64,000 nucleotides of DNA from Falsiroseomonas frigidaquae. Its GTDB lineage: Bacteria; Pseudomonadota; Alphaproteobacteria; Acetobacterales; Acetobacteraceae. The stretch is from positions 372,001-436,000 of the forward strand of contig NZ_JAAVTX010000004.1 in assembly GCF_012163145.1 (NCBI RefSeq). The letters run 5' to 3'. Shown one piece after another: positions 1 through 64,000 of the stretch (position 1 is the stretch's first letter; every line of letters begins with the position of its first letter). The position numbers and the translations under genes are program-made. The notes beneath the pieces were generated by a model, which was not told where the DNA came from, made no database searches, and saw only the letters and a list, made by a program, of their open reading frames with translations.

Positions 1-765
1 GAGATCGATGCGGTGTTCAGCATCGACGCGCTGCTGCATGTCGATCTACAATACCTGGTGGCCTATTGGCTGAACGCCGCGCTGCTGCTGCGCCCGGGCG
101 GCTGGCTGGTGTTCGGCGTGGCCGATGCGACGACGGAAGGCGGCTTCGCCCGGCTGATGGCGGATCTGCCGCAGGGCTACGCGAATCCCGGCCAGGCCAG
201 CGACAGGCTGGAGTTCCTCAGCTTCGGCCTGGTCCGCCCGCTGCTGGAGCGCTTCGGCTTCGAGGTGACCTATGCCGGCCACGGCGCCTGGACCCAGGCT
301 GCCGGGCAGGCCGGAGCGCTGGCCGATTCCGGCAGCCGCGACCTGCATGTGGTGGCGCAGCTCGTGCGGCCGGAGGCGGCGGAGGCACTGCGCGGCCACC
401 TCTCGACCGGCCTCGCCGCCCCGCGCTTTGCCGCGCCGGAGGAGGACCGCGACGCCGGCCTGGCCCCGCCGGCGGAGCCCGAGGACGAGCCGCTGGCGGA
501 GGACAGCGTGGAACTGGCGCGCGTGCTCGGCCAGGCCATCTGGCGCCAGATGCGGCTGCACGCCTCCGCCGGCCACCAGCAAGGCGGCCCGGCTCGTGAG
601 GGCGGGGGGCGGGAGGGATGGGCGGAAAACCGGCGCGACTTCCAGCGGATCGGCCAGTTCGTGCTGCGCGACCTTGCCGAGACGGGGATTACCCTGCACA
701 AATCCGCCATCCGGTCCAAGGCGTTACCGGCCGCCCCGGGGGCATTGCCGCCCGAAGGTGCATGA
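1..765 (+). CDS. SAM-dependent methyltransferase, C-terminal part (cut by window edge)
   Basis: The frame is open from base 1, so the start lies outside the window. The visible protein opens with a class I methyltransferase signature: an acidic turn leading to FSIDALLHVD, a helix, then LRPGGWLVFGV, which matches motifs IV-VI of SAM-dependent methyltransferases. The SAM-binding glycine loop would be upstream and is not seen. The C-terminal 100 residues are acidic, Ala/Pro-rich and probably disordered. The next gene starts 36 bases downstream on the same strand, so it may belong to the DUF1796/acyl-AMP ligase operon that follows. The substrate cannot be told from the sequence. Confidence 0.75.
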   Translation, partial: EIDAVFSIDALLHVDLQYLVAYWLNAALLLRPGGWLVFGVADATTEGGFARLMADLPQGYANPGQASDRLEFLSFGLVRPLLERFGFEVTYAGHGAWTQAAGQAGALADSGSRDLHVVAQLVRPEAAEALRGHLSTGLAAPRFAAPEEDRDAGLAPPAEPEDEPLAEDSVELARVLGQAIWRQMRLHASAGHQQGGPAREGGGREGWAENRRDFQRIGQFVLRDLAETGITLHKSAIRSKALPAAPGALPPEGA

Positions 766-801
766 AACAGGCGGCGGAGCGCGGGCGCCTCGCCAGGACA
801 C

Positions 802-1917
802 ATGGCAGGCATGAGCACTCCCGACGCCTCCTCCCTGCGCCACGCGGCGCGGCTTCGCGAAGCCGGCGACCTGCCGGCCGCCGTGCAGGCGCTGGACGGC
901 ATCGATGCCGCGACGGACCCGCAGGCCGGCTTCGTACAGCTCCGCTACCTGTTCGAGTTGCAGGACTATGCCGGCCTGCAGCAGGTGACGCGCCGGCAGC
1001 TTGCCACGCTGTCCGGCGGTGTGCCGCGCGATGCCGTGCAATGGCTCGCCACGCTGCTGCGCTTCGCCGAACGCTGCTGCCTGCCGCCGGTGGAGATCGC
1101 CGCGGCGCTGGATGCTACCCGCCTCGCCGCCCTGGCGGAGCCGGAACTGCTGCTGGCTTGGCGCGCCGTGCGCCGCCGGCAGAATTACCGGGAGGCGCTG
1201 CCCGGGCGTTTCAGCGGCGGCGTCTCGCTGATCTCGCTCGGCACCAACTGCCTGCCCTGGCACCTGCCCGGCCGCTGGGGGCTGCGGCGGATGGCGGATT
1301 TCACCGCGCTGTTCGGTCCCTTCTCGCTCGCCGGGCACAGCATCCCCGGCATGGTCGCGGCGCTGGAGGATGATTTCGCCAGCTACTGCACGCCGGAGAC
1401 GACGCGCATCGTCACCACCCCGCGCGGCCACGCCCTGGCGATGCGGAAGGACCGCGGCGCGCATTGGAACCACAATCGCGGCCCCTATTGGCTGGGCCAG
1501 GATTCCGCGCCGCTGCGCGCCAACCTGGCCGGCAAGGTGGATCTGTTCCGTGCCGCCTGCCGCCGGCCGGATGCGGTGTTCCTGCTGGCCGGCTGCCAGG
1601 TGGAATATCCCGAGGAACCGCTCGATTTCCTGCCGCGCCTCGATGCGGCGCTGGCGCGCTTCACCGGCCGGACCGGCAACCGCATCCACATCACCAACCA
1701 GACCGCCCGGCGGCGGGAGGCTGCAAGCCACCGGGTGGATGAGAGCACCACCTTCGCCTACTGCCCCTTCCCGGGCGCCGAATATGTCTGGCACGACGAT
1801 GCCGCCGCCGACAGCCCGGCGGGGCAGGAGTTCGAGCGGACCTACATGCTGGCGCTGATCCGCAGCCTGCTGCGCTGGCGCGTGCTGCAGCGCATGGCGG
1901 TCCCGGCTGAAGCATGA
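802..1917 (+). CDS. DUF1796 putative papain-like cysteine peptidase, copy 1
   Basis: A 371-residue protein whose second half carries the DUF1796 pattern. SLGTNCLPW holds the presumed nucleophilic Cys near residue 148, and a WNHNRGP motif with a candidate His follows about 90 residues later. The N-terminal 130 residues are helical and repeat-like. The family is annotated as papain-like cysteine peptidases on fold grounds and often lies in polysaccharide or surface-modification clusters; no activity is established. The gene overlaps the next by 4 bases (ATGA) and the next is a paralogue of the same architecture, so the pair arose by tandem duplication. A start at 811 is also possible. No signal peptide is seen. 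Confidence 0.7.
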   Translation: MAGMSTPDASSLRHAARLREAGDLPAAVQALDGIDAATDPQAGFVQLRYLFELQDYAGLQQVTRRQLATLSGGVPRDAVQWLATLLRFAERCCLPPVEIAAALDATRLAALAEPELLLAWRAVRRRQNYREALPGRFSGGVSLISLGTNCLPWHLPGRWGLRRMADFTALFGPFSLAGHSIPGMVAALEDDFASYCTPETTRIVTTPRGHALAMRKDRGAHWNHNRGPYWLGQDSAPLRANLAGKVDLFRAACRRPDAVFLLAGCQVEYPEEPLDFLPRLDAALARFTGRTGNRIHITNQTARRREAASHRVDESTTFAYCPFPGAEYVWHDDAAADSPAGQEFERTYMLALIRSLLRWRVLQRMAVPAEA

Positions 1918-2942
1918 TGGCTGCAACATCAGCGCCGCCCACGACGCTGGATATCGACCTGGCGCAGGAGGCACCGCTCGGCGCCCGGCTGCGGCGGCTG
2001 TTCCATTCCGAGGATCATGCCGCCTTCCAATCCCTGCTGCGCCTCGCCATCACGCATCTGGGCGAGATACCGGACCCGTCCCTGCCGCACCTGCTGTTCC
2101 TGCTGCGCTTCGGCGAACGCGCCTGCCTGGAGCCGGCGCTGCTGCAAACGCTGCTCGATGGCCTGCGCGATCGGGCGGAGGCCGATGCAGGGCTGCGCCC
2201 GGTCTGGCAGGCGGTGGCGCGGCGGCAGGCCTTCCGCCTGCGGCAGCGGGCGCGCCGCCAGGGCCCGCTGACCCTGGTCTCGCTCGGGCTGCATTGCCTG
2301 CCCTGGACCCTGGTGAACCGCTGGGGTTTCCGCGACGCGCCGCAATTCGCCGTGCTGCAGAACCCCTTCTGCATGGCGCTGCACAAGGCCGATACGGTGG
2401 TGCGGGCCATCGCCAATGATTTCGTGGGCTATGCCGAGCCGGCGCTGATGCGGGAGACGACGACACCGCAGGGCCAGCGCATCGCCATGCGCCAGGATGG
2501 CGGCGCGGTGTGGAACCACAATCGTGGCCCCGCCTGGCTTGATGAGGATTACGCCGGCCTGCGCCGCTCGCTCGCCACCCGCGCGGAGGCCTTCCGGCAA
2601 TCCTGCCGGGCGGAGGGCTTGGTCTTCCTGATGGGCGACAGCCGCGTGGATGTCCCCCCCAAGGAGCCGATCCCCTTCCTCGCCCCGCTGCGCCAGGCGC
2701 TGGCGCGCGCCACGGGCCAGCCGGATTGCCGCCTGATCCTGACCAGCCAGCCCCGCCGTGGCGGCGAGCGCGGCCTGGCCTGGCTGGAGGACGGCACGGC
2801 GCTGGTCGCCGCCCCCTATCCGCATCAGCGCTACACCTGGGCCAATGACGACGAGGCCGATAGCGCGGAGGGTCTCGATTTTGAACAGGCCTATGCCGAG
2901 GCGCTGCTGGCCTGCCTGACCCGCTGGGGGATGGCCGCATGA
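1914..2942 (+). CDS. DUF1796 putative papain-like cysteine peptidase, copy 2
   Basis: A 342-residue paralogue of the preceding gene. The core SLGLHCLPW, the WNHNRGPAWL block and a Tyr/Trp-Asn-Asp-Asp stretch near the C-terminus align directly with copy 1 (SLGTNCLPW, WNHNRGPYWL, VWHDD). The presumed catalytic Cys and the His are kept in both copies, so neither looks degenerate at those positions. Both ends use ATGA overlaps, so it should be translationally coupled to copy 1 and to the acyl-AMP ligase. The arrangement suggests the two proteins act together or on related substrates in one pathway; this is inference. Confidence 0.7.
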   Translation: MMAATSAPPTTLDIDLAQEAPLGARLRRLFHSEDHAAFQSLLRLAITHLGEIPDPSLPHLLFLLRFGERACLEPALLQTLLDGLRDRAEADAGLRPVWQAVARRQAFRLRQRARRQGPLTLVSLGLHCLPWTLVNRWGFRDAPQFAVLQNPFCMALHKADTVVRAIANDFVGYAEPALMRETTTPQGQRIAMRQDGGAVWNHNRGPAWLDEDYAGLRRSLATRAEAFRQSCRAEGLVFLMGDSRVDVPPKEPIPFLAPLRQALARATGQPDCRLILTSQPRRGGERGLAWLEDGTALVAAPYPHQRYTWANDDEADSAEGLDFEQAYAEALLACLTRWGMAA

Positions 2943-4588
2943 CCGCGCTATTGCCGCGTGAGCTGCTGGACCGGGTGGTGTTGCGCCACTGGCGCCAGGG
3001 GCAGTGCGAGGCGCTGACCGGCCGCGACTTCTGGCAGCGTGTCACCGCCCGCGCCGAATGGGTGGAGGCGAATACCCCGCCCGGCGGGCTGGTGCTGGTG
3101 ATCGGCGCCACCGGGGGCGAGGCGATGGCGCTGTTCCTCGGCATCGCCGCCGCCGGACGGCTCGGCGCCTTCTTCCCGCCGGCCTCCCCCTTGCAGGACC
3201 AGCGGCACTTCTTCGACCAGCAGCGCGCGGCGCTGGCCGCCATCGCCCCGGATGCGATCTGCGTGCTGGAGGATGCGGCGGCGGAGACGCTGCGCCGCAT
3301 CGCCCCGGACCTCGCGCGGGTGGTGCGCCTCGCGCCTTCCAGCGCGACCGGCGACAGCGTGGCGGCGATGGATGTGCTGCGGGCGCGGCTCGCTTCCGAT
3401 GCGCCACTGTTCGTGCAGCATTCCTCCGGCACCACTGGCATCAAAAAGGCAGTCGCGATCAGCGGGCGGATGCTGGCCGGGCAGTTTGGTGCCTATTGGC
3501 CGGGGCTGCGAGCGGAGCTGGGGGTGGATCGGCTCTCCGTCGCCTCCTGGCTGCCGCTGTATCACGACATGGGGCTGATCGCGGGCTTCCTGCTGCCGAT
3601 GCTGGGGGGCGACTGCGTCTCCATCCTCGACCCCTTCGAGTGGATCGGCGCGCCGGGGCGGTTCCTGGAGATGATCGAGGCTGATGGCTGCGACATCGCC
3701 TGGATGCCCAACTTCGCCTTCCGCCACTTCACCCGGCTGAAGCGCGCCCTGAAGCCGGCGCGGCTGGACACGATGCGGTTGTGGATCGACTGTTCCGAGC
3801 CCTGCCGCATGGTAGATGCCCAGGGCTTCGAGGCCGCCTTCGCCGATTGGGGCGTGCGGCCGCGTTCCGTCGTCGGCTGCTACGCCATGGCGGAGACCGT
3901 CTTCGCCGTCAGCCAGGGCCGCCCGGCCACGCGCATCGGCCTCGCCGTGCCGCCGGATGTCGCACCGGGCCAGGCGGTGCCGGAGGATTGGCTGGCGGAG
4001 GCGGCGCCGCCAGGCCGCAAGCTGGTGCTGTCCTCCGGCCACATGCTGCCCGGCGTCAGCCTGGCGGTGTTCGATGGCGACCGCGAATTGCCGGAAGGCC
4101 ATTACGGCGAGATCGGCCTCAGCGCGCCCTTCCTGTTCGGCGGCTATCGCGGATTTTCGGCGGCGGCGGCGGAGGGTGTGTTCCGCACCGGCGACCTCGG
4201 CGTGATGCTGCGCGGCCAGGTCTTCGTCTTCGGCCGGCTGAAGGAGATCATCATCGTCAACGGCAAGAACCTGTTCGCCGGCGATGTGGAGGCGGCGCTG
4301 GCCGCCATTCCCGGCCTGCGCCCCGGCCGCGCCGTCGCCTTCGGCATCGAGAGCGACCAGACCGGCAGCGAGGAGCTGGTGCTGGTGGCCGAACAGGACG
4401 AGGCCGCCGGCATCACCGCCGCCGAAAGCCGCGCCGCGATCAGCCGCCTGGTCACCGAAAGCTTCCTGGTGAAGCCGCGCGACGTGCGGATCGTCGCCGA
4501 TCGCTGGCTGGTGAAGAGCACCAGCGGCAAGATCAGCCGCGAGGCGAATCGCCGCCGCTACCTCGAAACCTTCCGCACCTCGGAGTGA
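2939..4588 (+). CDS. AMP-dependent acyl/aryl ligase (fatty acyl-AMP ligase-like)
   Basis: A 549-residue adenylate-forming enzyme. The P-loop-like A3 motif reads SSGTTGIKKAV near residue 162. The later motifs are GVFRTGDLG, GRLKEIIIVNGKN and a C-terminal SGKIS containing the catalytic Lys of the mobile subdomain. It should convert a carboxylic acid plus ATP into an acyl adenylate. Because an 80-residue carrier protein follows after only 5 bases, the likely acceptor is the carrier phosphopantetheine thiol rather than free CoA. It overlaps DUF1796 copy 2 by 4 bases. Length suits fatty acyl-AMP ligases or stand-alone adenylation domains. Substrate unknown. Confidence 0.8.
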   Translation: MTALLPRELLDRVVLRHWRQGQCEALTGRDFWQRVTARAEWVEANTPPGGLVLVIGATGGEAMALFLGIAAAGRLGAFFPPASPLQDQRHFFDQQRAALAAIAPDAICVLEDAAAETLRRIAPDLARVVRLAPSSATGDSVAAMDVLRARLASDAPLFVQHSSGTTGIKKAVAISGRMLAGQFGAYWPGLRAELGVDRLSVASWLPLYHDMGLIAGFLLPMLGGDCVSILDPFEWIGAPGRFLEMIEADGCDIAWMPNFAFRHFTRLKRALKPARLDTMRLWIDCSEPCRMVDAQGFEAAFADWGVRPRSVVGCYAMAETVFAVSQGRPATRIGLAVPPDVAPGQAVPEDWLAEAAPPGRKLVLSSGHMLPGVSLAVFDGDRELPEGHYGEIGLSAPFLFGGYRGFSAAAAEGVFRTGDLGVMLRGQVFVFGRLKEIIIVNGKNLFAGDVEAALAAIPGLRPGRAVAFGIESDQTGSEELVLVAEQDEAAGITAAESRAAISRLVTESFLVKPRDVRIVADRWLVKSTSGKISREANRRRYLETFRTSE

Positions 4589-4593
4589 CCCCC

Positions 4594-4836
4594 ATGCCCG
4601 CCTTCACCCTGGCCGACCTGCAGGCCATCGCGCGCGAGGTCATCGGCGACCGCGAGATCGAGCTTGCGCCGGAGATGGAGGCCGCCGACGTGCCGGGCTG
4701 GGACAGCCTGAACCACACGCTGATCAGCGTGGAGATCGAAAGCCGCACCGGCGCCGCGGTGGATGCGCAGCAACTGGCGGCCTGCCCGAATTTCGGGGCG
4801 CTGGTGGCGTTCGTGGCGGCGCAGCTGCCGGGTTGA
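4594..4836 (+). CDS. Acyl carrier protein
   Basis: An 80-residue acidic protein with the carrier-protein signature GWDSLNH. Ser38 is the expected 4'-phosphopantetheine attachment site, followed by a helix (LISVEIE) and a C-terminal Phe/Leu-rich helix. It starts 5 bases after the acyl-AMP ligase stop, so it is very likely its partner. It is not the housekeeping AcpP, which has a DSLDTVE-type helix II, but a specialised carrier of the kind found in secondary-metabolite or surface-modification operons. It is the last gene of the operon; a 90-base gap follows. Confidence 0.85.
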   Translation: MPAFTLADLQAIAREVIGDREIELAPEMEAADVPGWDSLNHTLISVEIESRTGAAVDAQQLAACPNFGALVAFVAAQLPG

Positions 4837-4926
4837 ACGGCCGGTTGAACGGCATGTCATCGGGCGGCGGGTCGACAAGCGCCTGACGCGCCCCAACCTC
4901 CCGCGCATCCTGGCGAGGGACATGAC

Positions 4927-5331
4927 ATGGCATTCACGAAGATCGGCCCCGTTGCGAAAATCCGACGGCGCGGCGCGCTCGGCCTGCTGGGCACGATGGC
5001 CGCCACGGGCGGCGCGCTCGCGCATCATGGCTGGTCCTGGGCGGAAGGTGACCAGGGCACGCTGACCGGCACGGTGCGGGAGGTCTATGTCGGCCCGCCG
5101 CACCCGACCCTGCGGGTGGAGGCCGATGGCCAGATGTGGACGGTGGAACTCGGCAATCCGCGGCAGACCGAACGCGCCGGCTTCCGGCAGGATTCGCTGC
5201 GGCCGGGGCAGGAGATCACGGCGCTGGGCAACCGGTCCCGCGACAGTTCCGAACGGCGGATGAAGGCGGTGCGCGTGACCGTCGGCGAGCGGCGCTTCGA
5301 CTTCTACCCCGAGCGCATCCAGGGCGGCTGA
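4927..5331 (+). CDS. DUF6152 family periplasmic protein
   Basis: A 134-residue protein with a basic N-terminus (KIRRR), a hydrophobic Ala/Gly segment and a probable export-signal end just before AHHGWSW. The mature part is a small beta-rich domain of the DUF6152 type (LTGTVREVYVGPPHPTL, then DGQMWTVELGNP). The paired His after the cleavage region is typical of this family. A GAGGGA ribosome-binding site lies just upstream of ATG 4927. The next gene, a DUF6644 membrane protein, begins 6 bases after the stop, and the two families recur together, so they may form a membrane-periplasm pair. Function unknown. Confidence 0.65.
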   Translation: MAFTKIGPVAKIRRRGALGLLGTMAATGGALAHHGWSWAEGDQGTLTGTVREVYVGPPHPTLRVEADGQMWTVELGNPRQTERAGFRQDSLRPGQEITALGNRSRDSSERRMKAVRVTVGERRFDFYPERIQGG

Positions 5332-5337
5332 CGGCGC

Positions 5338-5805
5338 TTGCTGGACCTGATCGCGGACTCCGCCCCCGCGGCGGCGCTGCGCGGGTCTGTCACGCTGTAT
5401 CTGCTGGTGAATGCGGCGCATGTGCTGGGCATCGGGCTGCTGGTCGGCGCGATCGTCACGCTCGACCTGCGGCTGCTGGGCGCCTTCCGCAACGCGGCGC
5501 TGGCGCATCTGGCGCCGCCGCTGGTCCGCGTCGCGGCCAGCGGGCTGGGGCTGGCGGCGCTGACCGGGCTGGCCTTGTTCAGCACGCGGCCGGCGACCTA
5601 TCTGGAGAACCCGGCCTTCCTGGCGAAGCTGGCGCTGCTGGCGCTGGCCCTGCTGAACCTGGCGCTGCTGCATGCCGGGCGGCCCTGGCCTGCGGCGCTG
5701 GCGGGCGGGGTCGTGACGGGGCGGCTGCGGCTGGCGGCCGGGGTGTCGCTGGCCGCCTGGATCGGCGCGCTGCTGGCGGGACGCTGGATCGGTTTCCTGC
5801 AATAA
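5338..5805 (+). CDS. DUF6644-type integral membrane protein
   Basis: A 155-residue, very hydrophobic protein with about four membrane segments: around residues 18-40, 60-80, 88-108 and 130-150. It resembles DUF6644 membrane proteins. The start is TTG at 5338, the first usable start after the in-frame stop of the DUF6152 gene; no ATG or GTG fits. No catalytic motif is visible. Its near contact with the DUF6152 gene suggests a common transcript. Function unknown. Confidence 0.6.
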   Translation: MLDLIADSAPAAALRGSVTLYLLVNAAHVLGIGLLVGAIVTLDLRLLGAFRNAALAHLAPPLVRVAASGLGLAALTGLALFSTRPATYLENPAFLAKLALLALALLNLALLHAGRPWPAALAGGVVTGRLRLAAGVSLAAWIGALLAGRWIGFLQ

Positions 5806-5830
5806 CCGCCGCCTCAGGCGGAGAATCGGG

Positions 5831-6373
5831 ATGCAGGGTCGTGTTGTGGCGGTGGCGGCTTCGCCTGGGCATGAATTCTCCAAGCCGGCGCAGCCGCGCA
5901 TCACGCTGCTGGCCGGACTTGGCGTGCAGGGCGATGCGCATTGCGGGGAACTGGTCAAACACCGGTCGCGCGTGAAGGCGAACCCGAACCAGCCCAACCT
6001 TCGCCAGCTGCACCTGATCCCGGCCGAGCGGCTGGAACTGCTGCGCGCCCAGGGCTTCGACGTGACGCCGGGCGCGCTGGGGGAGAATGTGACGACGGAG
6101 GGGGTGGACCTGTTCGCCCTGCCGCGCGGCACCCGCCTGCAACTGGGGGCGACCGCGGTGGTCGAGGTGACCGGGCTGCGGAACCCCTGCTACCAGCTCG
6201 ACGATTTCCAGAAGGGGCTGATGAAGGCGACGCTGGAACGCGCGCCGGACGGCGCGCTGCTGCTGCGGGCCGGGATCATGGCGGTGGTGATCGAGGGCGG
6301 CGAATTGGCGCCGGGCGATGCGCTGCGGGTGGAATTGCCGGCGGAGCCGCATCAGGCGCTGGAACGGGTATGA
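5831..6373 (+). CDS. MOSC domain-containing protein
   Basis: A 180-residue protein consisting of one MOSC (molybdenum cofactor sulfurase C-terminal) domain. Seen: an early GVQGDAH turn, LHLIPAERLE, GALGENVTTEG, and GLRNPCYQLDDF with the conserved Cys120. MOSC proteins bind molybdenum cofactor, and some, such as YiiM, reduce N-hydroxylated bases. Which role applies here cannot be read from sequence. It overlaps the following P-loop kinase by 4 bases (ATGA), so the two are co-translated. Confidence 0.8.
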   Translation: MQGRVVAVAASPGHEFSKPAQPRITLLAGLGVQGDAHCGELVKHRSRVKANPNQPNLRQLHLIPAERLELLRAQGFDVTPGALGENVTTEGVDLFALPRGTRLQLGATAVVEVTGLRNPCYQLDDFQKGLMKATLERAPDGALLLRAGIMAVVIEGGELAPGDALRVELPAEPHQALERV

Positions 6374-6867
6374 GCCGGCTGCTCGCTTTCGCGGGCCTTC
6401 CGGGCACCGGCAAATCCACGCTGTCCCGCGCGCTGGCGCAGGCGCTGGGCGCCACCTGGATCCGCATCGATCATATCGAACAGGCGTTGCGCGAGGGCGG
6501 CATCGCCGATGTCGGTCCTGCCGGCTACCTGGCCGGCTATGCAGTGGCGCGGGCGAACCTGTCGCTCGGCCTGTCGGTGGTCGCGGACAGCGTCAACCCG
6601 CTGCGGATCACCCGCGACGCTTGGCGCGACGCCGCCCAGGCGGCGGGCGCGGAGCTTATCGAGGTCGAAATCGTCTGTTCCGATCCCATCGAGCATCGCC
6701 GCCGCGTCGAAACCCGCACCATCGATGTCCCCGGCCTTGTGCCACCGGATTGGGATGCGGTGCTGCGGCGGGAGTATGAAAGCTGGCACCGGCCGCGGCT
6801 GGTGATCGACACGGCCGGGCGCAGCCTGGATGCCTGCCTGTCCGAGCTGCGCGCGGCGCTGGGCTGA
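6370..6867 (+). CDS. Small AAA-type P-loop kinase/ATPase
   Basis: A 165-residue protein with a Walker A motif GLPGTGKST at residues 9-17, an RIDHIEQ segment typical of small zeta-toxin/adenylylsulfate-kinase-like kinases, and an Arg-rich lid region (EHRRRVETR). This layout fits a small metabolite or nucleotide kinase; the substrate is unknown. Start ATG 6370 overlaps the MOSC stop. The gene ends 44 bases before the Lhr-type helicase, so it could be co-transcribed with the repair pair. Confidence 0.65.
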   Translation: MSRLLAFAGLPGTGKSTLSRALAQALGATWIRIDHIEQALREGGIADVGPAGYLAGYAVARANLSLGLSVVADSVNPLRITRDAWRDAAQAAGAELIEVEIVCSDPIEHRRRVETRTIDVPGLVPPDWDAVLRREYESWHRPRLVIDTAGRSLDACLSELRAALG

Positions 6868-6911
6868 GACCCCTTCCCCTTTCGCCGAACCGCCAGCATA
6901 TTCCCCGCCGA

Positions 6912-9479
6912 ATGGGAACATTGCCGGAACTTTTTCAGGCCTGGTTCGCCGATCGCGGCTGGGCGCCGCGGCCGCACCAGCTTGCCTTGCTCGGCGCCGT
7001 GCAGGGCGGATCGAGCGCCCTGCTGGTGGCGCCGACCGGGGGCGGCAAGACGCTGGCGGGGTTCCTGCCCTCCCTGGTCGATCTGCATGAGAAGCCGCGC
7101 CCCGAGGGAAAGGGGTCGCTGCACACGCTGTATATATCGCCGCTGAAGGCGCTGGCGGTGGATATCGCCCGCAACCTCACCGCCCCGGTCGAGGCGATGG
7201 GCCTGCCGATCCGCATCGAGACCCGCACCGGCGACACCCCCGCCAATCGCCGCGCCCGCCAGCGGGTGGACCCGCCGAACTTCCTGCTGACCACGCCCGA
7301 AAGCCTGGCGCTGCTGCTGACCCTGCCGGATGCGGGCGAGATGTTCGCCGGGCTGCACGCCATCGTGGTGGATGAGATCCATGCCCTGGCCGGCACGAAG
7401 CGTGGCGACCAGCTTGCGCTCGGCCTGGCGCGGCTGGCGACGCTGGCGCCGGGCGCGCGCCGCATCGGCCTGTCCGCCACCGTCGCGCACCCGACCCCAC
7501 TGCGCGCCTATCTCTCCCCCACCGGGCGGCCGGAAGATGTGGCGCTGGTACAGGGCGCGCCGGGCGCGGCGCCGAGCCTCGATATCCTGCTGCCGGAAGG
7601 CCGGCTGCCCTGGGGCGGGCATATGGGCCTGGCCTCGATGCCGGAGGTCTATCGCCGGATCCGCGGCGCCGGCGTCACCATCGTCTTCGTCAACACCCGC
7701 GCGCAGTCGGAACTGTGCTTCCAGGCGCTGTGGCGACTGAACGACGACAACCTGCCGATCGGCCTGCACCACGGCAGCCTGACGGTGGAGCAGCGCCGCA
7801 AGGTGGAAGCGGCGATGGCCGACGGCCGCCTGCGCGCGGTGGTCGCCACCGCCTCGCTCGACCTCGGCATCGACTGGGGCGCGGTGGACCAGGTGGTGCA
7901 GGTCGGCGCGCCGAAGGGCGTTTCGCGACTTCTGCAACGCATCGGCCGCGCCAATCATCGGATGGACGAGGCGAGCCAGGCGGTGCTGGTGCCGGCGAAC
8001 CGCTTCGAGGTCATCGAATGCGTCGCCGCCCGCCAGGCGATTTCCGCAAATGAACTAGATGGCGACCCGCCGCGCGAGGGCGGCCTCGACGTGCTCTGCC
8101 AGCACATTTTGGCAGTTGCGGTCGCCGGGCCTTTCCACCCGAATGACCTGTATCGGGAGGTGCTGCGCGCCGCGCCCTATGCCAGCCTGTCGCGCCAGGA
8201 TTTCGACGACGCGCTGCGCTTCGTCGAGGACGGCGGCTACGCCCTGCAATCCTACGACCGTTTTCGGCGATTGTTCCGGGATGCGGAGGGCATGATCCAT
8301 ATCCGCGGCCCCGCCGCCGCGCGCCAGCTGCGGATGAACCTCGGCACCATCGTCGAAACGCCACTGGTGAAAGTCAGGCTGCGCGGCGGGCCCGTGCTGG
8401 GGGAGGTGGAGGAATGGTTCGTCTCCACCCTCACCGCCGGCGACTGCTTCATCTTCGCCGGCCAGATGCTGCGATTCGAGGGGCTGGACGCGCTGGCCTG
8501 CATCGTCTCCCGCGGCGGCGAGGGCGACCCCCGCGTGCCCGCCTATGCCGGCAGCCGCATGCCGCTGACCACGCACCTCGCCGCCCGCGTGCGCGGCATC
8601 CTGCACGACCCGAAATCCTGGCCCGCCTTGCCGGAGTCGGTGCGCGAATGGCTGCGGCTGCAACAGCATGTCTCCGTCATGCCGCCGCGCGACGGGCTGC
8701 TGGTGGAGACTTTTCCGCGCGGCGACCGCTGGTTCCTCGTCGCCTATTGCTTCGAGGGGCGGCTGGCGCACCAGACACTGGGGATGCTGGTGACGAAGCG
8801 GATGGAACGCCTCGGCATGGCGCCGCTCGGCTACCTCGCCACGGATTACGTCCTCGCCTGCTGGTCCGCCTTCGAACCGCATGGCATCGAGCGGCTGTTC
8901 GAGGAGGACATTCTGGGCGAGGAGCTGGAAGCCTGGATGGCCGAAAGCAGCATGCTCCGCCGCACCTTCCGGAACATCGCCACCATTGCGGGGCTGATCG
9001 AGAAGAATCATCCCGGTCAGGAGAAGTCGGGCCGCACGATGACCATGAATGCTGATCTCATCTACGACGTGCTGCGCCGGCACGAGCCGGACCACATCCT
9101 GCTGCGCGCCACGCGGCGCGAGGCGGCGGCCGGGCTGACCGATGTGGCCCGCATCTCCCTGCTGCTGGCGCGCGCACGGGCGGGTGGCATCCGGCACATG
9201 GCGTTGGACCGCGCCTCCCCCCTCTCCGTGCCGGCGCTGATCGAGGAAGGCCGCGAATGGGTGGCCGGCGGGGCGCAGGATGCGCTGCTGGCGGAAGCCG
9301 CCGACCTGGTGGCGGAGGCGACGGACGGCGCCGATCTGTTCAACGAAATCCTGGCCAATGTGACGGAGGCCATCCCGCCGCGCGGCGACCGGGACCGCGC
9401 CCGCCGCCCGCGCGACCCGAAACGCCGCAATGCCCGCTTCATCCGCAGCGCGCCGAAGAACCTGGGCGCCCCGCGATGA
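6912..9479 (+). CDS. Ligase-associated DNA damage response DEXH-box helicase (Lhr family)
   Basis: An 855-residue superfamily 2 helicase. Walker A PTGGGKT lies at residues 41-47, DEIH at 154-157 and SAT at 188-190. Motif VI is in the second RecA domain near RLLQRIGRANHR. The C-terminal half holds the winged-helix and Lhr-specific regions. Length and immediate partnership with pdeM place it in the 'ligase-associated' subgroup, which in other bacteria sits with an ATP-dependent DNA ligase and a nuclease and is thought to act in DNA repair. Those two genes are absent from this window. The basic tail (RDRARRPRDPKRR) may bind nucleic acid. It overlaps pdeM by 4 bases. Confidence 0.9.
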   Translation: MGTLPELFQAWFADRGWAPRPHQLALLGAVQGGSSALLVAPTGGGKTLAGFLPSLVDLHEKPRPEGKGSLHTLYISPLKALAVDIARNLTAPVEAMGLPIRIETRTGDTPANRRARQRVDPPNFLLTTPESLALLLTLPDAGEMFAGLHAIVVDEIHALAGTKRGDQLALGLARLATLAPGARRIGLSATVAHPTPLRAYLSPTGRPEDVALVQGAPGAAPSLDILLPEGRLPWGGHMGLASMPEVYRRIRGAGVTIVFVNTRAQSELCFQALWRLNDDNLPIGLHHGSLTVEQRRKVEAAMADGRLRAVVATASLDLGIDWGAVDQVVQVGAPKGVSRLLQRIGRANHRMDEASQAVLVPANRFEVIECVAARQAISANELDGDPPREGGLDVLCQHILAVAVAGPFHPNDLYREVLRAAPYASLSRQDFDDALRFVEDGGYALQSYDRFRRLFRDAEGMIHIRGPAAARQLRMNLGTIVETPLVKVRLRGGPVLGEVEEWFVSTLTAGDCFIFAGQMLRFEGLDALACIVSRGGEGDPRVPAYAGSRMPLTTHLAARVRGILHDPKSWPALPESVREWLRLQQHVSVMPPRDGLLVETFPRGDRWFLVAYCFEGRLAHQTLGMLVTKRMERLGMAPLGYLATDYVLACWSAFEPHGIERLFEEDILGEELEAWMAESSMLRRTFRNIATIAGLIEKNHPGQEKSGRTMTMNADLIYDVLRRHEPDHILLRATRREAAAGLTDVARISLLLARARAGGIRHMALDRASPLSVPALIEEGREWVAGGAQDALLAEAADLVAEATDGADLFNEILANVTEAIPPRGDRDRARRPRDPKRRNARFIRSAPKNLGAPR

Positions 9480-10198
9480 ACGCCGCACCGCTGCATATCG
9501 CCGGCCAGCGCCTGATGCTGGACCCGGCGGGCGTCGCCATCTGGCCGGCGGAGAAGCTGCTCGTGGTCTCCGACCTGCATCTGGAGAAGGGCAGCAGCTT
9601 TGCGGCGCGCGGCAGTTTCGTGCCGCCCTATGACACGCGCGAAACGCTGGAACGCCTGGCGCTGGCACTGCGCCGCTGGCGTCCGGAGCGGCTGGTGCTG
9701 CTGGGCGACAGTTTCCATGACCGGCATGGCTGCGCCCGGCTACACGCCTCCGACTGCGCGGCCTTGCAGAGGATGCTGGGTGCGCTGGCGCAGGTTGTCT
9801 GGGTGCTCGGCAACCATGATCCGGAGCCGCCGGTGGGCCTGCCCGGCACGGCGACTGAGGAATATCGCCATGGCCCCTTCGTCTTCCGCCATATCGCGCA
9901 GCCCGGCCGGGCGGTGCCGCCGGGCGAGCTTTCGGGCCATTACCACCCCAAGGCCACCATGCCGGTGCGATCCGGTGCCGTGACGCGGCCCTGCTTCCTG
10001 ACCGATGGCCGTCGTCTGCTGCTGCCCGCCTTCGGCGCCTATACCGGCGGGCTGGAGGTGCGCGATCCCGCCATCGCCAGCCTGTTCCCGCGCGGTGGCC
10101 GCGCCTTCCTGCTGGGGGCGGAGCGGCTGTTCAGCTTTCCCACCGGCCCGCTGCGCGGTGCGGCGCCAGTGCCCGAAACGGCAAACGCGCCGCCCTGA
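9476..10198 (+). CDS. pdeM: Ligase-associated DNA damage response endonuclease PdeM
   Basis: A 240-residue calcineurin-like metallophosphoesterase. The metal-binding motifs are all present: SDLHLEKG (D33, H35), LLGDSFHD (G77-D78), LGNHD (112-115) and SGHYHP (154-158). In the ligase-associated repair set, PdeM is the partner nuclease of the Lhr-type helicase, and the ATGA overlap with that gene supports this assignment. It is the last gene of the cluster; the convergent fasciclin gene ends 44 bases beyond. Confidence 0.9.
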   Translation: MNAAPLHIAGQRLMLDPAGVAIWPAEKLLVVSDLHLEKGSSFAARGSFVPPYDTRETLERLALALRRWRPERLVLLGDSFHDRHGCARLHASDCAALQRMLGALAQVVWVLGNHDPEPPVGLPGTATEEYRHGPFVFRHIAQPGRAVPPGELSGHYHPKATMPVRSGAVTRPCFLTDGRRLLLPAFGAYTGGLEVRDPAIASLFPRGGRAFLLGAERLFSFPTGPLRGAAPVPETANAPP

Positions 10199-10242
10199 CG
10201 GGCGACGCGTTGCATTCAACCTCGGAGATCAGCCTCCGTGGC

Positions 10243-10851
10243 TCACGGCCACATGAGCTGGTCGACGGCGTGGATCACGCCGTTGCTGGCGACGATGTTC
10301 GGCGCCACCACGCGCGCCGGCTGCGCATTCACATTGGCGCCGGCCGAGCCGAAGCCCGCGATCTGCTGCGCCGGGGCCGGGTTGCGCACCAGGACCGAGT
10401 CGGCCGTGCCGGTGATGGAGATGTCGGCACCGTTGCGCGTGCGCAGGCGGCGATCGCTGCCCATCAGCTCGGAGGCGCGGAAAGCGCCCGGCACGATATG
10501 ATAGTTGATCAGCGCGCCGAGGCGCTGGCGATCCACGCTCTCCTGGCTGCCGCCGGAGCTGTTGGTGCCGACAAGCTGCTGCAGCAGGTTGGCCGGGGCG
10601 CCGGTGAAGGCGGCATCGGTCGGCGCGAAAACCGTCAGCGGCTGTGCGGAGCGGAAATCCTCGACCATGCCGGCGCGCGTGATCAGGTCCAGGAAGCGCG
10701 AGAAACGGCTGTCACCGGCCATCGTGTCGGCCAGGGTGGCGGTGGGAGGCACGGATTGCGCGCGCAGGATGCCGGGCGCGGCGAGCGAACCGGCAGCGGC
10801 CATGCCACCGATCATCAGGAAGCCGCGTCGCAGCATGTGAGACTTGATCAT
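10243..10851 (-). CDS. Fasciclin (FAS1) domain exported protein
   Basis: A 202-residue protein with an export signal: MLRRGF, then a Gly/Ala-rich hydrophobic stretch ending near residue 32. The twin Arg suggests Tat or Sec export. One FAS1 domain follows: TLADTM, the FAPTDAAF motif, YHIVPG, and a final NGVIHAVDQLMWP. Single-domain FAS1 proteins are extracellular or periplasmic adhesion-like proteins. ATG 10851 is chosen over a GTG at 10866 because an AAGGA box sits about 6 bases upstream. Divergent from the photolyase gene, with 177 bases between. Confidence 0.9.
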   Translation of the reverse strand: MIKSHMLRRGFLMIGGMAAAGSLAAPGILRAQSVPPTATLADTMAGDSRFSRFLDLITRAGMVEDFRSAQPLTVFAPTDAAFTGAPANLLQQLVGTNSSGGSQESVDRQRLGALINYHIVPGAFRASELMGSDRRLRTRNGADISITGTADSVLVRNPAPAQQIAGFGSAGANVNAQPARVVAPNIVASNGVIHAVDQLMWP

Positions 10852-11028
10852 GGGGGTATCCTTCACCTGTGGCCCGCACAGCCCTGTGCCTCTCGGGGGG
10901 TGACGCGGGGCATTGCGGTCGGGTCAAGAACGCCGCAGCCCCGCAATGGTTCGCTTCAAGCGGGATGCGCGGGGTCGCCGCAGACGCCGCCACCCTTTTC
11001 CGCTCCACTTGCCGCGGATTCGCCCTAC

Positions 11029-12486
11029 ATGAAGGGGATGACTGAGCCTTCGCTGCTGTGGTTCCGCCACGACCTCCGCCTCTCCGACCACCCTGCCCTG
11101 CTTGCCGCCATGGCCACCGCCGAAACGGATGGCGGCCGCCCGGTGCTGCCGGTCTTCGTGCTGGATGACGATGCCGCCGGGGCGCAGCGTCCCGGCGGTG
11201 CGGCCCGCTGGTGGCTGCGAGGCAGCCTCGCGGCACTCGGCGATGACCTGGCGGCGCGCGGCGCGCCCCTGCTGCTGGCCCGCGGGCGGGCGGAGACGGT
11301 GTTGCCGGCACTGGCCGCCGCCATCGGCGCCGGCAGCATCCATGCCGGGCGCGGCTACGAACCCTGGGCGCGGGCACAGAGCCAGCGCGTGCATGAGGCG
11401 CTGCAGAATGCCGGCCGCCGCCTCGTGCTGCACACCACCGCGGTGCTGCGGGAACCGCACGGCTTCGGCGCCGCCAGCGGCAAGCCCTATGCCGTCTACA
11501 CGCCCTTCGCCAAGACCATGCTGGCCGCCGGCGACCCGCCCGCGCCGCACCCCGCGCCAGCCCGCATCCAGGGCGTGCCGCATCCGGTGGGCGGCGAGAC
11601 GCTGCAGGCGCTGGGCCTTTACCCGGTGCCGGGGGAGCCCGACTGGGCCGCAGGTTTCGGCGCCATGTGGCAGCCCGGCGAGGCCGGTGCCCAGGCGCGA
11701 CTCGCCCGCTTCACCGCGCAGGCGCTGGGCGCCTATGACCGGCAGCGCAACCTGCCCGGGCTGGACGGATCCTCCGGCCTGTCGCCGCATCTGCGCTGGG
11801 GCGAGGTTTCGCCCCGGCAGGTCTGGCATGCGGCGCGGGACGCGAAGACCGATGCCACGGGCACCGAGACCTTCCTGAAGGAGATCCTCTGGCGCGAATT
11901 CGCCTACCATCTGCTGTGGCACCGGCCGGAAATGCCGGAAGCCCCGCTGCGGGCCGAGTTTGCCGCCTTCCCCTGGCAGAAGGACCCGAAATTGCTGGCC
12001 GCCTGGCAGGGTGGCCGCACCGGCTATCCCGTGGTCGATGCCGGCATGCGGCAGCTCTGGCAGACCGGCTGGATGCACAACCGCGTCCGCATGATCGCGG
12101 CCAGCCTGCTGGTGAAGCACCTGCTGCAGCCCTGGCAGGATGGCGCCGCCTGGTTCTGGGACACGCTGGTGGATGCGGACCTCGCCTCCAACAGCGCATC
12201 CTGGCAATGGGTGGCCGGCTGCGGCACGGATGCGGCGCCCTATTTCCGCGTCTTCAACCCGATCCTGCAGGGCGAGAAGTTCGACCCCGAGGGCCGCTAT
12301 GTGCGCCGCTGGGTGCCGGAACTGGCGAAGCTGCCGAACGCCTTCCTGCACCAGCCATGGGACGCGCCGCGGGATGTGCTGGCGGCCTCCGGCGTGACGC
12401 TGGGGCGCGACTATCCGCGCCCGGTGATGGACCATGCGGAAGGGCGCGCCCGGGCGCTGGCCGGCTTCGCCGCGCTGCGCGCATGA
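11029..12486 (+). CDS. phrB: Deoxyribodipyrimidine photolyase (class I cryptochrome/photolyase family)
   Basis: A 485-residue flavoprotein that splits cyclobutane pyrimidine dimers with blue light. The N-terminal Rossmann antenna domain begins LLWFRHDLRLSDHP. The helical FAD-binding domain contains FLKEILWREFAYH, DAGMRQLWQTGWMHNR and the SWQWVAGCGTDAAPYFR block, which supplies flavin and lesion contacts and part of the Trp electron chain. The open frame extends far upstream without homology; ATG 11029 (or 11038) fits the family N-terminus. It overlaps the metallophosphatase by 4 bases. With the helicase/PdeM pair and Ada it indicates a strong DNA repair content. Confidence 0.95.
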   Translation: MKGMTEPSLLWFRHDLRLSDHPALLAAMATAETDGGRPVLPVFVLDDDAAGAQRPGGAARWWLRGSLAALGDDLAARGAPLLLARGRAETVLPALAAAIGAGSIHAGRGYEPWARAQSQRVHEALQNAGRRLVLHTTAVLREPHGFGAASGKPYAVYTPFAKTMLAAGDPPAPHPAPARIQGVPHPVGGETLQALGLYPVPGEPDWAAGFGAMWQPGEAGAQARLARFTAQALGAYDRQRNLPGLDGSSGLSPHLRWGEVSPRQVWHAARDAKTDATGTETFLKEILWREFAYHLLWHRPEMPEAPLRAEFAAFPWQKDPKLLAAWQGGRTGYPVVDAGMRQLWQTGWMHNRVRMIAASLLVKHLLQPWQDGAAWFWDTLVDADLASNSASWQWVAGCGTDAAPYFRVFNPILQGEKFDPEGRYVRRWVPELAKLPNAFLHQPWDAPRDVLAASGVTLGRDYPRPVMDHAEGRARALAGFAALRA

Positions 12487-13214
12487 GGGACCGCCCGCAA
12501 CATCTGTGGCGCGGCTTCGCCGGGCTGCGCGTGGTGGCCGATGTGCATGGCGATGCGGAGGCCTTCATCCACGCCATCGAGGGCGCGCTGGCGGCCGACA
12601 TGTTCGTGCTGCAGCTGGGCGACCTGACCGACCACGGCCCGGACAGCCCGGAGGTGCTGCGCCGCATCTTCGCGCTGATCGACCAGGGCCAGGGGCTGTT
12701 CCTGCTCGGCAATCACGACCACAAGCTGCGCCGGGCCCTGACCGGCACGCAGCTCCGCATCCAGGCGGAGGGGCTGGGGCGGACCCTGGCACAGCTCGAC
12801 GCCGCGCCGGATGGCGATGTGCTGAAGGCGCGCGCGGTGGAGGAGATCGGTCGCGCCCCGGCCTGGATCCGCGATGGCGGGCGCATCTTCGTCCACGGCG
12901 GCTACCACCCCGGCATGCTGCATTCCGCGCCGCCGCCGGATGCCGGCTGCCAGAAGGCGCAGGGGCTGGTGACGCGGGCGCTGTTCGGCCAGGTGACCGG
13001 GCGGATGCGGCAGGATGGCTTTCCGGACCGGGTGCATGACTGGGTGGACAAGATCCCGGCCGATGTCACCGTGGTCTGCGGCCATGACCGCCGCAGTCTG
13101 GATGGCCGGCCCTATGTGGTGGATGGCGCGCTGGGCGGGCGCTGCGTGTTCCTGGATTGCGGCGCCGGCAAGGGCGGCCACCTGGCCTGGATCGACCTGC
13201 CTTCCTGGGCCTGA
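12483..13214 (+). CDS. Calcineurin-like metallophosphoesterase
   Basis: A 243-residue phosphoesterase with VVADVHGD, LQLGDLTDHGPDS, LLGNHDHKL, a later FVHGGYHPG and VVCGHDRR: the full set of dimetal ligands. The HGD/GDLTDHGPDS pattern resembles the serine/threonine-phosphatase or Ap4A-hydrolase-like branch rather than nucleases. It starts inside the photolyase stop codon (ATGA). The last four codons and the stop form the upstream arm and loop of a terminator hairpin. Substrate unknown. Confidence 0.8.
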   Translation: MRDRPQHLWRGFAGLRVVADVHGDAEAFIHAIEGALAADMFVLQLGDLTDHGPDSPEVLRRIFALIDQGQGLFLLGNHDHKLRRALTGTQLRIQAEGLGRTLAQLDAAPDGDVLKARAVEEIGRAPAWIRDGGRIFVHGGYHPGMLHSAPPPDAGCQKAQGLVTRALFGQVTGRMRQDGFPDRVHDWVDKIPADVTVVCGHDRRSLDGRPYVVDGALGGRCVFLDCGAGKGGHLAWIDLPSWA

Positions 13215-13228
13215 AGCGCCCAGGAAGG
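13200..13228 (+). terminator. Intrinsic terminator overlapping the metallophosphoesterase stop
   Basis: A perfect 11-bp stem: CCTTCCTGGGC at 13200-13210 pairs with GCCCAGGAAGG at 13218-13228. The loop of 7 bases contains the TGA stop at 13212-13214. A T-rich stretch (TGGCTTTCTT) follows. It would end the photolyase/phosphoesterase transcript. Confidence 0.75.
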
Positions 13229-13371
13229 TGGCTTTCTTGCCCTCTGTCGTGCCGCAGGCACGCCAAAAGGCGTGCCGGGCGGGCGCTCAGCGCCGCGCGC
13301 CGCTTTCGCCGGATGCCGGGTTCCGCATCCCCGGCATGGGGGTGTAGCCTGCCCCGCCCGGAGAATGCGCC

Positions 13372-14328
13372 ATGACCGACCTGCCCAGCACCGTTGAAAT
13401 CCGCGAGGAAGGCCCGCGCGAGGGCTTCCAGATCGAGCCCGGCCCGATCCCGACCGAGCGCAAGGTCGCGCTGGTGGATGCGCTCTCGGCCACCGGGCTG
13501 CACCACATCCAGGTCTGTTCCTTCGTCTCGCCGAAGCTGGTGCCAGGCTGGGCGGATGCGGAGGCGGTGGTGGCCGGCTTCGCGCCGAAGCCGGGCGTGA
13601 CCTACACCGCGCTGTGGTTCAACGCCGCCGGGCTGAACCGCGCACTGGCCTTCAAGGACCGGCTGAAGGTGGAAGGCGCGGTCACCGTGGTGGCCAGCGA
13701 GGCCTTCAGCCTGAAGAACCTCAACCGCGACCGGGCGAAGAACCTGGCGGCGCAGCGGGCCAATGTCGTGGCGCATCTGGAGGCCGGCGTGGCCGTGCCG
13801 CGCATCAGCGTGCAGGCCGCCTTCGGCTGCAACTACTCGGGCGACGTGCCGCCGGCCAAGGTGATCGAGGCACTGGCGGATGCCTTCGCCATCGGCGCCG
13901 AGCACGGGCTCGAACTGCGCGAGGCGACGCTGGCGGATACCATGGGCTGGGCCACCCCGGCGCGGATCGAGCGGGTGGTGGGCGAGGTGCGCGCGCGCTG
14001 GCCGGAGCTCTCCATCATCCTGCATCTGCACGACACGCGCGGCCTCGGCATCGCCAACGCCCATGCCGGGCTGCGGCTGGGGATTTCGCGCTTCGATACC
14101 ACGGTGGGCGGCCTCGGCGGCTGTCCCTTCGCCGGCCAGCCGGGTGCGCCCGGCAATATCGCGACCGAGGAACTGGTCCTGCTGTGCGAGGAGATGGGCA
14201 TCGCCACCGGCATCGACCTGGATGCTCTGGTCGAGGCCGGGCGGCTGGCGGAGGATGTGGTGGGCCGCACCCTGCCCAGCACCATGCTGCGCTCCGGCGG
14301 GCTGGCCCGCTTCCGCCAGGCCGCGTGA
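13372..14328 (+). CDS. Hydroxymethylglutaryl-CoA lyase-like acyl-CoA lyase (variant active site)
   Basis: A 318-residue TIM-barrel protein of the HMGL-like family, which cleaves 3-hydroxy-3-methylglutaryl-CoA-type thioesters to acetyl-CoA and an acetoacetate-like product. Metal ligands HLH (H218, H220), the mobile-loop Cys (GGCPF, C251) and N262 are present. Two usual catalytic acids differ: the GPRDGLQ motif is GPREGFQ (R16, E17), and the Glu of the SFVSPK strand is Gln47. The same variant pattern occurs in a whole subfamily, so it probably marks a different substrate and not decay. Flanked by terminator hairpin 13200-13228 upstream and a convergent gene downstream. Confidence 0.8.
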   Translation: MTDLPSTVEIREEGPREGFQIEPGPIPTERKVALVDALSATGLHHIQVCSFVSPKLVPGWADAEAVVAGFAPKPGVTYTALWFNAAGLNRALAFKDRLKVEGAVTVVASEAFSLKNLNRDRAKNLAAQRANVVAHLEAGVAVPRISVQAAFGCNYSGDVPPAKVIEALADAFAIGAEHGLELREATLADTMGWATPARIERVVGEVRARWPELSIILHLHDTRGLGIANAHAGLRLGISRFDTTVGGLGGCPFAGQPGAPGNIATEELVLLCEEMGIATGIDLDALVEAGRLAEDVVGRTLPSTMLRSGGLARFRQAA

Positions 14329-14345
14329 GGATCAGGCCGGCCGCT

Positions 14346-15167
14346 TCAGCGTGAGGGCATCACCTGGCTGAGCCGGCCGCCCATCCGCACCGGCTCGATG
14401 CGGGTGGCGAGGCCAGTCGCATCGTCGGTTTCCAGGAACACGCCGCAGACGGTCGCCTCACCCTCGGCCGGGGCCAGCTTCTCGCCCGGCACCTTCTTCC
14501 AGAAGCGCAGCGCGGCGCCGCCCTTCTGCATGCCGATGACGCTGTCATAGTCGCCGCACATGCCGGCATCGGTCATGTAGCCGGTGCCACCCACCAGGAT
14601 CTGGTGATCGGCAGAAGGCGTGTGGGTGTGGGTGCCCACCACCAGGGAAACCTTGCCGTCGAAGCTGTGGCCCATGGCCAGCTTCTCCGAGGACGCCTCG
14701 GCGTGGAAATCGACCAGGATGGCCTGGACGGTGCCGCCCGTGCCCATGCGGTGCGATGCGATGGCGGCCTGCACGCCGCGGAACGGGTCGTCCAGCGCAT
14801 CCATGAACAGCCGGCCCATGGCCTGCACCACCAGCGCGCGCCGGCCATCGCCCAGCACCGCCACAAAGCTGCCCTTGCCCGGCGTGCCCGGCGGGTAGTT
14901 CAGCGGGCGGATCAGCCGTGGCTCGGTCTCGATGTAGGAGAAGATCTCCTTGCGGTCCCAGGCATGGTTGCCCAGCGTCAGCACATCCGCGCCGGCGGTG
15001 AACAGCGCGCGCGCCATCTCCGGCGCCAGGCCGAAGCCGTGGCTGGCGTTTTCCGCATTCACCACGACCAGGTCGAGCGACAGGCGATCGCGCAGCACGG
15101 GAATGGCAGCGCCGGCGGCATCGCGGCCGGAGCGGCCGACGAGGTCGCCGAGGAACAGGATTCTCAA
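14346..15167 (-). CDS. YmdB/TIGR00282 family metallophosphoesterase
   Basis: A 273-residue phosphodiesterase. Seen in order: FLGDLVGRSGR, VVNAENASHGFG, TLGNHAWDRKE, VDFHAEASSEK, VVGTHTHTPSAD and GTGYMTDAGMCGD. These give the dimetal centre of the YmdB family, whose Bacillus and Deinococcus members hydrolyse 2',3'-cyclic AMP and affect gene expression. Its start overlaps the stop of the folate cyclo-ligase by 4 bases, a common alphaproteobacterial neighbour pair. Substrate is inferred from the family. Confidence 0.9.
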   Translation of the reverse strand: MRILFLGDLVGRSGRDAAGAAIPVLRDRLSLDLVVVNAENASHGFGLAPEMARALFTAGADVLTLGNHAWDRKEIFSYIETEPRLIRPLNYPPGTPGKGSFVAVLGDGRRALVVQAMGRLFMDALDDPFRGVQAAIASHRMGTGGTVQAILVDFHAEASSEKLAMGHSFDGKVSLVVGTHTHTPSADHQILVGGTGYMTDAGMCGDYDSVIGMQKGGAALRFWKKVPGEKLAPAEGEATVCGVFLETDDATGLATRIEPVRMGGRLSQVMPSR

Positions 15168-15745
15168 ACTTTCGCGGCTCCGCAGAAGATCACGCCACGC
15201 TCCGTCGCGATGGCGGCCAGGGGCGCGTCGTCCACCCCCACGGGCACTTCGTCAACCTCCTGGGCCGCATAGGCGACGCCCAGGGCGTAGGCGCCAGGCA
15301 GGCTGGACAGCGTGCGGTCGTAATAGCCGCCGCCATAGCCCAGGCGATGGCCAGCCCGGTCGAAGGCCAGCAGCGGCACCAGCAGCCAGTCCGGCGTCAG
15401 CGCCGCCGCATCCCGCCCGGGCTGGCTGGTGCCGAGCGGGCCGCGGGCCAGCGTGTCGCCGGGTTGCCATTGGCGGAAATGCAGCGGCTGGCCGCGCTTC
15501 GGCGTGACCGGCAGGGCGATGCGATGGCCCTTCTCGTGCAGGGCGAGGAGCAGCGGGCGGATGTCGATCTCGGCGCCCATCGGCCAGAAGCCGGCGACGA
15601 CGGCGCCGGGCGGCGGCGGGGCATTGCGCAGGACCTGCGCGGTGAGCGCGGTGCCGAGTGCCGGGTCGCAGGATGCGCGGCGGGCGAGCGCGGCCTTGCG
15701 GGCCTCGGCCTTGAGGCCGGCGAGGAGTTCGGGGCAGAGCATCAT
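15164..15745 (-). CDS. 5-formyltetrahydrofolate cyclo-ligase
   Basis: A 193-residue enzyme that converts 5-formyl-THF to 5,10-methenyl-THF with ATP. The C-terminal signature LGYGGGYYDR and the central PLLAFDRAGHRLG are present, as is the basic N-terminal helix (LKAEARKAALARR). ATG 15745 is preferred over an in-frame TTG at 15754. It lies downstream of the 6S RNA locus and zapA on the same strand, the widely kept zapA-ssrS-ygfA/fau order, and is coupled to the YmdB gene by an ATGA overlap. Confidence 0.95.
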   Translation of the reverse strand: MMLCPELLAGLKAEARKAALARRASCDPALGTALTAQVLRNAPPPPGAVVAGFWPMGAEIDIRPLLLALHEKGHRIALPVTPKRGQPLHFRQWQPGDTLARGPLGTSQPGRDAAALTPDWLLVPLLAFDRAGHRLGYGGGYYDRTLSSLPGAYALGVAYAAQEVDEVPVGVDDAPLAAIATERGVIFCGAAKV

Positions 15746-15787
15746 GGGGAGCAAAGCGCGCCACCAGCCAAGCCCCCCCCACCCCGA

Positions 15788-15811
15788 CCCTCCCCCACCT
15801 TCGGGGGAGGG
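15788..15811 (-). repeat. GC-rich hairpin between 6S RNA and folate cyclo-ligase gene
   Basis: CCCTCCCCC at 15788-15796 pairs with GGGGGAGGG at 15803-15811 (9 bp, 6-base loop). There is no U tract. It could be a processing or partial termination site in the ssrS-fau transcript. The rest of 15812-16029 is GC-rich, shows no gene, and holds a short direct repeat (GTGCAGGGCGCGAAG-type, 15-base units) near 15929-15958. Confidence 0.4.
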
Positions 15812-16029
15812 GGAGAAGCAGTGCGGCGTGCGTCACTGCGCTGGAGCGGGAGCAACCTGCGGCGCGCCCGGCGCGCCGAGGCCGCGCGTGCGGCCCGTGC
15901 CGAGACCATCAGCATCACCGGCACAGCGGTGCAGGGCGCGAAGGTGCAGGGCGCGAAAGCCAACCACGCGGGTCGGGGCGCTGCCCCGACGCGCCCGGCG
16001 CCTGAGGTTGGAAAGAGTGCGGAGCCACC

Positions 16030-16184
16030 ATGGCCGTGGGCGTTAAAACCCTCCTGAGACCTGCTTGTGCAGGTGGGAACCAGGTACCCAGGCCAAGACC
16101 TGAGCAGCGCCAGCCCCCGGAGGATGCTTATTGGCCCCGGGGGTTCATGTGCCTGCACCAACCTGGCAGCCCCGCCCCACCCAT
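16030..16184 (-). ncRNA. ssrS: 6S RNA (approximate ends)
   Basis: This stretch between zapA and the folate cyclo-ligase gene, on the same strand, is the standard bacterial 6S locus. Read on the minus strand it folds as expected for 6S RNA. A terminal stem CCCCCGG...CCGGGGG encloses GGCCAATAAGCATCCT, and flanking arms such as GTGCAGG and CCTGCAC pair across a large internal bubble. A local 6-bp hairpin (ACCTGC-TTGT-GCAGGT, 16059-16074) lies in the 3' half, where alternative folding is known in 6S RNAs. 6S RNA binds RNA polymerase holoenzyme and mimics an open promoter. Ends are estimated from structure and gene limits only. Confidence 0.7.
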
Positions 16185-16514
16185 CTAGGGTCGGTCGAGG
16201 GTCTGGGCAATGCCCTCGATGCGGTCGGCGATGCGCGCCAGGCGTTCCGCCAGCTTCGGGTCCGGCTGGGGGGCTGCCATGTTCTGGCCGGCGCGGGCCT
16301 GGGACAGGGCCACCTTCAGGTCATGCACCTCATCCGCCAGCAGCAGGGCGCCGAGCAGCAGCAGGCGGCTTTCGCCGAACTGCCCGCCCATCGCCTTGAT
16401 GGAATTGACCCGCTTGTCCACCTCGGAGGCGAGCGAGACGAGATGCGCCTCCTGCCCGTCCTCGCAGGACACCGGGTGGCTGTAGCCGCCGACGCGGACC
16501 GTGACCTGACCCAT
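16185..16514 (-). CDS. zapA: Cell division protein ZapA
   Basis: A 109-residue protein starting MGQVTVRVGGYSHPVSCEDG, the ZapA N-terminal beta domain. It continues with a long helix (LVSLASEVDKRVNSIKAMGG, then a SRLLLLGALLLADEVHDL helix) that forms the coiled coil. ZapA binds and cross-links FtsZ filaments in the division ring. It starts 1 base after the stop of a small coiled-coil gene, as in other alphaproteobacteria, and precedes the 6S RNA locus. Confidence 0.9.
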   Translation of the reverse strand: MGQVTVRVGGYSHPVSCEDGQEAHLVSLASEVDKRVNSIKAMGGQFGESRLLLLGALLLADEVHDLKVALSQARAGQNMAAPQPDPKLAERLARIADRIEGIAQTLDRP

Positions 16515-16515
16515 T

Positions 16516-16761
16516 CTACTGATCCTCTCCGAGCGCCGCGCGCAGCCGCGCAATCGTCTCGTCCAGCCGGTCCGCGATGGCGGCCACGGCGGCGCGGGGC
16601 ACGCCTTCACCCGACATACCTTCACCGGACGCTGCCACCTGCCGGGGCTGCGCCGCGGCCTCGGCGAGGCGCTCGACCGCCTCCTCCAACCGCGCCAGCG
16701 CGCGGCTGGTCGGGTCCCCCGCCTGGTTCCGCGTCTGGTCCCCCGTCTGCGTGCCTGACAC
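16516..16761 (-). CDS. Small coiled-coil protein upstream of zapA (ZauP-like/DUF4164-like)
   Basis: An 81-residue protein if started at GTG 16761. It has a charged, flexible N-terminus, then ALARLEEAVERLAEA and a C-terminal AAIADRLDETIARLRAAL helix, both with heptad leucines. In Caulobacter a coiled-coil protein encoded directly upstream of zapA (ZauP) works with ZapA to focus the Z-ring. Position, size and helix pattern fit that role here. Assignment rests mainly on location; the open frame extends further upstream, so the start is uncertain. Confidence 0.6.
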   Translation of the reverse strand: MSGTQTGDQTRNQAGDPTSRALARLEEAVERLAEAAAQPRQVAASGEGMSGEGVPRAAVAAIADRLDETIARLRAALGEDQ

Positions 16762-16905
16762 CCGAAACCCCCAACCGTTTGGCAGCCCAGCCGCAGCGAG
16801 TGCGCCACACGCGCCTTGTCGCCACCGGTTCCGGCATGCTGCAACGCTTTGCATGCACGGCGCGGCGGGTCAACGGTGAGCAGGGTTCGGCACGGAGGCG
16901 TCGCG

Positions 16906-17337
16906 ATGCGGTTAACGTCGCTGCCGCCGGCCATCACGATCCGATCAGTCGGGACGTTGCGGACGGTGATGGAATGGGTGCCGGCGGGGGGTGCGCTGCT
17001 GCTTTCGGCACCCGGCGCGGCGGGCTTCCTCGGCCCCGGCGCCTGGCGGGCGCTGGCGGCGCAGGCGCCAGGCTGGCCGGATGCGCTGTGCTGCGGGGAT
17101 GCGGCGGGCGACGCGCTGGCGGCGCTTCGCGCCGGTTGCCGGCTGCTGGTGCTGGATGCCACCTGCCCCGCCTTCGCCGCCGTGGCGGGCGCCGCGGCGG
17201 AGCTGGGCGCGACCCTGTTGCCGGCGCGGCCGGAGGCGCTGGAGCTGGATGTGATCGACCTGCGGCGCCCCGCCGGCCGTTCGCGTCTGGCGGATTGGCT
17301 GGCGGGACGGCATGACACCGCGCCGCCCCTGCGGTAA
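16906..17337 (+). CDS. Hypothetical protein upstream of class I aldolase
   Basis: A 143-residue Ala/Leu/Gly-rich protein that I do not recognise. ATG 16906 is chosen because a clear GGAGG box sits 7 bases upstream (16894-16898). It has alternating hydrophobic strands and helices (GALLLSAPGAAGF, CRLLVLDATCPAF, ATLLPARPEALELDVIDLRRP), suggesting a small alpha/beta fold. There is no signal peptide. The aldolase gene starts 59 bases downstream on the same strand, so the two may be co-transcribed. Codon use is like the neighbours. Confidence 0.5.
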   Translation: MRLTSLPPAITIRSVGTLRTVMEWVPAGGALLLSAPGAAGFLGPGAWRALAAQAPGWPDALCCGDAAGDALAALRAGCRLLVLDATCPAFAAVAGAAAELGATLLPARPEALELDVIDLRRPAGRSRLADWLAGRHDTAPPLR

Positions 17338-17396
17338 ACGCGCCCTTACCGCCGCCAATACTCCGAGACCGGCAATCCGAGAAGGACAAGATCACG

Positions 17397-18308
17397 ATGC
17401 GCCTGACGCCCAAGGTCCAGGAAATCCTGTCCTGGTATGAGAGCGACAACCCCGGGACCAAGGCGAACCTCGCCCGCATCCTGATGGCCGGCAAGCTGGG
17501 CGGCACGGGCCGCATGGTGATCCTGCCGGTCGACCAGGGCTTCGAGCATGGTCCCGCCCGGTCCTTCGCGCCGAACCCCGCCGCCTATGACCCGCGCTAC
17601 CTGTTCGAGCTGGCGCTCGAGGCCGGGCTGAACGCCTATGCCGCGCCGCTCGGCATGATCGAGGCCGGTGCCGCCACCTATGCGAGCGCCATCCCGACCA
17701 TCCTGAAGATGAACAGCAGCAACAGCCTGTCCACCACCAAGGACCAGGGCATCACCGCCAGCGTCGGCGATGCGCTGCGGCTGGGCTGCTCGGCCATCGG
17801 CTTCACCATCTACCCCGGCTCCGAATACCAGTTCGAGATGATCGAGGAGCTGCGCGAGCTGGCCGAGGAAGCCAAGTCCGTCGGCCTCGCCGTGGTGGTG
17901 TGGAGCTATCCGCGCGGCCCGATGCTGGACAAGGTGGGTGAGACGGCGCTCGACATCTGCGCCTATGCCGCGCACATGGCCGCCCTGATCGGCGCGCACA
18001 TCATCAAGGTGAAGCCGCCGACCTCCGCCATCAGCCTGGATGCGGCGAAGAAGACCTACCAGACCAGCCCGGTCGCGGATGATTCGGTCGCGCGCTTCAA
18101 GCACATCGTGAATGCCTGCTTCGGCGGCCGTCGCCTGGTGGTGTTCTCGGGTGGCGAGGCCAAGGGCACGGAGGCGATCCTGGAGGAAGTCCGCGCCATC
18201 CATGCCGCGGGTGGCAACGGCTCCATCATGGGCCGCAACGCCTTCCAGCGTTCCAAGGAAGACGCGCTGGCGCTGCTGGCCGCGATCATCAACGTCTACA
18301 AGCATTGA
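17397..18308 (+). CDS. fbaB: Class I fructose-bisphosphate aldolase (DhnA type)
   Basis: A 303-residue TIM-barrel aldolase that interconverts fructose 1,6-bisphosphate with dihydroxyacetone phosphate and glyceraldehyde 3-phosphate through a Schiff base. The nucleotide-start motif LPVDQGFEHGP, a VVVWSYPRG strand and HIIKVKPPT with the candidate Schiff-base lysines K204/K206 are seen. FSGGEAKG and NGSIMGRNAFQR at the C-terminus form the phosphate-binding loops. Length suits the DhnA/FbaB family. A hairpin terminator follows directly. Confidence 0.92.
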   Translation: MRLTPKVQEILSWYESDNPGTKANLARILMAGKLGGTGRMVILPVDQGFEHGPARSFAPNPAAYDPRYLFELALEAGLNAYAAPLGMIEAGAATYASAIPTILKMNSSNSLSTTKDQGITASVGDALRLGCSAIGFTIYPGSEYQFEMIEELRELAEEAKSVGLAVVVWSYPRGPMLDKVGETALDICAYAAHMAALIGAHIIKVKPPTSAISLDAAKKTYQTSPVADDSVARFKHIVNACFGGRRLVVFSGGEAKGTEAILEEVRAIHAAGGNGSIMGRNAFQRSKEDALALLAAIINVYKH

Positions 18309-18315
18309 TGGGACG

Positions 18316-18340
18316 GCCCTTTCGCAAAGCGCGAAAGGGC
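18316..18340 (+). terminator. Hairpin terminator after class I aldolase
   Basis: A perfect 10-bp stem: GCCCTTTCGC at 18316-18325 pairs with GCGAAAGGGC at 18331-18340, 5-base loop. It begins 8 bases after the aldolase stop. There is no U tract, so it may rely on the stem alone or serve the mRNA end. Confidence 0.55.
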
Positions 18341-18414
18341 CCCTCACACGCCGGCGCGGCGCATCCGCGCCGCTTGGCTTCGCCGCATTGGCGGCGGCGC
18401 CCATCCGGGCGCCC

Positions 18415-18436
18415 GGACCGGTCAAGCGACCGGTCC
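18415..18436. repeat. Inverted repeat in aldolase/ABC1 kinase intergenic region
   Basis: GGACCGGTC at 18415-18423 and GACCGGTCC at 18428-18436 form a 9-bp stem with an AAGC loop. It lies between two convergent genes and could end either transcript. The remaining sequence up to 18479 holds no gene. Confidence 0.45.
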
Positions 18437-18479
18437 GCCTGATGAGGCCGCCCCCTCACCCCATCAGGGGGAGAGGGCT

Positions 18480-19853
18480 TCAGCCGACCAGGCTGGGCGG
18501 CACACCGGCGGCGGCCACGGCATCGCGCTGGCGCTGCGCCACCGCTTCCTCCGAATGGTCGTGCACCAGTTCCATGAACAGCCGGTGCCAATTGGCCTGC
18601 GCCTTCAGGCGGAAGAACACGCTGCCGAGCCCGATCGCGGCGCGGTCCATCAACGGGAATTCGCGCGGGATCTTCACGCCGCCGGTCCGCTTCAGCCCCT
18701 CATGCACCGTCTGGGCGATCTTGCGGCCGTAGCTCGGGTCGTCGGAGGGCGTGATCGATCGAACCTTGTCCTCGACCAGCGGCTCGTACAGGAAGCGCGC
18801 CCAGAGGTTCAGGACCTCCATCGTCTCCTTCGACAGGTTGCGGAAACCCCAGACGCCGTAGGCATGCGCCGCCTTTTCCCGGTCATCGTCGCGCACCGCC
18901 TCGTACAGCATCACCACGCCGGTGACGAAGCTGGCGGGGAAGATGCGGATCACGCCGAAATCGAGCAGGTTCACGCCGTGGCCGACCTCGGCATCCTCGC
19001 GCACCTGGTAGTTGCCCAGATGCGGGTCGCCGTGGATCACGCCGTAGCGGTAGAACGGCACGTACCAGGCGCGGAACAGCGCGCGGGCATAGGCGTTGCG
19101 CTCCTCCTCCGGCGGGTCTTCCTCCAGCCGGCGCAGGATGGGGCGGCCTTCCAGCCAGGACATGGTCAGCAGGCGCTTGGTCGTCAGTTCCGGCACCGCG
19201 ACCGGCACCGTGACGCCCGGCGTGTTGGCGAGCATCGCGCCATACAGCCGCATGTGGCTGGCCTCGCGCTCGTAGTCCAACTCCTCACGCAGCCGGGCGG
19301 ACAGCTCCTGGTAGGCCTCCGCATTGTCCAGCGTGCTGTCCATGCGGCGGTACAGGTTCAGCGCCACCTTCAACTGGCGCAGATCCGCTTCGACGATGCT
19401 CGGCATGTCCGGGTATTGCAGCTTGCACGCCACATCCCGCCCATCCGGCAGCGTGCCGCGATGCACCTGGCCCAGGCTGGCGGCGGCCACCGCTTCCTGG
19501 GTGAAGCTGGTGAAGCGGGATTGCCAGGCGGGGCCGAGTTCGCCCTGCATGCGGCGACGCACGAAGGCCCAGCCCATCGGCGGTGCGTTGGATTGCAGCG
19601 TCGCCAGTTCTTGCGCGTATTCCTCCGGCAGCGCATCCGGCACCGTGGAGAGGAACTGCGCCACCTTCATCAGCGGGCCCTTCAGCCCGCCGAGGATCTG
19701 CTTCAGATCCTCCGCATGCGCCGCCTTGTCGGTCTTGATGCCGAGGAAGCGCTGCCCCGCCACGCGCGCGGCGATGCCGCCGACGGCGCCGGAGGTGCGG
19801 ACCATGCGCCGCATCTCGCCGAACAGAGTGGATTCCTTGCGGTCATCGGGCAT
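18480..19853 (-). CDS. ABC1/UbiB atypical kinase family protein
   Basis: A 457-residue ABC1 (ADCK/UbiB-like) protein. The family-specific KxGQ region reads LMKVAQFLST. The ATP loop is AAASLGQVHRG, which in classical members is an Ala-rich loop ending in QVH. The VAIVK-type Lys is in VACKLQYP, the catalytic block is VIHGDPHLGN, and the metal-binding motif is LLDFGVIR. These proteins have ATPase activity and in the ubiquinone pathway help lipid extraction or complex assembly. No ubiquinone genes adjoin, so a direct role in ubiquinone synthesis is not shown. Ends 4 bases before the pepF stop region on the same strand (intergenic gap 19854-19857). Confidence 0.88.
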   Translation of the reverse strand: MPDDRKESTLFGEMRRMVRTSGAVGGIAARVAGQRFLGIKTDKAAHAEDLKQILGGLKGPLMKVAQFLSTVPDALPEEYAQELATLQSNAPPMGWAFVRRRMQGELGPAWQSRFTSFTQEAVAAASLGQVHRGTLPDGRDVACKLQYPDMPSIVEADLRQLKVALNLYRRMDSTLDNAEAYQELSARLREELDYEREASHMRLYGAMLANTPGVTVPVAVPELTTKRLLTMSWLEGRPILRRLEEDPPEEERNAYARALFRAWYVPFYRYGVIHGDPHLGNYQVREDAEVGHGVNLLDFGVIRIFPASFVTGVVMLYEAVRDDDREKAAHAYGVWGFRNLSKETMEVLNLWARFLYEPLVEDKVRSITPSDDPSYGRKIAQTVHEGLKRTGGVKIPREFPLMDRAAIGLGSVFFRLKAQANWHRLFMELVHDHSEEAVAQRQRDAVAAAGVPPSLVG

Positions 19854-19857
19854 CGGC

Positions 19858-21672
19858 TCAGGCAGCCTCCAACTCGTCGATAAACCCGGAAATCACGTCC
19901 AGCCCCTTGTTCCAGAAGGCGGGGTCGGAGGCATCGAGGCCGAAGGGCGCCAGCAGTTCCTGGTGCCGCTTTGTGCCGCCGGCGCGCAGCATCTCCAGGT
20001 ACTTCTCCTGGAACCGCGGGTGCCCGTCGCGGAACACGCCGTACAGCGCATTCACCAGGCAATCCCCGAAGGCATAGGCGTAGACATAGAACGGCGTGTG
20101 CACGAAATGCGGGATATAGGCCCAGTAGACGCTGTAATCCGGCGTGAAGTCGAAGGCCGGACCCAGGCTCTCGGTCTGGATCTGCATCCAGATCTCGCCG
20201 ATCCGCTCATGCGAGAGTTCGCCCTTGCGGCGCTCGTCATGCAGCAGCGTCTCGAAGCGATAGAAGGCGATCTGGCGGACGACGGTGTTCAGCATGTCCT
20301 CCACCTTGCCGGCCAGCAGCATGCGCCGCTTCTTCGGGTCGGTCTCGGCGTCCAGCACCGCGCGGAAGGTGAGCATCTCGCCGAACACGCTGGCGGTCTC
20401 GGCCAGGGTCAGCGGGGTGGAGGACATCAGGTAGCCCTGCTGCGCCGCCAGCACCTGGTGCACGCCATGGCCCAGCTCATGCGCCAGCGTCATCACATCC
20501 CGTGCGCGGCCGTGGTAGTTCAGCAGCAGGTACGGGTGGGCGGATGGCACGGTCGGGTGGGCGAAGGCGCCACTGGCCTTACCCGGGCGCAGCGCGGCAT
20601 CGATCCACGGCTTCTCGAAGAACGGCGCCGCGATGCGCTCCAGCTCCGGGCTGAAGGCGCCATAGGCGGCCCGCACGCGGGTCACGGCATCGGGCCAGGG
20701 GATGGTGCTGTCGGTATCGTCCGGCAGCGGCGCGTTGCGGTCCCAGTGCTGCAGCTTCTCCAGCCCCAGCCACTTCGCCTTCATCGCGTAGTAGCGGTGC
20801 GACAGCCGCGGCAGGCTGGTCCAGACGGCGGAGACCAGCGCGTCCACCACCTCATCCTCCACCATGTTGGCGCGGTTGCGAGCGGAGGTGGGGCGCTTGT
20901 AGTGGCGCCAGCCGTCGATGATCTCCTTGTCCTTGGCCAGGGTGTTGGTGATCAGCGAGAACAGCCGCACCCTTTCGCCGAAGGCCTCCGACACGCCCTT
21001 GGCCGCCGCGGCGCGCATCGTGCGGTCATTCGAGGAAAGATTGTTCAGCGCGCCGGAGACGGTCAGTTCCTCCCCGCCCACCTTCACCCGCATCCCGGCG
21101 ACGGTTTCATCGAACAGGCGGTTCCAGGCGGAGCGGCCGGTGACCTCCTTCTCGTGCAGCAGCTTTTCCAGATCGTCCGAAAGCTGGTGCGGGCGGAACA
21201 CGCGCAGGTCGCGCAGCCAGGGGCGCCAGCGTTCCAGCGCGGCAGATTGCCGCAGCTTCGCCTCCAGCGCCGCATCCTCCAGCCGGTTGATCTCCAGCGT
21301 CAGGAACAGCACGTGGCTGCTGATCGCCGTCACCCGTTCCTGGACGGTCTGGTAGAAGCGGCCATTCTCTGCTGCCTGCGCATCGCCCGAGAAAACCAGC
21401 TGGGCGTAGGACATGGCCCGGCCGAGAATTTCCTCGATCCGTTCATAGGTCGCGATGGCGCGGGCCAGGTTGTCGCCGGAGGCCTGCGCCAGGCGGCCGG
21501 CACTGGCGGCGTGGAAGGCCTTCGCCTCCGCCTCCGCCCGGTCGAGATCGGCGGCGAGGCGCGGATCATCGGGCGCGGCGTAGAGGTCGGACAGGTCCCA
21601 GGCCGGCAGGGCCTGGCTGGTGGCGGCCGGGGCCGGATCGGAGGCGGATTTGGGGGCGGGGTTCTGGGTCAC
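19858..21672 (-). CDS. pepF: Oligoendopeptidase F (M3 family zinc metallopeptidase)
   Basis: A 604-residue cytoplasmic peptidase of family M3B. The zinc motif HELGH is near residue 398 (AHELGHGVHQ) and the third ligand lies in ETASVFGEML. The N-terminal helical half includes the WDLSDLY start typical of PepF. It cleaves short peptides. A short Ala/Pro-rich extension of about 20 residues precedes the family core. The downstream ABC1 kinase gene begins 4 bases after its stop, so they probably share a transcript. Confidence 0.92.
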   Translation of the reverse strand: MTQNPAPKSASDPAPAATSQALPAWDLSDLYAAPDDPRLAADLDRAEAEAKAFHAASAGRLAQASGDNLARAIATYERIEEILGRAMSYAQLVFSGDAQAAENGRFYQTVQERVTAISSHVLFLTLEINRLEDAALEAKLRQSAALERWRPWLRDLRVFRPHQLSDDLEKLLHEKEVTGRSAWNRLFDETVAGMRVKVGGEELTVSGALNNLSSNDRTMRAAAAKGVSEAFGERVRLFSLITNTLAKDKEIIDGWRHYKRPTSARNRANMVEDEVVDALVSAVWTSLPRLSHRYYAMKAKWLGLEKLQHWDRNAPLPDDTDSTIPWPDAVTRVRAAYGAFSPELERIAAPFFEKPWIDAALRPGKASGAFAHPTVPSAHPYLLLNYHGRARDVMTLAHELGHGVHQVLAAQQGYLMSSTPLTLAETASVFGEMLTFRAVLDAETDPKKRRMLLAGKVEDMLNTVVRQIAFYRFETLLHDERRKGELSHERIGEIWMQIQTESLGPAFDFTPDYSVYWAYIPHFVHTPFYVYAYAFGDCLVNALYGVFRDGHPRFQEKYLEMLRAGGTKRHQELLAPFGLDASDPAFWNKGLDVISGFIDELEAA

Positions 21673-21818
21673 GCCCCTGCATATAGCCCGGTCCGGCGCG
21701 AGGCCAACGGGCGGTGGCCGAATAGGAGCTCCGGTTCGGGTTTGGCAACTTTCGCCCGCTACCCTGGCGGGAACACGACGTCCCGAGCGCCCCCGCCCCG
21801 GCCACCAAGGATCACGCC

Positions 21819-23885
21819 ATGCGCATCCGCACCATGTTCATCCTCGGCTTCCTGCTGGTCGCAATTCCCGGGCTTGCCGCTTCGCTCTGGCTTGCGGCAG
21901 GCGCGGCGCGGGATCTCGGGCGCACCAACCAGGCGGTCTCGGCCTTGCGGGCGGCGAGCGACGCGCAGCGGGCCGTCAGCGCCGTGGCGGTGGAAATCGG
22001 TGGCTACAGCAGCGTGCTGCGCCAGGCCAACCCGGACCGCGCCCAGGTGGCCGGCGATGCGGCGGCGACGGTCCGGCTGCTGGAGGCCAGCGCCACCAGC
22101 GCCGCGGCCGCAGGGCAGGATGCGGCATCGGTGCGCCGGGTGGCGGAACAGCTGGCCAGCTTCCGCAGCCGGGTGGACCAGGCGCTGGCGCTGCCGCCGG
22201 ATCGCCGCGACGCCGGCCTGCCCGCCACCGGCACCGCGGCGCGCAACGCGGCGGTGGCCACGCTGCTCGGCGTTTCCGCCGTGGCGGCGCGCGATGTGGC
22301 CCGCACCGCGCCGGAACTGGCGCTGCTGATCGAGGCGTCCTCCACCGTCATGGACATGCGCGACCAGGCCGGCCGCCGCAACGCGCAGATCTCTGCCTGG
22401 CTCGCCGGCACGGCGGTGACGCCGCCGGCGGTGCAGGGGGCGGAGGCGCTGACCGCGGGCGTGGCGCAGGCCTGGACCTCCGTGCAGCGGATGCTGGCCG
22501 CCAGCACCGCCGCCGCCGCGCTGCAGCCCGCCCTGGCCCGCCAGGCGGAGACCTTCGTGCGGCAGAACGAGCCGCATTGGCGCAAGCTGGTCGAGACCGC
22601 CCGCCAGCGCCTGACCGCGCCGGATACCGCCTGGACCACCAGCTTCGCGGATTTCCGCACCTGGTCCCGCCCGGCCCAGGCCGAGATCCTGGCGCTGCGC
22701 GACGCCGCGCTGGATGCCGCCGCCACCAGCGCGGCCGACAGCATCGCGGAGGCACGCACCGGCCTCGCCCTGGCGCTCGGCCTGGCCGGACTGTGCTTCG
22801 CAGCAGCCCTGGGTGGCGCCATGCTGCTGCTGCGCCGCCTGGTCAGCCCGATCCGCGCGCTGACCGCCAGCGTCGGCCGCATCGCCGCCGGCGAGCTGCA
22901 GCTGACAGTGCCCGGCCGTGGCCGCACCGATGAGCTGGGCGAGATGGCGACGGCGGTGGAAACCCTGCGCGCCGGGTCGCTGGAGCGCGTCGCGGAAACC
23001 GAGGCCCGGGCGCGCGACCAGGCGCAACGCCTGGCGCGGGCGGAACGGGTGGATGCGCTTCTGCGGCAGTTCGAGGACCAGGCCGGCAACATGCTGGAGG
23101 CCGTCGCCGCCGCCTCCACCGAGTTGGATGCCACGGCGCACAGCATGGCCGGCATCGCCGCCGATGGCAGCGCGCATGCCGCGGCGGTGGCCGATGCCGC
23201 CTCCCGCGCCAATGGCAGCGTCGAGACGGTGGCCGGCGCGGCGGAGGAGCTCGCCGCTTCCTTCAACGCGGTGACGCAGCAGATCCGCCACGGCGCCGAC
23301 CAGGCGCGTGCCGCCACCGGCGCGGCGCAGGAGGCGGACCGCACCGTGCGTGGCCTTTCGGATGCGGCGGACCGGATCGGCGCGGTGGTGCAGATGATCA
23401 CCGCCATCGCCGGCCAGACCAACCTGCTCGCCCTGAACGCCACCATCGAGGCCGCCCGCGCCGGCGAGGCCGGCAAGGGCTTCGCCGTGGTGGCCGGCGA
23501 GGTGAAGGCCCTGGCCGCGCAGACCGCCAAGGCGACCGACGAGATCAGCGGCCAGATCACCGCCATGCAGGCCGAGACACACCGCACCGTGACCGCCATC
23601 GCCGATATTTCCCGCATCATCGCCGCGGTGGGCGAGGCGACGAGCCAGGTGGCGGAAACCGCCGGCCAGCAGGCGGAAGCGACGCAGGCGATCAACCAGG
23701 CCGTCTCCGAAGCGGCCCGCGGCACCGCTGCCGCCGCGGACCACGCGAACGGCGTGAATGCAGATGCCGAGCGCACCGGCCATGCGGCGGGCGAGGTGCG
23801 CGCCGCCTCCAGCGAATTGTCCCGCCAGGCGGAAAAGCTGCGGGCCGAGGTGTCCCGCTTCATGGTGGAGCTGCGCGCCGCCTGA
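21819..23885 (+). CDS. Methyl-accepting chemotaxis protein
   Basis: A 688-residue chemoreceptor. One membrane segment spans residues 5-28. A periplasmic, mostly helical sensor of about 280 residues follows, then a second segment near 306-330. The HAMP domain reads [22 protein letters not shown]. The signalling domain has the highly conserved hairpin tip [20 protein letters not shown], and the region downstream reads [12 protein letters not shown]. The ligand is unknown; the sensor is not an obvious Cache or 4HB by eye. No chemotaxis kinase genes are nearby. Confidence 0.93.
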
Positions 23886-23984
23886 CGCCCGCATCCCAGC
23901 CGGTCCCCGCATTGGTGCGCCGAATTGGCCCGGCTGGGCCCGGCATGGCATCATGCCCGGAAAGCAGCGGGAGAGCCTTTGGGA

Positions 23985-25688
23985 ATGCCAAGCGCCGAGG
24001 AGCGGGTCTGGACCAGCCTGCCGCACATGATGCTGGACCTCGCCGGGGGCTGGCGCGAAAGGCCGATGCTGCGGCATTGGCAGGGCGGCTGGCAGCGCAT
24101 GAGCTGGGGCGAGTTCGGCCGCCGCGTTGCCGCCATCGCCGCCTTCCTGCGGAGCCAGGGCGTGGCGCCGGGCGACCGGGTGCTGCTGGTCTCCGAGAAC
24201 CGGCCGGAATTTCCCATTGCCGATACCGCCATCATGGCGATCGGCGCGGTGACGGTGCCGACCTACACCACCAACACCGTGTCCGACCACGCGCATATCC
24301 TGCGCGACAGCGGCGCCAGCTTCGCCGTTGTCTCCACCGCCAAGCTGGCGGAACGCGTGGCCCAGGCGGCGGCACAGGCCGGCGTGGCGCTGGAGCGGCT
24401 GGTCTGCATGGAGGATGGCGCGCCCGGCTGCCTCGACTGGTCCGCGGCGCTGGCGACCCCGGCCGACCTGGACCTGCTGGCGGCAGAGGTGGAGCAGATT
24501 CCGCCCGGGCGCCTCGCCTGCCTGGTCTATACCAGCGGCACCGGCGGGCTGCCCAAGGGCGTGATGCTGCCGCACCGCGCCATGCTGGCGAACCGCGAGG
24601 GCGTGGCGCGCATCGCGACCAGGCTGCAACTGGACGGCACGCCCTATCTGTCCTTCCTGCCGCTGTCGCACAGCTACGAACATACGGTGGGCGGCTTCCT
24701 GCTGCCCTCGTTGGGGCTGGAGGTGGTGTATTCGCGCGGCGCGGACCGGCTGGCGGCGGAGCTGAAGGAAGTGCGGCCCACCGTCATTACCGCCGTGCCC
24801 AGGCTGTTCGAGGTGCTGCGCGGGCGCATCGAGGCGCAGGTGGAGAAGGATGGCGGCTTCAAGGAGAAGCTGTTCCGCCGGGCCCTCGCCCTCGGCCTGA
24901 AGCGGTTGGACGGGCCGCGCCTCAATCTGTTCGAGCGCGCCCAGCATGCGCTGCTGGACCGGCTGGTCGGCGCCAAGATCCGCGACCGCTTCGGCGGCAA
25001 GCTGCTGGCGCTGGTCTCCGGTGGGGCGCGGCTGGACCCGGACCTGTCCGGCTTCTTCCTGGCCTTCGGCCTGCCGGTGATCCAGGGCTATGGGCAGACC
25101 GAGGCCGGCCCGGTGATCAGCGTGAACCCGCCCTGGGAAAACCGCCGCAGCACCGTCGGCCCCCCCCTGCCCGGCGTGGAGGCGCGCATCGCCGAGGATG
25201 GCGAGTTGTGCGTGCGCGGCGAACTGGTGATGGATGGCTACTGGAACGACGCCGAGAGCACATCCCGCGCCCTGGTGGATGGCTGGCTGCATACCGGCGA
25301 TGTGGCGGAGATCGTGGATGGCTACATCCGCATCACCGATCGCAAGCGGGACTTCATCAAGACCCTCGGCGGCGACATGGTCAGCCCGGCGAAGCTGGAG
25401 GGCCTGCTGATGGCCGAGCCCGAGATCGCCCAGGCGGTTGTCGCTGGTGAGGGCCGCCCCGCCATCGTCGCCCTGGTGGTGCCGGCGGATGGTGCGGCCG
25501 ACAAGGTCCAGGCCGCCATCGCCCGGGTGAACGGCAAGCTCTCCAACATCGAGCGGATCCGCGGCAGCACGGTGGTGGATCCCTTCACCGTGGAGAACGG
25601 CCTGCTGACGCCGACGATGAAGGTGAAGCGCCGGCTGGTGCTGGAACGCCATGCGGCGGCGGTGGAGGGGCTGGCGAAGCGGGGTTGA
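23985..25688 (+). CDS. Long-chain acyl-CoA synthetase (AMP-binding, FadD-like)
   Basis: A 567-residue adenylate-forming enzyme that activates fatty acids to acyl-CoA. The A3 motif is VYTSGTGGLPKGV, followed by FLPLSHSYEH, the YGQTEAGP motif, LHTGDVAEI and DRKRDFIKTLGG. ATG 23985 is chosen over an in-frame TTG at 23925 because a GGGAGAG box precedes it and MPSAEERVWTSLP matches the family start. The C-terminal domain is shortened compared with FadD and close to the bacterial long-chain synthetases with a truncated tail (MKVKRR). Stands alone on the strand. Confidence 0.88.
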   Translation: MPSAEERVWTSLPHMMLDLAGGWRERPMLRHWQGGWQRMSWGEFGRRVAAIAAFLRSQGVAPGDRVLLVSENRPEFPIADTAIMAIGAVTVPTYTTNTVSDHAHILRDSGASFAVVSTAKLAERVAQAAAQAGVALERLVCMEDGAPGCLDWSAALATPADLDLLAAEVEQIPPGRLACLVYTSGTGGLPKGVMLPHRAMLANREGVARIATRLQLDGTPYLSFLPLSHSYEHTVGGFLLPSLGLEVVYSRGADRLAAELKEVRPTVITAVPRLFEVLRGRIEAQVEKDGGFKEKLFRRALALGLKRLDGPRLNLFERAQHALLDRLVGAKIRDRFGGKLLALVSGGARLDPDLSGFFLAFGLPVIQGYGQTEAGPVISVNPPWENRRSTVGPPLPGVEARIAEDGELCVRGELVMDGYWNDAESTSRALVDGWLHTGDVAEIVDGYIRITDRKRDFIKTLGGDMVSPAKLEGLLMAEPEIAQAVVAGEGRPAIVALVVPADGAADKVQAAIARVNGKLSNIERIRGSTVVDPFTVENGLLTPTMKVKRRLVLERHAAAVEGLAKRG

Positions 25689-25775
25689 GGCTCGCCGCCT
25701 GCGAAACATTGCGCAATCGGCAAGGATGTTCCGCATGGGAGGATTCCGCCCTCGATTGAAAGGGGAGCGGGCTCA

Positions 25776-26399
25776 ATGTCCTGGCATGTGGACTTCACGC
25801 GGTTTGCCACCGTGCACATGGTCAAGAAGCAGGATCAGGTGAATTCCTGCGGCATCGCCTGCGTGCTGGTGATCAACTTCAAGATCAAGAAGGGCCTGAT
25901 GGCGCAGGGCGCTTCGGCCGGCAGCCGGATCGCCGCCTCCGGCCTTCCCGGCGGCGGGCTGGTCGGCGCGGGGCTGGCCAAGGCTGCCGTCGGCTGGGCG
26001 GTGAAGTCGGAGCAGGAGATCTACCGGATCTACGGCCAGGTGGTCGGCACGGTCTATGACGGCACCACCTATTCCGACGGCATGCGCCACCCCGAAGTGC
26101 TGGAGCGCATCGGCCTCGGCCGCTGGGAATGCGTCAATGTCGGCCAGAACGGCGTTGTCGCCGCGCTGCGCCGCGCCGTCGGTCCCGGCCAGCCCTGCAT
26201 CGCGCATGTCGCCTGGCTGGCGGGCGGCGCGCATTTCGTGGTGGTGGACGACGTGGTGCAGCCGGGGCAGAGCGTCTTCGTGCTGGTCAACGACCCCGGT
26301 GACGGCCAGGTGGTGGTGACCAAGGTCACCGGCGACGGCGCGCTGTCCTATCGCAACAATGCCGGGGTGTTCAGCGGCTGGATCATCCGCCGCCGCTGA
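25776..26399 (+). CDS. Papain-like/C39-like cysteine peptidase, stand-alone
   Basis: A 207-residue protein with no signal peptide. The nucleophile region QVNSCGIACVLVI resembles the Q-x4-C arrangement of C39/papain-like peptidases, with Cys near residue 25. A GAHFVVVDDV block supplies the His and VNDPGDG the Asp, in the order Cys-His-Asp of the fold. The middle, with a Gly/Ala-rich insert of about 60 residues (SAGSRIAASGLPGGG), is unusual. A strong AAGGGGAGC box precedes ATG 25776. No bacteriocin or ABC transporter gene adjoins, so the classical leader-peptidase role lacks support. Confidence 0.6.
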   Translation: MSWHVDFTRFATVHMVKKQDQVNSCGIACVLVINFKIKKGLMAQGASAGSRIAASGLPGGGLVGAGLAKAAVGWAVKSEQEIYRIYGQVVGTVYDGTTYSDGMRHPEVLERIGLGRWECVNVGQNGVVAALRRAVGPGQPCIAHVAWLAGGAHFVVVDDVVQPGQSVFVLVNDPGDGQVVVTKVTGDGALSYRNNAGVFSGWIIRRR

Positions 26400-26407
26400 A
26401 GCGTCCT

Positions 26408-27103
26408 TCAGACGTGCCGCGTCAGCCCGCCATCGACGCGCAGGCTCTGGCCCGTGACGTAGGAAGCCTGGTCCGAGACCAGCCAGGCCACCGCCGCCGC
26501 GATCTCCTCCGCCTTCGCGTAGCGGCCGAGCGGGATGCGGGCACGGCGGGCCTCCTTCTCCGGCAGGCTGTCCACGAAGCCGGGCAGCACGGCGTTCACG
26601 CGGATGCCGGCCGGCGCCAGCTCATCCGCCGCCAGCTTGGTCCAGGCGCCAAGCGCAGCGCGCAGCGTGGTGGCCGGGAAATCCGATTCCGGCTCCAGCG
26701 CCGCGTAGGAGGACAGGTTCACCACCGCCCCGCCGCCCTGCGCCTTCATCCCCGGCAGCACCAGCCGCAGCGCACGGATGGCGGAGAGCATCACCATGTC
26801 GAAGCCGGCATGCCACTGCGAGTCCGTCAGGTCGAACAGCGGCGCCTTGGGCGGGTGCCCGGCATTGTTCACCAGCACGTCGATCCGCCCGAACTTCTGC
26901 AGCGCGCCGTCCACCAGCCGCGCCAGATCGGCCGGCTCGGTGACGGATCCGGTGACGCCGAGCGCATCGGGCAGTTCCGCCGCCAGCTTCTCGGCATTGC
27001 CGGATGGCGACATCACGGCAACCCGGAAACCATCCGCCGAAAGCCGCCGCGCCACCGCCGCGCCGATGCCGCGGCCGGCAGCCGTGACGATGGCGGTCTT
27101 CAC
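26408..27103 (-). CDS. SDR family oxidoreductase-like protein (non-canonical active site)
   Basis: A 231-residue Rossmann protein of the short-chain dehydrogenase family. The cofactor loop is VTAAGRGIGAA and NNAGH is present, followed by VVNLSSYAAL with the active Ser. The expected Tyr-x-x-x-Lys is not evident: the aligned stretch is ATTLRAALGAW, with Ala and Arg at the Tyr and Lys positions. The C-terminus (YVTGQSLRVDGG) is classical. It overlaps the flavin reductase gene by 4 bases, which suggests joint action in one pathway. Confidence 0.8.
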   Translation of the reverse strand: MKTAIVTAAGRGIGAAVARRLSADGFRVAVMSPSGNAEKLAAELPDALGVTGSVTEPADLARLVDGALQKFGRIDVLVNNAGHPPKAPLFDLTDSQWHAGFDMVMLSAIRALRLVLPGMKAQGGGAVVNLSSYAALEPESDFPATTLRAALGAWTKLAADELAPAGIRVNAVLPGFVDSLPEKEARRARIPLGRYAKAEEIAAAVAWLVSDQASYVTGQSLRVDGGLTRHV

Positions 27104-27744
27104 GTGCGGTCGCTGGTGGTCGGCGTGAAGGCGCCGCCATCGGTCGGGCGCAGCGCCTCGAACATCTCCGTCACCTGGGCATAGTCGCGGTAGCCGCAGC
27201 GGGCGATGGATTGCGCGGCCACCGCATCGAAGCGGCCATTGATGATGTAGCGCTCATCGATATGGATGCCGACGACCTGGCCGAGCACCATGAAGCCGTC
27301 GGTCGGGTTGCCGTCCAGATCGTTCAGCTCCATCGCCTGCAGCACCTTGCATTCGAAGGACGCCGGGCTTTCGGCGACGCGCGGCGCCTTGACGAAGCGG
27401 CATTCCGCCATGGTCAGCCCGGCGGCCGCGAATTCATTCTCCCCGGCCTCGAGCGCGGCGGAGGACACGTTCATCGCGTCGAACAGCGGGCGGGTGACCA
27501 GGTTGAAGACGAATTCCCGCGTCTCGAAGGCGTTGGCGGCGGAGTGCTTCAGCCCCTCGCTGCCGAACACCACGATGGGCGGCGAACCCTTCACCAGGTT
27601 GAAGAAGCTGTAGGGCGCCAGGTTCGGCCGCCCCTGCCCGTCCACGCTGGAAATCCAGCCGATCGGGCGCGGCGCGATGATGGCCTTCAACGGGTCGTAG
27701 GGCAGACCGTGGCCCCGCTTGCCGTGCTTCGGTTCGTAGAACAT
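27100..27744 (-). CDS. Flavin reductase-like FMN-binding split-barrel protein
   Basis: A 214-residue protein of the flavin-reductase-like FMN-binding family. Seen: IIAPRPIGWISSVDGQGRPNLAPYSFFN, the standard opening of the split barrel (given here as IIAPRPIGWIS and NLAPYSFFN blocks), then RPLFDAMN and CKVLQAMELND. Members supply reduced flavin or act as small oxidoreductases. The ATGA overlap with the SDR-like gene downstream suggests a two-gene unit. Substrate unknown. Confidence 0.85.
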   Translation of the reverse strand: MFYEPKHGKRGHGLPYDPLKAIIAPRPIGWISSVDGQGRPNLAPYSFFNLVKGSPPIVVFGSEGLKHSAANAFETREFVFNLVTRPLFDAMNVSSAALEAGENEFAAAGLTMAECRFVKAPRVAESPASFECKVLQAMELNDLDGNPTDGFMVLGQVVGIHIDERYIINGRFDAVAAQSIARCGYRDYAQVTEMFEALRPTDGGAFTPTTSDRT

Positions 27745-27774
27745 CGCGGTCGCCCTTTCCCTGGATGGCCTCGG

Positions 27775-28077
27775 CTACATGCCCAGCGCGCGGCGGTAAA
27801 GGTCGAGCAGCGTCTCCTGCTCCTCCACCTCGGCCGGCTCCTTCTTCCGCAGCGAGATGATCTGCTTGATCACCTTGACGTCGAAGCCAGCCGACTTCGC
27901 CTCGGAGAAGATGTCCTTGATATCGCCGGCGAGCGCCTTGCGCTCCTCCTCCAGGCGCTCCACCCGTTCGATGATGGACCGCAGCCGGTCTACGGCAATG
28001 CCGCCGACCTCGGGATCCGGGTCCTTCTCCTGGCGGTCGCGGCTGGCCTGGGCCTCCTGCGCGTCGAAATCACTCAT
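27775..28077 (-). CDS. gapR: GapR nucleoid-associated protein (DUF2312)
   Basis: A 100-residue protein with the GapR/DUF2312 core: VDRLRSIIERVERLEEERK, IKDIFSEAKSAGFDVKVIKQI and ISLRKK. In Caulobacter, GapR clamps overtwisted DNA ahead of replication and transcription and stimulates topoisomerases. ATG 28077 is preferred; the frame extends upstream to 28188 with no family similarity. The acidic N-terminal tail (EKDPDPEVGG) is within the usual family variation. A large palindromic element lies just upstream. Confidence 0.9.
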   Translation of the reverse strand: MSDFDAQEAQASRDRQEKDPDPEVGGIAVDRLRSIIERVERLEEERKALAGDIKDIFSEAKSAGFDVKVIKQIISLRKKEPAEVEEQETLLDLYRRALGM

Positions 28078-28151
28078 CGAAGGCCTCCGGGCACACGTTT
28101 GAGGCGCGGCGTATAGCCCTGGGGCGGGGGTGGCGCAAACCGGAAGAAAGG

Positions 28152-28279
28152 AAGGTCGGGGAGAAAGTATTCTCCCCGAGCCCCTCATCTATTTTTGGGA
28201 CCTTGGGTCGGGCGCAAAATAAAACGTCCCGAAAGACAAGGGAGGGGTTCGGGGAGGGAATGCTTCCCTCACCGACCTT
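28152..28279. repeat. Large imperfect palindromic element (MITE-like or structured RNA)
   Basis: Left arm 28152-28186 and right arm 28242-28279 are imperfect inverted repeats, about 35 and 38 bases, matching at roughly four positions in five. They begin AAGGTCGG and end GAGCCCCTC on the left; the complement of the right arm runs AAGGTCGG to GAACCCCTC. The inner 55 bases also pair in part (CCTTG/CAAGG and GGGAC/GTCCC). The whole segment could fold into one long hairpin. It lies between gapR and the DUF1244 gene, with no coding sequence. Confidence 0.6.
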
Positions 28280-28286
28280 ACTCGTC

Positions 28287-28592
28287 TCAGTGCCCGGGAT
28301 TGGCCGCAGCGAACTTCTCCTTCTGCTCCGCCGTCGCCTCCTTCTGGTGCAGCGCCTGCCATTCCTTGTACGGCATGCCGTAGATCGTCTCCCGCGCCTC
28401 GGGGTCCGTGATGGTGATGCCCTTGGTCGCGGCTTCCTCGCGGTACCAGCGGGACAGGCAGTTCCGGCAGAATCCGGCCAGGTTCATCATGTCGATGTTC
28501 TGCACGTCGCTGCGCTCGCGCAGATGCTGCACCAGGCGGCGGAAGGCGGCGGCTTCGAGCTCGGTCTGGGTGGCGGCGTCGATCTCAGGCAT
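28287..28592 (-). CDS. DUF1244 family protein
   Basis: A 101-residue cytoplasmic protein with the DUF1244 pattern: FRRLVQHLRERSDVQNIDMMN, GFCRNCLSRWY with two conserved Cys, and IYGMPYKEW. Length fits the family. Function is unknown. The start ATG 28592 lies 78 bases from the divergent glycerate kinase gene. Its stop is 8 bases from the palindromic element. Confidence 0.88.
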   Translation of the reverse strand: MPEIDAATQTELEAAAFRRLVQHLRERSDVQNIDMMNLAGFCRNCLSRWYREEAATKGITITDPEARETIYGMPYKEWQALHQKEATAEQKEKFAAANPGH

Positions 28593-28670
28593 CGGGGTTC
28601 TCCTGCAACCGCCCGGTAGATGGTCCATCCGGCGCCGCTTCGCCATACTGGCGGGATGAGGGAGACCGAG

Positions 28671-29966
28671 ATGGCCTGGACCGATGCCGCGGCCCGCGCG
28701 GCGCTGAAGGATGTCTTTGCCGCGGCGGTGGCCAGCGCCGATCCGCGAATCGTCCTGGCCCGCCACCTGCCGGACCCGCCTGCTGGCGGCCGCGTGGTGG
28801 TGGTGGGCGCCGGGAAATCGGCCGCGGTGATGGCCGCGGCGGTGGAGGCGGCCTGGCCCGACCAGGCGCTCACCGGCCTCGTCGTCACCCGCTATGGCCA
28901 CGGCCATCCGACAAGCCGGATCGAGGTGCTGGAAGCCTCCCACCCCGTGCCGGATGCCGCCGGCGCGGCGGCAGCGGAGCGGTTGCTGCAGGCGGTGGGC
29001 GGGCTGACGGAAGCGGACCTCGTGCTGTTCCTGGTCTCCGGCGGCGGATCGGCGCTGACCACCCTGCCGGCGCCGGGGCTGACGCTGGACGACCTGATGG
29101 CGGTGAACCGCGCGCTGCTCGCCTCCGGCGCCACGATCAACGAGATGAACTGCATCCGCCGGCACCTTTCCGCTTTTTCCGGCGGCCGGCTGGCGCTGGC
29201 GGCCGCGCCGGCGCGGGTGGTGACGCTGGCGATCTCCGACGTGCCGGGGGATGACCCGGCCGCCATCGCCTCCGGCCCCACCGTCCCGGACCCGAGCAGC
29301 TTCGAACAGGCCCGCGCCCTGGTGGCGCATTACCGGATGGACCTGCCCGCGGCGGTGGTCGCGCATCTGGCCCAGGCTGCGGAGGAAACGCCGAAGCCCG
29401 GCGACCCGCGGCTGGGCGAGGTGGACTACCGCTTCATCGCCACCCCCCGCCTGGCGCTGGAAGCCGCCGCCGCCAAGGCCCGCGCGCTGGGCCTCACGCC
29501 CCTGATCCTGGGCGATGCGCTGGAAGGCGAGGCGCGGGAGGTCGGCAAGGTGCTGGCCGGCATCGCGCTGTCCGCCCGCGCCCATGGCCACCCCCTGCCC
29601 GGCCCGTGCCTGCTGCTGTCCGGCGGGGAGACCACGGTGACCATCGGCCCGGAAGTCGGCGGCCCGGATCGGGGCCGGGGCGGGCGCAACGGCGAATCGC
29701 TGCTGGGCTGCGCCGTGGCGCTGGCCGGCGCGCCGGGGATCTGGGCGCTGATGGGCGATACGGACGGCATCGACGGGTCGGAGGACAATGCCGGCGCCAT
29801 CTGCGCGCCGGACACCCTGGCCCGCGCCCGTGCCGCCGGGCTGGACCCGCGCGCGGTGCTGGGGCGGCATGACAGCTACAGCCTGTTCCAGGCGCTGGAC
29901 GACCTGCTGGTGACCGGGCCGACGCTGACCAATGTGAACGATCTGCGGGCCGTGCTGGTGGCGTAA
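28671..29966 (+). CDS. Glycerate kinase type-2 family (glycerate 2-kinase, MOFRL)
   Basis: A 431-residue enzyme of the DUF4147/MOFRL family that phosphorylates D-glycerate, usually to 2-phosphoglycerate. Seen: VVVGAGKSAAVMA, the LVSGGGSALTTLPAPG loop, INEMNCIRRHLSAFSGGRL and the C-terminal LLSGGETTVTI followed by GDTDGIDGSEDNAGA. ATG 28671 is chosen because a GAGGGAG box lies 6 bases upstream; ATG 28656 is also in frame. Glycerate links to the glycolate/glyoxylate metabolism encoded at 36.6-43.8 kb, although the genes are not adjacent. Confidence 0.9.
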   Translation: MAWTDAAARAALKDVFAAAVASADPRIVLARHLPDPPAGGRVVVVGAGKSAAVMAAAVEAAWPDQALTGLVVTRYGHGHPTSRIEVLEASHPVPDAAGAAAAERLLQAVGGLTEADLVLFLVSGGGSALTTLPAPGLTLDDLMAVNRALLASGATINEMNCIRRHLSAFSGGRLALAAAPARVVTLAISDVPGDDPAAIASGPTVPDPSSFEQARALVAHYRMDLPAAVVAHLAQAAEETPKPGDPRLGEVDYRFIATPRLALEAAAAKARALGLTPLILGDALEGEAREVGKVLAGIALSARAHGHPLPGPCLLLSGGETTVTIGPEVGGPDRGRGGRNGESLLGCAVALAGAPGIWALMGDTDGIDGSEDNAGAICAPDTLARARAAGLDPRAVLGRHDSYSLFQALDDLLVTGPTLTNVNDLRAVLVA

Positions 29967-29999
29967 AGCGACCAATCAACCGATTCGAGAGTAGTCGTT

Positions 30000-30871
30000 C
30001 TAGGCCAATGGCAAGCCGTCCTCGTCCATTCGTCTGGACACGCGCACCATCAGGCCTTTAACAACCTCCATTATATGAAGTGCCTCTTCCGATGTGTAAT
30101 TCTGATCAAAGTGCATGGTTGCATTGCGATAAGGGTTCTGCATTGCGGCCAATGCTCCGTATATTTCTTCGAAGAATTTTCCGTCGCCAGTCATACGAGT
30201 CGTGCTGGAGGGCCACCGGTCAGCAATAGCTGCGTTCACAGCCCGCAGGGCGCTCCCCCAGTTCCGTTCGCTCCCCTTGGTCGGATCTGGCACCCTCAGA
30301 CACCTGGAGATGGCGCGGAGACCCACCTCCAAACACCTTATCGAGTGGAAGGCACTTGCCGTGGAGCGCTCCAAAGCGAAGCACTTTCCAGCCTCTGATA
30401 TTTCACCACCGAGTGACGGAAATTTTTGCTGCACAAGTACGCCAAAAAGCGGCACGGGCTGGTCAAAATAGGCCGCTTAGAGGCTGAAAGCGCCAGGAAC
30501 AGCTTGGCGCGCATCTCGTTCCCGACAATGTTTGCGACAGACGAGAGGGCGCCTTCCAGATCATCTCTGTTCTGTCCAAACAACAACAATCTGCCGGAGT
30601 TAACTACAGCGCCATCAAGACATGTCAAGATTTTACGCATTGCTCGAACAGAAACGTGCAGGTCTAATGCATCCAAAACAAGCAAATAACTCTCGGCCTT
30701 TCGTCGGATCATTGCGGCTTGCTCAGCGGCAAGCATGATCTTGTCGTCTTTTCCAAAACAGCTACCCATGGCAGCAAAAAAACTCTGTAAATCTACTAGA
30801 TTGCCAATATCAATTTTTTCCATCAGCTTTGTAAGCTCCTCGGCTGGCTCGGTGCGAAGGCCGATCGACAC
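30000..30871 (-). pseudogene. HEPN-like domain gene broken by a one-base frameshift
   Basis: Two overlapping minus-strand frames (30338-30871 and 30000-30455) read as one protein if a single A is restored near 30477: SASK then AAYFDQPVPLFG. The repaired product is about 290 residues from GTG 30871, or about 274 from ATG 30823. The C-terminal part has FHSIRCLEVGLRAISRCL, a Trp-containing loop, and YRNATMHFD, an R-x4-H motif of the HEPN class. HEPN domains are RNases or adaptors in defence and toxin systems; this protein's role is not established. The gene is clearly AT-richer than all neighbours and isolated, which suggests transfer. The frameshift may be real or a sequencing error. Confidence 0.6.
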
Positions 30872-31067
30872 CTACCGATAACATCTCTTTATTTTGTATT
30901 AAGCGCAATATGCGTTGACCACTCCCAATCTGCGGCTGGCGCTTTGGCGGGCCAGCCGCGTAAATAACCGCCGCCGCAGATGCCATTAAGCCACGCCGCG
31001 AGGATACGCGGAGCCTCGCGCCAGGGTCAGCCGGGCCGTAAGCCTAGCGGTCCCAACCACCGGACAA

Positions 31068-31096
31068 CAAAAGGCCGGGGGATCGCTCCCCCGGCC
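31068..31096 (-). terminator. Intrinsic terminator of the ompA-family gene
   Basis: On the minus strand GGCCGGGGGA-GCGA-TCCCCCGGCC (10-bp stem, positions 31073-31096) is followed by TTTTGTTGT. It lies 23 bases past the OmpA-family stop. The bases between it and 30872 (about 200 bases) show no gene. Confidence 0.88.
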
Positions 31097-31119
31097 CGTC
31101 TTGCCTGTGGCAGCCCTGC

Positions 31120-32250
31120 TCAGCGCAGGACGATTTCCACGCGGCGGTTCTGCGGCTCGCGCACACCGTCGGCGGTCGGGACCAGCGGGCGGCTCTCGCC
31201 GAAGGCCTGGACGCTGATGTTGCTGCGCTGGATGCCACGGCGCTCCAGCTCGGAGGCCACGGCGCCGGCGCGGCGCTCGGACAGGCGCTGGTTGTACTGC
31301 GGCGTGCCGGAACGGTCGGCGTGGCCGGAGACCTCGATGCGCGTCACGCCCTGGCTGGTGGAGTTCTGGGCCGCCTCGCCGATGATCTGGCGGGCGCGGT
31401 CCGTCAGGTCGGCGCGGTCGAAGTCGAAGAACACCAGGTAGGTACGGGCCGGCGCCGGGGCGGCGGCGGGCATCGGCGCGGGGGCCGGGGCGACGACCGG
31501 GGCCGGGGTGGTCTGGCCGAAGGCGTAGCGCAGGCCGATCAGGATCGAGTGGTTGTAGTTCTCGGACTTGGTGCCGGTGCGCGCCACGGTGAAGGCACCG
31601 CCGCCGCTGTTGGTGTCGATGTCATGCTCCAGCGTGCCGAGGAAGCGGTACTCGGCGGTCAGCGCCAGGCCCGGGGCCCACTGGGTCAGCGGCATCGCGG
31701 CGCCGACGATCGCCTGGTAGGCGAAGCGGCCATCCGTACCGTCGCTGCGCACCGCGCCGCCCAGCACGTTCGCGCGCACATCGTCGAACTCGCGCCAGAT
31801 GTAGCCGGCGCCGACGCCGACATACGGCAGGAAGGACACGCCGCCGAAATTGGCGCCGATGTCGAAGTCATACAGGGCGTTCGCCATCACGCCGTAGCTG
31901 CGGGCGGTGCCCGAAGCGCGGACCGGCCCGGCGCCGCGGAAGCCGCTGATGGTGTCGACCTCGTTCTCGCGGTAGCTGCCCTCGATCTCGGCGCGGAGGC
32001 CGTTGCCGAAGCCATAGCCCAGGCTGACGACGCCGACCCAGCCCATGTCGAAGGACACGTCGCCGCCGGTGGTGTTGCCGCGCGCACGCAGCGTATCGGC
32101 CAGCGTGCCGGTCGCGTTGATGTTCGCGTCCTGCAGCCAGTTCACGCCCGCGCCGGCACCGATGTAGATGCCGTTGACCTGCTGGGCCTGGGCGGCGCCG
32201 AGCGGCAGCAGCAGCATGGTGGTCGCGAGCAGCGCATTCCGGAAATTCAT
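31120..32250 (-). CDS. OmpA-family outer membrane protein
   Basis: A 376-residue protein with a signal peptide cleaved near AQA-QQ at residue 23. An 8-strand type outer-membrane barrel follows (GIYIGAGAGVNW, aromatic-ended strands), then a Pro/Ala linker and an OmpA C-terminal peptidoglycan-binding domain: VFFDFDRADLT, VSGHADRSG, YNQRLSERRA and NRRVEIVLR. ATG 32250 is chosen because a GGAGAA box lies 8 bases upstream. It anchors the outer membrane to the cell wall. It is divergent from the HTH-pyruvate kinase gene and ends at a strong terminator. Confidence 0.93.
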   Translation of the reverse strand: MNFRNALLATTMLLLPLGAAQAQQVNGIYIGAGAGVNWLQDANINATGTLADTLRARGNTTGGDVSFDMGWVGVVSLGYGFGNGLRAEIEGSYRENEVDTISGFRGAGPVRASGTARSYGVMANALYDFDIGANFGGVSFLPYVGVGAGYIWREFDDVRANVLGGAVRSDGTDGRFAYQAIVGAAMPLTQWAPGLALTAEYRFLGTLEHDIDTNSGGGAFTVARTGTKSENYNHSILIGLRYAFGQTTPAPVVAPAPAPMPAAAPAPARTYLVFFDFDRADLTDRARQIIGEAAQNSTSQGVTRIEVSGHADRSGTPQYNQRLSERRAGAVASELERRGIQRSNISVQAFGESRPLVPTADGVREPQNRRVEIVLR

Positions 32251-32424
32251 AACCAATTCTCCTGGCTGGACGAGCCATTCCGCGCCGGGGGTGGAGGGTC
32301 CGGCAGCAGCGTCCTGCGCGGTTCAACGCGAGTTCCCTGGAAAAGGTGGCACAGCGAAAAAATTCACGGGGACAGTGTGGCAAGAATAGCGCAGTGGGGC
32401 GAACGGAGCGCTGCGGCGTCAAAA

Positions 32425-32445
32425 TTGCTTAATAAAATTAAGCAA
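32425..32445. promoter_or_regulatory. Perfect inverted repeat, candidate operator upstream of HTH-pyruvate kinase
   Basis: TTGCTTAAT at 32425-32433 and ATTAAGCAA at 32437-32445 are a perfect 9-bp inverted repeat around a 3-base AAA centre. It stands in a locally AT-rich spot 46 bases before the start of the HTH-pyruvate kinase gene and about 175 bases upstream of the divergent ompA-family gene. Size and symmetry fit a dimeric Cro-like regulator. A TATTGT at 32471-32476 could be a -10 element. Which protein binds is unknown. Confidence 0.6.
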
Positions 32446-32491
32446 CATTCCCCATCTGGTACTCCGGGCTTATTGTGCCTAACTTAGCCGC

Positions 32492-34147
32492 ATGCGCGAC
32501 CCCACCCTCGAAGCCCTGCTGACCCAGCGCGGCGCCGTCACCCGTATCGCCACCGCCCTCGGCATCTCCACCGCCGCCGTGTCCCAGTGGCGCCGCGTGC
32601 CGGATGACCGGGTGGCCGAAGTCGCCCGCGCGCTCGGCGTGCCGCCCACCGCGGTGCGGCCGGACGTCACCGAACCGCCGGAAGCGCCCCGCCGCGAAGG
32701 ATCAGCCCGCCCCATGCCCAGCCGTCCCCCGCTGCGCCGCCGCCGCCGCACCAAGATCATCGCGACCCTCGGCCCGGCCTCCTCCTCCGCCGAGGTGATC
32801 GAGCGGCTGTTCCGCGCCGGCGCGGACGTGTTCCGGCTGAACTTCAGCCACGGCACGCATGAGGACCACGCCGCGCGGATCGCGACGATCCGGGCGCTGG
32901 AGGAGAAGGTCGGCCGCCCGATCGGCATCCTGGCGGACGTCCAGGGCCCGAAACTCCGCGTCGGCAAGTTCCAGGCCGGCCGGGTGCAGTTGCAGACCGG
33001 CCAGAACTTCCGGCTCGACCTGTCGCCGACGCCGGGCGATGTCCGCCGCGTGCAGTTGCCGCACCCCGAGATCATCGCCGCCGCCGGCATCGGCACCACG
33101 CTGCTGCTGGATGACGGCAAGCTGCGCCTGCGAGTGACCCATAAGCGGGAGGATCACCTGGAAACCCAGGTGGTGGTCGGCGGCCCGCTTTCGGACCGCA
33201 AGGGCGTCAACGTGCCCGATGTGGTGCTGCCGATTCCGGCGCTGACCGAAAAGGACCGTGCCGACCTCGACTTCGTTCTTGAACAGGGCGTGGAATATAT
33301 CGGCCTGTCCTTCGTGCAGCGGGCGGAGGATGTGGTGGAGGCCAAAGCCATCGCCGCCGGCCGCGCCTGGATCATGGTGAAGATGGAGAAGCCCCAGGCG
33401 GTCGAGAACCTCGACGCGATCCTGGCGGAGGCCGATTGCGTCATGGTGGCGCGCGGCGACCTCGGCGTGGAATGCCCGCCGGAGGAAGTGCCGCTGATCC
33501 AGAAGCAGATCGTCCGCGCCGCCCGCCTGCTCGGCAAGCCGGTGGTGGTCGCGACGCAGATGCTGGAAAGCATGATCACGGCCCCCTCCCCCACCCGGGC
33601 CGAGGCGCAGGACGTGGCGACGGCGGTGTTCGACGGCGCCGACTGCGTAATGCTCTCGGCCGAGACCGCCGCCGGGCAATTCCCGTTCGAGGCGGTGAAC
33701 ATCATGGACCGCATCATCGCGCGGGTGGAGGAAGATCCGGATTGGCGCCGGCTGACCGATGCCAACCGCCCGGCGCCGGAACGCAACTCCGCCAGCGCCA
33801 TCGCCGCCGCCGCCCGCCAGGTGGCGCAGACGATCGATGCCGAGGCGATCGCCACTTTCACCTCCACCGGCTCCACCATGCTGCGGGTGGCGCGCGAGCG
33901 GCCGAGCTGCCCGATCATCGGCCTGACGGCGAGCCTGCAGACGGCGCGCCGCATGGCGGTGGTGTGGGGCGTGCACCCGATGATGTCGGTGGAGCTGCAT
34001 TCGATGACGGACATGGTCGCGAAGGCGATCCGGGCCGCCAGCCAGGAAGGCTTCGCCAAGTCGGGCGACGAGGTGGTGGTCACCGCCGGGGTGCCCTTCG
34101 GCACGCCGGGCACCACCAATGCGCTACGCGTCGCCATCGTGAAATAG
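32492..34147 (+). CDS. pyk: Pyruvate kinase with N-terminal Cro/YdaS-like helix-turn-helix
   Basis: One 551-residue open frame. Residues 1-58 form a Cro/YdaS-like HTH: AVTRIATALGISTAAVSQWR at 15-34, then PDDRVAEVARALGV and AVRPDV. A Pro/Arg linker leads to a full pyruvate kinase from residue 79: RTKIIATLGPAS, FRLNFSHG, KMEKPQAVENLD, VARGDLGVE, and ATQMLESMI. The kinase makes ATP and pyruvate from phosphoenolpyruvate. A second ATG at 32714 (residue 75) could give the kinase alone, but its AAGGA lies 12 bases away, which is wide. No stop separates the parts, so the HTH is fused if ATG 32492 is used. A palindrome sits upstream. Confidence 0.9.
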   Translation: MRDPTLEALLTQRGAVTRIATALGISTAAVSQWRRVPDDRVAEVARALGVPPTAVRPDVTEPPEAPRREGSARPMPSRPPLRRRRRTKIIATLGPASSSAEVIERLFRAGADVFRLNFSHGTHEDHAARIATIRALEEKVGRPIGILADVQGPKLRVGKFQAGRVQLQTGQNFRLDLSPTPGDVRRVQLPHPEIIAAAGIGTTLLLDDGKLRLRVTHKREDHLETQVVVGGPLSDRKGVNVPDVVLPIPALTEKDRADLDFVLEQGVEYIGLSFVQRAEDVVEAKAIAAGRAWIMVKMEKPQAVENLDAILAEADCVMVARGDLGVECPPEEVPLIQKQIVRAARLLGKPVVVATQMLESMITAPSPTRAEAQDVATAVFDGADCVMLSAETAAGQFPFEAVNIMDRIIARVEEDPDWRRLTDANRPAPERNSASAIAAAARQVAQTIDAEAIATFTSTGSTMLRVARERPSCPIIGLTASLQTARRMAVVWGVHPMMSVELHSMTDMVAKAIRAASQEGFAKSGDEVVVTAGVPFGTPGTTNALRVAIVK

Positions 34148-34233
34148 CCGGCGCGGTTGACCTCATGCCGCGTCGCGCCTTTGGTGCGCCTGGCCGCCGC
34201 GCGTTCGGTGGGCCGATCCACGGAGCAGCCCCG

Positions 34234-34782
34234 ATGACCTTCCGCCGCCTCGCCTTCGCCCTGCCCCTGCTGGCGGCACTTCCCTGCGCGGCGCCGGCGC
34301 AGGCGCAGCAGGCCGGCCTGTATGACGTGACCGGCACCAACCTCGACGGCACCGCCTATACCGGGCTGGCGCAGATCAGGACGGTGGGGCTGGCTTCCTT
34401 CGCGATTCGCTGGCGCATCGGCAACCAGACGGTGGAGGGCGTGGGCTTCGCCTCCGGTCGCACCGTGGCCGTGGCCTATGGGCTGACGCAGCGGCCGGGC
34501 ATCGGCATCTATACGCTGAACGCCGATGGCAGCATGGACGGCGAGTGGACCATCATAGGCGCGCCGGCCAATGCGCGGGAACGCCTGGTGCCGCGGGAGG
34601 CACCGGCCGCCACGGGCCAGGCGCCGGAAGCGGCCGCGCCCGCCCCCGCGGCGCCGCCAGCCGTGGTTCCGCCCGCAGCGCCACCGGCCCCGGCAGCCCC
34701 GGCGCCAGCCCCGGCTCCGGCCCCCGCTGCGCCCGCTCCGGCTTCGCCCGACGCCGCCCCGGCGGCCCCGGGGCCGCAATAG
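34234..34782 (+). CDS. Small exported protein with Ala/Pro-rich tail (paralogue of 43909-44268)
   Basis: A 182-residue protein with a signal peptide ending near AQA-QQ. A compact beta-rich domain of about 95 residues follows (GLYDVTGTNLDGTAYTGLAQ, FAIRWRIGNQTVEGVGF), then a tail of about 65 residues made almost only of Ala and Pro. The domain aligns with the shorter protein at 43909-44268 (AGAYVVEG-DGSRYTGAAQ, WRISWRVGGETIEGIA), which lacks the tail. The family is not one I recognise. The long tail may span the periplasm or be disordered. It begins 86 bases after pyk. Confidence 0.7.
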   Translation: MTFRRLAFALPLLAALPCAAPAQAQQAGLYDVTGTNLDGTAYTGLAQIRTVGLASFAIRWRIGNQTVEGVGFASGRTVAVAYGLTQRPGIGIYTLNADGSMDGEWTIIGAPANARERLVPREAPAATGQAPEAAAPAPAAPPAVVPPAAPPAPAAPAPAPAPAPAAPAPASPDAAPAAPGPQ

Positions 34783-34894
34783 GCCCCGTTTCGCCGCAAG
34801 CGAAGACGGCGAAACAGATCCGGCTGGTTGTTTCCAGGCCTTTCCTGAAGCGCCTTGCGACGCCGCAAGGCATTGAAAACGCCCCGGGCCGCGG

Positions 34895-35962
34895 CTACCG
34901 GCCCCGCGCCCGCTTCTCGCCGGCCAGCAGCGCCGCCTTGCGCGGCACGCCCCAGCGATAGCCGGTCAGGTCGCCGCTGGCGCCGACCACCCGGTGGCAG
35001 GGCACCGCCAGGGACACCGGGTTGCGGGCGCAGGCCCGCGCCACCGCCCGCGTCGCCGCGGGCATGCCCATTTCGGCGGCCAGACCGGAATAGGTGCGGG
35101 TCTCGCCGAGCGGAATGCGCGTCAGCGCCTCCCACACCCGGCGCTGGAAGGCGGTGCCGCGCAGATCCAGCGGCAAGGCGAGCGCGGCATTCGGCTCGGC
35201 CAGAAAGGCGGCAACCTGGCGCACCTGCCCCGCCAGTTCCTCCGGTGCCGGCTCGATGCGGGCCTTGGGGAAGCGGGCGCGCAGATCACCCTCCAGCGCC
35301 GCCGGTGGCTCGGCGAAGCCGATGAAGCAGATGCCAGCTTCCGTCGCGCCGACCAGCAGCGGCCCCATCGCGCTGTCGGCATGGGCGATGCGGATCACCT
35401 CCCCTGCCCCGCCGCGCCGCGCCGCGCCGGGCGTCATGCCGAGATGCCGCGCCGTATCCTCATACACCCGGCTTTCGCTGCCGAATCCGGCACCCGCCAC
35501 CGCCTCCGCCACCCGGTCCCCGGCGGCGAGCGCGGCCTGCAGCCGGCGGGCGCGCACGCCTTCCGCATAGCTGCGCGGCGTCACGCCGGTGATGTCGCGG
35601 AACAGGCGCAGGAAATGGTGCCGGGCATAGCCGGCGCGGGCGGCCAGCACCTCCAGGCTCGGGATGGCCTCGGCCGCCTCAATCAGCGCGCAGGCGGCGG
35701 CCACGCCCTCGGCCTGCATCCGGGCGCGCTCGCCCTTCGGGTCGCAGCGCTTGCAGGCGCGGAAACCGGCGGCCTCCGCGCTGGCTGCATCGGGGAAGAA
35801 GCGGACATTGCGGCGCAGCGGCGTGCGGGCCGGGCAGCCCGGGCGGCAGTAGATGCCCTGGGTTGTCACGCCCAGGCGGAAATCGCCGCAATCGGGTTGC
35901 GCCTCGCGGTCCAGCACCGCCTGCCAGCGGAGATCGTCGATCGGCATGGGGGCTTCGGGCAT
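34895..35962 (-). CDS. ada: Bifunctional Ada: methylphosphotriester/O6-methylguanine DNA methyltransferase and regulator
   Basis: A 355-residue Ada. The zinc domain has C39, C43, C70 and C73 (YCRPGCPAR, CKRC), one of which accepts methyl groups from phosphotriesters. An AraC-type DNA-binding domain follows (YARHHFLRLFRDITGVTP). The C-terminal methyltransferase has the PCHRV motif with active Cys322. Methylated Ada activates the adaptive response to alkylation, including its own gene. It stands alone here with no alkB or aidB neighbour. Confidence 0.95.
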   Translation of the reverse strand: MPEAPMPIDDLRWQAVLDREAQPDCGDFRLGVTTQGIYCRPGCPARTPLRRNVRFFPDAASAEAAGFRACKRCDPKGERARMQAEGVAAACALIEAAEAIPSLEVLAARAGYARHHFLRLFRDITGVTPRSYAEGVRARRLQAALAAGDRVAEAVAGAGFGSESRVYEDTARHLGMTPGAARRGGAGEVIRIAHADSAMGPLLVGATEAGICFIGFAEPPAALEGDLRARFPKARIEPAPEELAGQVRQVAAFLAEPNAALALPLDLRGTAFQRRVWEALTRIPLGETRTYSGLAAEMGMPAATRAVARACARNPVSLAVPCHRVVGASGDLTGYRWGVPRKAALLAGEKRARGR

Positions 35963-36035
35963 CGGTCTGGTCTCTCAACGTCAGGCGGAAGATCGGCCCT
36001 GGCGGCCAGCCGCGCCATCCGCGGATTGCGCCCGC

Positions 36036-36611
36036 CTAAAGCGCCTCCCCCTCCGCGCGCCGCACCAGGTCGCGGCGCCGCATCGCGCCGCCCGGCAGTT
36101 GCGGGTGCAGCGCCAGCGCGGCGTCCAGGCTCCGCAGCGCACCGCGCAGATCGCCAGCCTCCTCCTGCAAGGCGGAGAATTGCAGCAGCGCGCCGAAATG
36201 GCGCGGCTCCAGGCGCAGCGCCGCCTGCAGGTCGCGGGCGGCGGCCACGCGGTCGCCGAGCAGGGCATTGGCGCGGGCGCGCAGTGCCCAGGCCTCGGCG
36301 GCTTCCGGCTCCAGCAGGATGGCGGCGTCGAAATCCTCCAGAGCCTCCGCCGTTTCCTGCGCCTGCAGGTTGCGCTGGCCCCGGCGCAGCAGCAGGGCTG
36401 CGGCCGGCGAGACCTCCTGGCCCCACAGCGCGCGGATGCGCGATTCCACGATCTGCCCGCCGGCCTGGTCGGGGGCGGTCTTCAGCGCCTCGAACAGCCG
36501 GTCCAGTTCGGCCTGGCGCCGCTCCGCGGCAGTCTGGCGCGGCGCCTGGGCAAAACCGGGCGCCGGAAGGGCGGCGATGATGAGCAGCGGTAGCAACAGG
36601 CGCAGGATCAT
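36036..36611 (-). CDS. Tetratricopeptide repeat exported protein
   Basis: A 191-residue protein with a signal peptide (LRLLLPLLIIAALPAPGFAQA). About three TPR units lie between residues 90 and 180, with the W-LG-A-A pattern (EAWALRARANALLGDRVAAARDLQAAL). A GGAGG box 8 bases upstream of ATG 36611 supports this start. TPR proteins mediate protein contacts, here in the periplasm. The next gene downstream on this strand is ada, 73 bases on; the upstream glcF gene ends 39 bases before it. Confidence 0.8.
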   Translation of the reverse strand: MILRLLLPLLIIAALPAPGFAQAPRQTAAERRQAELDRLFEALKTAPDQAGGQIVESRIRALWGQEVSPAAALLLRRGQRNLQAQETAEALEDFDAAILLEPEAAEAWALRARANALLGDRVAAARDLQAALRLEPRHFGALLQFSALQEEAGDLRGALRSLDAALALHPQLPGGAMRRRDLVRRAEGEAL

Positions 36612-36650
36612 GCGCGCAGCCTCCGGCATCCCGCCGCCCGGGCGCAAGGC

Positions 36651-37982
36651 CTATCCGCCCGGCCGGGCGGCCGCGGCCCGGATCGGCGCGATCGCCGCCG
36701 GCTCCGGCCCGCCCGCCATCCAGTCCAGCAGTTCCACCGTATGGATGGTGGGCATGGTGCCGCCGGAAAGCTGGGTCAGGCAGCCGATATTACCGGCCGC
36801 GATCAGGTCCGCCTTGGTGCGGTCCAGATTGGCCAGCTTGCGGTCGCGCAGCTGCCCGGCGATTTCCGGCTGCATCAGGTTGTAGGTGCCGGCGCTGCCG
36901 CAGCAGATATGCCCCTCCGCCGGTTCCTTCACCTCGAAGCCGGCGCGCTTCAGCAGGTCCTTCGGGGCGGCGGTGATCTTCTGGCCGTGCTGCAGCGAAC
37001 AGGCGGCGTGGTAGGCGACGGTCAGGCCGGGCTTTTCCCGGCTCGGCGCGTAGTCGAATTTCTGCAGCAGTTCCGAGATGTCCATCGTCAGGGCGGAGAT
37101 TTGGGCGGCGGCCGCGGCCTCGGGTTCCGTGCGGAACATGAAGCCGTAATCCTTCACCGTGGTGCCGCAGCCGGAGGCATTGACCACCACCGCATCCAGC
37201 CCCTCCCCCTCCAGCTCCGCCATCCAGGCCGCGATATTGGCGCGAGCCAGGCGCATCGCCGGGTCGTGGTGGCCCATATGATGGTCCAGCGCGCCGCAGC
37301 AGCCCTGGTCCCGCCGCACCACCACATCGAGGCCCATCCGCGTCAGCAACCGGATGGTGGCGTCGTTGATGGAGGGTGCCAGCACGCGCTGGGCGCAGCC
37401 GGTCAGCAGCGCCACCCGCCCCCGGCGCGGCCCTTCCGCGCGGAACACGCCCGGCCGGTCCATCGCGCTCGGCCCCGGCACATGGGCCGGGGCCAGCTTC
37501 AGCATGGCCCGCAGCCTTTGCGCCGCCATCGACCGCCCCGGCACAAATCGCGAAAAGTGCCGGCCGAGGGAGGCGCCGAGCAGCGCCAGGCGGAAGCGGC
37601 CGGGATAGGGCAGCAGGGCGGAAAGCAGCCGGCGCAGGGCGCGTTCGGCGGGCGGGCGCTGGTAGGTTTCCTCGATATGCCGGCGGGCATGATCCACCAG
37701 GTGCATGTAGTTCACGCCGGAGGGGCAGGTGGTCATGCAGGACAGGCAGGACAGGCAGCGATCGACATGGCGGACCACTTCCTCGGTCGCCGGCCGGTCA
37801 TTCTCCAGCATGTCCTTGATGAGGTAGATGCGGCCGCGCGGGCTATCCAGCTCATCGCCCAGCAGCAGGAAGGTCGGGCAGGTGGCGGTGCAGAAGCCGC
37901 AATGGACGCAGGTGCGGAGGATGCGGTTGCTCTCTGCCGTATCCGGGTCCCGGAGCTGCGCCTCGGTGAAGCTGGTCTGCAT
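36651..37982 (-). CDS. glcF: Glycolate oxidase iron-sulfur subunit GlcF
   Basis: A 443-residue subunit with two [4Fe-4S] clusters in CVHCGFCTATCP and CLSCLSCMTTCP and two CCG-type domains (QGCCGALDHH and HICCGSAGTYN). With GlcD and GlcE it oxidises glycolate to glyoxylate and passes electrons toward the quinone pool. ATG 37982 (MQTSFTEAQL) is chosen; the frame runs upstream but without similarity. It is separated from glcE by an M81 peptidase gene and an RTX gene, an unusual order. Confidence 0.93.
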   Translation of the reverse strand: MQTSFTEAQLRDPDTAESNRILRTCVHCGFCTATCPTFLLLGDELDSPRGRIYLIKDMLENDRPATEEVVRHVDRCLSCLSCMTTCPSGVNYMHLVDHARRHIEETYQRPPAERALRRLLSALLPYPGRFRLALLGASLGRHFSRFVPGRSMAAQRLRAMLKLAPAHVPGPSAMDRPGVFRAEGPRRGRVALLTGCAQRVLAPSINDATIRLLTRMGLDVVVRRDQGCCGALDHHMGHHDPAMRLARANIAAWMAELEGEGLDAVVVNASGCGTTVKDYGFMFRTEPEAAAAAQISALTMDISELLQKFDYAPSREKPGLTVAYHAACSLQHGQKITAAPKDLLKRAGFEVKEPAEGHICCGSAGTYNLMQPEIAGQLRDRKLANLDRTKADLIAAGNIGCLTQLSGGTMPTIHTVELLDWMAGGPEPAAIAPIRAAAARPGG

Positions 37983-38065
37983 CGCGATCCCCTGTCCCTG
38001 GGTTGAGACATAGGGTGCTGGCACCGGCCCGGGAAGCACCCCGGGCCGGCCCATTCAGGCAGCGA

Positions 38066-39568
38066 TCAGCCGAAGACGAAGTCGCTGGCCGAGAGCCCGG
38101 CGGCCTGCAGCCCGCCGAGGTCCGTGATGTCCGTGAAGCGCGCGATGGAGACCGCCGTATCGGGGGCGGAGACCACCAGCAGGCTCGCGACATTCACCGT
38201 GCTGTTGAAATAGACGATCATGTCGCCCGCCTGTTCCCCCTGCGCCGCCTGCACCGCGAGCGCGCCGGAGGCGAAGGCGGTATCGGTCAGCACCATCACG
38301 CCCTGCCCGTTCGAGCCCGCCGCGTCGCCGCTGTAGAAGCTGGAGACCCGGCCGCCCTGCGCGCCGCCGCCATTGATGAAGTTCGCGCCGGCGGCGTCGC
38401 TGCGCAGACCCGCCGCATCGAAGATCAGCGTGTCGTCGGCCGCGCTGAAATCCGTGATGCTGGCGAAGGCCGCCCCGGTGCCCGCGGCAAGCTGGGTCTG
38501 CGGGTCGGCGAAGCGGAAGACGAAGCGATCCGCGCCGGACCCGCCGGTCACCACGTCCAGCCCCTCCCCGATCAGCAGCGTATCGTCGCCGCCCCCACCA
38601 TTCAGCACATCGGCGGAGAGGTCGCCGCGGCCGGTGACGTTGCCGGAATCGCCGGCCAGCACGTCATTGCCCGCGCCGCCGATCAGCACGTCGATGCCGG
38701 TGCCGCCGGTGATGGTGTCATTGCCCTCATTGCCCAGCAGGCGGTCGGCGCCGGCCTCGCCGCGGATCGCGTCGTTGCCAGCATTGCCCTGCACCTGGTC
38801 GTCGCCGGCGCCGCTGACGATGGTGTCGTCGCCACCACCGCCGCGCACGCTGTCATCGCCGCGATTGCCGAGGATGCGGTCGCCGCTGGCGCCGCCGATC
38901 AGGCGGGAGCCCACCGCCTCGATCTCGCCGGAGGCCACGGGCAGCACCAGCTTGTAGCCGGCCGTGCCATCGATCTCGCCGCCCGTGCCGGCGCCGGCGC
39001 TGCCATCCACCGTCAGGCCGTGGATGACGAATTCGCGCAGCTCCAGCGGGAAAAGCTGTTCCGCCACGATGCCCTCGGCGAGGCCCTGGCCGGCGGCGAT
39101 GTCGAAGGTTTCGTAGTAGCGGATGCTGCCCTCCGGTGCGGTCGGGAAGCCGTCCAGCCCGGCGCCGGGCGGGTTGGTCAGGTTCATCAGGATCGGGCCA
39201 TAGGCCGGCAGACCCTCGGCCAGTTCGACGAAGCCATCGCCATCGGTATCCAGGCCGAGGGAGGGCGTGTTGCTCTCCTGCGGCATGCCCGTCGGCGAGA
39301 GGCGGCCATGGATGTGCTGGATATGGACCTGGTTCGGCTCCAGCCCATCCGCATGCAGATGGACCGTCAGGCGGTTGCCCAGGCGCGCGACCTCGGCGAA
39401 GCCGCTGACGCCGGACCCGTTCAGGGCGGAGAAATCGACCCGGCCGAGGTCGAGGGCGACCAGCGTGTCGCCATTCTGGTCGGCGCGCAGCGTGGTCTGG
39501 AAGATGACCGGCGGCAGTGCGGGGCTGTCGCCGTGGTTGGGGTCGGGCTCGTGGTGCGAATGGCTCAT
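38066..39568 (-). CDS. RTX (hemolysin-type) calcium-binding protein with CHRD-like N-terminus
   Basis: A 500-residue acidic protein with no signal peptide, as expected for type I secretion. Residues 20-210 resemble a CHRD-like beta domain (VHLHADGLEPNQVHIQHIHG). From about residue 220 there are at least eight GGxGxD-type nonapeptides (GNRGDDSVRG, GGGGDDTIV and so on), which form a calcium beta-roll, and a C-terminal region with DFVFG at the end, a likely secretion signal. No type I exporter genes adjoin. It sits between the M81 peptidase and glcF inside the glc operon, with gaps of 97 and 83 bases. Confidence 0.85.
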   Translation of the reverse strand: MSHSHHEPDPNHGDSPALPPVIFQTTLRADQNGDTLVALDLGRVDFSALNGSGVSGFAEVARLGNRLTVHLHADGLEPNQVHIQHIHGRLSPTGMPQESNTPSLGLDTDGDGFVELAEGLPAYGPILMNLTNPPGAGLDGFPTAPEGSIRYYETFDIAAGQGLAEGIVAEQLFPLELREFVIHGLTVDGSAGAGTGGEIDGTAGYKLVLPVASGEIEAVGSRLIGGASGDRILGNRGDDSVRGGGGDDTIVSGAGDDQVQGNAGNDAIRGEAGADRLLGNEGNDTITGGTGIDVLIGGAGNDVLAGDSGNVTGRGDLSADVLNGGGGDDTLLIGEGLDVVTGGSGADRFVFRFADPQTQLAAGTGAAFASITDFSAADDTLIFDAAGLRSDAAGANFINGGGAQGGRVSSFYSGDAAGSNGQGVMVLTDTAFASGALAVQAAQGEQAGDMIVYFNSTVNVASLLVVSAPDTAVSIARFTDITDLGGLQAAGLSASDFVFG

Positions 39569-39665
39569 TCTGGGCTTCCCGGCGGGACGGCGAGGATGCG
39601 CCGTCCCTGCCGGCGCTACGGCGGGCTGCCGCTGCCGGATGCGCCGATCACGCGCACGTCAACCA

Positions 39666-41195
39666 TCAGCGCCAGCTGGCCTCCGCATCCAGCGGAAACA
39701 CCGGGCGCGGCAGGCCACGGAATTCGAAGCGGGACAGCACGGGGCTGACCAGGCCGGGCGCGTCCACCTCCAGGATGCGGTCCGGCGTGGCGTAGATGTC
39801 GAAGCCGGCGCGGAAATGGCCGCGCGACTTCACCACGATGGTCCGCGCCGCCTCGACCTCCACGCCGAGGATCTCGAGCATCGCCGGGTCCAGCAATTGC
39901 CGGCGCAGCGAGCCCACGGCCAGCAGCAGCCCGCTGCCCTCCAGCTCCAGCAGCGCCGCCGGACCGATGGAAAAGGCGCGGCCCGCCAGCCCGCCGCGAC
40001 GGCCGACGCCGTTGCCATCCGCCAGGGCGCGGACATGCGCCATCGCCCGGAAGGTCTCGGCGAAGGGGCCGGGGGTTGCGTTGGCCACCGCCTCCATCCG
40101 CGCACCCTGCCCCGCCGCATGGGCGGCCTGTGCCAGGACGGGGTCCACCAGGATGCCGAAGACCACGCCGCGGGCCCGCGATTCATGCAGCGCCGTCAGC
40201 AGCGCCGTGGTGTTGCCGCCGCCGCCGCCGCCCGGGTTATCCGCCACATCGGCCAGGATCAGCCGTGGCGCCCCCATCGCCGCCCCCACGGCCACGGCCT
40301 GCGCCACGGCATCCGCGATCGGGGTCAGGGTGCGGGACAGCGCCGCGCGCTGCTGCCAGATGTCGTTGGACAGTCGCTCCGCCACATCCACCGCCGCGCC
40401 GACATGGCCGGGCCGGGCGGAGGCCCAGACGCAGAGGCCGCATTTGGCGATGTCGGTATAGACGAAGCCGCCGGTGACGGAGACGCCGAGCAGGTTCGGA
40501 TCCTCCTGCCGCGCGGCCACGCCTTCGCGAATCGCGCCGGCATAGGGCGAGGATTCGGCCGTCAGCAGCGTGACGGTGGGCGGCGTCAGCGGCAGGCGGA
40601 TGAAATGGGTTTCCGGCCGCTCCCCGGTTTCCAGGATGCGGCGCAGCGCGTCGGCGGCCTCCGCCGCGCGTTCGCGCATGTCCACATGCGGGTTGGTGCG
40701 ATAGGCGATCAGCAGGTCGGCCAGTTCGATCTGGCGGTCGGAGACGTTGCAATGCAGGTCCAGCGTGCCGACGATCGGTACATCCGGCCCCAGCACATCG
40801 CGCAGCAATTGCAGCACGGCACCGTCCGTATCGTCTTCCTCCGCCGCGCGGCTGGCACCGTGGCTGGCGACATAGACGGCATCGACGGTCCCGGCCTCGG
40901 CCAGGCGGGATTGGATGATCTGCAGGAATTCCGGGAAGATGCCGGGCGCCATGGTGCCGCCGGGCGGCGCGGTGATGATGATGAGCGGCACCGGTTCCCA
41001 GTCCCCGGTCGCATCCATGCGTGCGTAGAAGCCGGGGATTTCGGCCGGCAGGCCGCTGACCTTGCTGCGCGCCTGGGTCGTGATGTCCTCGCCCTCGGCC
41101 CAGGATTGCTGCTGGAAGTCGCGCCGGGTGGTGGCCGGGGAGAAGGCGTTGACCTCCAGATGCAGGCCGAGGATGGCGATGCGCGGAACACTCAT
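39666..41195 (-). CDS. M81 family metallopeptidase (MlrC-like)
   Basis: A 509-residue protein of the M81/DUF1485 family, whose named member is the microcystin-degrading MlrC. Seen: LGLHLEVNAF near the N-terminus, VASHGASR, TLDLHCNVS, YRTNPHVD, LADVADNPGGGGGGN and FSIGPAALLE. The His and Asp residues in these blocks bind zinc. ATG 41195 overlaps the glcE stop, so it is translationally coupled to glycolate oxidase. The natural substrate is probably a small non-protein amide; this is inference. Confidence 0.88.
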   Translation of the reverse strand: MSVPRIAILGLHLEVNAFSPATTRRDFQQQSWAEGEDITTQARSKVSGLPAEIPGFYARMDATGDWEPVPLIIITAPPGGTMAPGIFPEFLQIIQSRLAEAGTVDAVYVASHGASRAAEEDDTDGAVLQLLRDVLGPDVPIVGTLDLHCNVSDRQIELADLLIAYRTNPHVDMRERAAEAADALRRILETGERPETHFIRLPLTPPTVTLLTAESSPYAGAIREGVAARQEDPNLLGVSVTGGFVYTDIAKCGLCVWASARPGHVGAAVDVAERLSNDIWQQRAALSRTLTPIADAVAQAVAVGAAMGAPRLILADVADNPGGGGGGNTTALLTALHESRARGVVFGILVDPVLAQAAHAAGQGARMEAVANATPGPFAETFRAMAHVRALADGNGVGRRGGLAGRAFSIGPAALLELEGSGLLLAVGSLRRQLLDPAMLEILGVEVEAARTIVVKSRGHFRAGFDIYATPDRILEVDAPGLVSPVLSRFEFRGLPRPVFPLDAEASWR

Positions 41196-42364
41196 GGTCT
41201 GGACCTCATGCGGCCGGGGTTGAACAGGCCGAAGGGGTCGAGCGCCGCCTGCACGCGGGCGGCGATGGCGGCGAGCGCCGGGGCTTCGGGCGGCATGACG
41301 GGCAGCGCAGCACGCATCGGCGCGGGCGCGCGGAACAGGGTGAAGCTGCCCCGGGCGGCGGCGGTGGCGGCCATCACCGCCGCATGCGCGGCTTCCGTCG
41401 CGGGGCCGGCCACCCAGATCAGGCCGCCGCCCCAATCCAGCAGCAGCCTGGCGCCGAAGGCGGCCTGCAGCGCGGCGGCCAAGGCGGGCGCGGCGCTGGG
41501 GCGGACGGACAGGCGCCAGATCGCATCCTCCTCCGCCGCGCCGAGCGGTTCCGCATCGCGGATGCCGCGCCAGAGCCCGGCCGAATCCTCGATCAGCGAG
41601 ACATCGCCGAAGGAAGCCAGATCCTCCCGCAGCCGCGCACCGCGATAGCGGACGGATTCGGAAAGATCCTCCAGCCGCAGCAGGGCGGTGGCGCCGTGCG
41701 GGTCGATCCGCAGCGCGGCGCCGGTGACGCCGAAGGGGCTGGTCAGGCCGGCCGAGAGCGCCTTCACCCCGGCCGCGAGATCCGGCACGGCGATTGCGAG
41801 GGTGGCGCTGGCCTCGGCGGCAGGCAGCACCTTCATCGTCACCTCGGTCAGCACGCCCAGCGTGCCATGGCTGCCCGCCAGCAGCTTGCAGAGGTCCAGC
41901 CCGGTGACGTTCTTCAGCACCCGCCCGCCACTGCGGATCACCTCCCCGGCGCCGTTGACGAAGCGGATGCCGAGCAGATGGTCGCGCACCGATCCCACCG
42001 TGATCCGGCGCGGGCCGGACAGGTTGGTGGCGACCAGCCCGCCGATCGTGGCGGGTTCGGCCACGCCGAAGATGCCGCGCATATCCGGCGGTTCCGGCGC
42101 CAGCATCTGGCCGCGCTCGGCCAATGTAGCCTCGATTTCCGGCATTGGCGTGCCGGCGCGGGCCGACAGCACCAGTTCCGTCGGCTTGTACAGCGTGATG
42201 CCGGTGAGGCCCCGCGTGGTCAGCCCGCGCGCCGCCTGAACCGGGCGCAACAACCCGCGCTTGGAACCATTGCCCTCGATCGAAAGCGGTTCGCGTGCGG
42301 CGATCGCCGACTGGATGGCGGCGACGACGCCGGCCTCGTCGGCCGGTGCGATGAAATCGCTCAT
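41192..42364 (-). CDS. glcE: Glycolate oxidase FAD-binding subunit GlcE
   Basis: A 390-residue FAD-binding (PCMH-type) subunit: LSIEGNGSKRG, ELVLSARAGTPMPEIEATL, and the GGLVATNLSGPRRITVGSVRD block. It is shorter than GlcD, as usual for GlcE, and has a C-terminal LFNPGRM end typical of the glycolate-oxidase family. It overlaps glcD upstream by 4 bases and the M81 gene downstream by 4 bases. Confidence 0.93.
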   Translation of the reverse strand: MSDFIAPADEAGVVAAIQSAIAAREPLSIEGNGSKRGLLRPVQAARGLTTRGLTGITLYKPTELVLSARAGTPMPEIEATLAERGQMLAPEPPDMRGIFGVAEPATIGGLVATNLSGPRRITVGSVRDHLLGIRFVNGAGEVIRSGGRVLKNVTGLDLCKLLAGSHGTLGVLTEVTMKVLPAAEASATLAIAVPDLAAGVKALSAGLTSPFGVTGAALRIDPHGATALLRLEDLSESVRYRGARLREDLASFGDVSLIEDSAGLWRGIRDAEPLGAAEEDAIWRLSVRPSAAPALAAALQAAFGARLLLDWGGGLIWVAGPATEAAHAAVMAATAAARGSFTLFRAPAPMRAALPVMPPEAPALAAIAARVQAALDPFGLFNPGRMRSRP

Positions 42365-43788
42365 GCGTGTTCGGTCAGCGGGAAGACCTTGTGCGGGTTC
42401 AGCAGCCAGGCCGGGTCGAACGCGGTCTTGATGGCGCGCTGCTGGTCCAGTTCATGCGGGTGGAACTGCACGTGCATCAGGTCGCGCTTTTCCACGCCGA
42501 CGCCGTGTTCCCCGGTCAGGCAGCCGCCGACTTCCACGCACAGCTTCAGGATATCGGCGCCGAAAGCCTCGGCCCTGTGGAAGCTGGCCGGATCGTTCGC
42601 ATCGAACATGATCAGCGGGTGCAAATTGCCGTCGCCGGCATGGAACACGTTCGCCACCTGCAGGCCGTATTGCGTGCTCATCTCGCCGATGCGCTTCAAC
42701 ACGAAAGGCAGCTCGCCGGTCGGGATGGTGCCGTCCATGCAGAGATAATCCGGCGAGATGCGGCCCACCGCCCCGAAGGCGCCCTTGCGGCCCTTCCAGA
42801 TCGCCATGGATTCCTCGACGGAGGTCGCCACCTTGAGGGAGATGGGATCGAAACGGGCGCAGATCTCCTTGATGCGGTGCAGAAGGAAATCCTGCTCCGC
42901 GACGCTGCCCTCCACCTCGATGATCAGCATCGCCTCCGCATCCAGCGGGTAGCCGGCATGGGCGAAGGCCTCGCAGGCATGGATGCAGGGCTTGTCCATG
43001 AATTCCAGCGCGACGGGGATGATGCCGGAGCCGATGATGGCGTCCACCGCCTGACCGGCGATCTCCGTGCCCTTGAAGGCGGCCAGCATGGCCCGCGCGC
43101 CTTCCGGGCCGCGCAGGATGCGGACGGTGACTTCGGTGACGATGCCGAGCATGCCCTCGCTGCCCGTCATCAGGCCGAGCCAGTCATAGCCCGCGCTATC
43201 CAGGTGGTCGCCGCCGACCTCGACGATGTCGCCGGTTGGCGTCACCAGCTTCAGGCCGAGCAGGTTGTTGGCGGTGACGCCGTATTTCAGGCAATGCGCG
43301 CCGCCGGAGTTCATGTTGACGTTGCCGCCGATCATGCAGGCCAGCTGGCTGGACGGATCGGGCGCGTAGAAGAAGCCCTCATGCTCCACCGCCTTGGTGA
43401 TGCCGAGGTTCGTCACGCCGGCTTCCACCACCGCGAGGCGGTCGTCGAAATCGATCTCCAGGATGCGGTTCATCCGCATCAGCCCGATCACCACCGCATC
43501 CTCCAGCGGCAGGGCGCCGCCGGACAGGCTGGTGCCGGCGCCGCGCGGCACCACGCGGATGCCCTGCTCGTGGCAGTAGCGCATCACCGCCGCCACCTGG
43601 TCCGTCGTGCTGGGCAGCACCACGGCGAGCGGCATCTGGCGATAGGCGGACAGCCCATCCGTCTCATAGGGGCGCATCCGCAGCGCCTCATGGATCACCG
43701 CATCGGCGGGCAGCAGCGCGTGCAGCTCGGCCACGATCGCATCGCGGCGGGCCAGGATCTCCGGCTTGGGCGGCGGCAGGGAGATCAT
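42361..43788 (-). CDS. glcD: Glycolate oxidase catalytic FAD subunit GlcD
   Basis: A 475-residue FAD-linked oxidase. The PCMH FAD domain shows VPRGAGTSLSGGALP, VEAGVTNLGI and GGNVNMNSGGAHCLKYG, and the C-terminal domain shows VFHAGDGNLHP and LTGEHGVGVEKR with the catalytic His region. It oxidises glycolate (or lactate-like acids) to the keto acid. It is the first gene of the glc operon, which runs on to glcF at 36651. A regulator is not encoded next to it. Confidence 0.94.
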   Translation of the reverse strand: MISLPPPKPEILARRDAIVAELHALLPADAVIHEALRMRPYETDGLSAYRQMPLAVVLPSTTDQVAAVMRYCHEQGIRVVPRGAGTSLSGGALPLEDAVVIGLMRMNRILEIDFDDRLAVVEAGVTNLGITKAVEHEGFFYAPDPSSQLACMIGGNVNMNSGGAHCLKYGVTANNLLGLKLVTPTGDIVEVGGDHLDSAGYDWLGLMTGSEGMLGIVTEVTVRILRGPEGARAMLAAFKGTEIAGQAVDAIIGSGIIPVALEFMDKPCIHACEAFAHAGYPLDAEAMLIIEVEGSVAEQDFLLHRIKEICARFDPISLKVATSVEESMAIWKGRKGAFGAVGRISPDYLCMDGTIPTGELPFVLKRIGEMSTQYGLQVANVFHAGDGNLHPLIMFDANDPASFHRAEAFGADILKLCVEVGGCLTGEHGVGVEKRDLMHVQFHPHELDQQRAIKTAFDPAWLLNPHKVFPLTEHA

Positions 43789-43908
43789 CGCATTTCCTCG
43801 ATCGCTTCCGTCGCGAAGATGGCCCCGGCGCGCAAGGGCGGCAAGCGGATCAAGATTTCGTCGCGATCAGCTAACATGATGCAGCACCGACATGAGGAAC
43901 CACCAGCC

Positions 43909-44268
43909 ATGCGTCGCCTGCTCGCCACTGCCACCTTGCTGGCACCCCTGATTCTCACGGCCGGCGCGCAGGCGCAGCGCGCCGGAGCCTATGTGGTGGA
44001 GGGTGTCGGCGCCGATGGCAGCCGCTACACCGGCGCCGCCCAGCTCAGCCCCACCGGGCCGCAGACCTGGCGCATCAGCTGGCGCGTGGGTGGGGAGACC
44101 ATCGAGGGCATCGCCGTGGACCAGCGCGGCCTGCTCTCCGTCGCCTATCGGCATGGCGGGGTGCTGGGCAGCGCGCTGTATGAGCTGCGTCCGGATGGCA
44201 GCCTGGCCGGCATCTGGACCTCGGGGAAGGAGGGCGGACTGGGGCGGGAGACGCTGTCGCCGCGCTGA
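43909..44268 (+). CDS. Small exported protein (paralogue of 34234-34782, no tail)
   Basis: A 119-residue protein with a signal peptide (LLATATLLAPLILTAGAQA) and a beta-rich domain: AGAYVVEGVGADGSRYTG, WRISWRVGGETIEGIAV, LLSVAYRHGG and LYELRPDGSLAGIW. The same blocks occur in the same order at 34234-34782. A GAGGA box lies 10 bases before ATG 43909. It is divergent from glcD and convergent with rpmJ. Function unknown; likely periplasmic. Confidence 0.75.
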   Translation: MRRLLATATLLAPLILTAGAQAQRAGAYVVEGVGADGSRYTGAAQLSPTGPQTWRISWRVGGETIEGIAVDQRGLLSVAYRHGGVLGSALYELRPDGSLAGIWTSGKEGGLGRETLSPR

Positions 44269-44274
44269 GCCAAA

Positions 44275-44343
44275 AATGCGTCGCGCCGCGAAGCCATACA
44301 AATGCGTCGCGCCGCGAAGCCATACAAATGCGTCGCGCCGCGA
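44275..44343. repeat. 26-bp tandem repeat (2.7 copies)
   Basis: Two identical 26-base units at 44275-44300 and 44301-44326, then 17 bases of a third at 44327-44343. Each unit starts AATGCGTCGCGCCGCGAAG and ends CCATACA. The array lies between the stop of the small exported protein and rpmJ, in non-coding DNA. Confidence 0.9.
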
Positions 44344-44380
44344 CCGGGTTGCCCCAGCGCGGCGCGACGAATCCTCAACC

Positions 44381-44400
44381 GGCCCCTGAAAAAAGGGGCC
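44381..44400 (-). terminator. Intrinsic terminator of rpmJ
   Basis: On the minus strand GGCCCC-TTTTTTCA-GGGGCC (6-bp stem) begins 6 bases after the rpmJ stop. The U-rich stretch is in the loop instead of after the stem, so its strength is uncertain. Confidence 0.5.
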
Positions 44401-44406
44401 GCAGCT

Positions 44407-44532
44407 TCAGCCCTGGCGGGCCTTCAGCCGGGGATTCTTCTTGTTCAGCACATAGGTGCGGCCACGACGGCGCACCACGATGCAGTTCTTGTCCCGCGTC
44501 TTGGCGGTCTTGAGGCTGTTGCGGATCTTCAT
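44407..44532 (-). CDS. rpmJ: 50S ribosomal protein bL36
   Basis: A 41-residue protein too short for routine frame listing. It starts [16 protein letters not shown], continues [18 protein letters not shown] and ends RLKARQG, the standard 41-residue bL36 without the C-terminal zinc Cys set. ATG 44532 is chosen because an AGGA box lies 8 bases upstream; an in-frame ATG at 44538 would add two residues. It is separated from the ribosomal operons at the right end of the window. Confidence 0.93.
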
Positions 44533-44600
44533 GGTCATGGTCCTGCGAAGGCGGGCGAGATAGGCGGCGGGCGGGGTTGAGTCAACCTTTGCAGTCCGGC

Positions 44601-45857
44601 TCAGTCGGCCGCCAGCTTCCCCGCCGCGGCCTCGTCCCGGATGATCCGCAGGAAGCCATCGCGGGTCTGCGGCAGCTTGCGGCCGAGGACCTGTTCGGCC
44701 ACCTGCGTCCGCAGCACCTGCGCGGTACCGCCGGCGATGGCGAACATGCGCGCGTCGCGCAGGTAGCGTTCCATCGGGTTGTCCTTGGAATAGCCGGCCG
44801 CGCCCCAGACCTGAAGCGCCGAGTTGGTGACGCGGATCGCCATCTCGCTCGCGAAGACCTTGGCCTGGGCGGCGGCCAGGCGATCCGGGAAGCCGGCCGG
44901 GCCGGCGCTGCGGGCGGCGCGGTGGACCAGGGCGCGGGCGGCTTCCACCTCGATCGACATATCGGCCAGCATCCAGCCGAGGCCCTGGAATTCCGCGATC
45001 GGGCGGCCGAACTGGGTGCGGGAATTGGCCCGGCCGACCGCGTGTTCATAGGCCCCTGCGGCGAGGCCGAGCGCCACCGTCGCGGCGCCGACGCGCTGGC
45101 CGTTATAGGCATCGATCAGCCGCCCGAAGCCGCGCTGCCAGCCGCCCGGCGCGCGCAGCACCATGTCATCCGCCACTTCCAGGTCGCGGAACTCCAGCTC
45201 CGCCTCCGGCATGCCGCAGAGGCCGAGGGAGGGGATGCGGCGGGATATGATCAGCCCTTCCGGCCGACCGGACTCGTCCCGGACGACGAGGAAACCGCCA
45301 ATGCCCTTGAAGGCGCCGTCCTCCACCACGCGGGCGAAGATCAGGTGCAGCTTGGAAACGCCGCCGCCGGTGATCCAGGTCTTGCGGCCATTGATCACCC
45401 AGCGGTCGCCGCGCTTTTCCGCCGTGGTGGACATTTCCGTGGCGGCGGAGCCGGCATCGGGCTCCGTGATGCAGATGGCGGGCTTGTCGCCGGCCAGCAC
45501 CAGCCCGGCAGCCAGCTTCTTCTGGGCATCGGTGCCATAGGCCATGATGGCGCCGACCGCGCCCATATTGGCCTCCACCGCGATGCGGCCGCAGACGGCG
45601 CAGGCCTTGGAGAATTCCTCCACCACCAGCGCGGCATCCAGCACGGACCCGCCGGGCCCGCCCCATTCCTTCGGAACCGTCAGGCCGGTGAAGCCGGCCT
45701 CGGCCATCTTCCGCACCATCGGCCAGGGATACTGGCCGCTGCGGTCCGTCTCCGCCGCCTGCGCCGCAGCCTCCTGCGCCAGTTCGCGGGCGCGGTCGCG
45801 CAATGCTGCCTGGTCCCGCGTCAGCCCATCCGTGCCGTTCGTTCCGGTGCCGGTCAT
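44601..45857 (-). CDS. Acyl-CoA dehydrogenase
   Basis: A 418-residue flavoprotein that introduces a 2,3 double bond into an acyl-CoA. Seen: [30 protein letters not shown] (FAD/substrate contacts), [24 protein letters not shown] and the C-terminal [30 protein letters not shown] given as short blocks [14 protein letters not shown] and [13 protein letters not shown]. The substrate chain is not readable by eye. It overlaps the TerB-like gene upstream by 4 bases. Confidence 0.9.
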
Positions 45858-46579
45858 GTCGAAAGCCTTTCCTCGATTGCCGCCGCCGCCCGCCTGTCGA
45901 GGCCGAGGGCTTTGGCCAGTTCATCCAGCCAGGCGCGTTCCGGCGCCGAAATCTCATCCATCGCCGCCACCGCGCCGGCATAGAGCCGCGCCCGCATCAT
46001 CGGGTCCGTGGCCTGCCGGGCCAGCGCATCCGGCGTCAGCGGGCGTTCGAAATCGGCCAGGATGAAGTCGCGCTCCTCGGCCGAGAGCCCGGCGGAATCG
46101 AGTTGCTCCGCGATGGCGCGGCGCTCCTCGGCATCCACCGAGCCATCCGCCTTGGCGGCCGCGATCATGGCGCGGATCAGCAGCAGGCCCTCCACCTCCT
46201 CCACCAGGGGCGCGTCCGGCGTTTCGGCGGGTGGCGTATAGGGGCTGGGCGCGGGCGCCGTGGTCCATTCCGGAAGGCGTGCGGATCTTCCCGAACCCGC
46301 TCCGCGGGGGGCCGAACCCGCTCCGCGGGGGGCCGAACCCGCGCCACGGGGGGCGGAACCCGCGCCACGGGGGGCAGGCGCCTCGTGGCGTGGGGCGGGT
46401 GTTGGCGACTGGGATGGGCGGTTCATCGCCTCGATCGCCACCGTCGCCAGCCGCGCCAGGGTGCGGGCGAGCGCCATGTTGCCGCCACCGCCGATCGGCA
46501 GGCCGCTGCGTCGAATGCGCCGGCGTGGCGGGCGGGCGGCACCGCCCAGCAGCGCCCCCAGGACGCGGTTCCAGTTCAT
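45854..46579 (-). CDS. TerB/DUF533-like protein with repeat-bearing linker
   Basis: A 241-residue protein. A basic N-terminus and Gly-rich segment precede a low-complexity linker in which APRGAGS occurs four times (21-bp DNA tandem repeat at 46291-46374). The C-terminal 110 residues form a TerB-like helical domain of the DUF533 type (LLLIRAMIAAAKADGSVDAEERRAI, then DEISAPERAWLDELAKALGL). DUF533/TerB proteins are linked to the inner membrane and stress in other bacteria; the role is unclear. Its stop overlaps the start of the acyl-CoA dehydrogenase gene by 4 bases. Confidence 0.75.
   Translation of the reverse strand: MNWNRVLGALLGGAARPPRRRIRRSGLPIGGGGNMALARTLARLATVAIEAMNRPSQSPTPAPRHEAPAPRGAGSAPRGAGSAPRGAGSAPRGAGSGRSARLPEWTTAPAPSPYTPPAETPDAPLVEEVEGLLLIRAMIAAAKADGSVDAEERRAIAEQLDSAGLSAEERDFILADFERPLTPDALARQATDPMMRARLYAGAVAAMDEISAPERAWLDELAKALGLDRRAAAAIEERLST
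46291..46374. repeat. 21-bp tandem repeat inside the TerB-like gene (4 copies)
   Basis: Four consecutive 21-base units at 46291, 46312, 46333 and 46354, each close to CCGAACCCGCTCCGCGGGGGG; copies 3 and 4 share GCGCCACGG in place of CTCCGCGG. The unit length is a multiple of three and encodes APRGAGS on the minus strand, so copy number can change without a frameshift. Confidence 0.9.
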
Positions 46580-46631
46580 GCTTCAACTCCCTGGCGGAAG
46601 CATTAGGCCGGAAGCCGCTGGTTGCAAACCG

Positions 46632-49151
46632 TCAGCGCCCGAGCAGCCCGCGCAGCAGGTCGGCCGGGTTCGGCCGCTCACGCTCGCCAGAGGGCGCCGC
46701 CTGGGACGCTGCCGGGGCCTCCGGCGCGCCGGCCACGGTGGGCGCCGGACCCGCCGCGCCGCCGCGCGCCGCGGCCAGCGCCGGTTCGCAGCTGCCAAGC
46801 GCCTGCTGCCCGCCGCCGCGATTGGCGGCCCCGCCCAGGATCTCCGCCAGCGCCTGCAACGAGCGATCCGGCGTCTCCTGCTGCGAGAGGAAGGCGCCGA
46901 GCCCCGCCGCGGCCGCTGCCGCCGGCTCCACCCCGACGCGCGGGTTGGTCCAGCGCCCGGCGATGTTCACCGGCGCGCGCAGCGCCACGCGGGCGGTCCG
47001 CAGGTCGGTCAGCAGCCGCACCGCCAGCGTCTCCTCCCCCATGTCGATCACGCCGGAGCCGCCAAGCCGGCCGAGCGCGCCTTCCGCGTACAAGGTCTCC
47101 AGCCGCAGCTGGCCCTCAGCCGCCGGGGCACGCAGCGCGAAGCAGCGCAGCGGAATGTCGCCATCGCCGCCCGGCAGCACCGCGCCCAGCACCTGCTGCG
47201 GCAGGGCGCGCAGCAGGCTGCGCGGCACCGCGCCATCGACCAGCGCCACGCCGAGATGCCCCGCCGCCGAGGCCGCCACGGCGCGCAGATTGTCGCCACG
47301 CCCGGCGAGATCGGCATCGATCTGCGCCCGCCCCAGCAGCAGCGGATCCCGCCCCGCCGCGCGCGACAGCGCCGCGAGGTCGATGCCCGGGGAACGTGCC
47401 ACCACGCGCAGTCGGGGCGGGTCCTGCCGCGCATCGGCCTGAACTTCCAACGTCACCGGGCCGGCCGGGGTCTGGGCGGAGAAAGGTGCCAGCCGCGCAT
47501 TGCCGCCTTCCACCGCGAGCCGCGCGGAGACCTGGCGCCAGGCTTGGCCGACATAGGTCACGCTCGGCGCGGACAGGCGCAGATCGGCATCGAAGTCGCG
47601 CAGCATCGCAAACGGCAGCGGCGTGGCGGGGATCACCCGGTTATCAGCGGCGGCAGGTGCCGGCGTGGCAGGTGAAGCGGGCGCCGCGGGTGCGGATGCC
47701 GGCGCGGCGGGCGCCGTGCGGGCGGCGGCCAGCGCATCCAAATCCAGCCGCGGAAAGGCCAGCGTGCCGCTGATCGCGCGCCGCGCTCCGGCCGCCAGGG
47801 TCAGGTCGCCGCGCATCTCCGCCGCCGGGATGGCGGCGTTCAACCCGGTGATGCGGACACCGCCGGCAATCCCTGGCCCGGGCATCGCCACCTGCCCGGC
47901 GAAGCGCCCTTCCCCGCGCAGCCCGAAGGGCGCGAGGTCCGCCGCCTGCGCCGTGACCGCCAGGTTGATGCCGCGCAATTCACGCGGCTGCGCGATGCGG
48001 CCTTCCGCCGTGGCGGTGATGCCCGCGCCCTCCGCCCGCAGATCCAGCGGCAGCGGGCCGGAGGCGCCCGCCAGCAGCAGGGCCGGCGTGCCCGCAGTGC
48101 CGGACAGGTTCAGCACCTGGCCATCCAGCACCACTGCGCCGGTCAGGGCGATCGGCGCCTCCAGCCCCGGTGCCGCCAGCTCCGCACGGCGCAGCGCCAG
48201 GCCCGGGCGCAGCGTGGCGAGGTCCGATTCGCCCACCACCAGCTTCAGGTCCCTGATCTCGGAGACGGCGCCCCCGGTTCCGGATGCGGCGGCGGAGGCG
48301 ACCACGTTGCGCAGGGGTGGCAAGGCGGCATTCGGCAGCAGGGCAGAAAGCCGCGCGAGATCCGGCACGCTGGCCTCCGCCGTGCCGGTCCAGGCCTGGC
48401 CGTTCAGCGTGCCGTTCACCTGTGCCTCGGCCCCCGCGACGCCGAGCGTCGCCTGCACCGGCCAGGGCTGGCTGCCGCCGAAGGCCGCGAGGCCGCCGGT
48501 CTCCGCCCGCAGCGCCACATCCTGGCCGCGCAGCACCACTTGCCCCTCCGCCGTCACGCCGCCGCGGAGCGGGGCGGTGGCTTCGAGCCGCGGGATCTGC
48601 ACCGTCTCCGCCAGGCCGCTGCGGGCGTCGCGCCAGCCGACACGGCCGTCCGCGACCTGCAGCGCATCGATGCCGAAGGCGAGGTCCCTGCCCGCCGCAT
48701 CCTGCGCGGCCTGGCCGGATGCAGGCTCGCCCGCTGGGCGGGTGAACTGCCAGTTGCCGCGGCCCTGGGCGTCCACCTCCAGCAGCAGGTCGGGCTGTTC
48801 CAGCTCGATGCGGGAGATGCGGATTTCGCGGGACAGCAGCGGCAGCAGCGCGGCCTGCACCTGCACGCGGCGCGCGGTCAGCATGTTGGGGCGGCTCGCC
48901 CCTTCCGGGTTGGACAGCGCGACGTCGCGCAGCTCCACGGTGGGGACCAGGGACAGGGCGAGGCGCATCTCGCCCACGGTGAAGTCGCGGCCGGTGGCGC
49001 GTTCCACCGCCGCCACCAGGCGCGGGCGCAGCGATTCCGCATCCAGCAGCAGCAGCGCGGCGCCGAGCGCCAGCGCTGGCAGGCCGATGACCAGGGCGAG
49101 GACAATCCAGGGCCAGCGGCGCCGGCGATGGTGGGGAGGGGGCTTGATCAT
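46632..49151 (-). CDS. AsmA family protein
   Basis: An 839-residue protein with a basic start (KPPPHHRRRRWPW), one membrane anchor at about residues 13-32 (IVLALVIGLPALALGAALLL), then the AsmA-type beta-groove repeats. The conserved DUF3971/AsmA C-terminal portion has the GRAQIDADLAGRG and LLRALPQQVLGAVLPG blocks and ends with an Ala/Pro tail (ASQAAPSGERERPNPADLL). AsmA proteins sit in the inner membrane with a large periplasmic part and affect lipid transport and outer-membrane assembly. ATG 49151 fits the membrane anchor. Confidence 0.85.
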   Translation of the reverse strand: MIKPPPHHRRRRWPWIVLALVIGLPALALGAALLLLDAESLRPRLVAAVERATGRDFTVGEMRLALSLVPTVELRDVALSNPEGASRPNMLTARRVQVQAALLPLLSREIRISRIELEQPDLLLEVDAQGRGNWQFTRPAGEPASGQAAQDAAGRDLAFGIDALQVADGRVGWRDARSGLAETVQIPRLEATAPLRGGVTAEGQVVLRGQDVALRAETGGLAAFGGSQPWPVQATLGVAGAEAQVNGTLNGQAWTGTAEASVPDLARLSALLPNAALPPLRNVVASAAASGTGGAVSEIRDLKLVVGESDLATLRPGLALRRAELAAPGLEAPIALTGAVVLDGQVLNLSGTAGTPALLLAGASGPLPLDLRAEGAGITATAEGRIAQPRELRGINLAVTAQAADLAPFGLRGEGRFAGQVAMPGPGIAGGVRITGLNAAIPAAEMRGDLTLAAGARRAISGTLAFPRLDLDALAAARTAPAAPASAPAAPASPATPAPAAADNRVIPATPLPFAMLRDFDADLRLSAPSVTYVGQAWRQVSARLAVEGGNARLAPFSAQTPAGPVTLEVQADARQDPPRLRVVARSPGIDLAALSRAAGRDPLLLGRAQIDADLAGRGDNLRAVAASAAGHLGVALVDGAVPRSLLRALPQQVLGAVLPGGDGDIPLRCFALRAPAAEGQLRLETLYAEGALGRLGGSGVIDMGEETLAVRLLTDLRTARVALRAPVNIAGRWTNPRVGVEPAAAAAAGLGAFLSQQETPDRSLQALAEILGGAANRGGGQQALGSCEPALAAARGGAAGPAPTVAGAPEAPAASQAAPSGERERPNPADLLRGLLGR

Positions 49152-49196
49152 GCCCCACCCTACCATCCAGCGGTCACCAGGATGCAGCGGCGGTCT

Positions 49197-50177
49197 TCAA
49201 CTCACGCGGCGTGGCTTCGGCGTGCGCGGCGCCTCGAAGCCGAAGAAGGCAAAGGTTTCCTTCATGTGCTGCGGCAGGGGCGCAGCCACTTCCAGGTAGC
49301 CGCCGGTGGGATGCGGCAGGCGCAGCGCGCGGGCATGCAGGTGGAGCTCGGCCGGCAGCCCCTCCATATGCGCGGCCTGGCCGCCATACTTGCCATCCGC
49401 CAGGATCGGGCAGCCGAGTGCTTCCGCCGCATGTACGCGAAGCTGGTGGGTGCGGCCGGTCAGCGGCTTCATCTCGATCCAGGCGGCCTTGCGGCGTACG
49501 GCATCCAGCGTGCGGAAATCGGTGATGGCATGCACGCCATCCTCGCCCTGCTCGGCCGGCGCGGTGCGTTCGCCGCGCGGGCCGCCCTGGCGGATCAGCG
49601 CCATGTTGATGCGCCCGGCGGGCGGGCTGGGCTCGCCCAGCACCACGGCCCAGTAGGTCTTCTCCACCTCCCGCGTGCGGAAGGCGGCGGCGAGCTTCGA
49701 GGCCGCGCCCACGGTACGCGCCAGCACCAGTACGCCGGAGGTATCCCGGTCCAGCCGGTGCACCAGGCGGGGGCGCTCGGCGGCATCAAGCTGCAAGGCG
49801 TCCAGCATGCCGTCCAGGTGCCTGGTGATGCCGGGGCCGCCCTGCACCGGCAGGCCATGCGGCTTATCCAGCACCAGCACCTCCGCATCCTTGTGGATGA
49901 TCATGCGCAGCAACGCCTTGGCGTCGCGCTCATCCACCGGCTTCGGCGTGCGCGGCAGCGCGGCGTTGGGGTTCTCGGTGAAGGGCGGGATGCGAACTTC
50001 CTGGCCCGCCTCGAGCCGGGTATTCGCCTCCGCACGCTTGCCGTCGACGCGGATCTGGCCGGTCCGCAGCATCTTCTGCACGGCGCCCTGGGTGAGCGCC
50101 GGCACATGGCGTTTCAGCCAGCGGTCCAGACGGGTGTCGCCCTCATCGGCGGCGACTTTCTTCAACTGCACGGTCAT
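49197..50177 (-). CDS. RluA-family pseudouridine synthase
   Basis: A 326-residue enzyme. An N-terminal S4-like domain (TRLDRWLKRHVP...MLRTGQIRVDGKR) is followed by the catalytic domain with HRLDRDTSGVLVLA (catalytic Asp), KPLTGRTHQLRVH and CPILADGKYG. This set is typical of RluC/RluD, which make pseudouridine in 23S rRNA. ATG 50177 (MTVQLKKVAADEG) is preferred over the first start at 50231 on family similarity. The specific target site is not readable. It is divergent from the dehydrogenase operon with 80 bases between. Confidence 0.9.
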   Translation of the reverse strand: MTVQLKKVAADEGDTRLDRWLKRHVPALTQGAVQKMLRTGQIRVDGKRAEANTRLEAGQEVRIPPFTENPNAALPRTPKPVDERDAKALLRMIIHKDAEVLVLDKPHGLPVQGGPGITRHLDGMLDALQLDAAERPRLVHRLDRDTSGVLVLARTVGAASKLAAAFRTREVEKTYWAVVLGEPSPPAGRINMALIRQGGPRGERTAPAEQGEDGVHAITDFRTLDAVRRKAAWIEMKPLTGRTHQLRVHAAEALGCPILADGKYGGQAAHMEGLPAELHLHARALRLPHPTGGYLEVAAPLPQHMKETFAFFGFEAPRTPKPRRVS

Positions 50178-50257
50178 GGGACGCGCAATAGCACGGGATG
50201 GACAGCCGCGCAGGCGCTGGATAAAGGTCATTCAACTGGCCTAAGATTGGGGGGAGC

Positions 50258-51403
50258 ATGGGCGAGAGCCTCGATGCACTGGATGAGGTCGCCTTCCGCG
50301 CGCATGTCCGCGGCTGGATCGAGGCAAACTGCCCACCCGAGCTGCGCCACCCGCAGCGTCGCCTGCATTGGCGGGACAACAAGCCCTGGTACCTGAAGCT
50401 CTCGGCCCAGGGCTGGCTGGCGCCGGCCTGGCCGGTGGAGCATGGCGGCATGGGGCTGGATGCGGCGAAGCAGCTGATCCTGATCGAGGAGCTGGAACGC
50501 CACGGCGCGCCGCGGATCAGCGACATGGGCGTGCTGATGCTGGGGCCGCTGCTGATCAAGCACGGGTCCGAGGCGCAGAAGGCGCATTTCCTGCCGCGCA
50601 TCCTCTCGGGCGAGGACATCTGGGCGCAGGGCTATTCCGAACCCAATGCCGGGTCCGACCTCGCCGCGCTGCGGCTGGAGGCGATCGACCAAGGCGAGCA
50701 TTGGGTGCTGAACGGCCAGAAGACCTGGATCACCTTCGCCAATGACGCGAACTGGATCTTCGTGCTGGCCCGGACCGACAAGGGCGTAAAGAAGCAGGAG
50801 GGTATTTCCTTTCTGCTGCTGCCGATGGACAGCCCGGGCATCTCCGTGCGGCCGATCCTGAACCTCGATCTGCATGACGAGTTCTGCGAGGTCTTCTTCG
50901 ACGCTGTCCGCGTGCCGAAGGACCGGCTGGTGGGCGAGGTCAACAAGGGCTGGACCTATGCCAAGGCGCTGCTGGGCTTCGAGCGCATCGCCATCGGCTC
51001 CCCGCGCCTGTCGGCCAACGGCCTCGCCGCGCTGAAGCGGCTGGCGGAGGCGATGGGCCGCGCGGAGGACCCGGCCTTCCTGGATCAATATGCGCGGTTC
51101 CGGCTGGAGCTGGCCGATCTGAAGGCGCTGTACGAACGCTATTCGGCGGCGCTGAAACGCGGCGAGACGCTGGGGGCGGAGGTCTCGATCCTGAAGATCG
51201 TGGCGACCGAGCTGTTCCAGCGCATCACCGACGCGCAGCTGGAGATGGCCGGCGAACATGCCGGGCTGCTGCACCCGATGCCCGGCCCGGCGCTGCATCC
51301 GGCGGGGCAGTTCCTGCTGGCGCGGCCGTCCACCATCTTCGGCGGCTCCTCCGAAATTCTGCGGAATGTGTTGTCCCGCGCGCTGCTGGAGTTGCCCGCA
51401 TGA
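50258..51403 (+). CDS. Acyl-CoA dehydrogenase, large-type
   Basis: A 381-residue acyl-CoA dehydrogenase: SEPNAGSDLAALR, HWVLNGQKTWITFAN, DEFCEVFFDAVRVPKDRLVG, GFERIAIGSPR and a C-terminal GGSSEILRNVLSRALL. It is the first gene of a three-gene operon and overlaps the CaiB/BaiF gene by 4 bases. Its partner dehydrogenase is the third gene, so the pair may form a heteromeric enzyme. Steroid-degradation and related systems use such paired subunits; the substrate here is unknown. Confidence 0.88.
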   Translation: MGESLDALDEVAFRAHVRGWIEANCPPELRHPQRRLHWRDNKPWYLKLSAQGWLAPAWPVEHGGMGLDAAKQLILIEELERHGAPRISDMGVLMLGPLLIKHGSEAQKAHFLPRILSGEDIWAQGYSEPNAGSDLAALRLEAIDQGEHWVLNGQKTWITFANDANWIFVLARTDKGVKKQEGISFLLLPMDSPGISVRPILNLDLHDEFCEVFFDAVRVPKDRLVGEVNKGWTYAKALLGFERIAIGSPRLSANGLAALKRLAEAMGRAEDPAFLDQYARFRLELADLKALYERYSAALKRGETLGAEVSILKIVATELFQRITDAQLEMAGEHAGLLHPMPGPALHPAGQFLLARPSTIFGGSSEILRNVLSRALLELPA

Positions 51404-52602
51404 GTGCCCTGCCGAAAATCCGCGTGCTGGACATGACGCGCGTCTTCGCCGGCCCCTGGGCGGCGCAGATGCTCGGCGATTTCGGCGCGGAGGTGGTGAA
51501 GATCGAGCAGCCGGGCGGCGGCGACGATGTGCGGCGGATGGGGTTTCGGAAGACCGGCGCGGATGGGACGCCGGTTGGCGAAACCTCCTCCTTCCTGGCG
51601 ATGAACCGCAACAAGCGCTCCATCGCGCTGGATATCGCCAAGCCGGAAGGCGCGGCGCTGCTGCGCGCCATGGCGGCGAAGGCCGATGTCTTCATCGAGA
51701 ACTTCAAGACCGGCGGGCTGCGAAAGTACGGGCTGGACTACGCGTCGCTCGCCGAGGTGAACCCGAAGCTGGTCTATTGCTCCATCACCGGTTTCGGCCA
51801 ATCCGGCCCCTATGCCGCCCTGCCCGGCTATGACCCGATCTTCCAGGCGATGTCCGGGCTGATGAGCGTGACTGGCGTAGCCGATGGCGAACCGGGCGAA
51901 GGCCCGGCCGTGGTGGGCTACAGCGTCTCGGACATCAATGCGGGCATGTATGCGACGGTCGCCATCCTGGCCGCGCTGCATCACCGGGATACGGTCAGCG
52001 GCAAGGGGCAGCATATCGACCTGGCGCTGCTGGACGCGCAGGTGGCGGCGCATTCGCATATCGCCATGAACCACCTGGTCTCCGGCCGCATGCCGGTGCG
52101 GGCGGGCACGGCATCCCAGATCAACACGCCCTGGCAGGCCTTCTCCACCGCCGACCGGCCGCTGATGGTGGCGGTGGGCAATGACCGCCAATTTTCCCAA
52201 CTTTGCCAGGTGCTGCAGATTCCAGCGGACCCGCGCTTCGCGACCAATCCGCAGCGCATGGCAAACCGGGATGTGCTGCTGCCGCTGCTGCAGGAGGCCT
52301 TCCTGAAGCGGCGGGCGCAGGAGTGGATGGATGCGCTGAATGCGGTCGGCGTCTCCTCCGGCCCGATCAACGACTTCGCCGCGGTGGCGGAGGATCCGCA
52401 GATCCGGCATCGGGAGGTGTTCTCGCAGACACCGGATGGCGCGCCGACCATCGCCAACCCGGTGCGCTTCTCCGACACGCCGGTTGCCTATACGCGCGCA
52501 CCGCCGAAACTCGGGGAACACACGGCGGAGGTGCTGTCCGAGTGGCTCGGCACCGATGCGGACGAGGCCGATCGGCTGGCCCAGGCGGGCATCGTCGCAT
52601 GA
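51400..52602 (+). CDS. CaiB/BaiF family CoA transferase
   Basis: A 400-residue class III CoA transferase that moves CoA between carboxylic acids. Seen: RVLDMTRVFAGPWAAQMLGDFGAEVVKIE (short blocks DMTRVFAGP and DFGAEVVKIE), NRNKRSIALD, ENFKTGGLRKYGLD and the GSGPYA-type FGQSGPYAALPGYD. The catalytic Asp lies near residue 165 in this pattern. Overlaps on both sides by 4 bases bind it to the dehydrogenases. It may supply the acyl-CoA used by them. Confidence 0.9.
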   Translation: MSALPKIRVLDMTRVFAGPWAAQMLGDFGAEVVKIEQPGGGDDVRRMGFRKTGADGTPVGETSSFLAMNRNKRSIALDIAKPEGAALLRAMAAKADVFIENFKTGGLRKYGLDYASLAEVNPKLVYCSITGFGQSGPYAALPGYDPIFQAMSGLMSVTGVADGEPGEGPAVVGYSVSDINAGMYATVAILAALHHRDTVSGKGQHIDLALLDAQVAAHSHIAMNHLVSGRMPVRAGTASQINTPWQAFSTADRPLMVAVGNDRQFSQLCQVLQIPADPRFATNPQRMANRDVLLPLLQEAFLKRRAQEWMDALNAVGVSSGPINDFAAVAEDPQIRHREVFSQTPDGAPTIANPVRFSDTPVAYTRAPPKLGEHTAEVLSEWLGTDADEADRLAQAGIVA

Positions 52603-53627
52603 GCATGGTCGAGATGATCCGCGACAGCGCCGGTGCCGTCGCACCCCGCGGCGGCGACCTGTCCCGCATCCGCGCGCTGCGCTTCACGCGGCCGGGCTTC
52701 GACCGCGCCGTATGGCGGCAGATGGCGGAGATGGGCTGGGTCGGGCTGCGCGTGGCGGAGGACCAGGGCGGCACCGGCCTCGGCATGGCCGAATACTGCG
52801 CGCTGGCGGAGGAACTCGGCCGCGGCCTGGCGCCGGAGCCACTGGTGCCGGGCGTGTTCTCCGCCGCGCTGCTGGCCGCCTGTGGCGATGCGCCGGGGCT
52901 GGAGGCGCTGCTGTCCGGCGAGGCGCTGCCGCTGACCGCCTGGCAGGAACGCGCCGATACGCTGGAGGCACCCGGCACGCCCGGGGCGCCGCGCGTCTTC
53001 GTGCCGATGGCGGCCGGCGCCACCGGCTTCCTGCTGCCGGTGCGGGAGGATGGCGGGCTGGCGCTGCAGGCCGCGGAAGCGACGCCCGAGATCGTCGAGA
53101 CCCAGGATGGCGGCCATTACGGCACCATCGCCGCGCAGGGCACCCGCATCGGCACCCTGCCGGCCAAGGCGCTGGACCAGGCGCTGGATGAGGCGGCGCT
53201 GGCGACTGCGGCCATGCTGCTCGGCGTGATGGAGCGCAGCTTCGGCATGACGCTGGACTACCTCCGCACCCGCCAGCAATTCGGCAAGCCGATCGGCAGC
53301 TTCCAGGCGTTGCAGCACCGCGCGGTGGATCTGCAGATCCAGGTGACACTGAGCCGCGCCAGCGTGGAGGCCGCGGCGGCGACCCTCGATGCCGGCGCCG
53401 CGCCGGCCGCGCGCCGCGCTGCCGTGTCGCGCGCCAAGGTGCGGGCGGCGGAGGCCTCGCTGCTGGTCACGCGCGCCGCGGTGCAGCTGCATGGCGCCAT
53501 CGGCTACACCGATGAATACGATGTCGGCCTCTATCTGCGGAAGGCGATGGTGCTGGCGAACCAGTTCGGCAGCGCCGCGCTGCACCGCCGGCGCTTCATG
53601 GCGAATGCCGTGGATGCGGATGAGTGA
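52599..53627 (+). CDS. Acyl-CoA dehydrogenase, small-type partner
   Basis: A 342-residue protein of the acyl-CoA dehydrogenase fold that is shorter and less typical than copy 1: WVGLRVAEDQGGTGLGMAEYC, LGVMERSFGMTLDYLRTRQQFGKPIGSFQ and HGAIGYTDEYDVGLYLRKA. The classic mid-domain WxxNGxKxWIT is absent, as in the small subunits of heteromeric acyl-CoA dehydrogenases. It begins inside the CaiB/BaiF stop (ATGA). Two palindromes follow its stop. Confidence 0.85.
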   Translation: MSMVEMIRDSAGAVAPRGGDLSRIRALRFTRPGFDRAVWRQMAEMGWVGLRVAEDQGGTGLGMAEYCALAEELGRGLAPEPLVPGVFSAALLAACGDAPGLEALLSGEALPLTAWQERADTLEAPGTPGAPRVFVPMAAGATGFLLPVREDGGLALQAAEATPEIVETQDGGHYGTIAAQGTRIGTLPAKALDQALDEAALATAAMLLGVMERSFGMTLDYLRTRQQFGKPIGSFQALQHRAVDLQIQVTLSRASVEAAAATLDAGAAPAARRAAVSRAKVRAAEASLLVTRAAVQLHGAIGYTDEYDVGLYLRKAMVLANQFGSAALHRRRFMANAVDADE

Positions 53628-53633
53628 GCTAAA

Positions 53634-53677
53634 GCATTTTCAAGCCTTGCGGCGAAGCAAGGCGACTCGGAAAATGC
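53634..53677. repeat. REP-like palindrome 1 after the dehydrogenase operon
   Basis: GCATTTTC at 53634-53641 pairs with GAAAATGC at 53670-53677, and an inner CCTTGC/GCAAGG stem extends it. It lies 6 bases after the operon stop. It could serve as a terminator or mRNA-end structure. Confidence 0.6.
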
Positions 53678-53693
53678 GTCAAGACAATGAGCT

Positions 53694-53733
53694 AGAGCTG
53701 TTTCACCGTCTTCGCTTTCGATGAAACAGCTCT
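53694..53733. repeat. REP-like palindrome 2 next to the crcB stop
   Basis: AGAGCTGTTTCA at 53694-53705 pairs with TGAAACAGCTCT at 53722-53733, a perfect 12-bp stem with a 16-base loop. It overlaps the crcB stop codon by two bases. Together with palindrome 1 it fills the space between convergent genes. Confidence 0.7.
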
Positions 53734-54085
53734 AGCGGCGTAGCAACCCGTAGGTCAGCGCGAAGGCGGCGAGCCCCAGCAGCAGGGACGCCGCGACATA
53801 GACGGCGGCGATCCAGGGGCTGCGCTCGAACAGCAGCCCCGTCTCCAGGCTGAAGGCGGAGAAGGTGGTGAAGCCGCCGAGCAGGCCGGTGACCAGCAGC
53901 AGCCGCATCTCGCCCTGCACGCCGAGCGCCGCCGCCACGCCGATGGCGCCGCTGCCGAGGATATTCACCGCCAGCGTGCCCCAGGGGAAGGCGATGCCGA
54001 GGGTCTCCACCGCCAGCAGCGCGATGGCGTAGCGCAGGACGGAGCCGATCGCGCCGCCGAGCGCGACGAGGAGGATGTTGGTCAA
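53732..54085 (-). CDS. crcB: Fluoride channel CrcB/Fluc
   Basis: A 117-residue membrane protein with four membrane segments. The conserved GGAIGSVLRY near the N-terminus, the VNILGSGAIG segment with the channel Asn, and the GGFTTFSAFS motif are all present. Fluc dimers export fluoride passively. The start is TTG 54085 (TNILLVALGG); no ATG fits. No fluoride riboswitch was recognised in the short upstream gap. Confidence 0.9.
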   Translation of the reverse strand: MTNILLVALGGAIGSVLRYAIALLAVETLGIAFPWGTLAVNILGSGAIGVAAALGVQGEMRLLLVTGLLGGFTTFSAFSLETGLLFERSPWIAAVYVAASLLLGLAAFALTYGLLRR

Positions 54086-54197
54086 GAGCCCTCGCCCCTG
54101 CCTGTGGCGCGGCGAGGCAGCGCATTTCCTGGCAGAGCCCCCCCCGCCCAACCCTCGCCCCCCTGCGGGTGGAGAGGGCTTCTGGTGCGTGCTGGCT

Positions 54198-55532
54198 TCA
54201 CCGCTTGCGCTTCCGCTTCCGCAGCGCGTCCCACTCCGCCATCCGGGCGGCCACCGCCGCCTCCGCGCCGCGCTCCGTCGGGCTGTAGAAGCGCTGGCGC
54301 GGCATCCCCGGCGGCCAGTAGTCGGCGCCGGAGAAGCCCTCCTCCGCATCATGGTCGTATTCGTAGCCCTCGCCGTAGCCGAGTTCCTGCATCAGCTTGG
54401 TCGGTGCGTTCAGGATGTTGGGCGGCGGCATCAGGCTGCCGGTCTGCTTCGCGGCGCGCATCGCGGCGCCGAAGCCGGCATACAGCGCGTTGGATTTCGG
54501 CGCGGTGCCGAGATGCACCACCACCTGCGCCAGCGCCAATTCCCCCTCGGGCGAGCCCAGTCGCTCATAGGCCTCCCAACCCGCCAGCGCGATCTGCAAG
54601 GCCCGGGGATCGGCCATGCCGACATCCTCGGAGGCGAAGCGCAGCAGGCGGCGGGCGATGTAGCGCGGGTCCTCGCCACCCGTCAGCATGCGCGCGAACC
54701 AGTACAGCGCCGCATCCGGGTCCGAGCCGCGTAAGGATTTGTGCAGCGCGGAGATGAGGTTGTAGTGCTCCTCGCGGTCCTTGTCGTACAGCGCCGCCCG
54801 CTTTGCCAGCAGCGCGGCCAGGCTCGTGGGGTCGAGCAATTCGCCGCCCGGTGGCAGGGACAGTAGCTGCTCCACCATGTTCAGCAGATAGCGGCCATCG
54901 CCATCGGCCATGCCAGCCAGCGCCGCGCGGCCTTCCGGCGTCAGCGGCAGCGCGCGGGCTTCCTCGGCCTCGGCGCGCGCCATCAGGTCTTCCAGCGCCG
55001 CCTCGTCCAGCCGCTTCAGCACCAGCACCTGGCAGCGCGACAGCAGCGCGCCGTTCAGGGCGAAGGACGGGTTTTCGGTGGTGGCGCCGACCAATGTGAC
55101 GGTGCCGTCCTCGACCACCGGCAGGAAGCCATCCTGCTGCGCCCGGTTGAAGCGGTGGATCTCGTCCACGAACAGCAGCGTGCCGCGGCCGTTGCGACGG
55201 CGCATGCGGGCCTCGTCGAAGGCCCGCTTGAGGTCCGCCACGCCGGAGAACACCGCCGACAGCGCGACGAAGGACAGCCCTGCCGCCTCCGCCAACAGCC
55301 GCGCGATGGTGGTCTTGCCGACGCCCGGCGGCCCCCAGAGGATGATGGAGGACAGGCTGCCGCGCGCCAGCATGCCGGTGACGCTGCCCTCCGGCCCCAC
55401 CAGGTGATCCTGGCCCACGACATCCTGCAGCCGCCGCGGGCGCAGGCGATCCGCGAGCGGGCGGGGGCCGGGGGGCGCGGTCGGGGCCTCGGTTTCGGAC
55501 GGGCTGCCGAACAGATCAGGCGGTCGGGTCAT
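54198..55532 (-). CDS. rarA: Replication-associated recombination protein A (RarA/MgsA)
   Basis: A 444-residue AAA+ ATPase: LADRLRPRRLQDVVGQDHL, ILWGPPGVGKTT (Walker A), FVDEIHRFNRAQQDGFLP (Walker B) and LVGATTENPSFALN (sensor 1). The C-terminal MgsA tetramerisation domain contains YWFARMLTGGEDPRYIARR and EDVGMADP. RarA acts at stalled replication forks. It ends 112 bases upstream of crcB on the same strand. Confidence 0.94.
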   Translation of the reverse strand: MTRPPDLFGSPSETEAPTAPPGPRPLADRLRPRRLQDVVGQDHLVGPEGSVTGMLARGSLSSIILWGPPGVGKTTIARLLAEAAGLSFVALSAVFSGVADLKRAFDEARMRRRNGRGTLLFVDEIHRFNRAQQDGFLPVVEDGTVTLVGATTENPSFALNGALLSRCQVLVLKRLDEAALEDLMARAEAEEARALPLTPEGRAALAGMADGDGRYLLNMVEQLLSLPPGGELLDPTSLAALLAKRAALYDKDREEHYNLISALHKSLRGSDPDAALYWFARMLTGGEDPRYIARRLLRFASEDVGMADPRALQIALAGWEAYERLGSPEGELALAQVVVHLGTAPKSNALYAGFGAAMRAAKQTGSLMPPPNILNAPTKLMQELGYGEGYEYDHDAEEGFSGADYWPPGMPRQRFYSPTERGAEAAVAARMAEWDALRKRKRKR

Positions 55533-55615
55533 GGAATGTAGTCTAGCCTGAAGCGGGGTGGCGGGAACCGGGCGGGCACGGCATGTTGCGCGCAACCCAA
55601 CCAGGAGGTTCCACC

Positions 55616-56614
55616 ATGACCACACTGAGCCGCCGCAGCCTGGCCGCCGGCCTGCTTGCTGCGCCCCTGCTTGCTGCGCCCTTCCTTGGTCGCGCCGCCG
55701 CTGCACAGGGGGCGCAATGGGCGCCGTCCCGCCCGATCCGCCTGCTGGCCCCCTACCCGCCCGGTGGCGGCGTGGACACCACCTCCCGCCTGCTCGCCAC
55801 GCCGATGGGCAGCTTCCTGGGCCAATCCGTGGTGGTGGAGAACCGCGCCGGCGCCGGCGGGTCCATCGCCGCGTCGGAGCTGGCGCGCAGCGCGCCGGAT
55901 GGCCACACCATCATGATCGACGCGCTGGCCCACACGGTGAACCCGTCGCTGCTGCGCAACCTGTCCTTCGACTACGCCACCGCCTTCACGCCGATCAGCC
56001 AGGTGGTGGTGCTGCCGCAGATCCTGGCGGTGAACAAGGACATCCCGGTCAGCACGCTGCCGCAATTCGTCGAATGGGCAAAGGCACGCCAGGGCACCCT
56101 CTCCTACGGTTCCTCGGGCAATGCCACGGCGGCACATCTGGCGGCGGCGCTGTTCCTGAACCGGGCGGGGCTGGACATCCAGCATGTTCCGTATCGCGGC
56201 GGCACGCCGGCGCTGCAGGACCTGCTCGGCGGTTCCATCGCCTTCGTCTTCGGCACCGTCTCCTCCTCCCTCCAGCTGGCGCGCGACGGCCAGCTCAAGC
56301 CGCTGGCGGTCAGCACGGCGCAGCGCATCGCGGCGCTGCCGAATGTCCCGACCGTCGCCGAACAGGGTTTTCCGGGTTATGAGCTGAATGAGTGGAACGG
56401 CCTGTACGCCCCGGCCGGCCTTCCGGCCGCCGCCACCCAGCGCCTGTACGAAGCCGCGAAGCACGCCCTGGCCGATGCCACGGTGAAGGCGCGGCTGGAC
56501 ACGCTGGGCGCCCTGCCGCTGGGCTCGCCGCCGGCCGACTTCGCCCGCTACGTCGCGCAGCAGCGGGAGATCATGGGCCAGCTCGTTCGCGACGCGAAGA
56601 TCGAGGTGGGTTGA
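55616..56614 (+). CDS. Bug/TctC family tripartite tricarboxylate transporter receptor 1
   Basis: A 332-residue periplasmic solute-binding protein. A signal with paired Arg (SRRSLAAGLLAAP) ends near AAAQG. The Bug fold follows: RPIRLLAPYPPGGGVDTTSR, VENRAGAGGSIAA, PYRGGTPALQDLLGG and NEWNGLYAPAG. An AGGAGG box at 55603-55608 supports ATG 55616. The cognate membrane parts (TctA/TctB) are not in this window. The receptor may use transporters encoded elsewhere. Ligand unknown. Confidence 0.92.
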   Translation: MTTLSRRSLAAGLLAAPLLAAPFLGRAAAAQGAQWAPSRPIRLLAPYPPGGGVDTTSRLLATPMGSFLGQSVVVENRAGAGGSIAASELARSAPDGHTIMIDALAHTVNPSLLRNLSFDYATAFTPISQVVVLPQILAVNKDIPVSTLPQFVEWAKARQGTLSYGSSGNATAAHLAAALFLNRAGLDIQHVPYRGGTPALQDLLGGSIAFVFGTVSSSLQLARDGQLKPLAVSTAQRIAALPNVPTVAEQGFPGYELNEWNGLYAPAGLPAAATQRLYEAAKHALADATVKARLDTLGALPLGSPPADFARYVAQQREIMGQLVRDAKIEVG

Positions 56615-56668
56615 CCGTTCGGCCGCTCCATCCGATCTGAGCGGTTAATGAAACTGGAGACGTCCCAC

Positions 56669-57649
56669 ATGCTGCCGAATGGCACCCTCGCCCGCCGCAC
56701 GCTGCTGGCTGCCGCACCTGCACTCGCGCTTGCCGCGCCGGTGCGGGCGCAGGCCGCCTGGCCGAACCGCTCGATCCGCCTGGTCGTGCCATTCTCGGCC
56801 GGCGGGGCCGCGGACAGTGCGGCGCGGGTCATCACGCCGCATATGGGCCAGCGGCTCGGCCAGAATTTCGTGGTCGAGAACCGGACGGGTGCGAGTGGCA
56901 GCCTGGGCGCGGCGGAGATCGCCCGCGCCACGGATGGGCACAGCTTCCTGTGGGACGCCTCCTCGCATCTGGTGAACCCGTCCCTGCTGCGCGGGCTGAC
57001 CTTCGACTACGCCACCGCCTTCACGCCGATCAGCCTGGTGGTGGCCTTTCCCTCTGCCATCGCGGTGAAGCGCGACTTCGCGGCGAATACGTTGGCGGAG
57101 TTCGTGGCGGCGGCCAAGGCGCGGCCGGGGGCGATCTCAGTCGGTACCCAGGGCAATGCCACAGCCGGGCATCTGGGCCTGGTGGCCTTCGCCCGCCGGG
57201 CCGGCATCGAGGTGATCCACGTGCCCTATCGCGGCGGCGCGGCGGCGGCGCAGGACCTGGCATCCGGCGCCATCGACGCGGTCTTCACCACGCTGGTCTC
57301 GGCCGGGCCGGTGGTGGATGCCGGGCGGGCGCGCTTCCTGGCAGTGGGCACGGCGGAGCGGGTGGAAAGCCGGCCGGATGTGCCGACCATTGCCGAAAGC
57401 GGCTACGCCGGCTTCGAATCCAATGAATGGGCCGGGCTATTCGGCCCAGCCGGCACGCCGCCCGCCGTGGTAAATGCGCTGTCCGATGCGCTGGTGGAGG
57501 CCGTGGCCGTGCCGGCCATCCGCCAGCGCCTGGTGCAGATCGGCTGCGTGCCGCTGGCCACCCGGCCCGCCGACTTCGCCCGTTTCGTCACCGAGGGCCG
57601 CGCCACCATGGCGGCCCTGGTGCGGGACGCCAATATCCGGGCGGAGTGA
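56669..57649 (+). CDS. Bug/TctC family tripartite tricarboxylate transporter receptor 2
   Basis: A 326-residue paralogue of the preceding receptor, starting 54 bases after its stop. The same landmarks occur: a signal peptide (LARRTLLAAAPALALAAPV), RLVVPFSAGGAADSAAR, NRTGASGSLGAAEI, a DYATAFTPISLVV block almost identical to copy 1, PYRGGAAAAQDL and NEWAGLFGPAG. ATG 56669 is chosen because a GGAG box lies 9 bases upstream; ATG 56648 is in frame. Again no membrane subunit adjoins. Confidence 0.92.
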   Translation: MLPNGTLARRTLLAAAPALALAAPVRAQAAWPNRSIRLVVPFSAGGAADSAARVITPHMGQRLGQNFVVENRTGASGSLGAAEIARATDGHSFLWDASSHLVNPSLLRGLTFDYATAFTPISLVVAFPSAIAVKRDFAANTLAEFVAAAKARPGAISVGTQGNATAGHLGLVAFARRAGIEVIHVPYRGGAAAAQDLASGAIDAVFTTLVSAGPVVDAGRARFLAVGTAERVESRPDVPTIAESGYAGFESNEWAGLFGPAGTPPAVVNALSDALVEAVAVPAIRQRLVQIGCVPLATRPADFARFVTEGRATMAALVRDANIRAE

Positions 57650-57771
57650 CCGCGGTTCCACGCAGCCCGACCTGCGCCCGAACCGGCGCCGCGGCCCATG
57701 CCGCATAGCCGGGCCTGCCGACGCGAACGCCGGCGGACGAGGGCGGATCAACCACGATCCGCACAACACGC

Positions 57772-58644
57772 ATGAGCCACACCGCCAACCGCAACCTCGC
57801 CGGCATCCTGCTGATGTCGGTCGCGGTGCTCGGCTTCTCGCTGAACGATGTGCTGGGCAAGTGGCTGGTCGCGACCTATGCGGTGGCACAGGTGCTGGTC
57901 CTGCGTAGCATCGCCGCCCTGCTGGTGCTGGCGCCGATGATCGCACGGGAGGGCGCGGTACCGCTGCTGCGGCCACCCCACCCCCGCCTGCAGATGGTGC
58001 GGATCGCCTGCGGCACCTTGGAAGTCTCGGCCTTCTACTGGGCCGTCTCCATGATGCCGCTGGCCGATACCATGGCCTTCTGGATGGCGACCCCGATCTA
58101 TGTCGCGCTTGGCAGCGCCCTGTTGCTGGGCGAGCGGCTGGAGCGGAAGCGCTTCGCTGCGGTGGTGCTGGGCTTCATCGGCGTCGTGGTGGCGCTCGGC
58201 GCCGGGCTCGACCATGGCGTGCTGCCGACCCTGGTCGCGATCGGCGGCACGCTGCTGTATTCGGGCTATCTTCTGGCGACGCGGGAGCTGCGCGGCACCT
58301 CCGCCACCGTGCTCGCCACCTACCAGATGGGCGCGGCGCTGCTGCTCGGCCTGGTGATGGCGCCTTTCGGCTGGGTGCCGGTCAGCTGGGTGGATGCCGG
58401 GCTGCTGATGCTGCTGGGCGTGGTGGGGGTGGCGGCGCACCTGGCCGTCACGCGGTCCCTCGCCCTGGCGCCGGCGCCGGTGGTGGTGCCCTGGCAATAC
58501 GCCATGATCCTCTGGGCCATCCTGTTCGGCTGGCTGGTCTTCGACGAGGTGCCGGAGCCGGGGATGCTGGTGGGCGTCGTCATCATCATCGGCGCGGGCT
58601 TCTGGCTGACGCGGCTGGAGATGAAGGCGGCGCGGCGGGGGTGA
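57772..58644 (+). CDS. DMT superfamily (EamA) transporter
   Basis: A 290-residue membrane protein with ten predicted membrane segments and two EamA halves. Seen: VAVLGFSLNDVLGK, AFYWAVSMMPLADTMAFWMATPIYVALGS, and the C-terminal half ending FDEVPEPGMLVG and a basic cytosolic tail (EMKAARRG). Such proteins export amino acids or nucleotide-related solutes. No partner gene is adjacent; substrate unknown. Confidence 0.88.
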   Translation: MSHTANRNLAGILLMSVAVLGFSLNDVLGKWLVATYAVAQVLVLRSIAALLVLAPMIAREGAVPLLRPPHPRLQMVRIACGTLEVSAFYWAVSMMPLADTMAFWMATPIYVALGSALLLGERLERKRFAAVVLGFIGVVVALGAGLDHGVLPTLVAIGGTLLYSGYLLATRELRGTSATVLATYQMGAALLLGLVMAPFGWVPVSWVDAGLLMLLGVVGVAAHLAVTRSLALAPAPVVVPWQYAMILWAILFGWLVFDEVPEPGMLVGVVIIIGAGFWLTRLEMKAARRG

Positions 58645-58761
58645 ACGGAGGGTGCGGGAGTGTGAGAACCCACGCCAGGGATATCGCAGGCGCGCCGCCC
58701 CCTCGTTACGCTCCTCGCCAGCCTGCAGCGTGGCGGGCAGCCCTTGCCCTGGAGCCCTGTC

Positions 58762-59472
58762 ATGCAGACCCCTCGCCTGCTCTGCCTTGCGCTGATCGCC
58801 ACAGCCCTTTCCGTGCAGCAGGCACAGGCAGGCTGCGAATCCGGCAGGCCGCCGGCGCCAGATTTCGTGGTGACCGCGGACTCAGTGACGCCCAGCCTGG
58901 AACGGCGGCGCGTGACGCTCGAAATGGCGCGGGACGGCAGCGTGAAGGCCAACCTCTGGTCGGCCCCCGCTGCCTTCAACCCGCAGCTGCGCCCCGCCGC
59001 GGCCCGGCCTGCCGAAGGTGGCACCACCCAAGGCTGCTGGCGCATCGGGACGGTGACGCTGCATATCGAGATCACCGAACCCCGATTGTTCCTGGCCGAG
59101 GGGATGGAGCCGGGAAGCTGCCTGGAAAGGTCTGTACGCCTCGGCGCCGAGACGGCCTACCGCGCGACGCTGGGCCTCTTCCAGGCGATGCTGCGCAATG
59201 CAGGCCCGGGGATGATGCGCGACATGGCCGGCTTTGGCTGGGTCACCGCGACCGACCGAACCGATGTGGACGCCCAGATCACGGCCTGGGTTACCACGAA
59301 TATCGCGCTGTTTGCCGCACCAATCACCGCCGCCCTCGTCGCCTCCGCGACTCATGGCGCCGAGACGGGGCAGAAGCTGGCGCAGTCCTTATGCCCAAGC
59401 TACCAGCAGGAACTCGCCCAATTTCTGGAGGCCGAGATGACCCGCCAGGGCATCCGCCGCCCAACCCTGTAG
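58762..59472 (+). CDS. Exported hypothetical protein
   Basis: A 236-residue protein with a signal peptide (LLCLALIATALSVQQAQA) and a mature part that I do not recognise. It has four Cys residues, the first right after the cleavage site (GCESG), then GCWRIGTV, SCLERS and SLCPSY, suggesting disulfides. A GGAG box 7 bases upstream supports ATG 58762. It ends ten bases before the convergent rplQ terminator. Confidence 0.7.
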   Translation: MQTPRLLCLALIATALSVQQAQAGCESGRPPAPDFVVTADSVTPSLERRRVTLEMARDGSVKANLWSAPAAFNPQLRPAAARPAEGGTTQGCWRIGTVTLHIEITEPRLFLAEGMEPGSCLERSVRLGAETAYRATLGLFQAMLRNAGPGMMRDMAGFGWVTATDRTDVDAQITAWVTTNIALFAAPITAALVASATHGAETGQKLAQSLCPSYQQELAQFLEAEMTRQGIRRPTL

Positions 59473-59481
59473 CCGCCCATG

Positions 59482-59504
59482 AAAAAGGGCGCCTCGCGGC
59501 GCCC
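59482..59504 (-). terminator. Intrinsic terminator of the ribosomal alpha operon
   Basis: On the minus strand GGGCGCC-GCGA-GGCGCCC is a perfect 7-bp stem directly followed by TTTTT. It lies 27 bases past the rplQ stop and would end the secY-rplQ transcript. The convergent exported-protein gene stops just before it. Confidence 0.92.
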
Positions 59505-59530
59505 TGTCTCAGCTTCGATAGGGAGGAGGC

Positions 59531-59956
59531 TTACGCCTCGTCCGCCTCGCTCGGCACCGTCTCCGGCCGCGGGCCGCTGTCGAGGCCCTTGGCCGCAACA
59601 TCGCGTTCGATCAGCTCGATCACCGCCATGTCGGCCGCATCGCCGTAGCGCACGCCGGCCTTCAGGACGCGGGTGTAGCCGCCGGCGCGGGTCTTGTAGC
59701 GCTCCGCGATGGTGGAGAACAGCTTGTCCACTACCTTCGGGTCGCGGATCTGCGCATAGGCCTGGCGGCGCGCATGCAGGTCGCCGCGCTTGCCGAGCGT
59801 GATGATGCGCTCGACATAGGGGCGCAGCTCCTTCGCCTTCGGCAGGGTGGTGGAGATCTGCTCGTGCTTCAGCAGGGCGGTCGCCATGCTGCGGAGCATC
59901 GCGAGCCGATGGCTGGTGGTAACGCCGAGCTTACGGCCGGATACGCCGTGACGCAT
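59531..59956 (-). CDS. rplQ: 50S ribosomal protein bL17
   Basis: A 141-residue protein beginning [17 protein letters not shown], the bL17 signature, with [17 protein letters not shown] and the C-terminal [21 protein letters not shown]. The last 20 residues are an acidic tail. It is the final gene of the alpha operon; a 123-base gap to rpoA holds the hairpin CCCCCGC/GCGGGGG at 59983-60001. Confidence 0.97.
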
Positions 59957-60079
59957 GGTCCTGTTTCCTTAGAGAACCCGAACCCCCGCCTTCAGCGGGG
60001 GCCCGGAATATTTGTGCAGCGCAGTTTCACACTCATAGTCGGGGAGCGTGACTGCCCCTCCGCCCGCCCGAGTGAGCCC

Positions 60080-61093
60080 TCAGAAGGGCTCCTCGAGCTT
60101 CTTCGCCAGATCCTCGATGTTCTCCGGCGGCCAGCCCGGCACGGTGATGCCAAGGCCGAGGCCCATGGAGGCGAGGACCTCCTTGATCTCGTTCAGCGAC
60201 TTGCGGCCGAAATTCGGCGTGCGGAGCATCTCCTGCTCGGTCTTCTGAACCAGGTCGCCGATATAGACGATGTTGTCGTTCTTCAGGCAGTTCGCCGATC
60301 GGACCGACAGCTCCAGCTCATCGACCTTGCGCAGCAGGTTGCGGTTGAAGGGCAGATCGTCGCGGATCTCCTCCACCACACGCTGGCGCGGCTCCTCGAA
60401 GTTGATGAAGAGCTGCAGCTGTTCCTGCAGGATGCGGGCCGCGATGCCGACCGCATCCTCCGGCGTCACCGTGCCATCGGTCTCGACCGTCAGCACCAGC
60501 TTGTCGTAGTCGGTCTTCTGCCCGACGCGGGTCGGCTGAACCTGATAGGCCACGCGGCGCACCGGGGAGTAGATGGCATCGATCGGGATCAGGCCGATCG
60601 GCGCATCTTCCGGACGGTTCTCGCTGGCCGGCACGTAGCCCTTGCCGGTGTCCACCGTGAGCTCCATGGACAGCTTTGCGCCGTCATCGAGCGAGCAGAT
60701 CACCAGGTCCGGGTTCGAGATCTCGATGTCGCCGGAGGTCTGGATCTGCCCGGCGGTGACTTCGCCCGGGCCGGTCGCGGTCAGCTGCAGGCGCTTCGGG
60801 CCATCGCCCTGCATGCGCACGGCGAGCTGCTTCACGTTCAGGACGATGTCCGTTACGTCTTCCCGCACACCCTGGAGGCTGCTGAATTCGTGCAGCGCGC
60901 CGTCGATGCGCACCGCCGTCACCGCCGCGCCCTGCAGGGAGGACAGCAGGATGCGGCGCAGCGCATTGCCGAGCGTCATGCCGAAGCCGCGCTCCAGCGG
61001 CTCCGCCACCAAGGTGGCCAGACGAGTCGGATCAGCGCCGAGCTCGACGTCCTTCTTGGTCTCGATCAGCGAACGCCAATTCTTCTCGATCAC
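60080..61093 (-). CDS. rpoA: DNA-directed RNA polymerase subunit alpha
   Basis: A 337-residue subunit. The N-terminal assembly domain shows [19 protein letters not shown] given as short blocks [14 protein letters not shown] and [10 protein letters not shown], and the C-terminal domain shows [36 protein letters not shown] given as [14 protein letters not shown]. The C-terminal domain contacts promoter UP elements and regulators. Part of the alpha operon with rpsM, rpsK and rplQ. Confidence 0.97.
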
Positions 61094-61136
61094 GGTCTAT
61101 TCCCCTGCCCAGCCCCGGTCAGCAACGCGCGTCTGA

Positions 61137-61535
61137 TCAGACGCGGCGCCGCTTGCGCGGACGGCAGCCATTGTGCGGGATGGGCGTCACGTCGCGGATG
61201 GCGGTGACGTAGAAGCCCACGGCCTGCAGCGCGCGCAGCGCGGATTCACGGCCCGAACCCGGACCGGAGACCTGGATCTCCAGCGTCTCCATGCCGTGCT
61301 CGCGCGCCTTCTTGCCGGCGTCCTCAGCGGCCACCTGGGCGGCATAGGGCGTGCTCTTGCGGCTGCCCTTGAAGCCCTGGCTGCCAGCCGACGACCAGGC
61401 GATGGCATTGCCCTGCGCGTCGGTGATGGTCACCACGGTGTTGTTGAAGGAGGCGAGGACGTGCGCCACGCCGGAAGAAATGTTCTTCCGCTCCTTCTTG
61501 CGGGGGCGGCTGCCGGCGCGGGGTTCGCGAGCCAT
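61137..61535 (-). CDS. rpsK: 30S ribosomal protein uS11
   Basis: A 132-residue protein with [25 protein letters not shown] given as short blocks [15 protein letters not shown] and [16 protein letters not shown], and a terminal [12 protein letters not shown], the usual uS11 end. Starts 1 base after rpsM's stop. Confidence 0.97.
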
Positions 61536-61536
61536 C

Positions 61537-61914
61537 TTACTTCGTCACCTTCTTCTTGCCGGCGATCGCCACGGCCTTGCCCTTGCGGGTGCGCGCATTG
61601 GTATGCGTGCGCTGGCCGCGGACCGGCAGGCCCTTGCGGTGACGCAGGCCGCGGTAGCAGGCCATGTCCATCAGCCGCTTCTTGTTCATCGCCTCTTCAC
61701 GCCGCAGGTCGCCCTCGACGCGGTATTCCCGGTCGATGAGCTCGCGCACGCGGAGGATCTCGTCATCCGTCATCTGGTTCACGCGGCGATCCTCGGGGAT
61801 GCCGAGCTGCTCGCAGATCACCTTCGCGTTCTGCGGACCGATGCCATAGATGTAGCGGAGCGAGATGAGCACCCGCTTGTTGGTTGGGATGTTCACGCCG
61901 GCGATACGCGCCAC
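61537..61914 (-). CDS. rpsM: 30S ribosomal protein uS13
   Basis: A 125-residue protein starting [19 protein letters not shown] with the YIYGIG motif, [22 protein letters not shown] (blocks [13 protein letters not shown] and [13 protein letters not shown]) and a basic tail. It is the first gene of the alpha operon and is preceded by a 243-base leader carrying three short hairpins. Confidence 0.97.
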
Positions 61915-61932
61915 GGTGCCTCTCTCCTCGTC

Positions 61933-61995
61933 GGGCCTACGGCCCGCTCAAAAAACAGGGCCTGGGGCCCGCTCAAAAAACTGGGCCTGCGGCCC
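61933..61995 (-). promoter_or_regulatory. Tandem GGGCC-N3-GGCCC hairpins with U6 runs in the rpsM leader
   Basis: Read on the minus strand, three near-identical hairpins occur in the adk-rpsM gap. Each is GGGCC, a three-base loop and GGCCC. The first two are followed by AGTTTTTT or TGTTTTTT, the third by the rpsM ribosome-binding region. Two full 25-base units (61933-61957 and 61958-61982) and a partial third make up the array. This is the layout of intrinsic terminators, in line between adk and rpsM, so partial termination or attenuation is possible. Confidence 0.6.
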
Positions 61996-62113
61996 GGATA
62001 AACACTAACCAGGCCCGCAGGGGCCCCGCCTACCCCAGACCTGATCCACGACTCTCGCGGAACGGCCCGAATCAGGCATGCAACGGCGAAGAGCGGCCGG
62101 AGGAACCTCCGGA

Positions 62114-62149
62114 CCGCAGGGGCCGGGTGCTACACCGCCCCCCCTGCGG
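62114..62149 (-). terminator. Hairpin following adk
   Basis: CCGCAGGGG at 62114-62122 pairs with CCCCTGCGG at 62141-62149 (9 bp, 18-base loop), 8 bases past the adk stop. A second perfect hairpin (CCGGAGG-AA-CCTCCGG, 62097-62112) lies just beyond. Neither has a U tract. They may mark the spc/alpha operon boundary. Confidence 0.5.
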
Positions 62150-62157
62150 GAGTCAAG

Positions 62158-62814
62158 TCATACGGCCTTGGGGTCGAGGAGCGCGGCCAGTTGCCGCGTC
62201 ACCTCGTCCATCTCGGCCATGCCGTCCACATGCTTCAGCTTCCCCTGTGCGGCGTAGTGCGGCAACAGGGGCGCGGTCTGCCGGTGGTAGGCCTCCAGGC
62301 GCGCAGCCACCGTCTCCGCCCTGTCATCAGCGCGGCGGGTGAACTCCGTGCTGCCGCAGACGTCGCAGATTCCGGTGACCTTCGGCGCCTTGAAACGGTC
62401 GTGGTAGCCCTCACCGCACTTGGCGCAGGTGAAGCGGCCGGCGATTCGCTCGACCAGCGCGGCATCGTCCACCTTCAGCTCGATCACCTGCTCCAGCGGC
62501 AGCGAACGCTCCGCCAGCATGCCGTCCAGCGCCTGCGCCTGCGGCACGGTGCGCGGAAAGCCGTCCAGGATGAAGCCCTTGGCGACATCCGGAGCCTGCA
62601 CGCGGGCCGCCAGCATGCCGATCAGGATACTGTCCGGCACCAGCTCGCCGCGCTCCATGATCGCCTTGGCCTCGCGGCCAATGGCAGATCCCGACTTCAC
62701 CTCGGCCCGCAGCATGTCACCGGTCGCGATCTGCACGACGCCATAGCGTTCTTCGAGCCGCTTTGCCTGCGTGCCCTTGCCGGCGCCCGGGGGCCCCAGC
62801 AGAATCAACCTCAT
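62158..62814 (-). CDS. adk: Adenylate kinase
   Basis: A 218-residue enzyme: Walker [11 protein letters not shown] at residues 7-16, [14 protein letters not shown], and a zinc-type LID with [10 protein letters not shown] and CDVCGSTEF (four Cys). It balances AMP, ADP and ATP. It overlaps secY upstream by 4 bases, the common spc operon order secY-adk. Confidence 0.97.
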
Positions 62815-64000
62815 CGCCCGCGTCCCCCGGGTTGCGTGCCACGGCCACCGAGCCGAGCCTTCTTGATCAGCCCTTCATACTGATGGGCGAACAGATGTGA
62901 CTGAACCTGCGCCACCGTGTCCATGGTGACGGAGACGATGATGAGCAGCGACGTTCCCCCGAAGTAGAAGGGCACGCCGTAGTTCGAAATGAGGATCTCC
63001 GGCAGGATGCAGACGACGGAGAGGTAGATGGCACCCACCGCCGTCAGCCGCGTCAGAACCCGGTCGAAATATTGCGCCGTCGGCAGGCCAGGCCGGATGC
63101 CCGGTACAAAGCCGCCATACTTGCGCAGATTGTCCGCCGTCTCCTGCGGGTTGAACACGACCGCGGTGTAGAAGAAGGCGAAGAACACGATCAGCGCCAG
63201 GTACAGCGCCATGTACAGCGGCTGCCCATGCGCCAGAAGGTTGGCGACATCCGTGACCCAGGACTGCTCAGTCTGATCGGTGCGGAAGGCCGCAAAGGTG
63301 GCGGGCAGCAGCAGCAGCGAAGACGCGAAGATCGGCGGCATCACGCCGGCGGTGTTCAGCTTCAGCGGCAGGTGCGTGTTCTCGCCGCCAAACATCCGGT
63401 TGCCAACCTGGCGCTTCGGATACTGCACCGGGATGCGCCGCTGTGCCCGCTCCACGAACACCACCAGGGCGATCACCAGCAGCGCGACGACCAGGAAGGC
63501 CATGATGAAGAAGGTGGACAGCGCACCGGTCCGGCCCAGCTCCAGCGTGCTGGCCAGCGCGGAGGGCAGGTTCGCGACGATGCCGGCGAAGATGATCAGG
63601 CTGATGCCATTGCCGATGCCGCGGGCGGTGATCTGCTCGCCCAGCCACATCAGGAACATGGTGCCGCCAACCAGCGTGATGACGCAGGAAACGCGGAAGA
63701 ACCAACCCGGATCATGCACCGCCGCGCCGAAGCTGCCGCGCAGGCTCTCAAGACCCACGGCAATGCCGTATGCCTGGAAGATCGCGATGAACAGGCACAG
63801 GTAGCGCGTGTACTGGTTGAGCTTCTTCCGCCCCGACTCGCCTTCCTTCTTCAGGGCTTCCCAGGAAGGAATCGCGGCCGTCATCAACTGCACGATGATG
63901 CTGGCGGAGATGTAGGGCATGATGTTGAGCGCGAAGATCGTCATGCGACCAAGCGCACCGCCGGTGAACATGTCGAACATGCCCAGGATGCCGCCGCCCA
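62811..64000 (-). CDS. secY: Preprotein translocase subunit SecY (N-terminus beyond window edge)
   Basis: A 396-residue C-terminal portion of SecY; the frame is open through base 64000, so the first part is missing. Seen: [29 protein letters not shown] given as [20 protein letters not shown], the [12 protein letters not shown] region, [20 protein letters not shown] given as [14 protein letters not shown], and later the [11 protein letters not shown] and [14 protein letters not shown] blocks. It forms the Sec channel. Adk follows with a 4-base overlap. Confidence 0.97.

What the first reader, a model, noticed from the sequence alone, without database searches (positions are those of the whole stretch)
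32492..34147. Pyruvate kinase fused to a Cro/YdaS-like helix-turn-helix
The frame from 32492 to 34147 has no stop. Residues 1-58 read as a small DNA-binding repressor-type HTH; residues 79-551 are a complete pyruvate kinase. A DNA-binding domain on a glycolytic enzyme would let the enzyme act as, or be tied to, a transcription switch. The alternative is that the kinase starts at ATG 32714, though even then an HTH peptide cannot end before the kinase because no stop separates them.
Basis: partly seen in the sequence, partly recalled or inferred. Interest (0 to 1): 0.75.

Follow-up and report, generated by a model that had tools for sequence, protein, structure and literature searches.

The report
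Pyruvate kinase carrying a Cro DNA-binding domain
In many Roseomonas-like bacteria the glycolytic enzyme pyruvate kinase is encoded with a virus-type DNA-binding head, and matching DNA sites sit at the gene's own start, so the enzyme probably controls its own production.

Summary
Residues 1-58 form a P22-type Cro domain (above Pfam's cut-off; YdaS is below its own), joined by a disordered linker to a full pyruvate kinase. The in-frame fusion recurs in at least 26 of 193 family genomes with a PK match and in 80 of 80 loci found with the HTH profile. The HTH is under purifying selection.

CTTA-N7-TAAG (up to one mismatch) starts 23-24 bases before the HTH start codon in 76 of 80 loci, with a distal copy in 63. 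No unfused pyk locus of 24 has one. Of 66 exact copies in 26 fused genomes, 30 lie at this promoter. The proximal site overlaps a probable -10 box of a leaderless transcript.

Best reading: a single-target trigger enzyme that represses its own gene. DNA binding, repression and metabolite control are inferred, not shown. The domain resembles an unannotated Cro-like frame of a Komagataeibacter phage. My searches listed no report of such a PK.

The parts
32425..32445 (.). Distal operator: perfect palindrome TTGCTTAATAAAATTAAGCAA, holding CTTA-N7-TAAG at 32428-32442
   Evidence: distal site within one mismatch in 63 of 80 loci
32469..32483 (.). Proximal operator CTTATTGTGCCTAAC (one mismatch to CTTA-N7-TAAG), starting 23 bases before the ATG
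   Evidence: proximal site within one mismatch in 76 of 80 loci
32480..32485 (+). Probable -10 box TAACTT ending 6 bases before the ATG, overlapping the proximal operator; would give a leaderless transcript (inferred)
   Evidence: conserved columns -12 to -7; the consensus promoter scan found none here
32492..32665 (+). P22-type Cro helix-turn-helix domain, residues 1-58
32666..32734 (+). Variable linker, residues 59-81; 61-77 predicted disordered
32714..32716 (+). Internal ATG (M75), probable relic of the unfused pyk start codon
32735..34147 (+). Pyruvate kinase, residues 82-551, and stop codon

Best explanation
A single-target trigger enzyme. One polypeptide carries a phage-type P22 Cro domain, a flexible linker and an intact pyruvate kinase. 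The Cro domains, paired within the PK oligomer, bind CTTA-N7-TAAG at the gene's own promoter. The proximal site covers the spacer and part of the -10 box of a leaderless promoter, so binding should block RNA polymerase and hold the PK level steady. The distal site, most often about four helical turns away, should strengthen binding, perhaps by one tetramer holding both. Shown here: the fusion, its conservation, selection on the HTH, the conserved operators, their tie to the fusion, and the lack of other clear targets. Inferred: DNA binding, repression, the leaderless start, tetramer bridging, and any effect of PK ligands on binding.
For: Fusion without stops in at least 26 family genomes of 13 genera and 80 of 80 profile-selected loci. 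Purifying selection on the HTH and 20 invariant HTH residues in 39 sequences. Operators: proximal within one mismatch in 76 of 80, distal in 63 of 80; at least one within one mismatch in 25 of 26; 0 of 24 unfused pyk loci. Exact motif: 66 places in 26 fused genomes, 30 at this promoter; 27 places in 26 unfused genomes, 0 at pyk. Single PK match in 19 of 26 fused genomes. No ATG, GTG or TTG from codon 41 to the kinase in L016. A Cro-like phage frame also has a palindrome just before its ATG.
Against: No binding or expression data exist here. The consensus scan found no sigma-70 promoter in 32250-32800 and one terminator-like stem at 32455-32468, near chance. Spacing between operators is not constant: 41-42 bp in 47 of 70 pairs, 47 bp in 10, 37-40 bp in 13. 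17 of 80 loci lack a distal site within one mismatch, and L021 has no site within one mismatch. Relatives that have lost the domain or never had it are found within the same PK clade, so it is dispensable. The internal ATG has slightly better Shine-Dalgarno matches (4-5 bases in 15 of 16) than the HTH ATG (mostly 3), so an HTH-less product is possible.
Confidence: 0.77

Rival explanations
1. The fused protein also controls other genes: the HTH makes PK a regulator of a carbon-metabolism regulon.
For: 36 exact motif places in the 26 fused genomes lie away from pyk; weaker sites were not surveyed genome-wide.
Against: The density of those places (about 0.25 per Mb) is like that in unfused genomes (27 places, about 0.23 per Mb). 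The two-site arrangement with up to 3 mismatches was at pyk in 8 of the 9 genomes with a match; the ninth match is elsewhere.
Confidence: 0.1
2. Two products: a full HTH-PK made at low level as the regulator, and the bulk enzyme made from the internal ATG at 32714.
For: The internal ATG is kept in 16 of 26 fused genes, with Shine-Dalgarno matches of 4-5 bases in 15 of 16.
Against: 10 of 26 fused genes lack that ATG; six have no ATG, GTG or TTG in the 14 codons before the kinase core, and L016 has none from codon 41 on. None of the 16 has a match of 6 or more, against 6 of 20 unfused starts.
Confidence: 0.25
3. The HTH acts positively or as a spacer or tether: it activates the promoter or places PK on DNA without repressing.
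For: The distal site lies upstream of the presumed promoter, a place used by activators (general knowledge).
Against: The most constant site is the proximal one, which overlaps the presumed -10 box, a repressor position (general knowledge).
Confidence: 0.08
4. The HTH is a leftover: a phage cro gene landed upstream, lost its stop, and the extension has no function.
For: A related frame exists in a Komagataeibacter phage, and unfused genes are interspersed with fused ones in the PK tree.
Against: Purifying selection on the HTH, 20 invariant HTH residues in 39 sequences, and operators that occur with the fusion and not without it.
Confidence: 0.03

Closest known systems
PutA of Escherichia coli (trigger enzyme)
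   Same: An enzyme with its own DNA-binding domain that binds only at its own promoter region (PMC8249747, passages read)
   Different: PutA is a proline dehydrogenase with another type of DNA-binding domain (domain type recalled); here the enzyme is pyruvate kinase and regulation is not yet tested
P22-type Cro repressors (3bd1, 1rzs)
   Same: The HTH profile matches them (8e-7 and 2.4e-6); P22_Cro above Pfam's cut-off; palindromic sites at the own promoter
   Different: Cro is a small stand-alone protein; here it heads a 551-residue enzyme
Komagataeibacter phage phiKM1 unannotated frame (L156:4001-4246)
   Same: 47.5% identity over residues 1-59, RPD tail, palindrome just before its ATG
   Different: Ends after 81 residues, not fused to an enzyme; half-site CTAA rather than CTTA
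Pseudomonas aeruginosa PykF (7oo1)
   Same: Best solved match to the kinase part, 5.7e-160; a tetramer regulated by sugar phosphates and related metabolites (PMC8637920, passages read)
   Different: No HTH matched: only the kinase part (477 residues from M75) was searched, and the match covers chain residues 5-469 of 477
BzdR
   Same: XRE-type HTH joined by a linker to a kinase-like domain (PMC3602430, abstract and passages read)
   Different: The shikimate-kinase-like domain of BzdR had no detectable kinase activity; here the kinase keeps its conserved residues

Membership tests
Pyruvate kinase | Barrel and C-terminal domains over the family cut-offs | tested here: met
   PF00224 376.8 bits, PF02887 125.5 bits; TIGR01064 513.9 bits, cut-off 306.4
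Pyruvate kinase | Active-site residues conserved | tested here: met
   R115, N117, S119, D149, K297, E299, D323 and T355 are invariant in 39 sequences; their roles are recalled
Pyruvate kinase | Enzyme activity | not testable with these tools
   Needs an assay; the only PK match in this genome
P22-type Cro | Score above Pfam's cut-off | tested here: met
   33 bits in the whole protein, 40.1 bits for residues 1-74; cut-off 30.2
YdaS | Score above Pfam's cut-off | tested here: not met
   20.8 and 25.6 bits; cut-off 30
Trigger enzymes | Enzyme and DNA-binding domain in one polypeptide | tested here: met
   Sequence level: one conserved frame; no alternative start codon in L016
Trigger enzymes | Target sites in DNA | tested here: inconclusive
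   Conserved palindromic sites that go with the fusion; binding not tested
Trigger enzymes | Control of expression, dependent on substrate or effector | not testable with these tools
   Needs binding and reporter assays

The most novel reading that the evidence does not exclude
The PK tetramer itself is the sensor: its four Cro domains form two pairs that bridge two operators about four helical turns apart, and the shape change of PK on binding sugar phosphates or substrate shifts their fit. Glycolytic state would then directly set transcription of what is often the only pyruvate kinase gene, with no separate regulator.
Probability: 0.33. Interest if true: 0.87.

Novelty: new variant of a known kind. 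Interest (0 to 1): 0.76.

Why it matters
Enzymes that regulate their own gene are known, but my searches of an open-access library listed no central glycolytic kinase that does so through a captured phage-type repressor. If true, one protein joins flux sensing, catalysis and gene control at the last step of glycolysis in many species, with an allosteric enzyme and a defined pair of operators that can be tested directly. Fused and unfused genes interspersed in one clade give ready comparisons, and related HTH domains on other proteins hint that such captures recur.

Tried and rejected
Chance open frame: rejected by conservation of frame, start and operators. Stand-alone HTH gene before pyk: none of the 80 profile-selected loci has a stop between HTH and kinase; those loci were picked by patterns made from fused HTHs, so the sample leans towards fusions. 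tblastn of the HTH on 24 unfused loci gave only weak matches, best E 0.77 (its second part stopped with an error and was redone). Regulon: not supported. Fused PKs as one clade: rejected (26 rows against 23, p-AU 0.000565; one unfused row, L031, was dropped as too short by my anchor), so losses or transfers must be assumed; I did not separate the two. Fusion outside the family: the HTH profile matched 9 of 385 class genomes, the window's own included; none of the other 8 frames is a PK. PKs with an unrelated DNA-binding domain were not searched. The second exact site in this genome (C1:111190) lies in a region with short frames, one XRE-like by eye, and was not followed. Tetramer geometry was not computed. 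The family scan's list of matches was cut at weaker ones, so 26 is a lower bound. Literature listings were capped.

Full report
What is there. The frame 32492-34147 codes for 551 residues without a stop. Residues 1-74 alone match P22_Cro above its cut-off and YdaS_toxin below its cut-off; residues 85-547 cover the two pyruvate kinase domains. A profile of 19 fused HTHs matches the solved Cro proteins 3bd1 (profile positions 10-59) and 1rzs (9-39). The predicted structure has a helical domain at 1-58, a disordered linker (61-77 under pLDDT 50) and a folded kinase; mean pLDDT 83.6, pTM 0.78. The genome has one PK match. Two same-genus loci have contig lengths equal to those of Falsiroseomonas selenitidurans and F. 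bella records, so I infer that the window is from Falsiroseomonas.

It is one conserved protein. Of 200 family genomes, 193 had a PK match; at least 26, in 13 genera and including the window's own, matched from residue 1 to 550 or 551 with no stop (the list was cut at weaker matches). HTH and kinase are conserved while the linker varies by whole codons. In a collection with names, patterns made from the fused HTHs matched 146 stretches, 96 encoded a relative, and the best 80 were kept; their titles include Falsiroseomonas, Neoroseomonas, Plastoroseomonas, Belnapia, Siccirubricoccus, Pararoseomonas and Roseococcus. In 80 of 80 the HTH frame runs into the kinase; 3 of these run off the contig inside it. 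Median pN/pS over pairs of the 26 is 0.459 for the HTH (325 pairs), 0.82 for the linker (323 pairs) and 0.299 for the kinase (325 pairs); distant pairs have near-saturated synonymous sites. For L001/L002 of the window's genus dN and dS are 0.046 and 0.633 in the HTH and 0.046 and 0.371 in the kinase. HTH and PK distances correlate (r 0.646, 0 of 2000 permutations as high), as expected if the two travel together.

The internal start. The ATG at 32714 lies where most of the unfused relatives examined start pyk. It is kept in 16 of 26 fused genes. None of the 16 has a Shine-Dalgarno match of 6 or more bases, against 6 of the 20 unfused loci (of 24) that have an ATG at the place scanned; but 15 of the 16 have 4-5 bases, more than most HTH start codons. 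Six fused genes (L010, L015, L016, L017, L019, L025) have no ATG, GTG or TTG in the 14 codons before the kinase core, and L016 has none from codon 41 on. In 19 of 26 fused genomes there is a single PK match (counted), so there the fused gene should supply the activity unless a divergent PK was missed.

The operators. A second copy with one mismatch, CTTATTGTGCCTAAC, lies at 32469-32483. Among the 80 loci the proximal site is within one mismatch in 76 (exact in 69), at -23 or -24 in each; the distal site is within one mismatch in 63 (exact in 45); both are present in 59. Of 70 site pairs, 29 are 41 bp apart, 18 are 42, 10 are 47 and 13 are 37-40. In the 26-genome set, which overlaps the 80, 25 have a site within one mismatch and L021 has only a two-mismatch site. 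In 70 of 80 loci the nearest upstream in-frame stop is at -12, the TAA of TAAG (counted). None of 24 unfused loci has a site within one mismatch in the 330 bases before the kinase core.

Genome-wide, the exact motif is rare: 2 places in the window's genome. In 26 fused genomes there are 66 places, 30 of them directly upstream of HTH-pyk, in 22 of the 26 genomes (counted). In 26 unfused genomes there are 27 places, none at pyk (counted). The other 36 places in fused genomes are about 0.25 per Mb, against about 0.23 per Mb in unfused ones, so no wider regulon shows. The two-site arrangement with 41-bp spacing and up to 3 mismatches matched in 9 of 26 genomes, at pyk in 8 and elsewhere in one; the reversed control pattern matched more often, so up to 3 mismatches is a loose test.

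Promoter. Around the proximal site, columns -12 to -9 and -7 favour TAAGNT, and C is found at -1 in 71 of 80. With weak Shine-Dalgarno matches at the HTH ATG this fits a -10 box that starts transcription at the ATG. Leaderless mRNAs are common in Caulobacter: 375, or 9.6% of CDSs (PMC4117421, passages read). Against this, the consensus scan found no sigma-70 promoter in 32250-32800. The 5' half CTTA lies between the presumed -35 and -10 boxes, so the promoter alone does not explain its conservation.

Origin. The best of 7 phage matches is an unannotated frame of Komagataeibacter phage phiKM1, 47.5% identical over residues 1-59, beside a divergent XRE regulator, as expected of a cro gene. A 19-bp palindrome, AACTAAACATGGTTTAGTT, lies just before its ATG. 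Its half-site CTAA-N7-TTAG resembles CTTA-N7-TAAG. In several unfused loci the glycerate kinase gene ends shortly before pyk (by eye). I infer that a phage cro entered this gap and joined pyk in frame. The PK tree (49 rows) needs 6 label changes, at least 3 by well supported branches, and rejects fused PKs as one clade, so the domain was later lost or the gene moved several times.

How it likely works. PutA, a trigger enzyme, binds only at its own promoter region and represses it when proline is absent (PMC8249747, passages read). By analogy the fusion should repress its own transcription by covering the promoter. PykF of P. aeruginosa is a tetramer regulated by sugar phosphates and related metabolites (PMC8637920, passages read), so four HTHs could form two pairs for two operators about four turns apart. 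That step and any metabolite effect are inference; the 47-bp and 37-40-bp spacings argue against a strict need for helical phase.

Known or new. Trigger enzymes and HTH regulators with a kinase-like domain are known. My five searches of the open-access library listed no paper that describes a pyruvate kinase with a DNA-binding domain (titles and starts of abstracts seen; three listings were capped); papers outside that library were not seen. I file it as a new variant of trigger enzymes by architecture and sites, with regulation untested.

Noticed in passing
L158-L162 and L165 (class genomes): Frames of 271-328 codons with a related Cro/YdaS HTH followed by a TorD-like part; L158 scored Nitrate_red_del and YdaS_toxin above cut-off, the others look alike by eye.
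   Followed up: partly
L164, minus strand: A related HTH in frame with an NAD(P)H-hydrate epimerase/dehydratase (YjeF_N and Carb_kinase), with TAAG/CTTA half-sites before its ATG. One genome only; could be a chance read-through.
   Followed up: partly
L156:4001-4246 (phage phiKM1): Unannotated Cro-like frame of 81 residues beside a divergent XRE regulator.
   Followed up: yes
31120-32256, minus strand: OmpA-family gene (Pfam OmpA and OMP_b-brl) divergent from HTH-pyk; it shares the intergenic region with the operators and might be affected.
   Followed up: no
28620-29966: MOFRL/DUF4147 glycerate kinase gene, about 2.5 kb before HTH-pyk here, while in several unfused relatives it ends just before pyk.
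   Followed up: no
30000-30871, minus strand: Two overlapping frames in different registers without Pfam matches; possibly one gene broken by a frameshift.
   Followed up: no
52 family genomes: CTTA-N7-TAAG is rarer than the pattern read backwards in each of the fused and unfused genomes listed, for example 2 against 25 in the window's genome, so the rarity is not due to the fusion.
   Followed up: no
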